A stretch of DNA of 64,000 nucleotides from Catillopecten margaritatus gill symbiont (lineage in GTDB: Bacteria > Pseudomonadota > Gammaproteobacteria > PS1 > Pseudothioglobaceae). The notes under the pieces are model-generated. The model was not told the DNA's origin and ran no database searches. It worked only from the letters and a program-made list of their open reading frames with translations. Shown here in pieces: positions 1-64,000 of the stretch; the first letter of the stretch is position 1; every line of letters begins with the position of its first letter. The translations under genes and the position numbers were made by a program. Where the stretch lies: the NCBI GenBank assembly GCA_037956075.1, contig CP138327.1, positions 1,372,296-1,436,295 on the forward strand, in the 5' to 3' direction.

Positions 1-1
1 T

Positions 2-244
2 GTTCATCAATGGATTATTCAAGGCTCAAAAGACCGCCTGCGTGCCGTGATACTCACTAGTCTCACTACTTTAGCGGGTATTATCCCACTGGCTTATGGC
101 ATTGGCGGCACCGACTTTATTCTTCAACCTATGGCGCTCGCTCTTGGTTACGGTCTGTTGTTCGGCACGGCAATGACTTTGATATTGCTCCCATGCCTAT
201 ATTTAATGAATTATGAGTTTGTGAATTGGATAAAAAAGACTTAG
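2..244 (+). CDS. RND-family efflux transporter, C-terminal end (partial)
   Basis: The frame is open from the window edge, so the 5' part is missing. The visible ~80 residues start in a cytoplasmic stretch (QGSKDRLRAVILTSL) and continue through two hydrophobic segments ending in LLPCLYLMNYEF. This is the typical last pair of transmembrane helices of AcrB/heavy-metal RND inner-membrane pumps (TSLTTLAGIIPLAYG is a conserved RND motif). Substrate cannot be judged from the tail. No gene follows closely on this strand; ~400 bp of repeat-rich DNA lies downstream. Confidence 0.85.
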   Translation, partial: VHQWIIQGSKDRLRAVILTSLTTLAGIIPLAYGIGGTDFILQPMALALGYGLLFGTAMTLILLPCLYLMNYEFVNWIKKT

Positions 245-655
245 AAGTTTTTTACCCTGTTATTTTAAATATTACCCTTTCATCCATTCTGCCTCCCCTG
301 TCATTACCCATCCATCCTACCTGCCCCTGTTATTACCCATCCTACCCCCTGTCATTCCGAGCGCCAGCCGAGGAATCTCATCACTCATATTCCATCATTC
401 CAAGCGTTAGCCGAGGAACCTTATATGGAAAACAAGATCCTTCGACTACGCTCAGGATGACAAAGAGGGTGCTTGTCATTCCGAGCGCCAGCCGAGGAAT
501 CTCCTTGTCCACCTAAAGATCCCTCGACTACGCTCGGGATGACAAGTGGTGCTTGGGATGACAAGCACCACTCGAAATGACAAGCGACATTCAAGATAGC
601 AAAGCCTAACAATTCAAGCCAATAAAAAACCTGATACCCTGCCAGGAACTACTGA
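245..655. repeat. Intergenic stretch with dispersed palindromic repeats
   Basis: No credible gene is seen. It holds four copies of a ~29-bp dispersed element built on GTCATTCCGAGCG...GAGGAATCT, at about 350-380 and 472-504 in one orientation and 435-461 and 516-545 in the other. Adjacent opposite copies can fold into hairpins. Short C/T-rich tandem stretches (CATCCTACC) lie at 285-350. The same element recurs near 20925, 21985, 33871, 36965 and 39598. Small open frames over it are by-products of the repeat. Confidence 0.75.
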
Positions 656-1243
656 TTATTTGTTTTGCAAAGCATGACGAATAAGTTCCTCGGTTGAAAG
701 AGTATCATCACCAACACCTGCAATCATTTTTTCTGCTTCTTTAACTTTAAAACCAAGTGATTGTAGCGCGGCAAGTGCTTGGTCGCTATTTGGGTTACTT
801 CTGTTAATCGTTGTTGCGTGATTACTTGTTTTAATAAGGTTGAGTTTTGCTAAGCGGTCTTTGAGTTCAACAATGAGTTTTTGTGCGGTTTTTTTGCCAA
901 TTCCTGGGGTTTTGGCGAGTAAGGCATCATCATCATTGGCAACCGCACTCATTAATGAACCGATGTCTAAATGCGATAAAATCGCCAAGGCAACTTTAGG
1001 ACCAACGCCATTCACACGAATAAGTTCTCTAAAAATAGTCTTCTCATCTTTGCTGATAAAACCGTATAAAGTGTGCGAGTCTTCTTTAACCGTTAAATGT
1101 GTGTATAAAGAAACATTTGCATCATCGCCCATTGCATAAAAACTCGACATCGGACATAAAATTTCATAGCCGATACCACCAACTTCCAAAAGTAATTCAG
1201 GTTGGTTTTTCTCTAAAATTGTGCCTGTGAGTTTTCCAATCAT
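656..1243 (-). CDS. ruvA: Holliday junction branch migration protein RuvA
   Basis: 195 residues, close to the usual ~200. RuvA binds the four-way junction as a tetramer and loads the RuvB motor in recombinational repair. The N-terminal OB fold begins MIGKLTGTI, with the family motif LLEVGGIGYEI. Helix-hairpin-helix motifs are seen around residues 75-130 (VNGVGPKVALAIL, TPGIGKKTAQKLI), and the C-terminal RuvB-contact domain ends the protein (ALQSLGFKVKEA). ruvB and ruvC are not next to it; leuD lies 27 bp upstream on the same strand. Confidence 0.97.
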   Translation of the reverse strand: MIGKLTGTILEKNQPELLLEVGGIGYEILCPMSSFYAMGDDANVSLYTHLTVKEDSHTLYGFISKDEKTIFRELIRVNGVGPKVALAILSHLDIGSLMSAVANDDDALLAKTPGIGKKTAQKLIVELKDRLAKLNLIKTSNHATTINRSNPNSDQALAALQSLGFKVKEAEKMIAGVGDDTLSTEELIRHALQNK

Positions 1244-1270
1244 ATTTATTATCCCTACCTGTTCAATCCC

Positions 1271-1885
1271 TTACAACCAAGAGTATTGTTTAAAGTAATT
1301 AACTTCAAAGGCTTTAATATCGTCTTCATATTGCAAAGTCAAGCCAATATCATCCAAGCCATTCAGCAGCCGCCTTTTGCGTTCTACATCAACTTCAAAC
1401 GCATAAATTTTGCCATTTGCAATAATCGTTTGTGCCTCTAAATCAATCGTGATTTCACTGTCTAAAGCAAATAATTCATCCATCACCGCATTATCTTGCA
1501 CGATGGGTAAAATACCGTTTTTAAAGCAGTTGTTATAAAAAATATCCGCAAAACTCGGTGCAATAATTGCCCTAAACCCATAATCTTCCAACGCCCAAGG
1601 CGCATGCTCACGAGAAGAACCGCAACCAAAATTTTCTCGTGCTAATAAAATCTGTGCGCCCTTATATTGCGGATTATTTAACACAAAATCCTCATTCAGC
1701 GGTCGCTTAGAATTATCCATCCCCACCTCGCCATGATCCAAATAACGCCATTCATCAAACAAATTCACGCCAAATCCTGAGCGCTTAATTGATTTTAAAA
1801 ATTGCTTGGGAATAATCGCATCGGTGTCAATATTCGCTCTATCAAGTGGCGTGGCAATGGAGGTTAGCGTGGTAAATTTATTCAT
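1271..1885 (-). CDS. leuD: 3-isopropylmalate dehydratase small subunit LeuD
   Basis: 204 residues, normal for LeuD. With LeuC it isomerises 2-isopropylmalate to 3-isopropylmalate in leucine synthesis in the cytoplasm. The swivel-domain signature is clear: [12 protein letters not shown] near the N terminus and [15 protein letters not shown] around residue 85. It follows the DUF4160/DUF2442 pair, which separates it from leuC, and all four genes run the same way with short gaps, so they are probably one transcript. Confidence 0.97.
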
Positions 1886-1893
1886 AATATTCG

Positions 1894-2133
1894 TTATTGT
1901 ATTTTTTCGTAAAGGGTTTCAGGGGAGACATCTGCACCATTTTTCCAAGCGATGGTGCCCCCTTCTAAAAAAGCTTGCTTAAAAAAAGTTTTATTTTTTA
2001 ATGGGGCAAAAATCGAACCCCTGTCAACATATTCAGAAAAATCAATATCACCAGTTTTGCCATCGTCAAAAGCAATCGTGTAGATATAATTATCCTTATA
2101 GTTTATTTTTGTAATGTCATTCATATTCCACAT
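1894..2133 (-). CDS. DUF2442-type small protein between leuC and leuD
   Basis: About 79 residues from the ATG at 2133 (another ATG at 2124; the longer frame would use TTG at 2169). The sequence ([57 protein letters not shown]) matches the DUF2442 pattern: a small beta-rich fold ending in a conserved W-NG-D-SPE-LY segment. DUF2442 genes commonly pair with DUF4160 genes, as here, and such pairs are suspected toxin-antitoxin-like modules. No function is shown by the sequence. The upstream DUF4160 gene ends 19 bp before this ATG. Confidence 0.75.
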
Positions 2134-2152
2134 AATATTTTTTATAAAAGAT

Positions 2153-2413
2153 TTATTCCAAAGGTTCAATTTTTTTAATTACCTTGCTTTGCCTTGCTAG
2201 TTTCCAATCTTTTTCTAATTCTAGCGTGTGTAGATCAACCCATTCGCGAACAAGTTTAGTTGCAGTTTTGGATGATAAATTACCTTTTATTATATTGCCT
2301 TGAAAATCAAAGATGGCTTTATTGCCTGAGTATTCAGCATGAAAATGAGGAGGATTATGTTCGTCATAAAACATCCTGATGATAATCCCAAAGAATCTTG
2401 ATATTTCTGGCAT
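2153..2413 (-). CDS. DUF4160-type small protein between leuC and leuD
   Basis: 86 residues starting MPEISRFFGIIIRMFYDEH. The start at 2413 is chosen because it sits 1 bp after the leuC stop and because DUF4160 proteins begin exactly this way; a longer open frame reaches into leuC but is its shadow. The family motif HNPPHFHAEY is present near residues 19-28, with an EWVDLHTLELEKDW segment towards the C terminus. DUF4160 and DUF2442 genes are usual neighbours and are thought to form a toxin-antitoxin-like pair, though activity is unproven. The pair interrupts the leuC-leuD order. Confidence 0.8.
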   Translation of the reverse strand: MPEISRFFGIIIRMFYDEHNPPHFHAEYSGNKAIFDFQGNIIKGNLSSKTATKLVREWVDLHTLELEKDWKLARQSKVIKKIEPLE

Positions 2414-2414
2414 T

Positions 2415-3815
2415 TTACTTAACTCCTGAAAAATGACCTGCAATGGCACTGGCAGCGGCAATCGCAGGACTAACCAAATGCGTGAATGAACCTTGCCCTT
2501 GGCGACCTTCAAAGTTGCGGTTAGAGGTGCTGGCACAGCGTTCGCCGACTTCTAATTTGTCGGCGTTCATGGCTAGGCACATTGAGCAACCGGCTTCACG
2601 CCACTGGAAACCTGCATCGGTGAAAATTTTATCAAGACCTTCTTCTTCGGCTTGTTTTTTGATTAAACCAGAGCCAGGGACGACTAGGGCAAGTTTAATG
2701 TTGTCGGCGATGTGTTTGCCCTCGGCTACTTTAGCGGCGATACGCAAATCTTCAATGCGAGAATTGGTGCATGAGCCGATGAAAACTTTGTCAATTTTGA
2801 TGTCGCTGATTTTGGTGTCGGCTTTTAAGTGTGTGTAGCTTAAGGCATTTTCCCAACTGGTTTTTTCAACGGCATTTTTGGCGTTGTTTGGGTTTGGCAC
2901 GGTTTCGTCAATGGCAACCACCATTTCTGGAGAAGTACCCCAAGTGACTTGTGGTTTGATGTCTTGTGCATTAAAACTGATAGTTTTGTCAAAAATAGCC
3001 TCTTTGTCTGAGTGTAGCGTTTGCCAATATTTGACTGCTTTGTCCCAATTGGCACCCGTTGGGGCAAGTGGACGACCTTTGACATAGTCGATGGTTTTGT
3101 CATCAACGGCAACCATACCCACTCTTGCGCCGGCTTCAATTGCCATATTGCACAGCGTCATTCTACCTTCAATAGATAAGTTTTGAATGGTGTCGCCACC
3201 AAATTCAATCGCAAAACCTGTGCCACCTGCCGTGCCGATTTGTCCGATAACATACAGGGCAATGTCTTTAGCGCTAACATTTTTGTTGAGTTTTCCTGTT
3301 ACTTCAATTTTTAGATTTTTAGATTTAGATTGCCATAAACAACCTGTGGCTAACACATGCTCAACTTCGGAAGTGCCGATACCAAACGCTAACGCCCCTA
3401 ATGCCCCATGTGTGGAAGTATGTGAATCGCCACAAACGATACTCATTCCTGGTAAAGTCGCCCCTTGTTCGGGACCGACAACATGGACGATGCCTTGACG
3501 AATATCGTTCATTTCAATTTCGGTAATGCCAAAATCAACACAGTTTTTGTCCAAAGTTTCAATTTGTAATTTGGAAATTGGGTCTTCAATGCCATTCACG
3601 CCTGATGAGCGTTCTGTAGTCGGCACATTATGGTCGGGAACGGCAAGGTTCGCCTGCAATCGCCATGGTTTTCTACCTGCCAATTGTAACCCTTCAAAGG
3701 CTTGTGGCGAGGTAACTTCGTGAATCAGCTGGCGGTCAATATAGATGAGTGAAGTGGTTTCTTCTTCACGCACGATATGTGCACTCATTAATTTGTCGTA
3801 AAGTGTTTGGGGCAT
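2415..3815 (-). CDS. leuC: 3-isopropylmalate dehydratase large subunit LeuC
   Basis: 466 residues from the ATG at 3815 (MPQTLYDKL), exactly the common LeuC length. It is an aconitase-family protein with a [4Fe-4S] cluster: the cysteine ligands are in [13 protein letters not shown] and CSMCLAMN, and the substrate-loop motif [12 protein letters not shown] is present. The frame stays open upstream to ATGs at 3893 and 3911. The extra 26-32 residues ([16 protein letters not shown]...) look like the start of a CopG/BrnA-type antitoxin rather than LeuC, so the internal start was preferred, though no good ribosome site precedes either. It is divergent from the amidotransferase gene at 3971. Confidence 0.95.
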
Positions 3816-3970
3816 AATAGTTGTTGTATCAAAATATTGCAAGATGTCTTCTTGGTTATCATCAAATTTTTTATCTAATTCCGCTGTTTTCATAAAATAC
3901 CCAATGAACAAATTAATAATCAGATAATTATTATACTAAAATGAACGATATTTATACGACTTATTTACTT

Positions 3971-5731
3971 ATGTGCGGAATTTGTGGGCAATTAAGATTT
4001 GACAATCAGGCAGTTAAAACAAGCAACTTAAAAGCGATGATGCAAAAAATTGCCCGACGAGGCCCTGATGATAACGGAGTTTGGTCGGAGAAAACAGTCG
4101 GTTTTGGGCATCAACGCTTGAGCATTATTGACTTATCCAATCATGCCCATCAGCCGATGGTGGATGAGAATTTGGGCTTAACCTTGGTGTTTAATGGCAC
4201 GATTTATAATTATCAATCGTTGCGTCAAGACCTAATCAAACAAGGCTACAATTTCTTTTCCACTTCGGATACCGAGGTTATTCTTAAGGCTTATCATCAT
4301 TGGGGTGAAGACTGCGTTCAGCATTTGGATGGGATGTTTGCGTTTTGTATTTGGGATGGTAAGCGGTTATTTGTGGCACGGGATAGAATGGGGATTAAGC
4401 CGTTGTATTTTAATTTAACAGATAAAGCGTTTAGTTTTGCGTCAAATACGCAAGCACTCACGGCAATCGGGGTGGATACGGGCATTAATTCTGTGGCGTT
4501 GCAACAGCAACTTTCCTTGCATGGCGTGGTGCCTGCACCGAATACAATTTTAAATGGAGTAAATAAAATTAAGCCTGCAACGGCACTGATGATTGATGCA
4601 CAGGGAAAAATCACTGAAAAAACTTATTGGCAACCGAAAGCACAAAGAACGGGATTGAGCGATGCTGAGTATTTGGAAAAAACTCATGAATTATTGATTA
4701 AAGCGGTGGATAAAGGAATGTTGGCAGCCGATGTGCCGATTGGGGTGTTGCTGTCGGGTGGACTGGATTCTTCTTTGTTGGTGGGGTTGTTGCATGAGGC
4801 AGGGCATCAAGATATTCGTACTTTTTCGATTGGTTTTGAAGATATTGATGATGAGGCAGGGTCGGAATTTGAGTATTCTGACCAGATTGTCAAACGCTTT
4901 AACACCACGCATGAAAAATATGTTATTTCCAATTCACAAGTGTTGCCTCGACTCGGTGAAGCGGTGGCGAATATGGCGGAGCCAATGGTGGGACAGGATG
5001 CAGTGGCATTTTATTTGTTGTCCGAGCAAGTCTCTAAACATATTAAAGTGGTGTTATCGGGACAGGGAGCGGATGAGGCTTTTTCAGGGTATTTCTGGTA
5101 TGAAAGAATGTTAAAAGAATCAGGCACCGAGTTTGAACGATTTGCTAAGCACTATGTCGATAGACCTTACGAAGAATATTTGCAAACTGTAAATACGCAA
5201 TATCACACGGGCAACCATACCCAAGATTGGCTCAATAAAGAATTTTCCAAAGCCAAAGCCGATGAATTTATGGACAAAGTATTTCGCACCGATATTACCC
5301 GTTTGGTGGTCGATGACCCTGTCAAACGAGTGGACAATATGACGATGGCGTGGGGGCTGGAGGCTCGTGTACCGTTTATGGATACCGCTTTGGTTGAGCA
5401 CGCACTGAGTATGCCAGCGAGTTTAAAAATGCAGGAAGAGGGCAAATATCCACTCAAACAAATTTCTCGTGGATTGTTGCCCGATAGCGTTATTGACAGG
5501 AAAAAAGGCTATTTCCCCATGCCAGCGTTGAAATATGTCCGTGGCGAGTTTTTAGAGTTTATGGCAGATATTTTAAATTCCAGTCAATGTGTCAATCGTG
5601 GTGTTTATAATCAAGATTTTGTGCAAAAAGTCATTAATCAGCCCGAGCAATATATGACTGCACTCAACGGCTCACGGCTTTGGCATTTGGCATTATTGGA
5701 ATATTGGTTACAGGTGAATGTTGATGGATAG
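3971..5731 (+). CDS. asnB: Asparagine-synthase family amidotransferase, N-acetylglutaminylglutamine amidotransferase-like
   Basis: 586 residues. The start is set at MCGICG because Cys2 must become the N-terminal nucleophile of the class II glutaminase after Met removal; an ATG 30 bp upstream is in frame but would block this. Glutaminase residues 1-~200 include RRGPDD, HRLSII-like and FNGTIYNY motifs. The synthase domain carries the ATP-pyrophosphatase loop [11 protein letters not shown] and [12 protein letters not shown]. The spacing [17 protein letters not shown] and the phrase [11 protein letters not shown] resemble the subgroup amidating N-acetylglutaminylglutamine, an osmolyte, more than plain AsnB. 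Its usual partner ligase is not nearby, so true asparagine synthesis remains possible. It overlaps rnhA by 14 bp. Confidence 0.85.
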
Positions 5732-6167
5732 AATACTGATATATACAGACGGCGGTTGTCGTGGCAATCCAGGTATTGGGGGCTGGGGAGTTTGGCTTAG
5801 GCACAAAGGGGCAGAAAAGAAATTGAATGGTTCGGAAAAAGATACGACTAATAATCGTATGGAGTTGATGGCGGCGATTAAAGCTTTGGAAGCGTTAAAA
5901 TCTGACAAAATTGAGGTAGATTTATACACTGATTCGAAATATGTGATGAATGGAATCAACGACTGGATTGTTGGTTGGAAGAAAAAAAACTGGAAAACAG
6001 CCAATAAAAAACCTGTAAAAAATGTGGACTTATGGCAGGAATTAGACAAATTAAATCAAAAATATTTGGTTAATTGGTATTGGGTCAAAGGACATAGTGG
6101 CGATGAAGGCAATGATATGGCAGACTTTCTGGCTAATCAAGCAATGGATAATATTATAACCCAATAA
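5718..6167 (+). CDS. rnhA: Ribonuclease HI
   Basis: 149 residues, near the usual 155. It cuts the RNA strand of RNA-DNA hybrids. The catalytic carboxylates are visible: Asp in [11 protein letters not shown], Glu in NNRMELMA, Asp in YTDSKYV and the final Asp in [10 protein letters not shown], plus the loop His in [10 protein letters not shown]. The start is 14 bp inside the preceding gene (ATG at 5718 or 5724), indicating translational coupling with the amidotransferase gene. Confidence 0.97.
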
Positions 6168-6276
6168 TATTAAGAAATTAGAATATCATAATATTAGCAA
6201 ATATAAATAGACTTGCAGAGTGTTTTTTTTTGTGAATAATGGACATCTTTATTTGACAAAACCTTTAGGAGTAACA

Positions 6277-6513
6277 ATGAAAAAATTAGTATTATTATTT
6301 GGATTGACATTTGCATTGAGTTTTAATGTGTTGGCAGACGCAAAAGACGGTGTTGTTGCTTTAGGCGATGATGCAACTGAAGCGCAAATGCAATTAGTGA
6401 GAGATGGTGCCAAAACACGCTGTGAAGATATTGACGATGAGGACCAGCGTGAAGTTTGTGTGGTTGACTACTTTGCACAGCACAACCTAGAGGAAGAGCC
6501 GAGTTGCGATTAA
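6277..6513 (+). CDS. Small secreted acidic protein, unknown function
   Basis: 78 residues. The start at 6277 is supported by TTAGGAG 5 bp upstream and by an N-terminal signal peptide (MKKLVLLFGLTFALSFNVLA, cleavage after ALA-like site VLA|DA). The mature part is very acidic, with cysteines in TRCEDID, EVCVVDYF and the C-terminal SCD. This spacing fits a small periplasmic protein with a disulfide. I do not recognise a family. It stands alone upstream of the rhodanese pair. Confidence 0.7.
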   Translation: MKKLVLLFGLTFALSFNVLADAKDGVVALGDDATEAQMQLVRDGAKTRCEDIDDEDQREVCVVDYFAQHNLEEEPSCD

Positions 6514-6611
6514 ACCAGAATTTACAATGAATTTTTAGTTCTGCATTATGGGGGGGCTATCAATTAAGACTCGAAAGAGTTATTTTTTATATAAAAAGAG
6601 GAAAAAATAAA

Positions 6612-7253
6612 ATGAAACTTAAAACACTAGTAGTAAGTGCTGCATCCGTAGCATTGTTAGCATCAACGGCTGTAACCGCTAAGCCAGTTGGTATCGTTAA
6701 AGGCGTTATGGATGTTGCGGGTATTTCTCGTAACCAAGATAACAGTGCAACCATCAATAAAGCGTTCACAAAGACTTCGCGTCCTTGCCCACCATTCTGT
6801 ATTCAGCCAACGAACCCGTTTGCGCCTGCAGCAGTTGAGACAGTATCTGAGTTAGATGTTATTCATGCTGTTCGCGACATGGCTAAAGGTGATAAGTCAA
6901 TCGTGGTAATTGATGCGCGTACCCCAGTTTGGACTACCGCTAAAAAAGGTGGAACAATCAAAGGTGCAGTGAATATTTCTTTCAAGAAGTTAAACTCTAA
7001 AGCCGTTGCTAAAGATCCAGATGCAGTGATGGGAATCTTAACTAGCAAGTTTGGCGTGACTGAGCAAGACGGCATTATGAACTTTACGAAAGCGAAGACT
7101 TTGTATTTGTTCTGTAATGGTCTGTGGTGTGGTCAATCGCCTGCAGCAATCAGAGCGTTACTTTCTTTAGGCTACCCAGAAAACAAACTTAAGTATTATC
7201 GCTCAGGTATGAATGCATGGCATTCATTGGGTCTTAGTACTGTTGGTAAATAA
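6612..7253 (+). CDS. Periplasmic rhodanese-domain protein (first of tandem pair)
   Basis: 213 residues with a Sec signal peptide (cleavage near TAVTA|KP). A single rhodanese domain covers about residues 75-205: ELDVIHAVRDM, VVIDARTPVWTTA and the active loop LFCNGLWCGQSP, whose first Cys occupies the persulfide position. A second Cys lies five residues on, and the usual CxxGxR pattern is absent. A conserved Pro/Cys-rich segment (SRPCPPFCIQPTNPF) precedes the domain. Its likely role is sulfane-sulfur transfer in the periplasm of a sulfur oxidiser; the substrate is unknown. A ribosome site (AGAGG) lies ~11 bp upstream. Residues from KPVGIVKGVMDVAG onward nearly match the next gene. Confidence 0.85.
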   Translation: MKLKTLVVSAASVALLASTAVTAKPVGIVKGVMDVAGISRNQDNSATINKAFTKTSRPCPPFCIQPTNPFAPAAVETVSELDVIHAVRDMAKGDKSIVVIDARTPVWTTAKKGGTIKGAVNISFKKLNSKAVAKDPDAVMGILTSKFGVTEQDGIMNFTKAKTLYLFCNGLWCGQSPAAIRALLSLGYPENKLKYYRSGMNAWHSLGLSTVGK

Positions 7254-7283
7254 CCCCATATATTATTAAATTAGGAGATTATT

Positions 7284-7928
7284 ATGAAAATTAAATTATT
7301 ATTTATCGCAGTAACCGCTTTATTTTTAACAGCTTGTTCTGGTACTAAATCTGGTGGTAAGCCAGTTGGTATCGTTAAAGGCGTTATGGATGTTGCAGGT
7401 ATTTATCGTAACCAAAATGGTAAAAACACCATTCACCCAGCGTTTGCAAAGACTTCGCGTCCTTGTCCACCATTCTGTATTCAGCCAACGAATCCGTTTG
7501 CGCCTGCAGCAGTTGAGACGGTCACTGAATTAGATGTTATCCATGCCGTTCGCGATATGAATAATGGCGCTAACATTATGGTAATTGACGCTCGTACCCC
7601 AGTTTGGACTACCGCTAAAAAAGGTGGAACAATCAAAGGTGCAGTGAATATTTCTTTCAAGAAGTTAAACTCTAAAGCCGTTGCTAAAGATCCAGATGCA
7701 GTGATAGAAATCTTAACCAGCAAGTTTGGTGTGACTGAGCAAGATGGTATCTTTAACTTTACTAAAGCAAAGACTTTATACTTGTTCTGTAATGGTTTGT
7801 GGTGTGGTCAATCACCTGCAGCCATCAGAGCCTTACTTTCTTTAGGTTATCCTGATAGCAAGCTTAAGTACTATCGTGAAGGCATGAATTCATGGCATTC
7901 ACTAGGTTTAAGCACTGTTGGCAAGTAA
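7284..7928 (+). CDS. Rhodanese-domain lipoprotein (second of tandem pair)
   Basis: 214 residues, a close paralogue of the gene 30 bp upstream, but its export signal differs: MKIKLLFIAVTALFLTAC ends in a lipobox (LTAC), so the protein should be lipid-anchored with a periplasmic domain. The rest keeps the same SRPCPPFC segment, VIDARTPVW and FCNGLWCGQSP active loop. Strong ribosome site TTAGGAG. The pair therefore looks like a duplication giving one soluble and one membrane-tethered copy of the same domain. Divergence is concentrated in the N terminus and a short loop at MNNGANIMV. Confidence 0.87.
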   Translation: MKIKLLFIAVTALFLTACSGTKSGGKPVGIVKGVMDVAGIYRNQNGKNTIHPAFAKTSRPCPPFCIQPTNPFAPAAVETVTELDVIHAVRDMNNGANIMVIDARTPVWTTAKKGGTIKGAVNISFKKLNSKAVAKDPDAVIEILTSKFGVTEQDGIFNFTKAKTLYLFCNGLWCGQSPAAIRALLSLGYPDSKLKYYREGMNSWHSLGLSTVGK

Positions 7929-7951
7929 TCTTTTGATTACCTTGTTAAAGG

Positions 7952-7982
7952 AAAAAAGGGTGCTAATAGCACCCTTTTTTTT
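7952..7982 (+). terminator. Rho-independent terminator after the rhodanese pair
   Basis: A perfect 7-bp stem GGGTGCT/AGCACCC with an AAT loop is followed by eight T and preceded by six A, so it could act in both directions. It lies 30 bp after the second rhodanese stop, and its stem and T-run are also the first codons proposed for the next gene. Confidence 0.85.
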
Positions 7983-8475
7983 CATCTTCATAACGATATC
8001 GGCACCGTCATTGGTGTTAGCAACTGACCCTCGTGCAGATACTTGGTATCGCATCGGATATGATTATTCACAGCGAAAACGCAATGACGATGCGTTTAAG
8101 TGGATGATGCGTGCTGCCGATGCAGGGCACATTGCAGCTCAAAACAATATTGGTTTGAGTTATTTGCATGGGCTGGGTGCAGAAAAAGATGAAAAAAAGG
8201 CGTTTGTATGGTTTGAAAAAGCTGCCAAGCAAGGGCTGTCGTATGCACAAAGTGAGTTAGCAATGCTGTATTATCAACAAGGAAAAGTTGGGCAGGCAGA
8301 GAAATGGTGGTTAATCGCAGCGAACTTGAATGATGAATATGCACAATTTAATTTGGCTTCGTTATTTTTAGAACAAAACAAGCGTAAACAAGCGTATGAT
8401 TGGTTCAAGAGGGCGAGGGGTAACAAGCATCCACAAGCACAAATTGCACTAGATAAATTAAAGGAGAAAAAGTAA
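7960..8475 (+). CDS. Secreted Sel1-repeat (TPR-like) protein
   Basis: About 171 residues from a GTG at 7960, chosen because AAAGGA lies ~10 bp upstream and translation from here gives a hydrophobic export signal (VLIAPFFFIFITISAPSLVLA|TD). A TTG at 7918 is an alternative. The mature part has Sel1 repeats: AFKWMMRAADAGHIAAQNNIG, AFVWFEKAAKQGLSYAQSEL, AEKWWLIAANLNDEYAQFNL, AYDWFKRARGNKHPQAQ. Sel1 proteins are helical scaffolds for protein contacts. The start overlaps a terminator hairpin. The stop overlaps the next ATG (TAATG), so the two are translationally coupled. Confidence 0.75.
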   Translation: MLIAPFFFIFITISAPSLVLATDPRADTWYRIGYDYSQRKRNDDAFKWMMRAADAGHIAAQNNIGLSYLHGLGAEKDEKKAFVWFEKAAKQGLSYAQSELAMLYYQQGKVGQAEKWWLIAANLNDEYAQFNLASLFLEQNKRKQAYDWFKRARGNKHPQAQIALDKLKEKK

Positions 8476-9353
8476 TGAAAAAAATATTATTAATAGTAAG
8501 CGTGTTATTGGCACAAAGTAGCCAAGCACTTTTCTCAATACCAACCGCACCAAAATTACCAAGTATGCCGATGTTTGGAGATTTTAATCCGAACCTGTTA
8601 CGCACGAATTTCAATCAATTTGTGGGCATTGAGCCTGACTTTGCTAGAGAAAGAAGGGTAGTGAGCCAAATGGAAGATTCAGTATTGGATGGCGATGTGG
8701 AATATTTACCGCTCAAAAAAGGCAAAGAAGTTTTTTCTATTTATATGGAAACCGAAGCAGACAAGCCTAAGGGCGGTGTGATTATCTTGCACAACCGCGG
8801 ACAACATCCTAACTGGGCAGATACCACTAAGCCACTTCGTACTGGTTTGACAGAACATGGTTGGAACACGCTAGCAGTGCAAATGCCCGTGTTAGACAAA
8901 CAAGCTAAGTATTATGATTATGTGCCAATTTTCCCTTACTCGCATGAGCGTATTGATGCGGCGATTGACTTTTACAAGGAAAAAGGTATTAATAACATCG
9001 TAATAGTTGCCCATGGTTGTGGTGCGCATATGGCAGTCAGTTATTTTGAGAAATATGGGGATGACAAAATCAAAGGTTTTGTGGGTATTGGCATGGGTGC
9101 AACGGATTATCAGCAAAAATTAGTAAATGGCTTTCCTTTTTACAAGATGGTCACTCCTATTTTAGATATTTATGCTGATCGCGATTTCTCTGGTGTTAGA
9201 AAATTAGCCGATTATAGAGATAAACTAATTAAGTCTGCTGGCAATAAAAAATCAGCAAAAATGATTGTTGAAAATGCAGACCATTATTACACAAACTCTC
9301 AGGCCGTTGGGCGTTTGACTGATAAGATAGGTACTTGGTTAAACACGCTGTAG
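8475..9353 (+). CDS. DUF3530-type alpha/beta-hydrolase-like secreted protein
   Basis: 292 residues with a signal peptide (MKKILLIVSVLLAQSSQA). The rest has an alpha/beta-hydrolase layout: GGVIILHNRGQHPNW (oxyanion strand), WNTLAVQMPV, the nucleophile-elbow-like VIVAHGCGAHMA, DIYADRD and a late His in ENADHYY. The elbow has Cys where most hydrolases have Ser (HGCGA), as happens in DUF3530 proteins. Catalysis is therefore uncertain. It starts on the stop codon of the Sel1 gene and ends convergently, overlapping the DUF455 gene by 15 bp. Confidence 0.75.
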   Translation: MKKILLIVSVLLAQSSQALFSIPTAPKLPSMPMFGDFNPNLLRTNFNQFVGIEPDFARERRVVSQMEDSVLDGDVEYLPLKKGKEVFSIYMETEADKPKGGVIILHNRGQHPNWADTTKPLRTGLTEHGWNTLAVQMPVLDKQAKYYDYVPIFPYSHERIDAAIDFYKEKGINNIVIVAHGCGAHMAVSYFEKYGDDKIKGFVGIGMGATDYQQKLVNGFPFYKMVTPILDIYADRDFSGVRKLADYRDKLIKSAGNKKSAKMIVENADHYYTNSQAVGRLTDKIGTWLNTL

Positions 9354-10127
9354 ATAATTTAATTCGGCTTTGGAAAAATCAGCGAGTTTTCTGGCTTCAA
9401 TATTAAAAGGGCCTCGTAGTTCAGAGCCAATGTGCTTTTTGATTAATTTATCAAAGGTGGTGAGTGAATCAATGCCCCGTTGCTGGCACAGATAATGAAA
9501 CCATTGGTTACCAATTTTCACATGTCCAATTTCATCTTTAAAAATAACGTCTAAAATATCAGACATTTTGCTGAATTTTGATTTTTTGAAACGGGCTTGA
9601 ATTTTTGGTGTTGCGTCTAAACCCCTGGCTTCCAACACTCTGGGTACTAATGCCATACGCGCCAGCACATCGTAATCGGTATCCACCGTCATTTTCCATA
9701 AGCCGTTATGTCCGTCAAAATCGCCGTATTGATAGCCCAGTTCTATTAGGTAATCATTCAGTAATCCAAAATGTTGAGATTCTTCAAAAGCCACTTGAAT
9801 CCAATCTTGGTAGAATTTCTGAGGCATATTTTGAAAGCGATAAATCGCATCTAAAGCCAAATTAATCGCATTAAATTCAATGTGACAAATCGCATGAATG
9901 GTATTAATAAAGCCAATATCTGATTGCCCTCGTTGTGGTACCGATTGAAATCGAACTAATTCAGGCTTTTGTGGGCGACCAGGATTAGCAACTTTTTGAA
10001 CGACAGTTGTACCCGTATAATCTAATTGCTGGCCATGGCAAAGCGTGTGCAATTGTTGGGTGAGTTTGATTTTTTCCTCAATCGTTACACTCATCAACGC
10101 ACGGTGGGCGAGTTCAAAGGCGTTCAT
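9339..10127 (-). CDS. DUF455 ferritin-like protein
   Basis: 262 residues. A ferritin-like di-metal four-helix bundle is suggested by the spaced Glu/His ligands in HAICHIEFNAINLAL, AFEESQHFGLLNDYL, RVLEARGLD and FKDEIGHVKIG. This is the DUF455 pattern, distantly related to the tRNA hydroxylase MiaE. Substrate unknown. It overlaps the upstream rluE-type gene by 14 bp, in an operon ratA - rluE - DUF455. Confidence 0.87.
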   Translation of the reverse strand: MNAFELAHRALMSVTIEEKIKLTQQLHTLCHGQQLDYTGTTVVQKVANPGRPQKPELVRFQSVPQRGQSDIGFINTIHAICHIEFNAINLALDAIYRFQNMPQKFYQDWIQVAFEESQHFGLLNDYLIELGYQYGDFDGHNGLWKMTVDTDYDVLARMALVPRVLEARGLDATPKIQARFKKSKFSKMSDILDVIFKDEIGHVKIGNQWFHYLCQQRGIDSLTTFDKLIKKHIGSELRGPFNIEARKLADFSKAELNYLQRV

Positions 10128-10644
10128 ATTTTCCTAATTTAATTTTATTTAATTTCCAATCACCAATTTGAGTGCGAATTAATCTCAGTGTTGGAAAGCC
10201 GACAGACGCTGTCATACGACGCACTTGTCGATTTTTACCTTCGGTGATTTTGAGTTCAATCCACGAAGTTGGAATATTTTTCCGTTCGCGTATCGGTGGG
10301 CTTCTGCCCCACAGCCAATCAGGTTGGTTGACGATTTTTACTTTAGCAGGCTTGGTTAATCCATCCTTGAGGATAACACCTTTGCACAATTTAGTAATCG
10401 CTTCATCCGTTGCTTCTCCTTCTACTTGCGCAAGATAAGTTTTTTCTTTGTCAAATTTTGGATGTGAGATTTGATGTTGTAACTTACCATCATCGGTTAG
10501 CAATAACAAGCCTTCCGAGTCTTTGTCCAAACGCCCCGCAGGATAAAAACCTTTTTCATTTATAAATTTTGATAGATTTTTAGCATCGCCACTGAACTGG
10601 CAAAGCACACCAAAGGGTTTGTTAAAAAGAATGAGATTAGCCAT
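10114..10644 (-). CDS. rluE: Pseudouridine synthase, RluE/RsuA family
   Basis: 176 residues from the ATG at 10644 ([14 protein letters not shown]). The longer open frame reads antisense-like through ratA and was trimmed. The catalytic motif is clear: YPAGRLDKDSEGLLLLTDDG with the nucleophilic Asp, and later GKNRQVRRM, the RsuA/RluE signature. No S4 domain, like RluE, which modifies U2457 of 23S rRNA. Its 3' end overlaps the DUF455 gene and its 5' end overlaps ratA by 8 bp. Confidence 0.88.
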   Translation of the reverse strand: MANLILFNKPFGVLCQFSGDAKNLSKFINEKGFYPAGRLDKDSEGLLLLTDDGKLQHQISHPKFDKEKTYLAQVEGEATDEAITKLCKGVILKDGLTKPAKVKIVNQPDWLWGRSPPIRERKNIPTSWIELKITEGKNRQVRRMTASVGFPTLRLIRTQIGDWKLNKIKLGKYERL

Positions 10645-11068
10645 ACACATTTTTAGCGCGGGTGACAAAAGCATCGAGTTGTGCATTAGAAATGGCTGTG
10701 AAAATTGGGGCAATGGCAATGTCCACCAAGCGAGAAGCAAAGCTGAATTCCAATTCAAGCTTGATTTTACATGCACTGTTACTCAATTCTGTGAAAATCC
10801 AAGCTCCTTGCAAGTGCTTAAAAGGCCCGTCTTTGAGCTGCATATCGATACGCACATCCTTGGTTAAAGTGTTTACTGTGGTAAAAGTTTGATTGAATGC
10901 ACTTTTATTAATACTCACCGAAGCTGTAATTTCATTCTCGGTTTGATTTAAAATACTCGCAGAAGAACACCAATTTAGGAATTGCGGATAATCGTCAATT
11001 TGGTTAACCAATTGATACATTTGACTGCATGAATAAGGAACAATAGCACTTTTAGAGATTTGATGCAT
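10637..11068 (-). CDS. ratA: RatA/Coq10-type START-domain protein
   Basis: 143 residues from [20 protein letters not shown]. The START/Coq10 fold is evident from [39 protein letters not shown] and the final long helix. The family binds quinone-like lipids (Coq10) or acts on 70S ribosome assembly (RatA). The divergent smpB neighbour is the classical proteobacterial arrangement. Its ATG and that of smpB are separated by one base, so each promoter must lie within the other gene. Confidence 0.9.
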
Positions 11069-11069
11069 A

Positions 11070-11552
11070 ATGGCAAAGAAAAAGAAAAAAACAAGTTCAA
11101 ATACGATTGTCGTCAATAAAAAAGCACGACATGACTATTTTATAGAACAAAGTCTTGAGGCTGGACTCTCTTTGCAGGGTTGGGAAATAAAAAGCCTACG
11201 AGATAACAAAGTGCAGATTAAAGAAAGTTATGTCATTTTGAAAAATAATGAAATGTTCTTGTTTGGTAGTCACATTTCACCATTAAATACTGCATCTACC
11301 CATGTTAATGCAGACCCAACTAGAACCCGTAAGTTGTTATTAAACCGTATAGAAATCAACAGAATGAAGGATAAAATCAACCAAAAAGGGGCAACTGTCG
11401 TGCCTCTTAAGCTTTATTGGGTACGAGGCAAAGTAAAACTTGAAATTGGTGTGGCTAAAGGAAAAAAAGAACACGACAAACGCCAAGACATTAAAGAAAA
11501 AGACTGGAAAAGGGATAAACAAAGAGCTTTAAAAGAGAATATCAAGTTATAA
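11070..11552 (+). CDS. smpB: SsrA-binding protein SmpB
   Basis: 160 residues. It partners tmRNA in rescue of stalled ribosomes. Family motifs: [61 protein letters not shown] and the basic C-terminal tail ([19 protein letters not shown]), which enters the empty mRNA channel. The start lies one base from the divergent ratA start. A strong terminator follows at 11562. Confidence 0.97.
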
Positions 11553-11561
11553 TTTTACTTT

Positions 11562-11595
11562 GGGTCTTAACTAGTTAAGACCCTTTACTTTTTTA
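11562..11595 (+). terminator. smpB terminator
   Basis: A 9-bp perfect stem GGGTCTTAA/TTAAGACCC with a CTAG loop is followed by a T-rich tract, 9 bp after the smpB stop. Confidence 0.85.
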
Positions 11596-11605
11596 AAAAA
11601 AAACA

Positions 11606-11633
11606 TTGACAGGGCGGGATTTATGTTTATAAT
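11606..11633 (+). promoter_or_regulatory. Consensus sigma70-type promoter of the HU gene
   Basis: TTGACA at 11606 and TATAAT at 11628 are separated by 16 bp, and both hexamers match the consensus perfectly. This leaves a ~110-nt leader before the HU start, with GAGGAG close to the ATG. Confidence 0.8.
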
Positions 11634-11751
11634 TGACGGCACTAATTGTTGAGATGTTAGTGATAAATAAATAAATATATTGTTTTCATCTCCTACAAGT
11701 AAAAGACTTTTAGTATTTTTTAAACTTAAAAATTTTCGAGGAGAATGAAAT

Positions 11752-12027
11752 ATGAATAAATCAGAATTAATTGATGCAATCGCATCAGCAGCAAACCTTT
11801 CTAAAGCAGACGCAGGTCGTGCATTAAATGCAACGACAGCTGCCATCACTGATGCTATGTCTAATGGCGATGGTGTGCAGTTAACAGGCTTCGGCTCTTT
11901 TGTTGTTAGAGACCGTGCTGCACGTACTGGTCGCAATCCACAAACAGGTGATGCAATCCAAATCGCTGCATCTAAAGTGGCTGCATTTAAAGCAGGTAAG
12001 GCACTTAAAGATGCTGTAAACGGTTAA
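11752..12027 (+). CDS. hup: DNA-binding protein HU
   Basis: 91 residues, standard for HU. It is a dimeric nucleoid protein that bends DNA. It begins [25 protein letters not shown], has the beta-arm core [26 protein letters not shown] with the DNA-intercalating Pro, and ends [13 protein letters not shown]. Strong ribosome site GAGGAG; single-gene unit between its own promoter (11606) and terminator (12052). Confidence 0.97.
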
Positions 12028-12051
12028 TATTTAGCTGTTTTATGATAAAAG

Positions 12052-12073
12052 AAGCACCCTCGGGTGCTTTTTT
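12052..12073 (+). terminator. HU terminator
   Basis: An 8-bp stem AAGCACCC/GGGTGCTT with a TC loop followed by a run of T, 25 bp after the HU stop and just before rlmN. Confidence 0.85.
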
Positions 12074-12085
12074 ATTGTACTTTTT

Positions 12086-13159
12086 ATGTTAAAAAATAAG
12101 CAAAACCTTTTAGGGTTAAATCAAAATGAACTAGCCGAGTTGTTTGAAACATTGGGTGAGAAGCCCTATCGTGTGAAACAATTGATGCAATGGATATATA
12201 AATACCATGAGTTTGATTTTGATAAAATGCTTAATCTCAGTAAAAATCTTAGACAACAATTAAATGAGTTGACCTGTATTGACCTCCCTAAAATAGCAAA
12301 GCAAGATTATGCATTGGATGGGGTAATTAAGTGGGTAATTGATACGGGTGAAAATAATTTTATCGAAACAGTGTACATTCCTTCAGATGATAGAGGAACC
12401 TTGTGTATTTCTTCACAAGTTGGTTGTTCGTTGGCGTGTACATTCTGCTCAACAGGGATGCAGGGCTTTAATCGCAATCTTAGTACAGCGGAAATTATCG
12501 GTCAGGTAATGATGGCAAATTTGTACTTAAAAGACAAAGGTAAGCGTATTTCCAATGTTGTGTTTATGGGGATGGGTGAACCATTATTAAATGAAAAAGC
12601 GGTTTATCCTGCCTGTGATTTATTGTTGGATGATTTGGCGTTTGGATTATCTCGACGCAAGGTAACAATTTCAACTTCAGGCGTAGTACCAGCACTCTTG
12701 CGTATGGCAGAGAGAGTGCCCGTGAGTTTGGCAGTTTCTTTACACGCAGCAGATGACACCTTGCGTAATGAATTAGTGCCGATTAACCAAAAATACCCAA
12801 TTCAAGCGTTATTGGAGGCGTGTAAGGTTTATCTTAATGCAGGCGCACAAGAGCGCCATATTTTGTTTGAATATGTGATGTTGGATGGAATTAACGACAG
12901 TGTTGAACAAGGTAAAAAGCTGGTTGCTTTACTCAAAGGGTTATCGGCAAAAGTAAACCTGATTCCCTTTAACCCTTTTCCAAAAACTCAATACAAAACT
13001 TCAAAAAAGGTTACAATTGAAAATTTTCAAGATGTTTTATTTAATGGCAATATTCGTACCACCACTCGTCGTACGCGTGGTGAAGAGGTGGATGCGGCTT
13101 GTGGACAATTAGCAGGCAAGGTTATTGATAAGACTAAGCGCACAAAGAGGGCAATATGA
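12086..13159 (+). CDS. rlmN: Dual-specificity 23S rRNA/tRNA adenine-C2 methyltransferase RlmN
   Basis: 357 residues. A radical-SAM enzyme that methylates A2503 of 23S rRNA and A37 of some tRNAs. The cluster motif CSLACTFC lies near residue 114, after QVGC; GMGEPLLN and the C-terminal catalytic Cys in DAACGQLAG are also present. First of a three-gene coupled operon (rlmN, small membrane gene, ispG), each pair overlapping by an ATGA. Confidence 0.97.
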   Translation: MLKNKQNLLGLNQNELAELFETLGEKPYRVKQLMQWIYKYHEFDFDKMLNLSKNLRQQLNELTCIDLPKIAKQDYALDGVIKWVIDTGENNFIETVYIPSDDRGTLCISSQVGCSLACTFCSTGMQGFNRNLSTAEIIGQVMMANLYLKDKGKRISNVVFMGMGEPLLNEKAVYPACDLLLDDLAFGLSRRKVTISTSGVVPALLRMAERVPVSLAVSLHAADDTLRNELVPINQKYPIQALLEACKVYLNAGAQERHILFEYVMLDGINDSVEQGKKLVALLKGLSAKVNLIPFNPFPKTQYKTSKKVTIENFQDVLFNGNIRTTTRRTRGEEVDAACGQLAGKVIDKTKRTKRAI

Positions 13160-13449
13160 TAAGTATGGAAGGAATTGAGCACCACCCTAATCAAACAAGA
13201 AAAAAGAAAAAAATCAATTTAAGGTGGTTGGCGTTACCTGTATTGATTATTATTGCAGTTTATTATTTTTCTAGCGATAGCCAAACACCAGAAAAATCAC
13301 AGAAAAATCTAATTGTAATTAAAGAGCCAGAAGTCGAAGTGACCAAAGTGACTACTACGCCTGTGAACATTGAAACCAGCACAAGTCAATCCAAGTCAAA
13401 ACAACCAAAAGTACTAGAAAATTTAGACGAAATAATAACAAACGAATGA
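13156..13449 (+). CDS. Small single-span membrane protein between rlmN and ispG (RodZ-position)
   Basis: 97 residues: a basic N terminus (RKKKKINLR), one transmembrane helix ([15 protein letters not shown]) and a Thr/Ser/Lys-rich periplasmic tail. In many gammaproteobacteria this slot holds rodZ, which has a helix-turn-helix domain, a membrane helix and a tail. This protein has only the latter two, so it may be a reduced RodZ or an unrelated membrane protein. Four-base overlaps with both neighbours support its being a real gene. Confidence 0.7.
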
Positions 13450-14516
13450 AGCCAATACACGCCATTATTAGAAGAAAGTCCAAACAAATTTTTGTTGGCA
13501 ATGTTGCGATTGGTGGCGATGCACCGATTGCGGTGCAAAGTATGACCAACACTAATACCAACGATGTTGAGGCGACGGTTGCACAAATTGAGGCCATTCA
13601 AAATGCAGGGGCAGATTTGGTGCGGGTTTCTGTGCCAACTATGGAAGCCGCAGAAGCTTTTAAACACATCAAACAAAAAACCACGATTCCATTAATTACA
13701 GATATTCATTTTGATTATAAAATTGCACTTAAAGTAGCAGAATATGGGGCGGATTGCTTACGCATTAACCCAGGTAATATTGGGCGAGAAGACAGAGTTA
13801 AAGAGGTGGTGGCGTCCGCTTTAGACCATAATATCCCTATTCGTATCGGCGTTAATGCAGGCTCTTTAGAAAAAGACTTGCAAAAAAAATACACCGAACC
13901 CACCCCTGAGGCGATGGTAGAAAGTGCGTTCCGTCATATTGATATTTTGGACAGATTGAATTTTGACAATTACAAAATCTCACTCAAAGCCTCAGAAGTA
14001 TTTATGACCGTTTTTGCCTATAAGCAACTCGCCTCACAAATTGACAATCCTTTGCACCTCGGCATTACCGAAGCAGGTTCGCTCAGAGCAGGTTCGGTAA
14101 AATCTTCGGTAGGTTTGGGTTTGTTGCTCGCAGAAGGCATTGGTGATACCATTCGTGTTTCCCTGGCTTCTGACCCTGTGAATGAAATCAAAGTTGGTTT
14201 CGATATCCTTAAATCCCTCGGACTGCGACAAAAAGGCGTTAATTTAATCGCTTGCCCTTCGTGTTCTCGTCAAAAATTTGATGTGATTAAGGTCGTGAAT
14301 GAGCTTGAAGCACGCTTAGAAGATATTACCGAGCCGATTGATGCTGCTGTGATTGGTTGCGTAGTGAATGGACCAGGCGAAGCCAAAGCAGTATCGGTTG
14401 GACTCACAGGCGGTGAACCTAACTTGATGTATATTGATGGACTAACACACTCTAAAGTGACTAATGAAAGTTTGGTTGACACTCTTGAAGCGCAAATTCG
14501 TGCTAGAATTAACTAA
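13446..14516 (+). CDS. ispG: 4-hydroxy-3-methylbut-2-en-1-yl diphosphate synthase IspG
   Basis: 356 residues. It catalyses the penultimate MEP-pathway step; dxs, the first step, is in the same window. Motifs: [44 protein letters not shown], and the iron-sulfur cysteines in IACPSCSRQ and [10 protein letters not shown]. It starts inside the stop of the preceding membrane gene. Confidence 0.97.
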
Positions 14517-14530
14517 ATAACCTTGGAATT

Positions 14531-14777
14531 ATGAGTACAATGATTATAGAAGATAGAAGTATATGACGCTTTAATTTCAGCAGGTGCTCCTGAAGAAAAA
14601 GCAAAATCCGCCGCACAGGTTTTATCCAAACAGCAAATTGCAACCAAAGACGATATATCCTTAGTGCGATCTGATATTAAAGGATTGAATTTTCTAGTTA
14701 CCGGATTCTATATTGCAGGTGGTATAACATTGGGGTATGTTGTCAGTTTATTGAATACGATTATTACGAAAGTTTAA
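14531..14777 (+). pseudogene. Frameshifted DUF1640-like membrane-anchored coiled-coil protein
   Basis: An ATG at 14531 opens only 11 codons (MSTMIIEDRSI, then TGA). The +1-shifted frame directly continues with ~72 residues: YDALISAGAPEEKAKSAAQV, ATKDDISLVRSDI and a C-terminal membrane helix (TGFYIAGGITLGYVVSLL). This order (helix, KxDI coiled coil, TM anchor) is that of DUF1640-type proteins. A single-base indel near 14550 would join the two. It could be a decayed gene or a sequence error. Its 3' end overlaps the convergent DUF2062 gene by 30 bp. Confidence 0.6.
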
Positions 14778-15260
14778 CTTTCTACGATAAACTTTATATC
14801 GGTAAATAAACTGAATGCCAAAATAACCCAACACCGAACTGGTGACAGACATAATTAAACACCCCAGTAAAAACGGCTGCCAAATCGTATCAAATACTTG
14901 CCATATATATTCCAGTGACATCACAAAATTTTGTTCAATACTCACACCCAAAATCCAAGCCCCTAATTGGTAACATCCATAAAAAATAGGGGGCATAGTG
15001 AGTGGGTTAGTAATCCAAACTAAGGCAATCGAAAGTGGTAAATTTGCACGGAATAGAATTGCACCTGGTGCCGCTAATAACATTTGAAAGGGCACTGGGA
15101 TAAAGGCACAAAACAACCCCACAGCAAAAGCTTTAGAAATGGATTTTCGATTGAAATTCCACAGATTTGAATCGTGTAAATACTTGCCCAACCAACCCAA
15201 ATATTTGTGATTTTTTAATTCTTTTGGAGAAGGGGTGTAGCGTTGTAGGAGTTTTTTCAT
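14748..15260 (-). CDS. DUF2062 membrane protein
   Basis: 170 residues. The DUF2062 core is clear: SISKAFAVGLFCAFIPVPFQ, ITNPLTMPPIFYGCYQLGAW, and a third long hydrophobic segment (FLLGCLIMSVTSSVLGYFGI). Inner-membrane protein of unknown function. Its ATG overlaps the dxs stop by four bases, so the two are translationally coupled. Confidence 0.88.
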   Translation of the reverse strand: MKKLLQRYTPSPKELKNHKYLGWLGKYLHDSNLWNFNRKSISKAFAVGLFCAFIPVPFQMLLAAPGAILFRANLPLSIALVWITNPLTMPPIFYGCYQLGAWILGVSIEQNFVMSLEYIWQVFDTIWQPFLLGCLIMSVTSSVLGYFGIQFIYRYKVYRRKLNFRNNRIQ

Positions 15261-17062
15261 AACGCCACATTTATAATGTCTTTAGCCGTCAATCCATATT
15301 GCTGATACAATTCTTCTTGGGTGCCCTGTTCAGTAAAGTCATCGGGTAAACCTAAAATTTGTAACGGTGTACTGATATTTTGTTGGTATAAATATTCACC
15401 AATGGCACTGCCAGCACCACCCGATATGGCGTTGTCTTCAATAGAAATGAGTTGCTGATGTGAGTTTGCCATTTCGCTAATTAACGCCGTATCCAACGGC
15501 TTAACGAAACGCATATCAATCACCGTTGCACCCAATTCTTTGCCTGCTTCCAAGGCGCACTCAACAAAATGTCCATAAGCAAAAATAGCGGTTTTACTGC
15601 CCCTTAACAAAACCTTTGCCTTGCCAATTTCAACCCTCTCATTTGTCTCATAATGCTCAACATTTGCCACACCCCGTGGGTAACGAATACAAACAGGGGA
15701 ATCCATTGTTAAAGCTGTGTTAAGCATTTGATACATTTCCAAGCCATTGCTCGGCGCCATAATTGTTAGATTAGGAATACAACGCAAAAAACTCAAATCA
15801 AAACTGCCTGCGTGAGTAGCACCGTCGGCACCGACCAAACCTGCACGGTCAATGGCAAAAATGACATTCAAATTTTGTAAAGCAATATCGTGAATCAATT
15901 GGTCATAACCCCGTTGTAAAAAAGTCGAGTAAATAGCTACCACAGGTTTCAGCCCTTGCGTCGCTAGCCCTCCTGCAAAAGTAACAGCATGTTGTTCGGC
16001 AATCCCCACATCAAAATATTGTTTAGGAAATTTTTGCTCAAACTCACTCATACCAGAGCCAGCCCCCATTGCTGGGGTAATGGCAATTAATTTTTTATGC
16101 TCAGCAGCCGTATTGACCAACCAGCGTCCAAACACATTGCTGTAACTATCCATCGTACTTGAAGTCGCACTAGAAGCAGCAGGCGCAATACCGTGGAATT
16201 TACAAGGGTCATTTTCTGCACTGTCCAAGCCGTAGCCTTTTTTGGTAATAATGTGCAGTAATCTCGGCTTATTCTGTGTCTTTAGGTTTTGCAGTGTTTT
16301 AACCAAAGTTGGCAAATCATGCCCATCAATCGGCCCAAAATAATCAAGCCCCAACTCTTCAAACAAGGTACTAGGCAACACCATTCCCTTTAAATGCTCT
16401 TCTGAGCGCTTGGCAAATTCACGCATTTTTGGCAGTTTCTCTAATATACCCAACGACTTATTTTTCATCGTTGAATACACCTTGCCAGAAATAAGCTTAG
16501 TGAGATATTTACTCATCGCACCCACATTTTTGGAAATGCTCATATCGTTGTCATTCAAAATAATCAACAAATCCGCATCAGTATCGCCCGCATGATTAAG
16601 TGCCTCAAACGACATCCCTCCCGTGAGTGCACCATCGCCAATCACCGCAATTGATTTGTGATTATTGTTATTGATACCATTGCCAATCGCAATCCCCAAG
16701 GCGGCACTGATGGAAGTTGAAGAATGCCCCGCACCAAAAGGGTCATGCGCACTTTCCGTGCGCTTGGTAAAGCCAGATAACCCCCCTTTTTGGCGCAACG
16801 ACCCCATTTTATCTTTACGCCCTGTGAGAATTTTATGCGTATAAGCCTGATGTCCCACATCAAACACAAAACTGTCTTTTGGCGTATCAAACACATAATG
16901 CAAGGCAACTGACATCTCAACCGTGCCCAGATTTGGCGCAAGATGCCCGCCCGTTTTTTGAATATTTTCAATTAAAAACGCACGAATTTCATCCACTAAA
17001 GACTGCAATTGCTTTACATCAAGCTGTTTAATATCCTCAGGGTAATTAATGGAATCAAGCAC
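15257..17062 (-). CDS. dxs: 1-deoxy-D-xylulose-5-phosphate synthase
   Basis: 601 residues from a GTG at 17062 (VLDSINYPEDIKQLDVKQLQ). The frame stays open for a further 136 codons, but those read antisense to trhO and have no family likeness, so a non-ATG start near 17062 is favoured. It is a thiamine-diphosphate enzyme that condenses pyruvate and glyceraldehyde-3-phosphate, the entry to the MEP pathway. Motifs: GHQAYTHKILTGR, the GDGALTGGMSFEALN ThDP motif, GPIDGHD, GIAEQHAVTFAGGLA with the catalytic Glu, and DRAGLVGADGATH. Confidence 0.94.
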   Translation of the reverse strand: MLDSINYPEDIKQLDVKQLQSLVDEIRAFLIENIQKTGGHLAPNLGTVEMSVALHYVFDTPKDSFVFDVGHQAYTHKILTGRKDKMGSLRQKGGLSGFTKRTESAHDPFGAGHSSTSISAALGIAIGNGINNNNHKSIAVIGDGALTGGMSFEALNHAGDTDADLLIILNDNDMSISKNVGAMSKYLTKLISGKVYSTMKNKSLGILEKLPKMREFAKRSEEHLKGMVLPSTLFEELGLDYFGPIDGHDLPTLVKTLQNLKTQNKPRLLHIITKKGYGLDSAENDPCKFHGIAPAASSATSSTMDSYSNVFGRWLVNTAAEHKKLIAITPAMGAGSGMSEFEQKFPKQYFDVGIAEQHAVTFAGGLATQGLKPVVAIYSTFLQRGYDQLIHDIALQNLNVIFAIDRAGLVGADGATHAGSFDLSFLRCIPNLTIMAPSNGLEMYQMLNTALTMDSPVCIRYPRGVANVEHYETNERVEIGKAKVLLRGSKTAIFAYGHFVECALEAGKELGATVIDMRFVKPLDTALISEMANSHQQLISIEDNAISGGAGSAIGEYLYQQNISTPLQILGLPDDFTEQGTQEELYQQYGLTAKDIINVAL

Positions 17063-17144
17063 AGAGTAATAAGGTATTTTAAAGGTGACTATTATACGCC
17101 GAGCGCTTATTGTAAAATGGATGCTTTTATTGTAACAATTTCCT

Positions 17145-18095
17145 ATGTTTACCGTTTGTGCTTTATACCAATTTGTTCGTCTTGATGACTTTAAGGAATT
17201 TCGCACTCCTCTAAGGCAATTGTTAGTGGATTTAGACATTAAAGGCACGATTCTTTTAGCGCTAGAAGGGCTAAACGGCACCGTCGCAGGCACACAAGAT
17301 TCGATTGATAAACTGGTACAATTCCTTGAAAATGACGGGCGTTTTAACAACCTAGAAATCAAATTTTCGCACAGTAAAAATCTGCCTTTCAAACGCCTCA
17401 AAGTTAAACTCAAAAAAGAAATTGTCACCCTCGGTGTGGAACACATCGACCCTCTCTCATCCGTTGGCACTTATGTCAAACCTGAAGATTGGAATGCCTT
17501 AATCAGCGACCCTGATGTAGTATTGATTGACACCCGAAACGATTATGAATACGGTATCGGCAGCTTCCAAGGTGCAATTAACCCAAATACCGAAACTTTC
17601 AGAGAATTTCCGAGTTACACCAAAGCACATTTAGAGCAATACCGCGATAAAAAAGTCGCTATGTTTTGCACCGGCGGTATTCGCTGCGAAAAATCCACCG
17701 CCTATTTAAAATCACAAGGCTTTAAAGAGGTGTATCACCTGCAAGGTGGCGTATTGAAATACCTTGAAGAAACCCAAGAAAACGACAGTCTGTGGGAGGG
17801 TGAATGCTTCGTGTTCGACGAACGCGTCGCCGTCAAACATAATTTAGAGCAAGGGCAATACGACCAATGCCACGCTTGCCGTTATCCAATTACCGACACC
17901 GATAAACAACACGAACATTATGAAAAAGGCGTCTCTTGCCCCCGCTGTTACGGCACTCGTTCTGCCGAGCAAATCAACCGTTACAAAGAAAGGCAAAAAC
18001 AAGTTGAACTGGCAAAAGCCCGTGGCGAAGAGCATATTGGCGATAATGCCGCACAAGTTATCAACGCCAAAAACAAAAAAGCGGAGCAAAAATAA
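17145..18095 (+). CDS. trhO: tRNA uridine(34) hydroxylase TrhO (rhodanese-type)
   Basis: 316 residues. TrhO makes 5-hydroxyuridine at wobble U34 of tRNAs in a prephenate-independent, oxygen-dependent way. It has an N-terminal acylphosphatase-like part ([17 protein letters not shown]), a rhodanese domain with active loop [11 protein letters not shown] around residue 180, and a C-terminal Cys-rich zinc-like segment (CHACRYPI...SCPRCYG). Divergent from dxs; its stop overlaps the next ATG. Confidence 0.95.
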
Positions 18096-18688
18096 TGTTT
18101 TTCAGAAATGATATTCCTAAGTTAAAGCAAGATTTGACCATCCAAACCCATTTATTAGGACATAATTTAACCCTAAAAACACGCTGGGGTGTTTTCTCCC
18201 CGCGCACGATTGACGATGGTACAACTTTGTTAATGAAATATTTAGAAGTGGAGGAGACAGACAAATGTTTGGATTTGGGTTGTGGTTACGGACCCATCGG
18301 TTTAGCCGTTGCCAAATCTTGCCCTAAAGGCGAAGTGCATATGGTAGACAAAGATTTTGTTGCCGTTGAATTATCAAATACCAACGCCAAACTTAACCAG
18401 TTAAACAACGCCGAAGCCTATTTATCCGATGCTTTTTCAGGCGTTAACAAAGACAATTATTTTGACCAAGTAATCTCCAATGTCCCTGCCAAAGTCGGCA
18501 GAGAGCAACTCAGTATTATTTTATATGATGCCTATGACGCCCTCAAACCCGGCGGCAAGATTACTTTTGTTACCATCAACGGCCTGCGTAATTTTGTCAA
18601 AGACAATTTTAAATCCGTTTTCGGCAATTACAAAAAAATAAAACAAGGGCAAAAATATACAATTTCCCAAGCAATCAAAGTAAAATAG
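18095..18688 (+). CDS. RsmC-like small-domain methyltransferase
   Basis: 197 residues. A class I SAM methyltransferase: LDLGCGYGPIGLAVAKS is motif I, VDKDFVAVELS motif II, and SNVPAK stands where RsmC/RlmG enzymes have NPPF. The N-terminal segment (RWGVFSPRTIDDGT) is typical of the RsmC catalytic half; the N-terminal inactive domain of E. coli RsmC is absent. Probable rRNA guanine-N2 methylation, exact site unknown. It starts on the trhO stop codon. Confidence 0.82.
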   Translation: MFFRNDIPKLKQDLTIQTHLLGHNLTLKTRWGVFSPRTIDDGTTLLMKYLEVEETDKCLDLGCGYGPIGLAVAKSCPKGEVHMVDKDFVAVELSNTNAKLNQLNNAEAYLSDAFSGVNKDNYFDQVISNVPAKVGREQLSIILYDAYDALKPGGKITFVTINGLRNFVKDNFKSVFGNYKKIKQGQKYTISQAIKVK

Positions 18689-18716
18689 TCAAGTATTCAA
18701 ATTAAGGAGCAACCCC

Positions 18717-19046
18717 ATGGACGCATTAGAAAGAATTCAAAAGCAAGTTGACAGCGCTGCAATCGTTTTATATATGAAAGGCACCCCCCAATTCCCGCAA
18801 TGCGGTTTCTCATCAACTGCCGCCCAAACCCTCGCCTCAACAGGCGTTGAGTTTGCCTATGTCAACATCTTCGAAGACCAAGAAGTGATGCAAAACCTAC
18901 CCGCCTTCGCCGACTGGCCAACTTTCCCCCAAATCTACATGAACAGTGAACTCGTTGGCGGCGGCGATATTATTGTTGAGATGGCTGAAATGGGTACACT
19001 GAAAGGCGAAATGGAAAAAGCAACTGAGAAGTTTAACGCCAAATAA
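18717..19046 (+). CDS. grxD: Monothiol glutaredoxin GrxD
   Basis: 109 residues, typical of Grx4. The monothiol motif CGFS appears in PQFPQCGFSSTAAQTL; the glutathione-binding WPTFPQIYMNSELVGGGDI follows. It handles [2Fe-2S] cluster transfer with BolA-like partners. AAGGAG lies 7 bp upstream of the ATG. Confidence 0.96.
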   Translation: MDALERIQKQVDSAAIVLYMKGTPQFPQCGFSSTAAQTLASTGVEFAYVNIFEDQEVMQNLPAFADWPTFPQIYMNSELVGGGDIIVEMAEMGTLKGEMEKATEKFNAK

Positions 19047-19050
19047 ACTT

Positions 19051-19707
19051 TTATAGGTTGTGCAGAATTTGACTGTGTTGTTTTAACCAAACATCCGCTT
19101 GCTTATGCTCAGGCATCATCGTTGTCAATAGTTTATAAAAATCCTTAGAATGATTTTTATGCACAATATGTGCTAATTCGTGCGCAATGACCATTTCAAT
19201 CACCGAGATTGGTGCCATCATTAACAAATAATTTAGGTTGATATTGTTCGTGGCACTGCACGAACCCCAACGGGTTTTTTGCGCTTTGAAACGAATTTCT
19301 TTATAATCTAAATCGTATTTATCAGCCAGTTTTTCCAGTATCGGCATTGCAGTCTTTATAAACTCTTTTTTATAAAACCAATGGAAGGCTTTATTGCCTT
19401 CATAGTTTGTATTGAGTTGAAAATACTGTCCATCAAAATCAAGCGGATTACCAAGTTCAGTATGTTGCAAAAGATACGACTCACCTAAGAATAAATACAC
19501 ATTACCGATTTTATAATTTTGCTCAAGTGGTGTATTGTTTATTATTTCTGCTTGTTTTTTCTGAATCCAACTTTGCTTTTCATTAATAAAATTTTCAATT
19601 TTCTTAATACTCAACCGCATCGGTGCACGTACAAGCAGGCGTGCTTGTTTGTCAATCTGTATGGAAAGAGTTTTGCGTTTAGAACGGATTAGCTGATAAT
19701 CTATCAT
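19051..19707 (-). CDS. ygjP: YgjP-like zinc metallopeptidase
   Basis: 218 residues. The zinc motif HELAHIVHKNHS is present near residue 175, preceded by the family block KTRWGSCSATNNINLNYLL. An N-terminal segment of beta strands (KRKTLSIQI, LLVRAPMRLS) matches the YgjP/DUF45 family, cytoplasmic SprT-like proteins of unknown substrate. Convergent with grxD, with only four bases between the stops. Confidence 0.87.
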   Translation of the reverse strand: MIDYQLIRSKRKTLSIQIDKQARLLVRAPMRLSIKKIENFINEKQSWIQKKQAEIINNTPLEQNYKIGNVYLFLGESYLLQHTELGNPLDFDGQYFQLNTNYEGNKAFHWFYKKEFIKTAMPILEKLADKYDLDYKEIRFKAQKTRWGSCSATNNINLNYLLMMAPISVIEMVIAHELAHIVHKNHSKDFYKLLTTMMPEHKQADVWLKQHSQILHNL

Positions 19708-19875
19708 TGCAATATTTTACATTACTATAAAATTATAACAACCCAAGCACATTTTTGGTCTAAGCCATTTATGAGACCCCTGCATTGAGTATGGATACTG
19801 GATAAAATTGGTTTTTAGGCGGTATTCGTGCCTAATGTAGGGGGCTTATTATTAACTGAATTACTCAAAAAAGAC

Positions 19876-20739
19876 ATGATGAAATATTTTTTAAGAACAA
19901 TACAAACGGTAGTAACGATGATAATGCTCGGTGGGAGTCATCAATCATTAGCTAAAGAGTTTCAAACTTTTCCTCACGCTAATTTAGTTCAAGTAAATGA
20001 TGGAGACAGTTTTTATGTAAATACAGGTCAAGAAGATATACACATAAGGCTTTATTTTGTTGATTGTCCTGAAACTAAGATGGGGTCAACATCTGATGCA
20101 CAGCGTGTTCGGGAACAAATGAGATACTTTGGGCTTGTTGATGTAAAAGAAATGGTGTGGTTTGGAAATGAAGCAAGGGAATTTATTAAAAAGGAATTGT
20201 CTTCTGAATTCACTGTACATACAGTCTTTGCAGGTGCAATGGGTAGATCAAAAAAACGCAGAGTATATGGGATCATTGAAACTAAAAATGGAGATGACCT
20301 GGGAAGTTTGCTTGTAAAAAATGGGCTTTGCAGACCTCACGGTGTTGGCAGAAAATTACCAAATGGCGTCTCAAGAGATGAAATGTTTGAGAAGTTACGA
20401 GACTTAAAAGATGAAGCAATGTTACGAAGGGTTGGTGTGTGGGCTAAAAGTGATCCAAACAAAATAGCCGAGTTTCGAGAGACCCAGCGTAATGAAAATG
20501 CAGAGCTTAAAAAATTACAAAACGAATTAAATTATAAGATAACAGTTCAAAATAAATTAGATTTAAATACAGCCACCAGTCAACAACTTGAATCCATTAA
20601 AGGTATTGGACCAGCTCTAGCGCATAAAATTATTAATGCAAGACCTTATAAAAATATTGAAGACCTTCTAAAAGTAAAAGGTATTGGCCCAAAGTCTATT
20701 ATCAAAATTCGCCCTTATTTTTTTGATTCGGACGAGTAA
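19876..20739 (+). CDS. Secreted thermonuclease-like nuclease with helix-hairpin-helix tail
   Basis: About 287 residues from the ATG at 19876 (a GTG at 19828 is in frame). The N-terminal hydrophobic stretch and SLAKE suggest export. The SNase core follows: [22 protein letters not shown] (first catalytic Arg and Asp/Glu), [24 protein letters not shown] charged linker leads to a ComEA-type double HhH ([35 protein letters not shown]) for DNA binding. The role may be nutrient scavenging or DNA processing at the cell surface. It borders the accessory patch at 20740. Confidence 0.82.
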
Positions 20740-20766
20740 TGGACAAAAGTAGAAATCACAAGCCTG

Positions 20767-20915
20767 GCACCACGCTCATTCCAATCTTTTTGATGATGTG
20801 AGTTTTGTGCGGTTCTGATAACACGCCTTGGGTGGGGCATCATGATGGTTGCTTGTCCAGATTCATTCGTCACTTCTGCTATGGTATTGTCAGAGCCGTT
20901 TGGATACGAAGATTT
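20767..20915 (-). pseudogene. Degenerate copy of the purL 3' end
   Basis: On the minus strand the translation ([20 protein letters not shown], then [20 protein letters not shown]) is a diverged copy of the C terminus of the PurL protein encoded at 22262, in the same orientation. By eye the DNA is roughly 85-90% identical over ~145 bp. The catalytic HPER is HPRR, and both ends of the homology are abrupt. It is a relic of duplication, not a gene. Confidence 0.85.
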
Positions 20916-20924
20916 CCACCCCCT

Positions 20925-20992
20925 TGTCATCCCGAGCGTAGTCGAGGGATCTTACTCCCACAAAAGATCCCTCGGCTACGCTCGGGATGACA
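20925..20992. repeat. Inverted pair of the 29-bp dispersed palindromic element
   Basis: The left arm (20925-20953) and right arm (20964-20992) are reverse complements with one mismatch and a 10-base loop. The same ~68-bp structure occurs at 21985-22052 with perfect arms. As RNA it would form a very stable hairpin. No protein-coding content. Confidence 0.85.
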
Positions 20993-21042
20993 GTGGAGAT
21001 AAGGGGGTAGATAAAGGGACACAAACATTAATTATTTAAAAA

Positions 21043-21101
21043 CACCTAACAAATCATTCCAGCCGACCGCTAACGCGTCGGCTGAATTCAAGCACTAGAT
21101 G
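21043..21101. other. attC-like recombination site (left)
   Basis: This has the layout of an integron attC: an R''-like CCTAAC at 21045, an L'' CAGCCGAC (21060-21067), the centre with AACGCG, a perfectly complementary L' GTCGGCTG (21077-21084), and a weak R' (ACTAGATG). One extrahelical base breaks the pairing outside the L box, as in genuine attC stems. A near-identical copy lies at 21708-21768. The R' box is poor, so this may be a worn site. Confidence 0.6.
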
Positions 21102-21149
21102 TCGCTTTCCATCTTACTATTTTTCTTAATAGAAAGTTTGGAGAAAATT

Positions 21150-21365
21150 ATGACTAATAACAAGCAATTTTATTTTGAGGACTGTGAATTTAAAAAATCC
21201 AGCCTTTCTAAAAGTATTTCAGATATGTGTGTTGAAGTTGCAATTAATAATGATGGTGTTGGTGTTAGAGATTCTAAGGATAGCCAAAAAACAACATTGA
21301 ATTTTACTCATCAAGAATGGTCTGCTTTTATCAAAGGAGTTAAATTGAATGAATTTAACGAATAG
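21150..21365 (+). CDS. DUF397-like small protein in a cassette
   Basis: 71 residues from the ATG at 21150, which follows TTTGGAGAAA. The core (CVEVAINNDGVGVRDSKDSQ and LNFTHQEWSAFIKGVK) is the DUF397 pattern, a small domain abundant in Actinobacteria, where it sits beside helix-turn-helix regulators. It is unexpected in a gammaproteobacterium, suggesting lateral transfer. First gene of a three-gene group bracketed by attC-like repeats. Confidence 0.75.
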   Translation: MTNNKQFYFEDCEFKKSSLSKSISDMCVEVAINNDGVGVRDSKDSQKTTLNFTHQEWSAFIKGVKLNEFNE

Positions 21366-21449
21366 TAAATAAGAAGGTGTCACTTTTTTCATTTGTTTGG
21401 TGCTTTATCATACCAAAAGAACAAATAAGAAATGTGTTAAAATTCAGCT

Positions 21450-21626
21450 ATGAAAGAAAAAATTTCTGATTATTTATTGGATATTTCCAAACTCATTTTT
21501 GCAGGTGTTGTGTTAAGTGCTATCCTGCAAGTAGAGGGCGTGTCTAAATTAGTTATTTTATCAATAGGTATATATGCCACAATGATATTTGCTGGTATTG
21601 CCTTTATGTTAATAAGGAGTAAATAA
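21450..21626 (+). CDS. Small two-helix membrane protein (DUF6722-like)
   Basis: 58 residues: MKEKISDYLLDISKLIFAG, then two hydrophobic helices (IFAGVVLSAILQV and LVILSIGIYATMIFAGIAFML) and a basic end (IRSK). This resembles the small DUF6722-type membrane proteins. The start is the only ATG; a weak A-rich leader precedes it. Its stop overlaps the next ATG (TAATGG). Confidence 0.65.
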   Translation: MKEKISDYLLDISKLIFAGVVLSAILQVEGVSKLVILSIGIYATMIFAGIAFMLIRSK

Positions 21627-21715
21627 TGGAAGCACTAATTTTATTTTCCGGTCTTGCTATTGTTGGCACTATAGCATTTATTGCTGTTTTTTGGTATCAA
21701 CGTACACACACTTAA
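21626..21715 (+). CDS. 29-residue single-span membrane peptide
   Basis: MEALILFSGLAIVGTIAFIA continues to VFWYQRTHT. A strong ribosome site (AAGGAG) 6 bp upstream and start-stop overlap with the preceding gene argue that it is translated. It resembles small membrane peptides of transport complexes, but no family is assigned. Its stop codon lies inside the right attC-like site, as is typical of integron cassettes. Confidence 0.6.
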   Translation: MEALILFSGLAIVGTIAFIAVFWYQRTHT

Positions 21716-21768
21716 CAAATCATTCCAGCCGACCGCTAACGCGTCAGGTGATTTCAAGCGTTAAGTGC
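21708..21768. other. attC-like recombination site (right)
   Basis: This site carries a full R''/R' pair: CACTTAAC at the left and GTTAAGTG at the right, exact complements with the GTTRRRY core. Between them are the same AAATCATTC, CAGCCGAC and AACGCG blocks as in the left site, but L' is partly degraded (GTCAGGTG). The two sites are 667 bp apart, a normal cassette size. No integrase gene is in the window. Confidence 0.65.
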
Positions 21769-21984
21769 TGAATAACACCTTAATATTTAACTACTTTTTT
21801 GAAAATCAAGGGGCAGAGTAATTGATTTTTAAATCGTTCTGATTTTCTATCTCCATCCCTTGAAAAAAACCTAATTGGGCGTTTAATCTGATTCTCAAGT
21901 CTATCAACAAAATTCCCATCTCTCAATACCAAACCTTTATTGGTTGAGTTTCTGATCAAGTCAGTTGTTTTTATTGTCAACCCC

Positions 21985-22052
21985 TGTCATCCCGAGCGTA
22001 GCCGAGGGATCTTACTCCCACAAAAGATCCCTCGGCTACGCTCGGGATGACA
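21985..22052. repeat. Perfect inverted pair of the 29-bp dispersed element
   Basis: Arms 21985-22013 and 22024-22052 are perfect reverse complements around a 10-base loop (ACTCCCACAA). The loop and arms match the copy at 20925-20992, which suggests the pair is the mobile or amplified unit. Confidence 0.85.
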
Positions 22053-22173
22053 GTGTAAAATATACTCGGGATGACAGTATGAGATCTATGCATTAGATAT
22101 TGTCTTAAAAGCCAATCATTAATCTAGCTATTTTCACATTATTCCATGCTCTTTATTAGCAATATCACTTAGA

Positions 22174-22202
22174 AACTTACCCTAATATTTATAGGGTAAG
22201 TT
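22174..22202. other. Hairpin downstream of purL
   Basis: An 11-bp stem AACTTACCCTA/TAGGGTAAGTT with a 7-base loop, about 60-90 bp beyond the purL stop. No T-run follows on the purL strand, so termination is uncertain; it may stabilise the transcript 3' end. Confidence 0.55.
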
Positions 22203-22261
22203 GGTTAGTCTTGACAATAATACAAAGGGTTTTGCAAAAAAGATCAGGTTTATTTGGCAAT

Positions 22262-25200
22262 CTACCCAACCCAGACTCTGGCATTTTCAAACATCCGCAT
22301 CCACGGGCTTCGCTCATCCCAATCTTTTTGATGATGTGAGTTTTGCACGGCTCTGATAACTCGTTCTGGGTGGGGCATCATAATGGTTACTTGTCCAGAT
22401 TCATTCGTCATTCCTGCGATGGCGTTGTCGGAGCCGTTTGGATTGTGAGGGTAATTTTGGGTTGGGTTGGCATTGTGATCGACATATTGTAGGGCAATGT
22501 TATTTACACGGGCCTTGCCCGTGTAAATAGCGCGACCTTCGCCGTGGGCGAGGGTGATTGGCATTACTGAGTCTTCCATGTTTTTTAAGAAAATGGAGTT
22601 GGATTTTCCAATTTTAACGGAAGAAAAACGCGCTTCAAATTGTTCGGAAACATTGCGATTAAAGCTTGGCCAGTTTTGTGAACCTGGGATGATGTTAGTG
22701 AGGTTGGACATCATTTGGCAGCCATTACAGACACCTAAAGAGAAGCTGTCGTTGCGATTAAAAAAGGTTTCAAATTCGTCTTTGGCACGAGGGTTGTGCA
22801 GGATGGAGTTTGCCCAACCACGACCTGCACCTAAGACATCGCCATACGAAAAACCGCCACAGGCGACCAAACCCTTAAAGTCTGACAATGACAAACGACC
22901 CGATAGGATGTCGCTCATATGCACATCAACGGCTTCAAAACCTGCTTTGTTAAAGGCGACTGCCATTTCTATTTGTCCGTTGACGCCTTGCTCTCGCAAT
23001 ATTGCCACTTTAGGGCGATGGGTGAGGATGGATGGCGCTTGGTTAATGTCAAAAGTGAGTTTGGTTTGTAAGCCTGCGGTATTTTCTGCGACTAAATCAA
23101 ATTCTTGTTTGGCACATTCGGGATTATCTCTTAGTTTGGCAATTTCAAAAGAAGTTTTGCTCCACAGTTGCTGTAAAGTGGCACGCTTTTCGCTGTAATT
23201 GCCGATGTTAATTGTGTCGGTGGTATTTAGTGTGGCAATCGTGCGAGTGTGGTTTGATAATCCTGCTTTGGATAAGGCGTTGGTTACTGCATCTTTGTTG
23301 GCACTGCTCACTTGAATAACACAACCTAATTCTTCGTTGAACAATGTTTCAATGTCGCTTTCCACGATGTCTAAACCACAATGTGAGGCGAATGCCATTT
23401 CTAACAAACTAATCAACACTCCCCCATCGCTACGGTCGTGATAAGCAGTAATTAAACCATCTTTATTCAGTTGGTTAATCACAGTGAAGAATGCTTTAAA
23501 TAAAGCAGAATCATCCATATTCGGTGCAATATCGCCAATCTGATTGTAAACTTGTGCCAAGCACGAGCCACCCATACGATTTTGATTTTTTCCTAAGTCA
23601 ATTAACAATAATTCACTCTCAATGGTTGTATCCAGTAAAGGGGTGATTTGCACTCTGACATCAGGGGTTTTGGAAAAGGCGGTGATAACTAAAGAGAGTG
23701 GAGAGGTGACGGATTTGTCTTTGCCATTTTCTGTCCAAGCACTTTTCATACTCATCGAATCTTTACCCACTGGCACGGTTAAACCGAGTTCTGGACACAA
23801 ATCCATTCCAACTGCTCGGACTGCTTCAAATAATTTGGCATCTTCGCCTTTATGTCCGCTCGCACTCATCCAATTTGCACTCAAACTAATGTGGTGAATG
23901 TCTTCTACATAACCACCCAACATATTCGTCAACGCTTCACCAATCGTCATTCTTGCTGCGGCATTTGCATCACAAAGTGCTAACGGTGCTCGCTCGCCCA
24001 ATGACATAATCTCACCTTTGTAGCCGTCATAATCTGCAATAGAAATCGCACAATCTGCCACTGGCACTTGCCACGGTCCAACGAATTGGTCGCGTGCCAC
24101 CATGCCCGTTACACTTCTGTCGCCAATGGTGATTAGGAAGTTTTTACTGGCAACGGTGGGTAGTTGTAATATTCTTGAAATTGCATCATCCAGTTGAATG
24201 TTGCTAGTGTCTAAAGCATTGAGTTTAATCGGCTGTGTTACTGCGTCAATTGATGTTTTTGGTGGATTGCCGAGCAGCACTGCCATTGGCATTTCAATGG
24301 GATTATTTGCAAATAAATCGTCACTTAAAATCAATTCTTGTTCTTTGGTTGACTCGCCCAAAACAGCAAATGGCGCTCGTTCTCGCGCACAAATATTGCC
24401 AAATAATTCAAGGCTTTCATCGGCAATTGCCAGCACATAGCGTTCTTGTGATTCGTTACACCATACTTCTAATGGCGACATTTCTTTGTCATCATTTGGG
24501 ATATTACGCAGTTTGAATTTAGCGCCTTTACCCGAATCATTCACTAACTCGGGTAAGCCATTTGACAAGCCACCTGCACCAATATCGTGAATAGAAATAA
24601 TCGGATTTTTATCGCCTAAATTTGCACAGCGGTCAATGACTTCTTGTGCACGGCGCTCCATTTCTGGGTTGGCGCGTTGCACGGAGGCAAAATCTAAATC
24701 TTCACTTTGCTCACCACTTTTGATGCTTGACGCCGCGCCGCCACCCAGTCCAATCAACATCGCAGGACCACCCAGCACGATGATTTTACTGCCGACAGGG
24801 ATAATACCTTTTTCAATGTGTTGTTCTTGAATATGCCCCAAACCCCCTGCCAACATAATCGGCTTGTGGTAACCACGCACATCACCATCTGGGGTTTGTT
24901 GCTCGTAAGTTCTGAAATAACCCAGTGTGTTTGGGCGACCAAATTCGTTGTTAAAACTCGCCGCACCAATCGGGCCTTCAAGCATAATATCTAACGCTGA
25001 TTGAATTTGACTCGGCTTGCCATTATCTACTTCCCACGGTTGAACAGCGCCTTTAATTTTTAGATTAGAAACGCTGAAACCACACAAACCCACTTTTGGT
25101 TTTGAGCCTTTTCCCGTTGCCCCTTCATCACGAATTTCACCGCCCGAACCTGTCGCCGCACCTGGGTGTGGGGCAATTGCGGTGGGGTGATTGTGGGTTT

Positions 25201-26056
25201 CCACTTTCATCAAAATCGCTCGATGCTCGGTTGAATTGACATATTTGCCATTCGCATCCGCATAAAAACGCCCACCTTCATAGCCCGCCATCACCGCCGA
25301 GTTATCCGAGTAAACACTCAACAAGCCTTCGGGGTGTTGGTGATAAGTGTTGCGAATCATTGCGAACAAACTGCTCGCCTGCTCTTCGCCATCAATTGTC
25401 CAATCAGCATTAAAAATCTTATGGCGACAATGCTCAGAATTTGCCTGTGCAAACATCATTAATTCAATGTCATTTGGATTGCGTTTGAGTTGGGTAAAAC
25501 TATCGACTAAATACTCAATTTCCCCCGCAGAAAGCGCCAATCCCAAAGTGGCATTAGCACGCTCTAAAGCAGATTTTCCTTCCGCCAAAATATCAACACT
25601 GCGGAATGGTTGCGGTTCAAAATCATCAAAAATCGTCTGTGCATCGTCTATTGAAGACAACTCAGATTCTGTCATCTTATCCATCACAATTGCTAAAACT
25701 GCTTTTTTATCCGCAATGATTTTATCAAAATGATAAACCACCCCTCGCTCAATTCGTTTCACCTTTTGCAACCCACACAAATGCAAAATATCACTGGCTT
25801 TTGACGACCAAGGTGAAATCGTGCCAAGGCGTGGAATAACAACAACTTCCGAGCTGTCGTCTATATCAATGTGCTTTTCGTAATCCAACAATTTTTCCAG
25901 CGTTGCCGACTCGCCATTACTTAATGAACTTTCACAATCTGCAAAATGCACAAATTCCGTACCCATCAATTGCACCCCAAGAGGCGACAGTTTTTTATTA
26001 AGTGCTTCTTGTTTAAATGCACCGAGTGCTTGAATGTTTTTTATAATTTTAATCAT
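22262..26056 (-). CDS. purL: Phosphoribosylformylglycinamidine synthase PurL (large type)
   Basis: 1264 residues, the single-chain gammaproteobacterial form (~1290). It converts FGAR to FGAM with ATP and glutamine in purine synthesis. Seen in order: linker domain with [14 protein letters not shown]-binding [52 protein letters not shown], and the C-terminal glutaminase with nucleophile LGVCNGCQM and [11 protein letters not shown] degraded copy of its 3' end lies at 20767. The start overlaps the upstream Bro-N gene by 8 bp. Confidence 0.97.
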
Positions 26057-26867
26057 TGTGTTTTTTATCGCTTAAAATATTTTTATTAAGTTTTTGCTCT
26101 AATGTCATCTTCGCACTTTTAGCCACCGAGCCGCCTTTTCTAGCAACCACTTTGTTTTCATCTAAACCCATCGGCTGTTCATTTTTACTAATCTCAGTCG
26201 TAGAGGCTTCCGCCAACATACCAAGTACCAACTCCAAATTAGTCATATTATCCTTTAATGACTCTTTGTGCAACCCCTTAAATTTTTTATATTCTTGGGT
26301 ATTCATCTCACTCCAAGAGTGCAAAATTTCATTGGTTAAAATAGCATATTCCAATCCTTCTTTAACGCCTCTTTCCTTCCATTCATCCGTTAATTCTTTA
26401 CGAATTTCAATAGATTTCAGCCGTTGGTTAATCCATTTTTCATCATAACCTTTTTTCTGATAACTTTGAATAGCACGATTAATAGCCAATTCAGGGTCGT
26501 AAATTTCATTAATTCTATCATCACCAACCTTTGCCAGCCAAAGTTTAAATGGCTCGGCTTTAGGCGAAGGAATGGATTGAATTAATCTAAAAATCGTTTT
26601 GGTATCAGCAACATCGGTCAAATAGTATTTGCCATCTGTGGATTGTAATTTCAGTTGTCCCATATCTTGGGACAACTGAGACCCTTCCTTGTGCAACTTG
26701 GTTTTTAACGCATTCCAATATTTTCGTGGGCGAGGGCTATCGGTTAAAACTTCGATAATATCCACCACCGAAAAATACCATTCTTGTTGATTTTCATCCC
26801 AATTTCTACGAATGGATTTATCTTGAAAAATAATGGGCTGGTCTTTTTTTGGTGAGTTATTTGGCAT
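26049..26867 (-). CDS. Bro-N domain protein (phage antirepressor-like)
   Basis: 272 residues. The N-terminal Bro-N domain is seen as [43 protein letters not shown] and [32 protein letters not shown]. The C-terminal part ([22 protein letters not shown], the [13 protein letters not shown] block and [10 protein letters not shown]) is shared with a widespread chromosomal family related to DinD. Such proteins bind DNA and often come from phage. Here it overlaps purL and lies in a housekeeping operon, so it may be an acquired passenger. Confidence 0.85.
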
Positions 26868-26923
26868 TTTGTAATTGCTTTAATTTACCTTGGTTAAAAA
26901 ATTGAACCACAAAATGGCATAAC

Positions 26924-27664
26924 TTACAACTGTGCCATCACCTCTTCAGAAATATCAGCATTATGATAAACTTCCTGCGTGTCATCCAAATCTTCTAAAC
27001 GCTCGATGAGTTTCATAAATTTTTCTGCGTCGCCGAGGTTGAGTTCAATGCGATTAGCAGGCTCCATTGTTACTTCTGAGTGTGAGGCTTCAAAACCTGC
27101 GTCAGTCAATGCGTCTTTAACGGTGAAAAAATCTTCGGGGGTGGTGATAACATCGATAGAACCGTCGTCATTGGCAACCACATCTTCAGCACCTGCGTCC
27201 AGTGCGGCTTCCATAATAGCATCTTCATCGCCCTTTTCAAAACTGATAAAACCTTGTTTGTTGAATAAATACGCGACTGAACCGTCGGTGCCGAGATTGC
27301 CACCGTGTTTGGTAAATGCGTGGCGAACATCAGCCACGGTGCGATTGCGATTATCGGTAAGCGTGTCCACCATTACAGCGGTGCCACCTAAGCCGTAACC
27401 TTCATAACGCACTTCGTCATAGTTTTCACCATCAAGGTCGCCAGAGCCTCGTTTAACCGCACTTTCGATGGTGTCGCGTTTCATATTCGCCGCTAAAGCC
27501 TTGTCAATGACCATTCTGAGTGAAGGGTTGTTTTCAATCACACCACCACCTTGTTTGGCGGCAATCACAATTTCCTTAATCAATTTGGTAAAAATCTTGC
27601 CTCGTTTTGCATCCTGTGCGCCTTTGCGGTGTTGAATGTTATGCCATTTACTATGTCCTGCCAT
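26924..27664 (-). CDS. yebC: YebC/PmpR-family protein
   Basis: 246 residues, standard length. It begins [19 protein letters not shown] and contains [20 protein letters not shown] and the acidic C-terminal domain ([16 protein letters not shown]). The family has been described both as transcription regulators and as ribosome-associated factors easing proline-stall translation. It lies 3 bp after nadA. Confidence 0.95.
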
Positions 27665-27667
27665 TTT

Positions 27668-28618
27668 TTATTTCTCCGTAAAATCTAATAATTTTTGAAT
27701 AGAATATTTTGCTTTTTCAGCAATATCAGCGTCAATTTTAATTTCATTTTGACCCGTTTGTAATACTTTTAATAATTTCTCTAAATCGTTCATTGCCATC
27801 CACTCACAATGCGCACAAGACTCACAATCCGCTCCCACACCCATTGTCGGCGCTTCAATTAAAGTTTTATTAGGGGCGACTTCGTGCATTTTGTGAAAAA
27901 TACCGTTATCGGTGGCAATGATAAAAGTGGTTTCTTTTCTGTTTTTAACGGCATTAATCAACGCCGTGGTTGAGCCAACCACATCTGCCAAATCCACCAC
28001 TGCTTGTGGCGATTCGGGATGCACCAGAACTGCTGCCTCAGGATGTTTGGCTTTAAGTGTAATAAGTGCATCGGCTTTAAATCGTTCATGCACCACGCAA
28101 GAGCCTTGCCAAAGTAACATATCTGCACCCGTTTCATTTTGCACATAATTACCCAAATGTTTGTCAGGTGCCCAAAGGATTTTCTCCCCTTGTGCGTGCA
28201 AATGTTTTGCCACCGTTAACGCACTACCCGAAGTGACTACCCAGTCGGCACGTGCCTTAACGGCAGCAGAAGTGTTGGCGTAAACCACCACTTTTCTATC
28301 AGGATATTGGTCGCAAAATTTGGAAAAATCCTCAATCGGGCAATCTTCATCAAGCGAACAAGTTGCTCCTTCGTCAAGTACCAAAACGGTTTTTCCAGGG
28401 GAAAGAATTTTCGCCGTTTCCCCCATAAATTTAACCCCCGCAACGATAATGATATCGGCATCAGAGTTTTGCCCAAAACGCGCCATTTCTAATGAGTCAG
28501 AAACTTTGCCTCCTGTTTGCTCTGCAAGCGTTTGTAATTCGCCAGAGACATAATAATGCGCTACTAAAACGGCATTTTTGGCTTTTAATTCAGCAGCGAT
28601 TTGGTCTTGGATGGACAC
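27668..28618 (-). CDS. nadA: Quinolinate synthase NadA
   Basis: 316 residues. It condenses iminoaspartate with dihydroxyacetone phosphate to quinolinate in NAD synthesis and holds a [4Fe-4S] cluster. Motifs: [51 protein letters not shown] and the C-terminal [13 protein letters not shown] with cluster cysteine. nadB and nadC are not in the window. Closely spaced between yebC and aspS. Confidence 0.96.
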
Positions 28619-28627
28619 GATTTAAGC

Positions 28628-30388
28628 TTAATCTTCTTTTTCTGGCAAGTCAACTTTAACACTCAGCTCTCGTAATACCTTGTTCGGAACAGCAGCAGGA
28701 GCACTTGTTAGTAAACAGGCAGCAGTTTGGGTTTTGGGGAAGGCGATGACATCGCGGATGGAATCGCTGCCGGTCATAATCATCACTAAACGGTCTAAGC
28801 CGAATGCCATACCGCCGTGGGGTGGGCAGCCGTATTCTAGGGCATCGAGTAGGAAGCCGAATTTGTCTTGGGCTTCTTCGTCGGCAATGCCTAGGAGTTT
28901 TAACACGGTTTGTTGCATTTCGACTTGGTGGATGCGAATTGAGCCGCCGCCGACTTCGCTGCCGTTGATGACTAAATCGTAGGCACGAGATAGGGCGGTG
29001 GCTGCGGTGGTTTTTAAGGTTTCTGCATCGACACTTGGGGCGGTGAATGGGTGATGGATGGCGCTTAAAGAGCCATCTTCGTTTTCGTCAAACATTGGGA
29101 AATCTATTACCCAAATTGGTGCCCATTTGCAAGTGTAAAGGTCTAAATCTTTGGCAATTTTTTCACGCAAATTACCCAAGGCTTCGTTAACGATTTTAAC
29201 TTTATCGGCACCAAAAAAGATAATATCGCCTGTTTTTGCACCGACTTTATTAATAATGTTTTGTGTTACTTCTTCGCCAAGGAATTTAAGAATGGGGGAG
29301 GCAGGGCCTTCTTCATTCATCTTAATATACGCCAAACCTTTAGCACCATAAATACTGACAAATTTAGTGTAGTTGTCAATTTGTTTGCGTGAAATGCTGC
29401 TGCCACCAGGTATTTTCATAGCTGCAACTCGTGAATTTGGATTTTTAGCAGGCTCGGCAAACACTTTAAACTCAATATTTTCAAGTAATTCATCAATGCT
29501 CACAATTTCAAGCGGAATACGCATATCGGGGCGGTCAACACCGTATTTATTCATTGCATCAGCGTAAGTAATGATGGGGAATTTGTCGCCAAGGTCAACA
29601 TCAATCGCTGATTTGAACATACCACGGGTCATTTCCTCCATCATTGCCATAATTTCGTCTTCGTTCATAAACGAAGTTTCAACATCTAACTGGGTAAATT
29701 CTGGCTGGCGGTCGGCACGCAAATCTTCATCTCTGAAGCATTTAACGATTTGATAATAGCGTTCAAAACCCGACATCATTAACAATTGTTTGAATAATTG
29801 TGGCGATTGTGGCAGGGCAAAAAACTCACCTGGGTAAGTGCGTGAAGGCACGAGATAATCGCGTGCGCCTTCGGGGGTTGCCTTGGTTAAAAATGGGGTT
29901 TCAATGTCTAAAAAATCGTTGTTGTCCATAAACTCACGCATAAAGTGCGTCACTTTTGAACGCAAACGCATCCGTTGTTGCATCACATTGGTGCGTAAAT
30001 CTAAGTAGCGATATTTGAGTCGCACTTCTTCCGAAGTGTCCACTGCGTCAATCTGGAAAGGCACGGGCTTAGAGGTGTTTAAAACCTCAATTTTACTGGC
30101 AACAATTTCAATTGCACCTGTGGCGAGTTTCGGATTAATCAAATCATCCGCTCTGGCAATGACTGTGCCTGTGATTTTTAAAACAAATTCATTGCGAATG
30201 GTTTCTGCTAATGAAAAATCGGCATTATCGGGGTTAATCACCACTTGCACGATGCCGCGTTTGTCACGCACATCTAAAAAAATAACGCCACCATGGTCAC
30301 GACGGCGATTGGTCCAGCCGCAAATTTCAACGGTTTGCCCGATATTTTCTTTGCGTAATTCACCGCAATAATCTGTTCTCATACTCAT
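28628..30388 (-). CDS. aspS: Aspartyl-tRNA synthetase
   Basis: 586 residues, bacterial type. The OB-fold anticodon domain ([20 protein letters not shown]) is followed by the class II catalytic core: motif 2 [21 protein letters not shown], the bacterial GAD insertion around residues 290-400, and motif 3 [12 protein letters not shown]. Start ATG at 30388 within [12 protein letters not shown]. It lies 9 bp upstream of nadA, in one transcript with it. Confidence 0.97.
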
Positions 30389-30409
30389 ATTTTTTCCTTG
30401 TTTTTTAGT

Positions 30410-31003
30410 TTATTTTGGCGTCACCACGCCAGTAGAAATAATTAATTTAAACGCATCATCGACATGCATATCCAGTTCAATCACATCGCTTTTTGGCAAC
30501 ATAATAAAAAATCCAGAAGTTGGATTGGGCGTTGTTGGCACATAAATATTGACAATTTCCGTGCCAATTTTTTCCTTAATTTCACCTTGATAATCACCCG
30601 TTTGAAAGGCAATTGTCCATAATCCTTTACGGGGATATTCAATCAATAATGCTTTTTTAAAACTGTCTCCAGAAGGGCTAAATATCGTGTCTGATACTTG
30701 TTTTAAAGCGTTATAAACCCCTCTAAATCCTGGAATTTTATTCAGTAATTTATCCCAAAGTTGTAATAATTTACTGCCAATAAAATTGCTGAATAACACG
30801 CCTGTAATCATTACAACCAACAATACCAAGAGAATACCAAAGCCAGGAATGGCGTTGCTAAATTCAAGTAATTGTGCAGGAAGATATTGCTCGGGAACAA
30901 GGTTATCAATCAGTTCTAAAAAGAATTTGATCAGCACGACACTTAGACCCAAAGGGATCCAAAATAAGAGTCCAGAGATAAAATAATTTCGTAAGCGTTT
31001 CAA
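30410..31003 (-). CDS. DUF502 membrane protein
   Basis: 197 residues. Two N-terminal membrane helices (YFISGLLFWIPLGLSVVLIK and GILLVLLVVMITGVLFSNFI) are followed by the DUF502 block (IPGFRGVYNALKQVSDTIF, NIYVPTTPNPTSGFFIMLP). Members lie in the envelope with unknown role and often precede aspS, as here. Confidence 0.92.
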   Translation of the reverse strand: MKRLRNYFISGLLFWIPLGLSVVLIKFFLELIDNLVPEQYLPAQLLEFSNAIPGFGILLVLLVVMITGVLFSNFIGSKLLQLWDKLLNKIPGFRGVYNALKQVSDTIFSPSGDSFKKALLIEYPRKGLWTIAFQTGDYQGEIKEKIGTEIVNIYVPTTPNPTSGFFIMLPKSDVIELDMHVDDAFKLIISTGVVTPK

Positions 31004-31043
31004 AGGGTTTAAGATAAAAACAATAAAGACATTATTTTAGCAC

Positions 31044-31823
31044 TTATTTAAGACCCTCTTCATTGCGAATTGTTAGGATTTCACAGCCATCTTTTGTGAC
31101 TAAAATCGTATGCTCCCATTGAGCCGAAAGAGAACGGTCTTTGGTGGTTACTGTCCAGCCATCTTTTTGCGAAGTTGTTACTTCCCATTTACCCAGATTG
31201 ACCATTGGCTCAATGGTGAATGTCATCCCCTCTTCTAACACAGGGCTAACATCAATACGCCCATCATCATAATGCACTACTTGTGGCTCGGTGTGGAACA
31301 AACTGCCAATACCATGCCCACAATAATCACGCACGATGGAACAATTATTTTTAATCGCATGTGCGCCGATGGCTTTGCCAATTTCGCCGAGATGAATACC
31401 TGGTTTGACTTTTTCAATACCAATATAAAGGCATTCTTGGGCAATGCGACAGATGCGTTGTGCCTTGACGCTGGATTTGCCGATAATGAACATTTTAGAG
31501 GTATCGCCGTGATAACCATCTTTAATGACGGTAATATCAATATTGACAATATCGCCTTTTTTTAGTTTTTTCTCACTGGGTATGCCGTGACAAACGACAT
31601 TATTAACACTGGTGCAAATCGATTTTGGAAAGCCATGATAATTCAACGGAGCAGGAATCGCACCTTGCACATCGACGATAAAATCATGGCAAATTTTGTC
31701 CAGTTCCCCTGTTGTTATGCCCGATGTAACTTGTGGCGTAATCATATCCAACACCTCTGCTGCCAAACGCCCAGCGATGCGCATTTTTGCTATTTCTTCC
31801 TCTGATTTAATATCAATTGCCAT
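31044..31823 (-). CDS. map: Methionine aminopeptidase type I
   Basis: 259 residues. It removes N-terminal Met co-translationally. Metal ligands are visible: Asp in [20 protein letters not shown] (two), His in [12 protein letters not shown], Glu in [10 protein letters not shown] and Glu in [10 protein letters not shown]. The start overlaps the htpX stop by 11 bp. Confidence 0.96.
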
Positions 31824-32703
31824 GCTGTAACATACGCTCCTCTAAGGCTTGAATGCGTGCTTCAATTGGCGGATGCGATGAAAATAACGCCATCCATCCC
31901 GCTTTGTCATTAATACCAAATGCTGCCATTTGTTCGGGTAATGCCTCGGGTTCAACTTGCCCCAAACGCTTGAGTGCACCAATCATATTTTGATGTCCTG
32001 CCAAATCTGCACCCCCCGTATCTGCAACAAATTCGCGCTTTCTGGAGACATACATCACAATTGTTGAGGCTAAAATTGACAGCACAATTTGTGCAAAAAG
32101 TGTGGTGATAAAATAGCCGATGCCATGCCCACGGTCATTTTTCAAAATCACTCGGTCAACAAAATGCCCAATCACTCGAGAAAAGAAAATCACAAAAGTA
32201 TTAACTACGCCTTGGATTAAAGTCAGCGTAACCATATCGCCATTCGCAACATGGCTCATTTCATGCCCAATCACTGCCTCAATTTCACCTTTATTCATCT
32301 GCTCTAACAGACCTTGAGAAACCGCAACTAACGCTTTATTTTTACTCATACCCGTGGCAAATGCATTCATTGAATTAGACGGAAAAATAGCAACTTCTGG
32401 CATCTTAATACCCACAACTTCCGCTTGTTTTTTAACCGTTTCAACCAACCATTTTTCCATATTGCTTGTGGGCGATTCAATCACCACTGCACCCGTCATT
32501 TTTTTAGCCATCCACTTGGAAATTGCCAAAGAAATAAATGCACCGCCAAACCCAAATACAGCTGAGAAAATTAGCAAAGCATTTAAATCTAAATCCGAAC
32601 CGTTTTCTTTCAAAATGCCCTCAACACCCAATAGACTTAAAGTAATACTAAGCAAAACCAAAATGGCAATGTTAGTCATTAAAAATAGGAATATTCTTTT
32701 CAT
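31813..32703 (-). CDS. htpX: Membrane zinc protease HtpX
   Basis: 296 residues. Inner-membrane M48 protease for damaged membrane proteins. It has two N-terminal helices, a zinc motif [13 protein letters not shown], two further helices and the third ligand in [14 protein letters not shown], and ends with the family phrase [21 protein letters not shown]-like ribosome site (complement of GTCTCC) just upstream. Confidence 0.95.
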
Positions 32704-32714
32704 AGTAGTCTCCG

Positions 32715-33551
32715 TTAAATAGGTGGGGTATTATCGCTTAAGTTAAGGGTATTTTTTAAATTTATTTCTATTTTTTGTTTCGTTAGTGGGCAGTCAAAAG
32801 CCAAGCTAATCGCTTGTAATTGCAAATCTTCTGGATAATTTTTCTCCGCATTGCCGTACAATCTATCGCCAATAATCGGATAGCCAAACCCACTTAAATG
32901 CCGACGAATTTGATGTTTTCGCCCTGTTTCAATCTCAACTTTAAGCAAAGATTTTTCACTATCTTTGCCCATCAACGAGATATGGCTCAACGCCGTTTTC
33001 CCATCCAGTTTTTCATCTATATTAATGACACCCTCTGGAAACTCCCCCTTTACAATTGCCAAATAGATTTTATTAATTTGTCGCTCGGCAAATATTTTAG
33101 ACAACGCCGCCGCTGTCTTTTTATTATGCGCAATCGCCATCACTCCACTGGTCGCACGGTCCAAACGGTGCACCAAAAAACTATCCCGATGGGTAATTTT
33201 TTCCACCAACCGTGTCAACGCACAGTGATCACCCCATTTTGAACCTTGTGCAAATACGCCTGCGGGCTTGAACCAAACGCTGTATTCTTTTTTGTCTAAC
33301 AATAATTCTGGCTCCGCAGGCACGGAAGATAGTACTTTTTCATTGTAGTAAATAAATACCTCGTTGCCCTTTTTTAACGGCTTTTTCACCCGCCGCACCC
33401 GATTGATTTTCTTATGCGTTTTCAACCACACGCAACCCTTGTCTAGCGCTGTTTTTAATATCTGTTTAGACAACCCAGTATTTCCCGATAACGCGTCAAT
33501 TAACGACACACCGTCTGATTCTACAATGATTTTTCTTTCAATGACTTTCAT
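32715..33551 (-). CDS. RluA-family pseudouridine synthase
   Basis: 278 residues from [10 protein letters not shown] (an ATG at 33563 is also in frame). An N-terminal S4-like RNA-binding segment ([17 protein letters not shown]) precedes the catalytic domain with [20 protein letters not shown], containing the catalytic Asp, and [20 protein letters not shown]. Its exact uridine target in 23S rRNA or tRNA cannot be told. Upstream end of the long minus-strand block. Confidence 0.9.
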
Positions 33552-33563
33552 ATGTGAGCACAT

Positions 33564-34088
33564 TATTCATTAAATTTATCACGCCGACTGTATTTTTTAT
33601 TAAATAGGCAAGAGTCTTTACACAAATTCTTGGGCAAAAATTACTATTGCTATAAAATAAGAAAAATATGCCATCCTTTGGGTGTTAGCTGTGAAAATAA
33701 ATTCTCTATAAAAAGATCTCTCCACTTCGGTCGAGATGACATGTGCCAGTCGAGATGACATGTGCGAGATGACATGTGCCAGTCGAGATGACATGTGCCA
33801 GTCGAGATAATATGTGCGGGTCAAATGGCATATACCTCCGTGTATCTTTAGCACAGCTGAACCTCATCCATGTCATCCTGAGCGTAGTCGAAGGATCTTT
33901 CACTACCTGAGCCCCCCCCAGTTCAAAATGACAGAAAGCACATGTCATTCCGAGCATCTCCGAGGAATCTTGAAAGTAAACGATGTCGTATCAGTTACCC
34001 CCTTGCTTTTTTATCAGTTACCCCCTTGCTTTTTTTAAATGGAAACGATTGTAATACATTCATTATTAATTGAAGAGGGGTAGTAAAA
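33564..34088. repeat. Repeat-rich intergenic region before the subtilase gene
   Basis: No gene is supported. At 33725-33815 a ~19-bp unit (AGTCGAGATGACATGTGCC) recurs about five times with imperfect spacing. Single copies of the dispersed 29-bp element lie at 33871-33900 and 33943-33971. At 33989-34034 a 22-bp segment with CAGTTACCCCCTTGC is present twice in tandem. The ribosome site GAGGGG for the following gene closes the region. Confidence 0.75.
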
Positions 34089-36374
34089 ATGGCTTTAGAT
34101 AATTACACAGGCAAATATACAGGCGCAGGTCAAACCATTGTGGTTATTGACCAAGGAGTGTCAAGCAGTTATACCAACAGTAATGTTGTTTACTCTTATG
34201 ATTTTGCAGATAATGATAGTAATGCAACTAATACAAGTGGACATCATGGCGGACAAGTTGCCAATGTTGCCCAGCAAGTCGCTTCTGGCGTTAAAATCAT
34301 TCATCTTAAAGTGTTTTCAGATGGCGCTAGTCACACTTCCTTATCTAATATTGAAAAAGCTTTGCAATGGGTGGTTAATAATACTGATACTTACAATATT
34401 ACCGCAGTTAATTTATCTTTAGGTTCTGGCAATGTGCAAACTCCAACTACTTGGTCAGGCTCTGACGAATACCAAACTTTAGATGATAAAGGTGTCGTTG
34501 TTACAGTTGCTTCTGGCAATAGTGCACAAGTCTACCCTGCAGATGGTGTCAATATTTTAGCTTCAAGTGACAGTGTTATTTCGGTTTCTGCTACTAATAG
34601 TAAGGGTGATTTCACCGGATTTTCTCAAAATCATAAAGACTTAACTGATGTTGCTGCATTGGGTAAAGATGTCGCTGTAATTGATAATAACGGTACAATG
34701 CATTCAATCTCAGGCACCAGTTTTTCTGCGCCAATTATCGCCGCCGCTTCCGCTATCTTGCAAGAGGCTGCTATAGATTTACTAGGGCATAAATTGACCG
34801 ATGAAGAGATTTTGGATCTTATTCAAAAAACAGGCGATAAAATTACTGGCTATACCATTAATAATGATGATTCTGCAGCTGTCAAAAGCACAAGTAACTA
34901 TCTTGATGATGATATTTTAGTTGATACACTATCGGCAACAGAATTACCAGATACAACCACTATAATTACACCAAATTCAGACCCAGGTTCTTGGTTGAGT
35001 GCAGCTTATCAATTACCGGTATTTACTACCAAAACAACCATTATTAAAGACTCTGTTCAATCGGGTGGTTGGAATTGGTCTAAAGATGACAAGAGCGACT
35101 ACTATACCTTTACGGTAGAAACATCAACAACTGTTAGTATGGATTTTATAGGTGCCAATCAAATAAAATTTAGTTTACATAATGAAAATGGAGACATTTT
35201 GTCAAGTAAAGGTGGTTTTTCCTGGGAGAGTAATGATAAATTTGACAACATAGAATTGGCGGCGGGTAAATACTATATTTCAGCAGAAGATTATTCATGG
35301 TTTTCGAATACCCAAAAAAATTATGAAATCAAGGTGGATATTTTAAGTGGAAGCATACCTTCAGAACCAGGTACACCAACACCAGATACAGATGATAGTT
35401 CAATTGCTAAGGCACAGAAGTTGGGTGCATTGAATGTTGGTATCAAAACAATTAGTGATTCTATTGATAAAACAACCGATAATCAAGACTTCTTCCAGTT
35501 TGAATTAACACAGTCTGGCAAAGTGAGTTTCTTGTTGTCTAAGTTATCTTCAGATGTTGATTTAAACTTGTATGATGCCAATGGAAATTCACTGCATAAT
35601 GGTTGGGCATGGGGTAGCGTTGATATTGGTTATTCTAAAGAATTGTCTGCAGGTACTTACTATGTAGAGGCAGATTATTATGACGGCGCCAACCAAGCGA
35701 ATAGCAGTACTTATGATTTAAGTTTGACCTTGAGTGGTGTGTCAACACCCACTCCTACTCCAACACCAGCCCCAACACCTACTCCAACACCTGCTCCTAC
35801 GCCAACACCAGGTACAGATGATGGTTCAATTGCCAAAGCACAAGATCTGGGTGCATTAAGTTCAGGCATCAAAACAATTAACGATTCTATCGACAAAATA
35901 ACTGACAACCAAGACTTCTTCAAGTTTGAGTTAACCAGTAATAGTAAGGTTGATTTTTTATTATCTAACTTGTCTTCTGATGTGGATTTGAATTTATACG
36001 ATGCCAATGGAAAAGCACTGCATAATGGTTGGGCATGGGGTAGCGTTGATATTGGTTATTCTAAAGAATTATCTGCAGGTATTTACTATGTAGAGGCAAA
36101 TTATTATGACGGCGCCAACCAAGCGAGTAGCAGTACTTATGACTTGAGTTTAACGGTAGCTGATGTATTAGCTCCAACACCGCCAACACCTGTCACACCT
36201 ACACCGCCAACACCTGTCACACCTACACCGCCAACACCTGTCACACCTACACCGCCAACACCTGTCACACCTACACCAACAGACCCTGTAGGTTACACAG
36301 AGCTTAATCTTGCGAATGCCGTTGCATATTTAGAAACTCATCAAAGTGAGTATAATAACCAAACAGTCTTATAA
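34089..36374 (+). CDS. Subtilisin-like (S8) serine protease with pre-peptidase C-terminal domains
   Basis: 761 residues. The catalytic triad is visible: Asp in TIVVIDQGVSS (residue ~21), His in SGHHGGQVANV (~54) and Ser in SGTSFSAPIIAAASA (~210), with oxyanion Asn in VASGNSA. There is no signal peptide or propeptide. Three PPC-like beta domains follow (~320-425, ~440-555, ~585-695); the last two share long blocks such as LSSDVDLNLYDANG. Linkers are Pro-Thr rich, and 36172-36270 is a 24-bp tandem repeat encoding PTPPTPVT units. The lack of a signal suggests type I secretion by a C-terminal signal, but this is inference. GAGGGG precedes the ATG. Confidence 0.87.
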   Translation: MALDNYTGKYTGAGQTIVVIDQGVSSSYTNSNVVYSYDFADNDSNATNTSGHHGGQVANVAQQVASGVKIIHLKVFSDGASHTSLSNIEKALQWVVNNTDTYNITAVNLSLGSGNVQTPTTWSGSDEYQTLDDKGVVVTVASGNSAQVYPADGVNILASSDSVISVSATNSKGDFTGFSQNHKDLTDVAALGKDVAVIDNNGTMHSISGTSFSAPIIAAASAILQEAAIDLLGHKLTDEEILDLIQKTGDKITGYTINNDDSAAVKSTSNYLDDDILVDTLSATELPDTTTIITPNSDPGSWLSAAYQLPVFTTKTTIIKDSVQSGGWNWSKDDKSDYYTFTVETSTTVSMDFIGANQIKFSLHNENGDILSSKGGFSWESNDKFDNIELAAGKYYISAEDYSWFSNTQKNYEIKVDILSGSIPSEPGTPTPDTDDSSIAKAQKLGALNVGIKTISDSIDKTTDNQDFFQFELTQSGKVSFLLSKLSSDVDLNLYDANGNSLHNGWAWGSVDIGYSKELSAGTYYVEADYYDGANQANSSTYDLSLTLSGVSTPTPTPTPAPTPTPTPAPTPTPGTDDGSIAKAQDLGALSSGIKTINDSIDKITDNQDFFKFELTSNSKVDFLLSNLSSDVDLNLYDANGKALHNGWAWGSVDIGYSKELSAGIYYVEANYYDGANQASSSTYDLSLTVADVLAPTPPTPVTPTPPTPVTPTPPTPVTPTPPTPVTPTPTDPVGYTELNLANAVAYLETHQSEYNNQTVL

Positions 36375-36379
36375 GTTTT

Positions 36380-36895
36380 ATGCAAGGGTTTCCATTAAAA
36401 ACAGCAGTATCATTACTGCTGTTTTATTTTTTAAGCAATGCAGTTTATGCGGTAAATGTTAAAAATTCAGAACAAAAAATTATGCAAAAACTCGATAGTC
36501 AAACAGTTGAAATAGCCTCTGAACATATTCGTCAAAATTGGTATTTTAATGTTCAACCTAGCACCCAATCGCGTTTTTTAGTGATGAAAAATACCCAAGA
36601 ATGGCAGGATTTTTGGCGTGATACCCTGCCTGCTATGGATACCCCTAACTGGGATAAAGGTGATGTTGCCGTATTCATATTTTTGGGAAAAGATTTGCCA
36701 GGTGGTACTGAGGCGAAACTCATTAAGTTAGATTATCAATCCGAACAAGATTCAGCCACACTCTTTTGGAAACTTGATCAAAATTTAGATGCAATCTCTG
36801 TTACTGCTTTTCAAGATATTTGGGCAGTTTTTACGCTCAACCCTCGGTCTAATCCAATATTTACTAAGTTAAATAAGGTTGTGAAAAGTTACTAG
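36380..36895 (+). CDS. Secreted PrcB-like protein next to the subtilase
   Basis: 171 residues with a signal peptide (LKTAVSLLLFYFLSNAVYA). The segment WQDFWRDTLPAMDTPNWDKGDVAVFIFLGKDLPGG resembles the PrcB C-terminal domain found in protease-complex subunits, in which a DF/DVAV-F-G-GG pattern is conserved. It starts 5 bp after the protease stop, so the two are coexpressed, and it could chaperone, inhibit or tether the protease. The resemblance is by eye and modest. Confidence 0.6.
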   Translation: MQGFPLKTAVSLLLFYFLSNAVYAVNVKNSEQKIMQKLDSQTVEIASEHIRQNWYFNVQPSTQSRFLVMKNTQEWQDFWRDTLPAMDTPNWDKGDVAVFIFLGKDLPGGTEAKLIKLDYQSEQDSATLFWKLDQNLDAISVTAFQDIWAVFTLNPRSNPIFTKLNKVVKSY

Positions 36896-37349
36896 CAAGT
36901 GATGATTTTTACAAAGCAATTTACTACTTTGTAATAGTAAAAAGTACTACCTCTCTATTCTCCTTGTCATTCCGAGCGCTAGCCGAGGAATCTCTATTTT
37001 GCCCGCAAAAGATCCCTCGGCTACGCTCGGGATGACAATGGGGTAATGCTCGGGATGACAATGGGGTAATGCTCGGGATGACAAGGGAGATGACGCTCAG
37101 GATGACAAGGGGATGACAAGGGGGTAATGCTTGGGATGATAATGGAGGGCTACGTTCAGAATGACAAAAAAGTAACGCTTAGGACGACGATAAAGTTAAA
37201 AAAATAGTGCTTAGAGCGGTGGTCTTTATAGGGGTTGGGTGGGATGGAGGTCTTTCTTATAATAGAGTGACAGATTTTTGTGAATTCAATGATAAAAGTA
37301 AGGTAATATCTAATAAAATGAATAATGTTATTGAGTTAAATTAATCTTT
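36896..37349. repeat. Repeat-rich intergenic region before hslO
   Basis: An inverted pair of the dispersed 29-bp element (36965-36993 and 37009-37037) is followed by tandem, decaying copies of a ~23-bp unit (ATGGGGTAATGCTCGGGATGAC core) to about 37190. The remaining ~150 bp is plain low-GC sequence without a recognisable gene. Confidence 0.75.
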
Positions 37350-38186
37350 ATGAACATACATAGGCGCTTTTTATTCAAAGAATTAGATATTCGCGGGCAA
37401 CATTTATCCATCTCTGATGCTTGGCAAGCGATGATTAAAAATCGTGGATATTCTGAACAAGTCAGACAACTCTTTGGCGAGATGAATGCTTTGGCTATTA
37501 TGCTCGCAAGTGACATGAAACATAAGGGTAAATTCACTCTGCAATCACAAGGTGACGGCTTAGTAAGTCTGCTCCTAGTTGAGGTTACGCACGATTTAAA
37601 AATCCGTGGCATGGTACGCTCAAATAGTGATATTTCTGTTAATAATACTCTGGATGAAATACTTGGAAAAGGGCAAATTGTTGCTACTTTGTATAATGCA
37701 CAAACTGATGCCAGCTTCCAGTCCTTAGTGCCAAGAAATACTGAGGGGTTGTTGCAGACTTTTGAAGATTATTTCACCCAATCAGAGCAATTAGAGTCTA
37801 AACTTTGGGTGAGTTCAAGTAAAAACAATCTATCAGCAATGCTGATTCAAAAAATGCCAGTGTCTGCAGATAATGACCCAGAAGATTGGCATCGTATCAA
37901 AATTTTGGCAGATACTGTGACCAACGAAGAGATGTGTGAATTAGGGGCTGAAACTTTATTACATCGACTTTTCCACGAAGAAACGATTGAGCTGTTTGGA
38001 AAAACAGAGGTTTATTATGAATGCCAAAAAGACAGAAAGCGTTTTGAAAAAGTGGTGTTTAATTTGGGTGAAGAAGAGGCTAGAAAACTGCTAGATGAAC
38101 GAGGTGAAATTGCCATCCATAATGAAATATGTAACGAGCACTTGTTTTTTAATAAAAAGGATATTGATAGAATCTTTAAGGATTGA
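37350..38186 (+). CDS. hslO: Hsp33-like redox chaperone with degraded zinc site
   Basis: 278 residues. The Hsp33 N-terminal fold is clear: YSEQVRQLFGEMNALAIML, LQSQGDGLVSLLLVE, LRGMVR-like LKIRGMVRS and YFTQSEQLESKLWV. Hsp33 is switched on when four zinc-holding cysteines (CxC and CxxC) oxidise. Here the first pair reads CQK and the second NEIC, so only two of the four cysteines remain. The chaperone part may persist without the redox switch. It stands alone, followed by an IS element. Confidence 0.88.
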   Translation: MNIHRRFLFKELDIRGQHLSISDAWQAMIKNRGYSEQVRQLFGEMNALAIMLASDMKHKGKFTLQSQGDGLVSLLLVEVTHDLKIRGMVRSNSDISVNNTLDEILGKGQIVATLYNAQTDASFQSLVPRNTEGLLQTFEDYFTQSEQLESKLWVSSSKNNLSAMLIQKMPVSADNDPEDWHRIKILADTVTNEEMCELGAETLLHRLFHEETIELFGKTEVYYECQKDRKRFEKVVFNLGEEEARKLLDERGEIAIHNEICNEHLFFNKKDIDRIFKD

Positions 38187-38235
38187 ACTTATGCAAAGGT
38201 CTCATGCTATTTATAAAAAAAAATGGGTCTTATAC

Positions 38236-39567
38236 ATTACCCCAAAACTTCTGACAACTTTTTAAATTTTCTTATATAGAAGCCTTCTTCTTTTTCTGGT
38301 TCAATTCTACACTTTCTTGATACACATTCATTGGTTTTTTATATTCCAATGTCTCGTGGAATCTTCGATGATTATAGAACTCAATATAATCATCTACATC
38401 AGCGACTAGCTCACTAATAGATTGATACTCGTTTAAATAAATTCTTTCACATTTGGCACTTCGCCAGAAGCGTTCAATGCAAATGTTATCTGTAGCCCTA
38501 CCTTTTCCATCCATTGATATTGTAACGCCTAAATCTTTTAAGCGTTTGGTATGCACTTCACTGGTATATTGAGCACCTTGATCGGTATTAAATATCTCTG
38601 GATGTGGGTGTTTATCTAGTGCATCATTTAATACACCCATTACCAATTGTGTATCCATAGTGTTGGATATTCTATGTGATAATACAGCCTTTGAATGCCA
38701 GTCAATAACAGCAGCCATATAAACCATACCGCCTGCAATCTTGATGTAAGTGATGTCTGTAGACCACACTTGATTAGCCTGATTAATATCAAGCCCCCTA
38801 AGCTTATAACTGTATTTTTTATGTGCTTTGATTGGTATTGTAGTATGGAGTGATTTAACTGCCAATACTGCCTTTAATCCTAACTCTTGGCGATAGCGTG
38901 CAACGGTGTTTAAACTGACTTTGCAACCCTCTTCAAGTAATTGTTGATGAACTTTTTTTTCACCATAGATGGGTATTTGTTCAAACACTTTGGTAATGTG
39001 TTTTTTAATTGTTTGCTTGGTGTGATTGACACTTGACTTGTAATAAAGCCCACTTCTGTTGACGCCTAACAATTGACATTGATGATTAACCGATAATAAG
39101 GATGGCTTGAGGTCAACTAATTGTTTGAGATTAGATGAGCCCAAGCTGACGAGCTTTTTTGATAACCACTCCTTTTCTACAGTTACCTTGCCAACGAGTG
39201 TAGTTAAGCGCTCATTTTGCTTTTGTGATTTAATAAGCGCTTCTTTGTATTCTTTGACTGCTTTTGATGGTTCCATAGCAATCTCTGCGTTGGCAAGGAA
39301 GGTCTTCTTCCAGTTTGCTAAATTCTGTGGAAGAATATTGTGTTTGCTGGCAATCTGTGCTAAAGTGCTTTCATTTTGTAATAACTCAAGCACTAATTTT
39401 GTTTTAAATACCCCAGGGTAGCCTCTCTTGGCTAAAGCCAATTCACCTTCTGCTGAGGTGTATTTGGTTCGTTTTTTACTCATTTTTTTACTCCGATTTT
39501 TTTTGTTTAGTTTAACTTGTTCGAAATAAGAAAGTTTAGAATGTTGTCTGAAATTGTTGGGGTATTA
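38236..39567 (-). mobile_element. IS3-family insertion sequence
   Basis: A single transposase gene (38272-39483) is flanked by imperfect terminal inverted repeats: TTACCCCAAAACTTCTGACAAC at the left matches, as its complement, GTTGTCTGAAATTGTTGGGGTA at the right (both given with mismatches). Total about 1.33 kb. No clear target duplication could be confirmed by eye because the edges are uncertain by a few bases. Confidence 0.8.
38272..39483 (-). CDS. IS3-family transposase (single open frame)
   Basis: 403 residues. The N-terminal helix-turn-helix (FKTKLVLELLQNESTLAQIA) and coiled coil correspond to OrfA; the rest is the OrfB integrase core with Asp in WSTDITYI, Asp in NTDQGAQYTS and Glu in ICIERFWRSAKCE. 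IS3 elements normally split the two parts by a -1 frameshift; here they are fused in one frame, as in some subgroups. The reading frame is intact, so the element could be active. Confidence 0.9.
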   Translation of the reverse strand: MSKKRTKYTSAEGELALAKRGYPGVFKTKLVLELLQNESTLAQIASKHNILPQNLANWKKTFLANAEIAMEPSKAVKEYKEALIKSQKQNERLTTLVGKVTVEKEWLSKKLVSLGSSNLKQLVDLKPSLLSVNHQCQLLGVNRSGLYYKSSVNHTKQTIKKHITKVFEQIPIYGEKKVHQQLLEEGCKVSLNTVARYRQELGLKAVLAVKSLHTTIPIKAHKKYSYKLRGLDINQANQVWSTDITYIKIAGGMVYMAAVIDWHSKAVLSHRISNTMDTQLVMGVLNDALDKHPHPEIFNTDQGAQYTSEVHTKRLKDLGVTISMDGKGRATDNICIERFWRSAKCERIYLNEYQSISELVADVDDYIEFYNHRRFHETLEYKKPMNVYQESVELNQKKKKASI

Positions 39568-39670
39568 TACTTAAGGGCACCCCCAAATAAAAAAACATGT
39601 CATTCCGAGCGCAGTCGAGGAATCTTATACCATTCGCACTAACATACATTCCGCCAGAAAAAATAACAAT

Positions 39671-39697
39671 AAAAAACCGCTTATTAAGCGGTTTTTT
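39671..39697 (-). terminator. tRNA operon terminator
   Basis: Stem ACCGCTT/AAGCGGT with a short loop, flanked by A6 and T6, 24 bp beyond the tRNA-His 3' end. It is symmetric and could serve either strand. Confidence 0.8.
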
Positions 39698-39720
39698 ATT
39701 ATTTAAGCCTTGCCTATATA

Positions 39721-39797
39721 TGGGGCGAGAAACGGGGTTCGAACCCGCGACAACCGGAATCACAATCCGGGGCTCTACCAACTGAGCTATTCCCGCC
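39721..39797 (-). tRNA. tRNA-His (GTG)
   Basis: 77 nt with encoded CCA and the extra 5' G typical of tRNA-His. The anticodon loop is ATTGTGATT; the T-arm GGTTCGAACCC and D-arm AGCTCAGTTGGTAGAGC are intact. Last of a three-tRNA operon on the minus strand. Confidence 0.93.
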
Positions 39798-39807
39798 ATA
39801 AACTGTA

Positions 39808-39884
39808 TGGTACGCCCTACACGATTCGAACGTGTGACCTACGGCTTAGAAGGCCGTTGCTCTATCCAGCTGAGCTAAGGGCGC
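39808..39884 (-). tRNA. tRNA-Arg (TCT)
   Basis: 77 nt with encoded CCA; anticodon loop CTTCTAA between ACGGC/GCCGT stems; acceptor GCGCCCT pairs with AGGGCGT. It lies 10 bp upstream of tRNA-His. Confidence 0.92.
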
Positions 39885-39946
39885 AAAATTGACGCTTTAA
39901 GAAGTTACATCTGTATGTAAAAGTCTCAAAAAGCGACAAATAAAAA

Positions 39947-40023
39947 TGGTCGGAGTGGAGGGATTTGAACCCCCGACCACCTGGTCCCAAACCAGGTACG
40001 CTACCAAACTGCGCTACACTCCG
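39947..40023 (-). tRNA. tRNA-Pro (TGG)
   Basis: 77 nt with encoded CCA; anticodon loop TTTGGGA between CCTGG/CCAGG stems; acceptor CGGAGTG pairs with CACTCCG. First in the operon. Confidence 0.93.
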
Positions 40024-40034
40024 AAAAAACAATA

Positions 40035-40062
40035 ATTATACTGTGTTAAGTACTGTAGTCAA
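40035..40062 (-). promoter_or_regulatory. Sigma70-type promoter of the tRNA operon
   Basis: On the minus strand TTGACT (40062-40057) and TATAAT (40040-40035) are 16 bp apart, ending 11 bp before tRNA-Pro. It lies in the 40 bp between dnaQ and the tRNAs. Confidence 0.75.
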
Positions 40063-40064
40063 TG

Positions 40065-40727
40065 CTATTTATACTCAAAATAAGCGTCATGCTCTTCAAG
40101 TTCTGTTTTATTGGCTAAAACCACCTTGATTTTGGCACGATTAGAGTCAACTTTTTTTATTGAAATATTATCGTCTTGCGTATTGTGGGCTTCACCAAAT
40201 AGGTTGAATTGACCGCCCGTCATTGCCAGATAAACTTGTGCTAAGATTTTCGCATCAAGTAATGCACCGTGAACAGTTCGTTCACTGGCATCAATTTCAA
40301 AACGACGGCATAATGCATCAAGATTGTGCATGCCTCCAGGGCGTTGTTTTTTAGATACTTCCAAAGAGTCAATAATAGTGCAATTATCTTCAATGCGTTG
40401 CTCGGCACCCATGAGCTCTAATTCATGATTTAAGAATCCAAGATCAAAGGGTGCGTTATGAATAACCAAGGTAGCATCTTTAATGTAGTCTAAAAATTTT
40501 TCAGCAATTATTTCAAACTTTGGCTTATCTTTTAAAAAAGCATCTTTAATGCCGTGAATTCGTTCAGAATCCCCCACTAAACGGTTAGGTTGGATATATT
40601 GATGATACTCATTATCTTTGGTAATTTCCCTATTGATAATCTCGGTGCAGCCGATTTCAATAATACGATGACCTTCACTGGGTTCAATGCCTGTGGTTTC
40701 GGTATCTAAAACAATCAGTCTTTCCAT
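40065..40727 (-). CDS. dnaQ: DNA polymerase III epsilon subunit (3'-5' proofreading exonuclease)
   Basis: 220 residues from MERLIVLDTETTGIEP; an open extension of 20 codons upstream is ignored. DEDDh exonuclease motifs: DTETTG (Exo I), VIHNAPFDLGFLNHEL (Exo II) and ERTVHGALLDAKILAQVY (Exo III with His and Asp). The C-terminal tail for the alpha subunit is short. Divergent from rpoZ with ~58 bp between the starts. Confidence 0.95.
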   Translation of the reverse strand: MERLIVLDTETTGIEPSEGHRIIEIGCTEIINREITKDNEYHQYIQPNRLVGDSERIHGIKDAFLKDKPKFEIIAEKFLDYIKDATLVIHNAPFDLGFLNHELELMGAEQRIEDNCTIIDSLEVSKKQRPGGMHNLDALCRRFEIDASERTVHGALLDAKILAQVYLAMTGGQFNLFGEAHNTQDDNISIKKVDSNRAKIKVVLANKTELEEHDAYFEYK

Positions 40728-40785
40728 TGTAATTCTCGTGTAAAATTGCTTCATTTTATCGTATTTGAAGTTGGAAGGTTGAACC

Positions 40786-41118
40786 ATGGCAAGAGTAACT
40801 GTTGAAGAATGTTTAGATTTTGTAGAAAATCGTTTTGAATTAGTGTTAGTCGCTGCAAAGCGTGCACATCAATTAAGTTCAGGCGGTCACCGTTCAACTT
40901 TGGAGGTTGGCAAAGATAAGTCAACCGTTGTTGCACTTAGGGAAATTGAAGCAGGCTTAGTGAACGCTTCCATCCTTACTGAAGCACACGCAATGGAAAC
41001 TGAGTTATCCGCACAAGAGAAAAAAGCAGACAGTGAAAAAATGGCAGAAGTGGAGGCAGAATTATCAACAACAGCCGTTGACGAAACAGCGGATGAAATG
41101 AGCGAAGTAAAGGTATAA
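40786..41118 (+). CDS. rpoZ: RNA polymerase omega subunit
   Basis: 110 residues. [30 protein letters not shown] is the conserved omega core; the usual [13 protein letters not shown] is here [14 protein letters not shown]. The acidic C-terminal half ([14 protein letters not shown]) is the usual variable tail. GAAGG lies 8 bp upstream. In many bacteria spoT follows; here a terminator does. Confidence 0.94.
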
Positions 41119-41140
41119 CCCCTTATTTTCATTACTTAAG

Positions 41141-41168
41141 AATGACGCATTTGCGTCATTTTTTTTTG
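41141..41168 (+). terminator. rpoZ terminator
   Basis: Stem AATGACGC/GCGTCATT with loop ATTT-like followed by eight T, 22 bp after the rpoZ stop. Confidence 0.85.
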
Positions 41169-41280
41169 CATAAATTTAGTGCATTATTTTATCGTAATAT
41201 TATGATATTACGATAGTTAACACAAGTAATAAAACATTGTGTATTATCACCCAAGATTTAATAAAAAAGGGGGAGAGAAA

Positions 41281-41532
41281 ATGTCTAATAATAACGATTA
41301 TTGGAAAGCCAACATTGCACTGATTGTGAAGTGCTTGGCGATTTGGTTTGTGGTTTCATATATGTTTGGGATTGTGTTGGTGGATGTGCTCAACATGGTA
41401 AGATTGGGCGGTTATAAGCTTGGGTTTTGGTTTGCGCAACAGGGCTCAATTTATACTTTTGTAATCTTGGTCTTTTATTATGCAAAAAGCATGAATAAAA
41501 TTGACGAAGAATTCAATGTCCACGAAAAATAA
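41281..41532 (+). CDS. DUF4212 sodium:solute symporter small subunit
   Basis: 83 residues from the ATG at 41281 after GGGGGAGAG. Two membrane helices (IALIVKCLAIWFVVSYMFG and GSIYTFVILVFYYA) and the phrase LGFWFAQQGSIYTFV are typical of DUF4212. These small proteins are encoded just upstream of, and work with, a large sodium:solute symporter, often acetate- or pyruvate-type. That partner starts 15 bp downstream but is cut after five codons by an IS element, so this subunit is orphaned here. Confidence 0.85.
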   Translation: MSNNNDYWKANIALIVKCLAIWFVVSYMFGIVLVDVLNMVRLGGYKLGFWFAQQGSIYTFVILVFYYAKSMNKIDEEFNVHEK

Positions 41533-41547
41533 TTAAGGGGAATTATT

Positions 41548-41562
41548 ATGGATTTACAAACA
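41548..41562 (+). pseudogene. Start of the symporter large-subunit gene, cut by IS30-type element
   Basis: After AAGGGG an ATG opens MDLQT, the expected beginning of the DUF4212-linked sodium:solute symporter, then the sequence passes straight into the insertion element. The rest of the gene is not found in the window: the other side of the element is DGR-locus DNA. Confidence 0.65.
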
Positions 41563-42719
41563 TGGTGGATTCGACTCATAAGTGCACAACTCCCAATTGA
41601 CGAGCATCAACACCCGTCATCTCAAAAAACACCTGGTAAGGTGTTTTAAATCCTAGACATTTTCTCGGTCTAGAATTTAATTTATTCACTGCTATTTTAA
41701 CTTCATTGTAAGCAATATTTACCAAAGATATTGTCTTTGGGAAGTATTGCCGTAATAAGCCGTTAGCGTTTTCGTTTTGTCCACGTTCCCAGCTATGGTA
41801 AGGCTTAGCAAAGTAACTCTTACAATGGATTGTTTTATTAATTTTCTCATGTCCTGCGAACTCCTTGCCATTGTCATAGGTAATTGAATGTACAAAACCC
41901 TTAATAGGCTGAAGCAAGGTATTGATGGCAACACTAACACCGTCTTTGTGTTTGCTATTAAGCGGATACGCCAGCCTAAGCTTTGATATGCGCTCATCCA
42001 GCGTTACGATGGCGCCTTTGTGGGCTTTACCAATAATAGTGTCCGCCTCCCAATGTCCAAATACTGTGCGATTATTAACTGCCTCAGGGCGCTGGTCAAT
42101 ATCAATACGATTGGGAATGCCTGTGCGATTATGCGCGTAACCATAACGCTTTCTATAAGGCTTACCCTGATGTCTGAGGTGTTGATATAACAAGCCACCA
42201 TCTGCTTTATCTTTGAGCAAATAACGATAGATGCTCTCATGGTGAAGTTGAATGACATTGTTGGCATTAAGCCAACCACAGACTTGTTCAGGCGACCAAT
42301 CAAGTTTTAGACAATTGTCAATCAAGCGTTTACACTCAATGGTTAATTTAACAAACTTATCTTTGGCTTGATGTCTTTGCTGCGCAAAGCCATTAGCCTG
42401 ATTGTATCGATAGCCTCGCTTGCCCGTGTTACGGGCAATCTCTCTAATAATGGTAGAGTGGCTGCGATTAAGGTTTTGTGCGATTTTATTCTTAGACATG
42501 CCTTGTTTAATTCCAATCGCGATATAATACCTCTCTTCAGAGGTTAGTTGCTTGTACATAGTGTTCAGCTCCGTTTAAGCAAATCAATCATTATAGATTG
42601 ACCGACCTCTGATTTTATTCAAAGGCTTGGTGTATTTTGCTTTTGGCTTGACATAAAGGCCAAGCAAAATACACTAATGCTAATTAAACTTAGTTGTGCA
42701 CTTATGATGCGAATTTACA
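41563..42719 (-). mobile_element. IS30-family insertion sequence, copy 1
   Basis: 1157 bp, essentially identical in length and sequence to copy 2 at 57936. Inverted ends: ATTCGACTCATAAGTGCACAA at the left (41569 on) pairs with TTGTGCACTTATGATGCGAAT at the right (to 42714), two mismatches. The left flank is the symporter gene; the right flank is the DNA preceding the DGR template. The TA at the right boundary matches one half of an empty site seen at 49938. Confidence 0.9.
41576..42559 (-). CDS. IS30-family transposase, copy 1
   Basis: 327 residues. Helix-turn-helix at the N terminus (LTSEERYYIAIGIKQGMSK, IAQNLNRSHSTIIREIARNT) and DDE core with Asp in GHWEADTIIG, Asp in ITYDNGKEFAGH and Glu in RGQNENANGLLRQYFP. 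Intact frame, so potentially active. Confidence 0.93.
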   Translation of the reverse strand: MYKQLTSEERYYIAIGIKQGMSKNKIAQNLNRSHSTIIREIARNTGKRGYRYNQANGFAQQRHQAKDKFVKLTIECKRLIDNCLKLDWSPEQVCGWLNANNVIQLHHESIYRYLLKDKADGGLLYQHLRHQGKPYRKRYGYAHNRTGIPNRIDIDQRPEAVNNRTVFGHWEADTIIGKAHKGAIVTLDERISKLRLAYPLNSKHKDGVSVAINTLLQPIKGFVHSITYDNGKEFAGHEKINKTIHCKSYFAKPYHSWERGQNENANGLLRQYFPKTISLVNIAYNEVKIAVNKLNSRPRKCLGFKTPYQVFFEMTGVDARQLGVVHL

Positions 42720-42752
42720 TATTTTAAAATAAGTGATGTTTTTAATTATTGG

Positions 42753-42935
42753 GAGGCTAAGTTAGCGGGCAACCGCAATACCAATGGTAGTTTCTACAAT
42801 CGTGGCGACAACACGAACTTGTGGAGTAGTACTGAGTCAGGTAGTAATGCCTACAGACGCAACCTGAACACCAGTAACGCCACGGTGAACCGCAATACCA
42901 ACAATAAGGCGAACGGGTTTAGTGTTCGCTGTCTA
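42753..42935 (+). other. DGR template repeat TR1
   Basis: 183 bp that align without gaps to the 3' ends of the adhesin genes (VR1 49209-49391, VR2 57205-57387). In the adhesin reading frame it would contain 15 Asn codons (AAC/AAT), the usual DGR design that lets adenine mutagenesis sample many residues without making stops. It is identical to TR2 (49971-50153). It lies just upstream of avd, and the homology ends at CTGTCTA. It is expected to be transcribed as the template RNA, not translated. Confidence 0.93.
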
Positions 42936-42993
42936 GGATTTGTATCTTGATGTTGTTAGATGTTCTTTTTTAAATATTTTTTTGGTGTTAAAT

Positions 42994-43347
42994 ATGGCTT
43001 TATATAGTTTTTTGCCCGTGTATAAGGTTAGTTATGATTTGCTGGTGGATTTGTTTGTGTTTACCAAAGAGTTTAACAAGGAATACAAATATACGGTAGG
43101 CGAGAGTATTAAAAAAGAAACCATTGAAATGATTATTAATATTTATCGGGCTAATAGCAGAAAAGACAAAGTTAAGCATATTGTAAAAGCTAGAGAAAAT
43201 ATTGAAGTGATACGGGTTTTATTGAGATTGTTGCGTGATCTTAAACAGGTTAATATTAAAAAATTTGCTGGATTGAATGACAAATGTGAAAGCGTCTCAA
43301 AACAACTAACTGCCTGGCATAAAAGCTCACTTAATGCCACAAGATAG
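42994..43347 (+). CDS. avd: DGR accessory variability determinant (Avd)
   Basis: 117 residues from the ATG at 42994. Avd is a pentameric four-helix-bundle protein that binds the DGR reverse transcriptase and template RNA. The sequence (LPVYKVSYDLLVDLFVFTKEF, YTVGESIKKETIEMIINIYRA, RVLLRLLRDLKQVNI, LTAWHKS) follows the family: four helices and a basic surface. It lies 58 bp after TR1 and overlaps the RT remnant by 14 bp. An identical copy is at 50212. Confidence 0.87.
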   Translation: MALYSFLPVYKVSYDLLVDLFVFTKEFNKEYKYTVGESIKKETIEMIINIYRANSRKDKVKHIVKARENIEVIRVLLRLLRDLKQVNIKKFAGLNDKCESVSKQLTAWHKSSLNATR

Positions 43348-43612
43348 AGAATTATTACTTGAAAAGCTGTTCGAGACTTATTATTCAACACGAAAAAATA
43401 AGCGCAATACTCATTCTTGCGCTGAATACGAAGTCAATTATGAAGGCCATTTAATTGCTTTGTGTGATCGACTACTTGATAAAACTTACCAGCCTAAAAG
43501 ATCCATTTGTTTTATCTCTTTCTATCCTGTACAAAGAGAGATTTTTGCTGCTAATTTTGAAGATAGAATTATCCATCATTTGATTTTTAATGCTATTAAC
43601 CCTATTTTATAA
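43334..43612 (+). pseudogene. DGR reverse transcriptase, N-terminal remnant (92 residues)
   Basis: The frame encodes the N terminus of a DGR-type RT: LFETYYSTRKNKRNTHSCAEYE, LLDKTYQPKRSICFISFYPVQREIFAANFEDRIIHHLIFNAINPI. It then stops. All the catalytic palm with the YxDD motif is missing. The stop codon lies at the junction (TTATAACACC) with sequence that is upstream of adhesin 3 at 60266, so the RT was cut by a rearrangement, not by a point mutation. Same break in the second copy. Confidence 0.88.
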
Positions 43613-43954
43613 CACCCTAGAAGATGGCATTTATTTAAATAAATATAGACACAAAAGAGCTAAAAAGCATAGCTCAACATAAGGCGAATGTTTGACTACC
43701 GCTTCAGTAGAAAATGTTTCAAGTTGTAAATATATTGACACTCTTATGGCTTGCTCTATTCTTTATCTTCCTATTTTTTTCCATAATCCTTGCTTATAAA
43801 GATTTTTATTAGGCTTTCTAGTCTAAAAGCAAAAAAAATAGTTAAATAGTTAAATAGTTACGGTAAAATACACAACATAATTTTATTAACGATTAACGAT
43901 TAACGATTAACGATTAACGATTAACGATTAACGATTAACGATTAACGATTAACG
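43613..43954 (+). promoter_or_regulatory. Adhesin 1 leader with promoter candidates
   Basis: A non-coding leader shared almost base for base with 50831-51138 and 60269-60644. TTGACA at 43735 and TATTCT at 43757 (16 bp apart) form a plausible promoter. A second -10-like TAAAAT lies at 43864, just before the heptamer array, after three AATAGTT-type repeats. A short frame (YNTLEDGIYLNKYRHKR) at its start has no start codon and is of unknown origin. No ribosome site is seen before the ATG. Confidence 0.6.
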
Positions 43955-43955
43955 A
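43886..43955 (+). repeat. Heptanucleotide tandem repeat, 10 copies, abutting adhesin 1 start
   Basis: Ten perfect TTAACGA units; the last A is the first base of the ATG. Copies before the other adhesins number 6 (51098-51139) and 15 (60541-60645). Confidence 0.97.
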
Positions 43956-46256
43956 TGAAAACACTATTAAAAAACGCCTGTTCAACTAATTATAATGCCA
44001 CTAACCTAATTACCCATGTTGCGTGGGTGGGTGGGGCACATTCTAGAGCGCTAAGCAGGCTTAAGCATTTTTTAGCTTTTGGCGCTTTGACTCTATCACT
44101 TAACGTTACCTCAGGTGGTGAGATTAACCAGTTTGACAAAGAAGCTTATCTTAACCTTGGACAACAGTACAGTGATAACAATACTCAAGTAGCTGTTAAA
44201 GAAGAAAACACAATTGATACACTCCTTAAAGAGATTGGCTCTTCTGTTCGTAATGCCTTGGGCGGTACAGATTCTGACAATGCCAATCAGCTTGGTAAAA
44301 AAATTACTGATAATTTAAAAAATAAAGCCAACAACACAGTGATTAATAAAACCGAAGGCTTTATTAATCAAAAAGCCAATGAACTTGCTAATAGTATTGG
44401 CAACGGTAGAACTGAAATCTCTGTGCATAAATTAGAGTCTAATAACCCAACATATAGTCTTAAAACCATTCAACCATTGACTGAGCTTAATACAGATTCA
44501 ACAGAGCTAACTTTTATCCAAGCTCAAATTAACTCTGGTGAAAACCATGGTGAGCGCCGTGACACTATTAATTTAGGCCTTGGACAGCGTTACCTACTTG
44601 AAGGTGGTCAGTCTATTGCTGGTATTAATCTATTCACTGATTATGAAACCGAGTCTAAGCACAAGCGTGCATCGCTAGGTTTGGAATACCAAAGAGCTAA
44701 CTTTAGTGCCAATATTAATAAATACTACCCATTGTCAGATAAGAAAGTTATTGGTGATTACACTGAAGAGCCACTAGCAGGACATGACATTAAACTAACG
44801 GGTCAAGTACCTTATCTATCTTGGGCAAAAATCAAAGGCACGCACTATTATTGGGATGCCAAAGTTGGCGACAATATTAAAGGTACTATTTTAGGTGTTG
44901 AAATAGAGCTTAATCCTTCTACTACGCTAGAAATAGGTACTGAAAACTCAAACACAGCTGAGCGTGCAAGCTATGCACGCCTAAGCGCACAACTGCCATT
45001 TAAAGATGGCGAAGCATTAACTAATTTTAAAGTCTCTGATCAAGCTTTTGCTAACTCAAATATTGTTACCCTAACCGATCTTGACTTTGTTGAAAGATCT
45101 AACAAAATCCGTATTGAAAAACTCTTAAATGGTGTTAGCGTGGTTTTGGGTGAATACAACGCTCCTACAGTAGGCTCTACCTGTACACTTTACAATGCAT
45201 CAAATGTTGCTATTGCCAATGGCTCTGGTGTAACAGGCGCTGATGGCAGTGTAACACTGTCAAATGTTGTTCTACCTACTGGACTAATTTCTAGCTCTTG
45301 TAATGCCATTGGTACCTATATCGATGAAGCCACAGGTGTGACCACTACTAGCTCTCCAGTGCTCAGAGCGGCAAAAATTTATTCAGGCACAGGAGACTTA
45401 ATTCTTCTAGCCTCACCTCTATCAGAAATTGCTTATCAATTAGCTAATGCTGGTACTTTAGCTAATGATATAACCACTAAAAATACACAAATTGCAACAG
45501 CATTTGGTATAAGTGGCGTTGATTTTACCGCCACCATCCCAACGGATCTTAACACTATCACTGCCGCTAATGATGATGCGGGTAAATTTGGTACTGTGCT
45601 AGCAGCAGTCTCACAAATGTCTGAGAATGCAGGACATGATGATACACAGTCAACTGCAAATAATGGTGGTGATAATATCCACGCCAATGAAACTATCCAA
45701 GAGCTTGTTGTTGATATGGCTGATGGTGATATTGATGGTATTGCAGATGGACAAGGAAAAACTCTTAATCTTAATCAAGCTATAAACAATTTTAAAACAG
45801 GCTCTGGTGCTAACAACCCAACATCAGATACTGGAAACACTAATGCAGGCAATGTAGATATTGTAACAACCACCCCTAGTGTTATTTTAAATAAAACCGC
45901 AGTAACTCTTGATGAAAACGGTGTAACAACTTACACAGTAGTCCTTAACACGCAACCAACTGGTAGTGTTACGATCACCCCAGTGAGTGCTGATACCGGT
46001 GCTGCCTCCGTATCAGGTGTAATGACCTTTACCACAGCTAACTGGAGCACAGCGCAAACAGTTACAGTCACTGGTGTAGCTGATGTTAATGCAACTGATG
46101 AGACCTGTAACCTGATTATTAGTCATACTATTACAGGTGCTGATTATGCTAGTGTGACTTCTGCTGATAGTGATTGCTACCGTAGTCACTAACGTTAATG
46201 AGGGTAGTGCTTGGATTTGCGATTAGCAACAGTGGTCAAATCACCGTGGCCGATGT

Positions 46257-48870
46257 AGCATCAGTGCCCAAACTCGCTCTATTGCTGAGAACTCTGCCAA
46301 TGCAACTAATGTGGGTGCAGTTCTTGTAACCACAGGTAGTCCAACTGGCTTTAGCATTACCAGCGGTAACACTAACACCGCCTTTGCGATTAGCAACAGT
46401 GGTCAAATCACCGTGGCCGATGTCAACCAGCTTGATTTTGAAACCACGACTAGCTACACGCTAGCAGTGCAGATCACCAAAGCTGACACCACGTCACAAA
46501 GTGCTAATATTACGGTTAATGTCACTAACGTTAATGAGGGTAGTGCTTCGATCAGTGCCCAAACTCGTTCTATTGCTGAGAACTCTGCCAATGCAACTAA
46601 TGTGGGTGCAGTTCTTGTAACCACAGGTAGTCCAACTGGCTTTAGCATTACCAGCGGTAACACTAACACCGCCTTTGCGATTAGCAACAGTGGTCAAATC
46701 ACCGTGGCCGATGTCAACCAGCTTGATTTTGAAACCACGACTAGCTACACGCTAGCAGTGCAGATCACCAAAGCTGACACCACGTCACAAAGTGCTAATA
46801 TTACGGTTAATGTCACTAACGTTAATGAGGGTAGTGCTTCGATCAGTGCCCAAACTCGTTCTATTGCTGAGAACTCTGCCAATGCAACTAATGTGGGTGC
46901 AGTTCTTGTAACCACAGGTAGTCCAACTGGCTTTAGCATTACCAGCGGTAACACTAACACCGCCTTTGCGATTAGCAACAGTGGTCAAATCACCGTGGCC
47001 GATGTCAACCAGCTTGATTTTGAAACCACGACTAGCTACACGCTAGCAGTGCAGATCACCAAAGCTGACACCACGTCACAAAGTGCTAATATTACGGTTA
47101 ATGTCACTAACGTTAATGAGGGTAGTGCTGTTTCGATCAGTGCCCAAACTCGTTCTATTGCTGAGAACTCTGCCAATGCAACTAATGTGGGTGCAGTTCT
47201 TGTAACCACAGGTAGTCCAACTGGCTTTAGCATTACCAGCGGTAACACTAACACCGCCTTTGCGATTAGCAACAGTGGTCAAATCACCGTGGCCGATGTC
47301 AACCAGCTTGATTTTGAAACCACGACTAGCTACACGCTAGCAGTGCAGATCACCAAAGCTGACACCACGTCACAAAGTGCTAATATTACGGTTAATGTCA
47401 CTAACGTTAATGAGGGTAGTGCTGTTTCGATCAGTGCCCAAACTCGTTCTATTGCTGAGAACTCTGCCAATACAACTAATGTGGGTGCAGTTCTTGTAAC
47501 CACAGGTAGTCCAACTGGCTTTAGCATTACCAGCGGTAACACTAACACCGCCTTTGCGATTAGCAACAGTGGTCAAATCACCGTGGCCGATGCCAACCAG
47601 CTTGATTTTGAAACCACGACTAGCTACACGCTAGCAGTGCAGATCACCAAAGCTGACACCACGTCACAAAGTGCTAATATTACGGTTAATGTCACTAACG
47701 TTAATGAGGGTAGTGCTGTTTCGATCAGTGCCCAAACTCGTTCTATTGCTGAGAACTCTGCCAATGCAACTAATGTGGGTGCAGTTCTTGTAACCACAGG
47801 TAGTCCAACTGGCTTTAGCATTACCAGCGGTAACACTAACACCGCCTTTGCGATTAGCAACAGTGGTCAAATCACCGTGGCCGATGTCAACCAGCTTGAT
47901 TTTGAAACCACGACTAGCTACACGCTAGCAGTGCAGATCACCAAAGCTGACACCACGTCACAAAGTGCTAATATTACGGTTAATGTCACTAACGTTAATG
48001 AGGGTAGTGCTGTTTCGATCAGTGCCCAAACTCGTTCTATTGCTGAGAACTCTGCCAATGCAACTAATGTGGGTGCAGTTCTTGTAACCACAGGTAGTCC
48101 AACTGGCTTTAGCATTACCAGCGGTAACACTAACACCGCCTTTGCGATTAGCAACAGTGGTCAAATCACCGTGGCCGATGCCAACCAGCTTGATTTTGAA
48201 ACCACGACTAGCTACACGCTAGCAGTGCAGATCACCAAAGCTGACACCACGTCACAAAGTGCTAATATTACGGTTAATGTCACTAACGTTAATGAGGGTA
48301 GTGCTGTTTCGATCAGTGCCCAAACTCGTTCTATTGCTGAGAACTCTGCCAATGCAACTAATGTGGGTGCAGTTCTTGTAACCACAGGTAGTCCAACTGG
48401 CTTTAGCATTACCAGCGGTAACACTAACACCGCCTTTGCGATTAGCAACAGTGGTCAAATCACCGTGGCCGATGCCAACCAGCTTGATTTTGAAACCACG
48501 ACTAGCTACACGCTAGCAGTGCAGATCACCAAAGCTGACACCACGTCACAAAGTGCTAATATTACGGTTAATGTCACTAACGTTAATGAGGGTAGTGCTG
48601 TTTCGATCAGTGCCCAAACTCGTTCTATTGCTGAGAACTCTGCCAATGCAACTAATGTGGGTGCAGTTCTTGTAACCACAGGTAGTCCAACTGGCTTTAG
48701 CATTACCAGCGGTAACACTAACACCGCCTTTGCGATTAGCAACAGTGGTCAAATCACCGTGGCCGATGTCAACCAGCTTGATTTTGAAACCACGACTAGC
48801 TACACGCTAGCAGTGCAGATCACCAAAGCTGACACCACGTCACAAAGTGCTAATATTACGGTTAATGTCA
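46257..48870 (+). repeat. Nine near-identical 291/294-bp cadherin-like repeats (adhesin 1)
   Basis: Each unit begins SISAQTRSIAENSAN and ends NITVNVTNVNEGSA. Units differ at only three places: Ala/Thr in SAN(A/T)TN, Val/Ala in VAD(V/A)NQ, and an optional extra GTT codon in the linker (SAS versus SAVS). The first two linkers lack the codon; later ones have it. Confidence 0.93.
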
Positions 48871-49208
48871 CAGATGTTGTAGAACTAGCCAGCATAACCA
48901 TCGGCACTCAAACTTGGAGTGCATCTAATGTTTCATTAGTGCCTACTACAAATAATGTTCTAGGTACGGATTATTGGAATGCTTATGTGGGTACTAATGG
49001 TTCTGGAGATACAAGCGATGAAGACGGTTATTACTACACTTGGGATGCAGCGATGAACGTTTGTCCTAGTGGCTGGAGTTTGCCATCTGATGCTGATTGG
49101 AAAGTCTTAGAAGGTCAATTAGGTATGAGTCTTGCTAATCAAGAAGCAACGGGTTGGCGTGGTACTGATGAAGGAACAAAACTAAAAGTAGGTGGCTCTA
49201 GTGGCTTC

Positions 49209-49391
49209 GAGGCTAAGTTAGCGGGCTACCGCGATACCCTTGGTAGTTTCTACAATCGTGGCGACAACACGTACTTGTGGAGTAGTACTGAGTCAGGTAG
49301 TAATGCCTACTTTCGCTACCTGTACACCAGTCTCGCCACGGTGTACCGCAATACCAACCATAAGGCGTACGGGTTTAGTGTTCGCTGTCTA
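49209..49391 (+). other. DGR variable repeat VR1 (adhesin 1 tip)
   Basis: 183 bp aligned gap-free to TR. There are 15 differences, 14 at TR adenines (10 A to T, 3 A to C, 1 A to G) and one at a G (in the AGA codon, now TTT). It encodes YRDTLGSFYNRGDN...YFRYLYTS, with Tyr replacing six TR Asn codons. VR1 covers the last ~60 codons of the FISUMP domain and stops 9 bp before the end of the gene. Confidence 0.93.
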
Positions 49392-49421
49392 AAGGATTAA
49401 TTCGACACTTTGGCACTTCGA

Positions 49422-49537
49422 CCAGCGAAGCTGGCATAAGTTGCACTAAAAGTGCAACTAAACACAGCCGAATGGCTGGGTATTTATACCCCCTTGCGGG
49501 GTATTCATCACCCAAGCTTGCTTGGGTGGTTTTTTAT
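49422..49537 (+). other. Array of five hairpins after VR1, the last a terminator
   Basis: Five inverted repeats follow one another within 116 bp: CCAGC/GCTGG (49422-49434), AGTTGCACT/AGTGCAACT (49439-49459), CAGCC/GGCTG with a four-base GAAT loop (49465-49478), ATACCCC/GGGGTAT (49486-49504), and CACCCAAG/CTTGGGTG plus T6 (49509-49535). The last is a good rho-independent terminator. DGR targets elsewhere need a hairpin just downstream of VR for retrohoming, so one or more of the others may do this. Confidence 0.8.
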
Positions 49538-49540
49538 TAC

Positions 49541-49970
49541 ATAACAAGGAGTTAAGACATTTAAGGAAGGGCATTTAACATTACAGCATTGAGAATAAAT
49601 GAGTTAATCAGCCCGGCGTTGTTTAGTTTAAGGATTAAACAAGTGAGGTTTATAAATCCAAACATTCTCTCATTTGTTAATGGCACTAATGGTTAAGACT
49701 AGCAGTATCATTAAAAAAATGAGGATAAAAGAATCTTACATTTGGTGATGAGTAGGTGAAACTTTACAAATTATATTTACTGTAGAGGCAAAACCCCCCG
49801 AACTTAACAAGTTAATAATTTTTGTTGGGTTTTGGGTTTGATAGCCACTTGTTGACGTGAGGAATTGCCTCAGGTTACGAATGTAAGGCAGGTTTTAATT
49901 TACAATAAAGATAGCAAAAAAAAAGCTAAAGTAGTTGTATTTTAAAATAAGTGATGTTTTTAATTATTGG
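49541..49970. other. Non-coding linker between adhesin 1 and TR2
   Basis: No gene is supported. The same ~400 bp follows adhesin 2 up to the IS at 57936. It holds small inverted repeats (for example TGAGG/CCTCA near 49860) and an A9 run before GCTAAAG. It may carry the promoter of the template RNA. At 49938 TA is the uninterrupted site that carries an IS30-type copy at the corresponding place in the neighbouring units. Confidence 0.65.
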
Positions 49971-50153
49971 GAGGCTAAGTTAGCGGGCAACCGCAATACC
50001 AATGGTAGTTTCTACAATCGTGGCGACAACACGAACTTGTGGAGTAGTACTGAGTCAGGTAGTAATGCCTACAGACGCAACCTGAACACCAGTAACGCCA
50101 CGGTGAACCGCAATACCAACAATAAGGCGAACGGGTTTAGTGTTCGCTGTCTA
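49971..50153 (+). other. DGR template repeat TR2
   Basis: 183 bp, identical to TR1 by eye. A frame through it (49935-50168) would encode the Asn-rich version of the adhesin tip but needs a TTG start and has no ribosome site, so it is read here as RNA template. Confidence 0.93.
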
Positions 50154-50211
50154 GGATTTGTATCTTGATGTTGTTAGATGTTCTTTTTTAAATATTTTTT
50201 TGGTGTTAAAT

Positions 50212-50565
50212 ATGGCTTTATATAGTTTTTTGCCCGTGTATAAGGTTAGTTATGATTTGCTGGTGGATTTGTTTGTGTTTACCAAAGAGTTTAACAAGGA
50301 ATACAAATATACGGTAGGCGAGAGTATTAAAAAAGAAACCATTGAAATGATTATTAATATTTATCGGGCTAATAGCAGAAAAGACAAAGTTAAGCATATT
50401 GTAAAAGCTAGAGAAAATATTGAAGTGATACGGGTTTTATTGAGATTGTTGCGTGATCTTAAACAGGTTAATATTAAAAAATTTGCTGGATTGAATGACA
50501 AATGTGAAAGCGTCTCAAAACAACTAACTGCCTGGCATAAAAGCTCACTTAATGCCACAAGATAG
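50212..50565 (+). CDS. avd: DGR accessory protein Avd, second copy
   Basis: 117 residues, identical to the product of 42994-43347, at the same distance (58 bp) from its TR. Both copies are intact while both RT genes are cut. Confidence 0.87.
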   Translation: MALYSFLPVYKVSYDLLVDLFVFTKEFNKEYKYTVGESIKKETIEMIINIYRANSRKDKVKHIVKARENIEVIRVLLRLLRDLKQVNIKKFAGLNDKCESVSKQLTAWHKSSLNATR

Positions 50566-50830
50566 AGAATTATTACTTGAAAAGCTGTTCGAGACTTATT
50601 ATTCAACACGAAAAAATAAGCGCAATACTCATTCTTGCGCTGAATACGAAGTCAATTATGAAGGCCATTTAATTGCTTTGTGTGATCGACTACTTGATAA
50701 AACTTACCAGCCTAAAAGATCCATTTGTTTTATCTCTTTCTATCCTGTACAAAGAGAGATTTTTGCTGCTAATTTTGAAGATAGAATTATCCATCATTTG
50801 ATTTTTAATGCTATTAACCCTATTTTATAA
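50552..50830 (+). pseudogene. DGR reverse transcriptase remnant, second copy
   Basis: Identical to 43334-43612 and broken at the same base, showing that truncation preceded the tandem duplication of the unit. No palm domain is present. Confidence 0.88.
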
Positions 50831-51138
50831 CACCCTAGAAGATGGCATTTATTTAAATAAATATAGACACAAAAGAGCTAAAAAGCATAGCTCAACATAA
50901 GGCGAATGTTTGACTACCGCTTCAGTAGAAAATGTTTCAAGTTGTAAATATATTGACACTCTTATGGCTTGCTCTATTCTTTATCTTCCTATTTTTTTCC
51001 ATAATCCTTGCTTATAAAGATTTTTATTAGGCTTTCTAGTCTAAAAGCAAAAAAAATAGTTAAATAGTTAAATAGTTACGGTAAAATACAACAACGATTA
51101 ACGATTAACGATTAACGATTAACGATTAACGATTAACG
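50831..51138 (+). promoter_or_regulatory. Adhesin 2 leader
   Basis: A copy of the adhesin 1 leader, with TTGACA at 50953, a TATTCT 16 bp further and TAAAAT at 51082. It is shorter because a small segment (TAATTTTAT) and four heptamers are missing. Confidence 0.6.
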
Positions 51139-51139
51139 A
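51098..51139 (+). repeat. Heptanucleotide tandem repeat, 6 copies, abutting adhesin 2 start
   Basis: Six perfect TTAACGA units preceded by a partial one (CAACGA); the last A begins the ATG. Confidence 0.97.
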
Positions 51140-54100
51140 TGAAAACACTATTAAAAAACGCCTGTTCAACTAATTATAATGCCACTAACCTAATTACCCA
51201 TGTTGCGTGGGTGGGTGGGGCACATTCTAGAGCGCTAAGCAGGCTTAAGCATTTTTTAGCTTTTGGCGCTTTGACTCTATCACTTAACGTTACCTCAGGT
51301 GGTGAGATTAACCAGTTTGACAAAGAAGCTTATCTTAACCTTGGACAACAGTACAGTGATAACAATACTCAAGTAGCTGTTAAAGAAGAAAACACAATTG
51401 ATACACTCCTTAAAGAGATTGGCTCTTCTGTTCGTAATGCCTTGGGCGGTACAGATTCTGACAATGCCAATCAGCTTGGTAAAAAAATTACTGATAATTT
51501 AAAAAATAAAGCCAACAACACAGTGATTAATAAAACCGAAGGCTTTATTAATCAAAAAGCCAATGAACTTGCTAATAGTATTGGCAACGGTAGAACTGAA
51601 ATCTCTGTGCATAAATTAGAGTCTAATAACCCAACATATAGTCTTAAAACCATTCAACCATTGACTGAGCTTAATACAGATTCAACAGAGCTAACTTTTA
51701 TCCAAGCTCAAATTAACTCTGGTGAAAACCATGGTGAGCGCCGTGACACTATTAATTTAGGCCTTGGACAGCGTTACCTACTTGAAGGTGGTCAGTCTAT
51801 TGCTGGTATTAATCTATTCACTGATTATGAAACCGAGTCTAAGCACAAGCGTGCATCGCTAGGTTTGGAATACCAAAGAGCTAACTTTAGTGCCAATATT
51901 AATAAATACTACCCATTGTCAGATAAGAAAGTTATTGGTGATTACACTGAAGAGCCACTAGCAGGACATGACATTAAACTAACGGGTCAAGTACCTTATC
52001 TATCTTGGGCAAAAATCAAAGGCACGCACTATTATTGGGATGCCAAAGTTGGCGACAATATTAAAGGTACTATTTTAGGTGTTGAAATAGAGCTTAATCC
52101 TTCTACTACGCTAGAAATAGGTACTGAAAACTCAAACACAGCTGAGCGTGCAAGCTATGCACGCCTAAGCGCACAACTGCCATTTAAAGATGGCGAAGCA
52201 TTAACTAATTTTAAAGTCTCTGATCAAGCTTTTGCTAACTCAAATATTGTTACCCTAACCGATCTTGACTTTGTTGAAAGATCTAACAAAATCCGTATTG
52301 AAAAACTCTTAAATGGTGTTAGCGTGGTTTTGGGTGAATACAACGCTCCTACAGTAGGCTCTACCTGTACACTTTACAATGCATCAAATGTTGCTATTGC
52401 CAATGGCTCTGGTGTAACAGGCGCTGATGGCAGTGTAACACTGTCAAATGTTGTTCTACATACTGGACTAATTTCTAGCTCTTGTAATGCCATTGGTACC
52501 TATATCGATGAAGCCACAGGTGTGACCACTACTAGCTCTCCAGTGCTCAGAGCGGCAAAAATTTATTCAGGCACAGGAGACTTAATTCTTCTAGCCTCAC
52601 CTCTATCAGAAATTGCTTATCAATTAGCTAATGCTGGTACTTTAGCTAATGATATAACCACTAAAAATACACAAATTGCAACAGCATTTGGTATAAGTGG
52701 CGTTGATTTTACCGCCACCATCCCAACGGATCTTAACACTATCACTGCCGCTAATGATGATGCGGGTAAATTTGGTACTGTGCTAGCAGCAGTCTCACAA
52801 ATGTCTGAGAATGCAGGACATGATGATACACAGTCAACTGCAAATAATGGTGGTGATAATATCCACGCCAATGAAACTATCCAAGAGCTTGTTGTTGATA
52901 TGGCTGATGGTGATATTGATGGTATTGCAGATGGACAAGGAAAAACTCTTAATCTTAATCAAGCTATAAACAATTTTAAAACAGGCTCTGGTGCTAACAA
53001 CCCAACATCAGATACTGGAAACACTAATGCAGGCAATGTAGATATTGTAACAACCACCCCTAGTGTTATTTTAAATAAAACCGCAGTAACTCTTGATGAA
53101 AACGGTGTAACAACTTACACAGTAGTCCTTAACACGCAACCAACTGGTAGTGTTACGATCACCCCAGTGAGTGCTGATACCGGTGCTGCCTCCGTATCAG
53201 GTGTAATGACCTTTACCACAGCTAACTGGAGCACAGCGCAAACAGTTACAGTCACTGGTGTAGCTGATGTTAATGCAACTGATGAGACTGTAACCATTAG
53301 TCATACTATTACAGGTGCTGATTATGCTAGTGTGACTTCTGCTGATATGATTGCTACCGTAGTGGATTTTAGCATCAGTGCCCAAACTCGCTCTATTGCT
53401 GAGAACTCTGCCAATGCAACTAATGTGGGTGCAGTTCTTGTAACCACAGGTAGTCCAACTGGCTTTAGCATTACCAGCGGTAACACTAACACCGCCTTTG
53501 CGATTAGCAACAGTGGTCAAATCACCGTGGCCGATGTCAACCAGCTTGATTTTGAAACCACGACTAGCTACACGCTAGCAGTGCAGATCACCAAAGCTGA
53601 CACCACGTCACAAAGTGCTAATATTACGGTTAATGTCACTAACGTTAATGAGGGTAGTGCTTCGATCAGTGCCCAAACTCGTTCTATTGCTGAGAACTCT
53701 GCCAATGCAACTAATGTGGGTGCAGTTCTTGTAACCACAGGTAGTCCAACTGGCTTTAGCATTACCAGCGGTAACACTAACACCGCCTTTGCGATTAGCA
53801 ACAGTGGTCAAATCACCGTGGCCGATGCCAACCAGCTTGATTTTGAAACCACGACTAGCTACACGCTAGCAGTGCAGATCACCAAAGCTGACACCACGTC
53901 ACAAAGTGCTAATATTACGGTTAATGTCACTAACGTTAATGAGGGTAGTGCTGTTTCGATCAGTGCCCAAACTCGTTCTATTGCTGAGAACTCTGCCAAT
54001 ACAACTAATGTGGGTGCAGTTCTTGTAACCACAGGTAGTCCAACTGGCTTTAGCATTACCAGCGGTAACACTAACACCGCCTTTGCGATTAGCAACAGTG

Positions 54101-57100
54101 GTCAAATCACCGTGGCCGATGTCAACCAGCTTGATTTTGAAACCACGACTAGCTACACGCTAGCAGTGCAGATCACCAAAGCTGACACCACGTCACAAAG
54201 TGCTAATATTACGGTTAATGTCACTAACGTTAATGAGGGTAGTGCTTCGATCAGTGCCCAAACTCGTTCTATTGCTGAGAACTCTGCCAATGCAACTAAT
54301 GTGGGTGCAGTTCTTGTAACCACAGGTAGTCCAACTGGCTTTAGCATTACCAGCGGTAACACTAACACCGCCTTTGCGATTAGCAACAGTGGTCAAATCA
54401 CCGTGGCCGATGCCAACCAGCTTGATTTTGAAACCACGACTAGCTACACGCTAGCAGTGCAGATCACCAAAGCTGACACCACGTCACAAAGTGCTAATAT
54501 TACGGTTAATGTCACTAACGTTAATGAGGGTAGTGCTGTTTCGATCAGTGCCCAAACTCGTTCTATTGCTGAGAACTCTGCCAATACAACTAATGTGGGT
54601 GCAGTTCTTGTAACCACAGGTAGTCCAACTGGCTTTAGCATTACCAGCGGTAACACTAACACCGCCTTTGCGATTAGCAACAGTGGTCAAATCACCGTGG
54701 CCGATGCCAACCAGCTTGATTTTGAAACCACGACTAGCTACACGCTAGCAGTGCAGATCACCAAAGCTGACACCACGTCACAAAGTGCTAATATTACGGT
54801 TAATGTCACTAACGTTAATGAGGGTAGTGCTGTTTCGATCAGTGCCCAAACTCGTTCTATTGCTGAGAACTCTGCCAATACAACTAATGTGGGTGCAGTT
54901 CTTGTAACCACAGGTAGTCCAACTGGCTTTAGCATTACCAGCGGTAACACTAACACCGCCTTTGCGATTAGCAACAGTGGTCAAATCACCGTGGCCGATG
55001 TCAACCAGCTTGATTTTGAAACCACGACTAGCTACACGCTAGCAGTGCAGATCACCAAAGCTGACACCACGTCACAAAGTGCTAATATTACGGTTAATGT
55101 CACTAACGTTAATGAGGGTAGTGCTGTTTCGATCAGTGCCCAAACTCGTTCTATTGCTGAGAACTCTGCCAATGCAACTAATGTGGGTGCAGTTCTTGTA
55201 ACCACAGGTAGTCCAACTGGCTTTAGCATTACCAGCGGTAACACTAACACCGCCTTTGCGATTAGCAACAGTGGTCAAATCACCGTGGCCGATGCCAACC
55301 AGCTTGATTTTGAAACCACGACTAGCTACACGCTAGCAGTGCAGATCACCAAAGCTGACACCACGTCACAAAGTGCTAATATTACGGTTAATGTCACTAA
55401 CGTTAATGAGGGTAGTGCTGTTTCGATCAGTGCCCAAACTCGTTCTATTGCTGAGAACTCTGCCAATACAACTAATGTGGGTGCAGTTCTTGTAACCACA
55501 GGTAGTCCAACTGGCTTTAGCATTACCAGCGGTAACACTAACACCGCCTTTGCGATTAGCAACAGTGGTCAAATCACCGTGGCCGATGCCAACCAGCTTG
55601 ATTTTGAAACCACGACTAGCTACACGCTAGCAGTGCAGATCACCAAAGCTGACACCACGTCACAAAGTGCTAATATTACGGTTAATGTCACTAACGTTAA
55701 TGAGGGTAGTGCTGTTTCGATCAGTGCCCAAACTCGTTCTATTGCTGAGAACTCTGCCAATACAACTAATGTGGGTGCAGTTCTTGTAACCACAGGTAGT
55801 CCAACTGGCTTTAGCATTACCAGCGGTAACACTAACACCGCCTTTGCGATTAGCAACAGTGGTCAAATCACCGTGGCCGATGCCAACCAGCTTGATTTTG
55901 AAACCACGACTAGCTACACGCTAGCAGTGCAGATCACCAAAGCTGACACCACGTCACAAAGTGCTAATATTACGGTTAATGTCACTAACGTTAATGAGGG
56001 TAGTGCTGTTTCGATCAGTGCCCAAACTCGTTCTATTGCTGAGAACTCTGCCAATACAACTAATGTGGGTGCAGTTCTTGTAACCACAGGTAGTCCAACT
56101 GGCTTTAGCATTACCAGCGGTAACACTAACACCGCCTTTGCGATTAGCAACAGTGGTCAAATCACCGTGGCCGATGTCAACCAGCTTGATTTTGAAACCA
56201 CGACTAGCTACACGCTAGCAGTGCAGATCACCAAAGCTGACACCACGTCACAAAGTGCTAATATTACGGTTAATGTCACTAACGTTAATGAGGGTAGTGC
56301 TGTTTCGATCAGTGCCCAAACTCGTTCTATTGCTGAGAACTCTGCCAATACAACTAATGTGGGTGCAGTTCTTGTAACCACAGGTAGTCCAACTGGCTTT
56401 AGCATTACCAGCGGTAACACTAACACCGCCTTTGCGATTAGCAACAGTGGTCAAATCACCGTGGCCGATGCCAACCAGCTTGATTTTGAAACCACGACTA
56501 GCTACACGCTAGCAGTGCAGATCACCAAAGCTGACACCACGTCACAAAGTGCTAATATTACGGTTAATGTCACTAACGTTAATGAGGGTAGTGCTGTTTC
56601 GATCAGTGCCCAAACTCGTTCTATTGCTGAGAACTCTGCCAATACAACTAATGTGGGTGCAGTTCTTGTAACCACAGGTAGTCCAACTGGCTTTAGCATT
56701 ACCAGCGGTAACACTAACACCGCCTTTGCGATTAGCAACAGTGGTCAAATCACCGTGGCCGATGCCAACCAGCTTGATTTTGAAACCACGACTAGCTACA
56801 CGCTAGCAGTGCAGATCACCAAAGCTGACACCACGTCACAAAGTGCTAATATTACGGTTAATGTCACAGATGTTGTAGAACTAGCCAGCATAACCATCGG
56901 CACTCAAACTTGGAGTGCATCTAATGTTTCATTAGTGCCTACTACAAATAATGTTCTAGGTACGGATTATTGGAATGCTTATGTGGGTACTAATGGTTAT
57001 GGAGATACAAGCGATGAAGACGGTTATTACTACACTTGGGATGCAGCGATGAACGTTTGTCCTAGTGGCTGGAGTTTGCCATCTGATGCTGATTGGAAAG

Positions 57101-57396
57101 TCTTAGAAGGTCAATTAGGTATGAGTGTTGCTAATCAAGAAGCAACGGGTTGGCGTGGTACTGATGAAGGAACAAAACTAAAAGTAGGTGGTTCTAGTGG
57201 CTTCGAGGCTAAGTTAGCGGGCGGCCGCGGTATCAATGGTAGTTTCTACTATCGTGGCGACAACACGTACTTGTGGAGTAGTACTGAGTCAGGTAGTAAT
57301 GCCTACAGACGCAACCTGAGCCCCAGTAACGCCTCGGTGCTCCGCGATACCCTCAATAAGGCGTTCGGGTTTAGTGTTCGCTGTCTAAAGGATTAA
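51139..57396 (+). CDS. Adhesin 2: intact inverse autotransporter, DGR target
   Basis: 2085 residues. Residues 1-55: long basic N terminus and signal (HFLAFGALTLSLNVTSG). About 150-365: intimin/invasin-type inverse-autotransporter barrel (RRDTINLGLGQRYLLEGG, AGINLFTDYE, RASLGLEYQRANFSANINKY). About 376-640: Ig-like and linker domains with a Cys pair. About 645-743: Calx-beta-like domain (VTLDENGVTTYTVVLNTQP). 744-1909: twelve cadherin-like repeats. 1914-2085: FISUMP domain (IGTQTWSASNV, CPSGWSLPSDADWKVLEGQL, GFSVRCLKD), a C-type-lectin-like fold, whose last 60 residues are VR2. The barrel should anchor in the outer membrane with the repeats as stalk and the variable lectin-like tip outermost. 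The ATG is the end of a heptamer array and has no Shine-Dalgarno. Confidence 0.9.
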   Translation: MKTLLKNACSTNYNATNLITHVAWVGGAHSRALSRLKHFLAFGALTLSLNVTSGGEINQFDKEAYLNLGQQYSDNNTQVAVKEENTIDTLLKEIGSSVRNALGGTDSDNANQLGKKITDNLKNKANNTVINKTEGFINQKANELANSIGNGRTEISVHKLESNNPTYSLKTIQPLTELNTDSTELTFIQAQINSGENHGERRDTINLGLGQRYLLEGGQSIAGINLFTDYETESKHKRASLGLEYQRANFSANINKYYPLSDKKVIGDYTEEPLAGHDIKLTGQVPYLSWAKIKGTHYYWDAKVGDNIKGTILGVEIELNPSTTLEIGTENSNTAERASYARLSAQLPFKDGEALTNFKVSDQAFANSNIVTLTDLDFVERSNKIRIEKLLNGVSVVLGEYNAPTVGSTCTLYNASNVAIANGSGVTGADGSVTLSNVVLHTGLISSSCNAIGTYIDEATGVTTTSSPVLRAAKIYSGTGDLILLASPLSEIAYQLANAGTLANDITTKNTQIATAFGISGVDFTATIPTDLNTITAANDDAGKFGTVLAAVSQMSENAGHDDTQSTANNGGDNIHANETIQELVVDMADGDIDGIADGQGKTLNLNQAINNFKTGSGANNPTSDTGNTNAGNVDIVTTTPSVILNKTAVTLDENGVTTYTVVLNTQPTGSVTITPVSADTGAASVSGVMTFTTANWSTAQTVTVTGVADVNATDETVTISHTITGADYASVTSADMIATVVDFSISAQTRSIAENSANATNVGAVLVTTGSPTGFSITSGNTNTAFAISNSGQITVADVNQLDFETTTSYTLAVQITKADTTSQSANITVNVTNVNEGSASISAQTRSIAENSANATNVGAVLVTTGSPTGFSITSGNTNTAFAISNSGQITVADANQLDFETTTSYTLAVQITKADTTSQSANITVNVTNVNEGSAVSISAQTRSIAENSANTTNVGAVLVTTGSPTGFSITSGNTNTAFAISNSGQITVADVNQLDFETTTSYTLAVQITKADTTSQSANITVNVTNVNEGSASISAQTRSIAENSANATNVGAVLVTTGSPTGFSITSGNTNTAFAISNSGQITVADANQLDFETTTSYTLAVQITKADTTSQSANITVNVTNVNEGSAVSISAQTRSIAENSANTTNVGAVLVTTGSPTGFSITSGNTNTAFAISNSGQITVADANQLDFETTTSYTLAVQITKADTTSQSANITVNVTNVNEGSAVSISAQTRSIAENSANTTNVGAVLVTTGSPTGFSITSGNTNTAFAISNSGQITVADVNQLDFETTTSYTLAVQITKADTTSQSANITVNVTNVNEGSAVSISAQTRSIAENSANATNVGAVLVTTGSPTGFSITSGNTNTAFAISNSGQITVADANQLDFETTTSYTLAVQITKADTTSQSANITVNVTNVNEGSAVSISAQTRSIAENSANTTNVGAVLVTTGSPTGFSITSGNTNTAFAISNSGQITVADANQLDFETTTSYTLAVQITKADTTSQSANITVNVTNVNEGSAVSISAQTRSIAENSANTTNVGAVLVTTGSPTGFSITSGNTNTAFAISNSGQITVADANQLDFETTTSYTLAVQITKADTTSQSANITVNVTNVNEGSAVSISAQTRSIAENSANTTNVGAVLVTTGSPTGFSITSGNTNTAFAISNSGQITVADVNQLDFETTTSYTLAVQITKADTTSQSANITVNVTNVNEGSAVSISAQTRSIAENSANTTNVGAVLVTTGSPTGFSITSGNTNTAFAISNSGQITVADANQLDFETTTSYTLAVQITKADTTSQSANITVNVTNVNEGSAVSISAQTRSIAENSANTTNVGAVLVTTGSPTGFSITSGNTNTAFAISNSGQITVADANQLDFETTTSYTLAVQITKADTTSQSANITVNVTDVVELASITIGTQTWSASNVSLVPTTNNVLGTDYWNAYVGTNGYGDTSDEDGYYYTWDAAMNVCPSGWSLPSDADWKVLEGQLGMSVANQEATGWRGTDEGTKLKVGGSSGFEAKLAGGRGINGSFYYRGDNTYLWSSTESGSNAYRRNLSPSNASVLRDTLNKAFGFSVRCLKD
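53371..56866 (+). repeat. Twelve near-identical 291/294-bp cadherin-like repeats (adhesin 2)
   Basis: Same unit as in adhesin 1 with the same three variable places, but in a different order: linkers after units 1 and 3 lack the extra codon, and Thr (SANTTN) is common, whereas adhesin 1 has it in one unit only. The mosaic order indicates exchange, gain and loss of whole units. Confidence 0.93.
57205..57387 (+). other. DGR variable repeat VR2 (adhesin 2 tip)
   Basis: 183 bp aligned gap-free to TR with 17 differences: 16 at TR adenines and one C to T (ACC to ATC). It encodes GRGINGSFYYRGDN...RRNLSPSNASVLRDTLNKAF. It differs from VR1 at 24 positions, while the flanking 200 bp differ at only a few. 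Confidence 0.93.
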
Positions 57397-57417
57397 TTCG
57401 ACACTTTGGCACTTCGA

Positions 57418-57533
57418 CCAGCGAAGCTGGCATAAGTTGCACTAAAAGTGCAACTAAACACAGCCGAATGGCTGGGTATTTATACCCCCTTGCGGGGTAT
57501 TCATCACCCAAGCTTGCTTGGGTGGTTTTTTAT
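57418..57533 (+). other. Five-hairpin array after VR2 with terminator
   Basis: An identical copy of the array after VR1 (49422-49537), ending in the same stem plus T6 terminator. Confidence 0.8.
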
Positions 57534-57935
57534 TACATAACAAGGAGTTAAGACATTTAAGGAAGGGCATTTAACATTACAGCATTGAGAATAAATGAGT
57601 TAATCAGCCCGGCGTTGTTTAGTTTAAGGATTAAACAAGTGAGGTTTATAAATCCAAACATTCTCTCATTTGTTAATGGCACTAATGGTTAAGACTAGCA
57701 GTATCATTAAAAAAATGAGGATAAAAGAATCTTACATTTGGTGATGAGTAGGTGAAACTTTACAAATTATATTTACTGTAGAGGCAAAACCCCCCGAACT
57801 TAACAAGTTAATAATTTTTGTTGGGTTTTGGGTTTGATAGCCACTTGTTGACGTGAGGAATTGCCTCAGGTTACGAATGTAAGGCAGGTTTTAATTTACA
57901 ATAAAGATAGCAAAAAAAAAGCTAAAGTAGTTGTA
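57534..57935. other. Non-coding linker after adhesin 2, cut by IS copy 2
   Basis: Copy of 49538-49939 up to GTAGTTGTA, where IS30-type copy 2 begins. No gene seen. Confidence 0.65.
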
Positions 57936-59092
57936 TGGTGGATTCGACTCATAAGTGCACAACTCCCAATTGACGAGCATCAACACCCGTCATCTCAAAA
58001 AACACCTGGTAAGGTGTTTTAAATCCTAGACATTTTCTCGGTCTAGAATTTAATTTATTCACTGCTATTTTAACTTCATTGTAAGCAATATTTACCAAAG
58101 ATATTGTCTTTGGGAAGTATTGCCGTAATAAGCCGTTAGCGTTTTCGTTTTGTCCACGTTCCCAGCTATGGTAAGGCTTAGCAAAGTAACTCTTACAATG
58201 GATTGTTTTATTAATTTTCTCATGTCCTGCGAACTCCTTGCCATTGTCATAGGTAATTGAATGTACAAAACCCTTAATAGGCTGAAGCAAGGTATTGATG
58301 GCAACACTAACACCGTCTTTGTGTTTGCTATTAAGCGGATACGCCAGTCTAAGCTTTGATATGCGCTCATCCAGCGTTACGATGGCACCTTTGTGGGCTT
58401 TACCAATAATAGTGTCCGCCTCCCAATGTCCAAATACTGTGCGATTATTAACTGCCTCAGGGCGCTGGTCAATATCAATACGATTGGGAATGCCTGTGCG
58501 ATTATGCGCGTAACCATAACGCTTTCTATAAGGCTTACCCTGATGTCTGAGGTGTTGATATAACAAGCCACCATCTGCTTTATCTTTGAGCAAATAACGA
58601 TAGATGCTCTCATGGTGAAGTTGAATGACATTGTTGGCATTAAGCCAACCACAGACTTGTTCAGGCGACCAATCAAGTTTTAGACAATTGTCAATCAAGC
58701 GTTTACACTCAATGGTTAATTTAACAAACTTATCTTTGGCTTGATGTCTTTGCTGCGCAAAGCCATTAGCCTGATTGTATCGATAGCCTCGCTTGCCCGT
58801 GTTACGGGCAATCTCTCTAATAATGGTAGAGTGGCTGCGATTAAGGTTTTGTGCGATTTTATTCTTAGACATGCCTTGTTTAATTCCAATCGCGATATAA
58901 TGCCTCTCTTCAGAGGTTAGTTGCTTGTACATAGTGTTCAGCTCCGTTTAAGCAAATCAATCATTATAGATTGACCGACCTCTGATTTTATTCAAAGGCT
59001 TGGTGTATTTTGCTTTTGGCTTGACCTAAAGGCCAAGCAAAATACACTAATGCTAATTAAACTTAGTTGTGCACTTATGATGCGAATTTACA
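57936..59092 (-). mobile_element. IS30-family insertion sequence, copy 2
   Basis: 1157 bp with the same ends as copy 1 (inverted repeats 57942-57964 and 59065-59087). The left flank is the DGR linker, the right flank is the 3' part of an unrelated minus-strand gene, so the flanks do not match each other. Only a handful of base differences from copy 1 are seen. Confidence 0.9.
57949..58932 (-). CDS. IS30-family transposase, copy 2
   Basis: 327 residues, differing from copy 1 at one visible residue (EERHYIA instead of EERYYIA) plus a silent change or two. The DDE motifs (GHWEADTIIG, TYDNGKEFAGH, RGQNENANG) are intact. Confidence 0.93.
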   Translation of the reverse strand: MYKQLTSEERHYIAIGIKQGMSKNKIAQNLNRSHSTIIREIARNTGKRGYRYNQANGFAQQRHQAKDKFVKLTIECKRLIDNCLKLDWSPEQVCGWLNANNVIQLHHESIYRYLLKDKADGGLLYQHLRHQGKPYRKRYGYAHNRTGIPNRIDIDQRPEAVNNRTVFGHWEADTIIGKAHKGAIVTLDERISKLRLAYPLNSKHKDGVSVAINTLLQPIKGFVHSITYDNGKEFAGHEKINKTIHCKSYFAKPYHSWERGQNENANGLLRQYFPKTISLVNIAYNEVKIAVNKLNSRPRKCLGFKTPYQVFFEMTGVDARQLGVVHL

Positions 59093-59259
59093 ACATTAAT
59101 AATTTCAAAGATAGCTATCACCTCACCATTTTCATCTAATATGGTGTACCAACTGTAATCTTCAAGCTCGCTATTAAACTCTAATTTTTCTTCTTCATTT
59201 AGGAATTTTTTCCAATCTTCTAAATGATTTTCCGTTGTTTTTTCGTGGGTATATTCCAT
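59093..59259 (-). pseudogene. Small hypothetical gene truncated by IS copy 2
   Basis: Starts ATG at 59259 with AAGGA upstream; ~55 residues (HLEDWKKFLNEEEKLEFNSE, YTILDENGEVIAIFEIIN) are native, after which the frame enters the IS end. The native C terminus is lost. Acidic, no family recognised. It follows the gene at 59270 by 10 bp, in the same direction. Confidence 0.65.
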
Positions 59260-59269
59260 AATTTAATCC

Positions 59270-59872
59270 TTAATTGCCATTTTCTGGTTTGTGTGATGAT
59301 ACAGCATCTGCAATAGGGTGACTCTCACCTTTTGAACTTAGAAAATCACTAGAGTCTTTGCTAATTGCTGTTAACAAGTTCTCCATAAGCTGCTTTGATA
59401 GTTCTTCAGGCTCTTTTAAGTCTTTAATGGTTTCTCGATATCCAGTGTAAGATTCAGCTATAACTTGTTTGTGTTTGTAAGATTCTTCTAATTTTTTAGC
59501 TTCAGCTCTTCGGTGTCCAGCAAATACAAGAAACCACACACAGATCATTGTGAATGGGGTGTGTGGGATAAACTGTGCAAATAGCACTTCTAATTTTAAA
59601 TTATTCATATCAATATGAATTGGATTTTCGTAGAAATAATAAAGGCCGGCACTGAATATTGTTATAGTGATAGCTTCCCATAATATTCTGGTTATCACAA
59701 AATTTTTAGCTTTTTTTCTAAAACTATTTGCAATTGCAACGGTTGTAGCATTCGGCATAAGTTTATTAATTTCACCTAATAATGCATCGTGCTGCTCTTG
59801 CTGTTTATTGAGCTTATTTGTAATTTCAGCTATACTTCCATTGTCATTTTCGTTATCTTCATTGCCAAACAA
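59270..59872 (-). CDS. Coiled-coil membrane protein, C-terminal part of a frameshifted gene
   Basis: 200 codons from a TTG. Begins acidic (GNEDNENDNGS), then a coiled coil (ITNKLNKQQEQHDALLGEI), two membrane helices (ITRILWEAITITIFSAGLYY and FTMICVWFLVFAG) and a charged C-terminal coil. There is no good start; the frame is open upstream as KNELFGNEDNEN and would continue the 59830 gene after a one-base shift at an A7 run. Probably one ~300-residue protein originally. Function unknown. Confidence 0.6.
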   Translation of the reverse strand: MFGNEDNENDNGSIAEITNKLNKQQEQHDALLGEINKLMPNATTVAIANSFRKKAKNFVITRILWEAITITIFSAGLYYFYENPIHIDMNNLKLEVLFAQFIPHTPFTMICVWFLVFAGHRRAEAKKLEESYKHKQVIAESYTGYRETIKDLKEPEELSKQLMENLLTAISKDSSDFLSSKGESHPIADAVSSHKPENGN

Positions 59873-60150
59873 CTCATTTTTTTCTGTTTAAAGTTGGTGT
59901 AGGTTGAGGTGAAATCTGTCAGGTTGACTGCTATGGTGTTTTTATTGTCTTCTACTGAGGTGTTAAAATTGTTTACGTTATTAACTTTGCCTTGAAGGTC
60001 TCCAGTATTCAAACCGTTTATTAAGTTTTGAGCCTCAGTATGTTGTAAGAAAATGTTACTATGAGCCGTATCAATTTTGTTGATTTTGTCAACAGTTTCA
60101 TTTAGCAGGGTTTTTAACTCATCTTTATTCATGCCGTTAATTGTTATCAT
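59830..60150 (-). CDS. Coiled-coil protein, N-terminal part of a frameshifted gene
   Basis: 106 codons from the ATG at 60150 (MITINGMNKDELKTLLNETV). Mostly helical coil with Asn-rich stretches (LTDFTSTYTNFKQKK). After KQKK, an A7 run, the frame goes into an unlikely tail (MSCLAMKITKMTMEV), while the -1 frame continues with the membrane-protein part at 59270. Pseudogene, slippage or sequence error are all possible. Confidence 0.55.
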   Translation of the reverse strand: MITINGMNKDELKTLLNETVDKINKIDTAHSNIFLQHTEAQNLINGLNTGDLQGKVNNVNNFNTSVEDNKNTIAVNLTDFTSTYTNFKQKKMSCLAMKITKMTMEV

Positions 60151-60644
60151 AATCTATTCTTTTAATTAATTATTAGAAGCTTGCTTTTCAAGCTCCATGT
60201 TAGGAGAGGGGATTGGACAGTCATTAATCATACTTGTATAGTATTTAAAAAAAATATTTTTTTCATTATAACACCCTAGAAGATGGCATTTATTTAAATA
60301 AATATAGACACAAAAGAGCTAAAAAGCATAGCTCAACATAAGGCGAATGTTTGACTACCGCTTCAGTAGAAAATGTTTCAAGTTGTAAATATATTGACAC
60401 TCTTATGGCTTGCTCTATTCTTTATCTTCCTATTTTTTTCCATAATCCTTGCTTATAAAGATTTTTATTAGGCTTTCTAGTCTAAAAGCAAAAAAAATAG
60501 TTAAATAGTTAAATAGTTACGGTATAATACACAACATAAATTAACGATTAACGATTAACGATTAACGATTAACGATTAACGATTAACGATTAACGATTAA
60601 CGATTAACGATTAACGATTAACGATTAACGATTAACGATTAACG
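60151..60644 (+). promoter_or_regulatory. Adhesin 3 leader and preceding unique DNA
   Basis: From 60266 (TTATAACACC) the sequence equals the other adhesin leaders; before it the DNA is unique and there is no TR, avd or RT. TTGACA at 60395 has the same TATTCT partner. The second -10 box is TATAAT here (60523-60528), a perfect consensus, where the other two leaders have TAAAAT. Confidence 0.6.
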
Positions 60645-60645
60645 A
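60541..60645 (+). repeat. Heptanucleotide tandem repeat, 15 copies, abutting adhesin 3 start
   Basis: Fifteen perfect TTAACGA units; the last A begins the ATG. Confidence 0.97.
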
Positions 60646-63600
60646 TGAAAACACTATTAAAAAACGCCTGTTCAACTAATTATAATGCCACTAACCTAAT
60701 TACCCATGTTGCGTGGGTGGGTGGGGCACATTCTAGAGCGCTAAGCAGGCTTAAGCATTTTTTAGCTTTTGGCGCTTTGACTCTATCACTTAACGTTACC
60801 TCAGGTGGTGAGATTAACCAGTTTGACAAAGAAGCTTATCTTAACCTTGGACAACAGTACAGTGATAACAATACTCAAGTAGCTGTTAAAGAAGAAAACA
60901 CAATTGATACACTCCTTAAAGAGATTGGCTCTTCTGTTCGTAATGCCTTGGGCGGTACAGATTCTGACAATGCCAATCAGCTTGGTAAAAAAATTACTGA
61001 TAATTTAAAAAATAAAGCCAACAACACAGTGATTAATAAAACCGAAGGCTTTATTAATCAAAAAGCCAATGAACTTGCTAATAGTATTGGCAACGGTAGA
61101 ACTGAAATCTCTGTGCATAAATTAGAGTCTAATAACCCAACATATAGTCTTAAAACCATTCAACCATTGACTGAGCTTAATACAGATTCAACAGAGCTAA
61201 CTTTTATCCAAGCTCAAATTAACTCTGGTGAAAACCATGGTGAGCGCCGTGACACTATTAATTTAGGCCTTGGACAGCGTTACCTACTTGAAGGTGGTCA
61301 GTCTATTGCTGGTATTAATCTATTCACTGATTATGAAACCGAGTCTAAGCACAAGCGTGCATCGCTAGGTTTGGAATACCAAAGAGCTAACTTTAGTGCC
61401 AATATTAATAAATACTACCCATTGTCAGATAAGAAAGTTATTGGTGATTACACTGAAGAGCCACTAGCAGGACATGACATTAAACTAACGGGTCAAGTAC
61501 CTTATCTATCTTGGGCAAAAATCAAAGGCACGCACTATTATTGGGATGCCAAAGTTGGCGACAATATTAAAGGTACTATTTTAGGTGTTGAAATAGAGCT
61601 TAATCCTTCTACTACGCTAGAAATAGGTACTGAAAACTCAAACACAGCTGAGCGTGCAAGCTATGCACGCCTAAGCGCACAACTGCCATTTAAAGATGGC
61701 GAAGCATTAACTAATTTTAAAGTCTCTGATCAAGCTTTTGCTAACTCAAATATTGTTACCCTAACCGATCTTGACTTTGTTGAAAGATCTAACAAAATCC
61801 GTATTGAAAAACTCTTAAATGGTGTTAGCGTGGTTTTGGGTGAATACAACGCTCCTACAGTAGGCTCTACCTGTACACTTTACAATGCATCAAATGTTGC
61901 TATTGCCAATGGCTCTGGTGTAACAGGCGCTGATGGCAGTGTAACACTGTCAAATGTTGTTCTACATGCTGGACTAGTTTCTAGCTCTTGTAATGCCATT
62001 GGTACCTATATCGATGAAGCCACAGGTGTGACCACTACTAGCTCTCCAGTGCTCAGAGCGGCAAAAATTTATTCAGGCACAGGAGACTTAATTCTTCTAG
62101 CCTCACCTCTATCAGAAATTGCTTATCAATTAGCTTATGCTGGTACTTTAGCTAATGATATAACCACTAAAAATACACAAATTGCAACAGCATTTGGTAT
62201 AAGTGGCGTTGATTTTACCGCCACCATCCCAACGGATCTTAACACTATCACTGCCGCTAATGATGATGCGGGTAAATTTGGTACTGTGCTAGCAGCAGTC
62301 TCACAAATGTCTGAGAATGCAGGACATGATGATACACAGTCAACTGCAAATAATGGTGGTGATAATATCCACGCCAATGAAACTATCCAAGAGCTTGTTG
62401 TTGATATGGCTGATGGTGATATTGATGGTATTGCAGATGGACAAGGAAAAACTCTTAATCTTAATCAAGCTATAAACAATTTTAAAACAGGCTCTGGTGC
62501 TAACAACCCAACATCAGATACTGGAAACACTAATGCAGGCAATGTAGATATTGTAACAACCACCCCTAGTGTTATTTTAAATAAAACCGCAGTAACTCTT
62601 GATGAAAACGGTGTAACAACTTACACAGTAGTCCTTAACACGCAACCAACTGGTAGTGTTACGATCACCCCAGTGAGTGCTGATACCGGTGCTGCCTCCG
62701 TATCAGGTGTAATGACCTTTACCACAGCTAACTGGAGCACAGCGCAAACAGTTACAGTCACTGGTGTAGCTGATGTTAATGCAACTGATGAGACTGTAAC
62801 CATTAGTCATACTATTACAGGTGCTGATTATGCTAGTGTGACTTCTGCTGATGTGATTGCTACCGTAGTGGATTTTAGCATCAGTGCCCAAACTCGCTCT
62901 ATTGCTGAGAACTCTGCCAATACAACTAATGTGGGTGCAGTTCTTGTAACCACAGGTAGTCCAACTGGCTTTAGCATTACCAGCGGTAACACTAACACCG
63001 CCTTTGCGATTAGCAACAGTGGTCAAATCACCGTGGCCGATGTCAACCAGCTTGATTTTGAAACCACGACTAGCTACACGCTAGCAGTGCAGATCACCAA
63101 AGCTGACACCACGTCACAAAGTGCTAATATTACGGTTAATGTCACTAACGTTAATGAGGGTAGTGCTTCGATCAGTGCCCAAACTCGTTCTATTGCTGAG
63201 AACTCTGCCAATGCAACTAATGTGGGTGCAGTTCTTGTAACCACAGGTAGTCCAACTGGCTTTAGCATTACCAGCGGTAACACTAACACCGCCTTTGCGA
63301 TTAGCAACAGTGGTCAAATCACCGTGGCCGATGCCAACCAGCTTGATTTTGAAACCACGACTAGCTACACGCTAGCAGTGCAGATCACCAAAGCTGACAC
63401 CACGTCACAAAGTGCTAATATTACGGTTAATGTCACTAACGTTAATGAGGGTAGTGCTTCGATCAGTGCCCAAACTCGTTCTATTGCTGAGAACTCTGCC
63501 AATACAACTAATGTGGGTGCAGTTCTTGTAACCACAGGTAGTCCAACTGGCTTTAGCATTACCAGCGGTAACACTAACACCGCCTTTGCGATTAGCAACA

Positions 63601-64000
63601 GTGGTCAAATCACCGTGGCCGATGTCAACCAGCTTGATTTTGAAACCACGACTAGCTACACGCTAGCAGTGCAGATCACCAAAGCTGACACCACGTCACA
63701 AAGTGCTAATATTACGGTTAATGTCACTAACGTTAATGAGGGTAGTGCTGTTTCGATCAGTGCCCAAACTCGTTCTATTGCTGAGAACTCTGCCAATGCA
63801 ACTAATGTGGGTGCAGTTCTTGTAACCACAGGTAGTCCAACTGGCTTTAGCATTACCAGCGGTAACACTAACACCGCCTTTGCGATTAGCAACAGTGGTC
63901 AAATCACCGTGGCCGATGCCAACCAGCTTGATTTTGAAACCACGACTAGCTACACGCTAGCAGTGCAGATCACCAAAGCTGACACCACGTCACAAAGTGC
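60645..64000 (+). CDS. Adhesin 3: inverse autotransporter with cadherin-like repeats (partial)
   Basis: Frame open from the ATG to the window end (~1118 codons). The signal, barrel, Ig-like and Calx-beta-like parts equal those of adhesin 2 except for scattered substitutions (HAGLVSSS for HTGLISSS, QLAYAG for QLANAG). The first four cadherin-like repeats are present, then the window ends, so its FISUMP tip and VR are not seen. It is not preceded by a TR-avd cassette, and may represent the ancestral arrangement of the locus. Confidence 0.88.
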   Translation, partial: MKTLLKNACSTNYNATNLITHVAWVGGAHSRALSRLKHFLAFGALTLSLNVTSGGEINQFDKEAYLNLGQQYSDNNTQVAVKEENTIDTLLKEIGSSVRNALGGTDSDNANQLGKKITDNLKNKANNTVINKTEGFINQKANELANSIGNGRTEISVHKLESNNPTYSLKTIQPLTELNTDSTELTFIQAQINSGENHGERRDTINLGLGQRYLLEGGQSIAGINLFTDYETESKHKRASLGLEYQRANFSANINKYYPLSDKKVIGDYTEEPLAGHDIKLTGQVPYLSWAKIKGTHYYWDAKVGDNIKGTILGVEIELNPSTTLEIGTENSNTAERASYARLSAQLPFKDGEALTNFKVSDQAFANSNIVTLTDLDFVERSNKIRIEKLLNGVSVVLGEYNAPTVGSTCTLYNASNVAIANGSGVTGADGSVTLSNVVLHAGLVSSSCNAIGTYIDEATGVTTTSSPVLRAAKIYSGTGDLILLASPLSEIAYQLAYAGTLANDITTKNTQIATAFGISGVDFTATIPTDLNTITAANDDAGKFGTVLAAVSQMSENAGHDDTQSTANNGGDNIHANETIQELVVDMADGDIDGIADGQGKTLNLNQAINNFKTGSGANNPTSDTGNTNAGNVDIVTTTPSVILNKTAVTLDENGVTTYTVVLNTQPTGSVTITPVSADTGAASVSGVMTFTTANWSTAQTVTVTGVADVNATDETVTISHTITGADYASVTSADVIATVVDFSISAQTRSIAENSANTTNVGAVLVTTGSPTGFSITSGNTNTAFAISNSGQITVADVNQLDFETTTSYTLAVQITKADTTSQSANITVNVTNVNEGSASISAQTRSIAENSANATNVGAVLVTTGSPTGFSITSGNTNTAFAISNSGQITVADANQLDFETTTSYTLAVQITKADTTSQSANITVNVTNVNEGSASISAQTRSIAENSANTTNVGAVLVTTGSPTGFSITSGNTNTAFAISNSGQITVADVNQLDFETTTSYTLAVQITKADTTSQSANITVNVTNVNEGSAVSISAQTRSIAENSANATNVGAVLVTTGSPTGFSITSGNTNTAFAISNSGQITVADANQLDFETTTSYTLAVQITKADTTSQS
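62877..64000 (+). repeat. Cadherin-like repeats of adhesin 3 (at least four)
   Basis: Same unit as in adhesins 1 and 2; the first two linkers lack the extra codon, the third has it. It runs into the window edge. Confidence 0.92.

Follow-up and report, generated by a model that had tools for sequence, protein, structure and literature searches.

Two repeats of about 60 bp bracket three very small genes in the stretch of 64,000 nucleotides that we analysed (the window) from the chromosome of the Catillopecten margaritatus gill symbiont. A sequence-only reading of this locus had taken it for an integron gene cassette without an integrase, and had suggested that the three genes may act together. 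The locus thus raises the questions of whether the repeats are indeed attC sites, how such a cassette came to stand in this chromosome, and whether its genes form one system.

The repeats and the DNA between and around them

The two direct repeats (21037-21122 and 21703-21788) share 79% identity across 86 nt and hold the left site at 21043..21101 and the right site at 21709..21767, both on the plus strand. The R'' boxes, ACCTAAC on the left and ACTTAAC on the right, both fit RYYYAAC, and the two copies have in common the CAGCCGACCGCTAACGCG stretch and an extrahelical base of 1 nt. In the right site, R'' and R' form the exact pair CACTTAAC...GTTAAGTG, and R' fits GTTRRRY. The left site has intact L'' and L' arms, whereas its R' box reads ACTAGAT and does not fit GTTRRRY, so that the GTT core, where integrases cut, is gone. 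The arms of the right site, L' CAGGTG and L'' CAGCCG, mismatch at two pairs. Each of these arm types occurs with matching arms elsewhere in the genome, and the right site resembles a fusion of two attC types at its midpoint. The box assignment of the sequence-only reading therefore stands for the exact right-hand pair and the extrahelical base, but it had missed both the destroyed left R' and the chimeric right arms.

Folded as single-stranded DNA, the left site reached -11.1 and -11.7 kcal/mol (z -3.9) and none of 200 shuffles was as good; the right site reached -10.4 kcal/mol for the top and -11.7 kcal/mol for the bottom strand (z ~-3.2), and two and one of 200 shuffles, respectively, did as well. 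Both sites form an imperfect hairpin with L''/L' arms and an extrahelical base, the right one with its two mismatched arm pairs. We built a covariance model from nine of the genome's sites; it scored 81.8 and 80.6 bits at the two repeats and 15.2 bits at the next best place in the window. These scores are in-sample, as both repeats had helped to build the model. The same model found this type of site near the integrase gene intI in five related genomes (G045, G044, G050, G039 and G071; E 2e-14 to 4e-18), none of which had been used in building it. The left site is 95% identical over 40 nt (E 9e-9) to the attC of the blaDIM-1 cassette of Pseudomonas plasmids and 85% identical to that of the blaGIM-1 cassette, and in both plasmid records the cassette gene lies directly behind an annotated IntI1 and has its stop at the site. 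Ten sequences were aligned in this comparison. Among nine related sequences, a number that makes the result supportive only, the arm pairs covary: one pair changes from GC to CG, and another is CG, UA or GC. When the partners were shifted by 1-3 columns, the share of paired cells in these nine fell from 82% to 22-31%. Since fold, model score and homologues lie far above chance, we conclude that both repeats are integron attC sites.

All three open reading frames between the sites lie on the plus strand and are as the sequence-only reading had described them. The first (21150..21365, with a further in-frame ATG at 21099) encodes a DUF397 protein of 71 aa (PF04149, E 3e-16) with no adjoining HTH gene. 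The second (21450..21626) encodes a two-helix membrane protein of 58 aa that matches the Pfam model of DUF6722 (PF20482, E 1.8e-10) with 41.4 bits against a curated cut-off of 27. The third (21626..21715) encodes a one-helix peptide of 29 aa; its start codon overlaps the stop of the 58-aa gene, and its own stop, a TAA at 21713-21715, falls within R'' of the right attC, as expected of a gene cassette.

The cassette is part of a larger insert of 2.55 kb (19708..22257) between purL and a 218-aa YgjP-like gene. This insert was not found at the corresponding place in G052 and other genomes of the genus: in G052 the YgjP-like gene follows the purL stop almost directly, and in G050 some 400 bp of other DNA lie between the two. 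Besides the cassette and a REP-like repeat, the insert contains an SNase-HHH gene at about 19828-20739, two copies of a 75-bp hairpin repeat (20921..20995 and 21981..22055; 97% identical) and, on the minus strand, a duplicate of the 3' end of purL that is 133 bp long (20773..20905, 88% identical to 22311-22443). A clean cassette-sized insertion at an exact empty site was thus not found at purL, which shows only the compound insert. A joint search of the flanks of six other cassettes in the genome gave no clean empty site either, as synteny stops at gene ends and gene order is too rearranged.

Two further observations concern the window. The hairpin repeat on both sides of the cassette, GTCATCCCGAGCGTAG[C/T]CGAGGGATCTT..., is dispersed, with further partial copies near 434, 516, 33878, 37009 and 39605. 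Three similar units (43836-48871, 51054-56867 and 60495-64000) each carry a (AAATAGTT)3 tract followed by ATTAACG in 10.3, 6.9 and 15.3 tandem copies, respectively, and then a long array in which a unit of 291-294 bp is repeated 8.9, 11.9 and at least 3.8 times with 98-99% likeness. They resemble giant genes for repeat proteins whose upstream tracts could vary by slippage.

Scattered sites in a genome without integron integrase

In the whole genome of the symbiont, a single contig of 1,542,691 bp (1.54 Mb), the integron-integrase model gave nothing above its cut-off, and the only two tyrosine recombinases were XerD and an XerC-like protein that fell slightly short of its cut-off. The claim that the cassette lacks an integrase thus extends to the entire genome, and a complete integron with intI and attI is not present. 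The covariance model detected 11 attC sites at E<1e-7, near 200, 334, 449, 472 (two), 712, 963, 1285, 1393, 1394 and 1541 kb, and one remnant; pairs of sites remain at 472 kb and in the window. The further copies of the repeat, some ten in number, stand in cassette-like contexts: among the reading frames that end at or near R'' there are a ParE/RelB pair (L005), a BrnT/CopG-type pair (L008) and small ORFs without a name. Such toxin-antitoxin pairs and small ORFs are the usual content of cassettes. Just before the 472-kb pair lies a gene for a BsuBI/PstI-type restriction endonuclease (L006 292-1278, near 471 kb of the genome).

The same type of attC site occurs in 20 of the 83 genomes of the family, usually at many loci and regardless of whether intI is kept. 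In G052, for example, seven sites extend from 10 to 1463 kb, and intI is at 1185 kb. In G039, G044 and G050, intI adjoins a TSUP permease gene, and beyond the cassettes glmM follows in G039 and G050. The symbiont has the TSUP gene without intI, and a search of this locus for a remnant of intI found none. A literature search yielded nothing on integrons in connection with Bathymodiolus, SUP05 or Thioglobaceae.

With two attC sites that stand 607 bp apart in a genome lacking intI, the locus is a CALIN. Very probably, it is a gene cassette from an integron that has become stranded in the chromosome, and IntI would have dispersed it at attG-type sites before intI was lost. The family has a chromosomal integron with intI beside the TSUP permease gene. 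The integrase of the family or of a donor would take up cassette attC sites as folded single strands and join the cassettes to ordinary chromosomal sites of the attG type, leaving single cassettes all over the genome, and the symbiont's own lineage would then have lost intI. We infer the dispersal from the distribution of the sites. Loss of intI is the simplest reading, although the relatives may instead have gained the gene horizontally. As it is now bounded, the cassette can probably not be cut out: with the left R' core destroyed and the right arms chimeric, it looks frozen.

True attC sites could also have been scattered by rearrangement and by homologous recombination between the repeats of one broken ancestral array, with no part played by IntI and attG sites. 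Such a breakup would fit the strongly rearranged gene order among the species, the hairpin repeats on either side of the cassette, the chimeric right site and the persistence of pairs of sites at 472 kb and in the window. However, most sites are single and their cargo is unrelated, and the scatter recurs in many genomes, some of which keep intI elsewhere. We consider this explanation rather unlikely.

A third explanation involves a resident transposase. A REP-like repeat of 19 bp (GGGACACAAACATTAATTA, 21016..21034, plus strand) lies 8 bp before the left attC, which is one of six attC sites, the remnant included, that have this repeat on their 5' side at a fixed distance. The remaining copies with at most one mismatch are all around the genome's own RAYT (Y1_Tnp) transposase gene (L042 1460-2651, 655.5-656.7 kb of the genome), which is flanked by four of them. 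Either the REP-like repeat landed once and was then carried along as part of a joint unit, or the foot of attC hairpins is a preferred target of the transposase. The whole repeat could accordingly be imagined as a REP/MITE-like element moved by RAYT, its likeness to attC helping the movement or marking the target and the genes being passengers. This is improbable, since the REP-like repeat is absent at five of the symbiont's own sites, including the right one here, and at nearly all sites of the relatives, and since the site is homologous to attC beside integrases. Finally, chance hairpins or transcription terminators, to which the hairpins of both repeats might point, can practically be dismissed, as the search returned no terminator-like site and homologues of the site adjoin intI in five genomes and follow IntI1 on plasmids.

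The two membrane genes and the DUF397 gene

At all eight loci examined, a gene for a two-helix protein of 57-69 aa is directly followed by one for a one-helix peptide of 29-40 aa, which mostly starts with ME; against this, a coupled hydrophobic ORF stood behind only one of 107 long ORFs in the background. Apart from the window, the pair is present in the 472-kb cassette of the same genome, in G045, where it stands with attC, in G129 from another family of the class (61% and 66% identical to the pair in the window; no attC seen), on the plasmid pRGF00007, on the viral contig IMGVR_UViG_3300037453_000643 and on two Methylophaga plasmids, where the peptide is missing from the gene table. DUF6722 is matched by five of the eight two-helix proteins and not by those of the 472-kb cassette and the Methylophaga plasmids, which we grouped with the others by size, helices, arrangement and weak mutual similarity. 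Similar peptides end at attC sites of G036 and G042, where no intact gene for a two-helix protein precedes them. When viral contigs were scanned with single proteins, there was no match. We conclude that the DUF6722 gene and its coupled peptide gene are a recurring two-gene module, described here for the first time.

The 58-aa protein belongs to a family that has no function assigned, and our literature search found no paper naming DUF6722. The coupled peptide had no match in Pfam, NCBIfam, PHROGs or PADLOC and falls outside all libraries searched, and none of the protein-family libraries searched names a function for the pair. Most likely, the two products would form a small complex in the membrane, and their genes would move together. 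The pair might be a membrane addiction or stress module comparable to the toxin-antitoxin pairs of sister cassettes, a guess guided by those pairs, by the mobility of the two genes and by their overlap. Tentatively, we can picture an undescribed mobile membrane system (for addiction, phage exclusion or membrane stress) for which integron cassettes, plasmids and phage-like elements would serve as vehicles throughout Gammaproteobacteria and probably in other groups.

The DUF397 gene behaves differently. It adjoins the pair in the window only, and elsewhere the pair stands without it. DUF397 was found in two of 369 genomes of the class; its nearest relative here is in a Legionellales MAG, without attC. 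A search for attC at the DUF397 relatives in G086, the Legionellales MAG and a Kaiserbacteria MAG found none, and the membrane pair was not beside DUF397 relatives in the stretches read, of which the Legionellales one is partly masked. We also found no solved structure resembling the DUF397 protein by sequence. One system of DUF397 and the membrane genes was thus rejected, as no attC was found at the three DUF397 relatives and no pair in the stretches read beside them, and the pair recurs without DUF397. Of the proposed cooperation of all three genes, the part that holds is the recurrence of the two membrane genes as a pair; DUF397 occurs apart from it elsewhere and looks like an extra gene outside the two-gene module. 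In G086, which belongs to another gammaproteobacterial family, the DUF397 gene lies between the short, near-identical direct repeats acgttcgcat[t/c]tagaggc (L099 1425-1445 and 1824-1844), a hint at movement there too.

Relation to known systems and implications

Sets of attC sites without an integron integrase are known as CALIN or SALIN (PMC12690207, PMC12444791). The locus resembles them in having two attC sites around genes and no integrase nearby, and differs in that the integrase is missing genome-wide and the sites are spread over some nine loci. In Xanthomonas, attC clusters without integrase keep conserved places (PMC12444791), in contrast to the scatter in the symbiont. Integration of cassettes at chromosomal attG sites was described by Loot et al. 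(2024, Nat Microbiol 9:228-240), as reported in PMC12901181, PMC12444791 and PMC12690207; to the extent of these accounts, both cases have cassettes outside arrays at many chromosomal places, but that work was experimental, whereas integration in the symbiont would follow from the distribution of sites. The class 1 cassettes of blaDIM-1 and blaGIM-1 (NZ_LR822050, NC_021087) share the attC sequence type and the gene stop at the site, and differ in being mobile, in the adjacent IntI1 and in their cargo. The XRE-DUF397 pairs of actinobacteria, which were proposed to be toxin-antitoxin pairs (PMC2701414, PMC6262351, PMC10364602), although fourteen such pairs of Streptomyces proved to be regulators instead (PMC10364602), have the small DUF397 protein in common with the cassette, among whose ORFs there is no HTH gene.

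The locus is therefore of a known kind, a CALIN, in an instructive setting, and the two-gene membrane module is the new lead. Since its second gene can escape annotation owing to its very small size, this micro-module may be far commoner than gene tables suggest. The symbiont itself offers a clear natural case of cassettes that persist, scattered in a small genome, after the integrase has gone, while relatives still keep theirs, and this combination makes the spread of cassettes outside arrays testable across species and strains.
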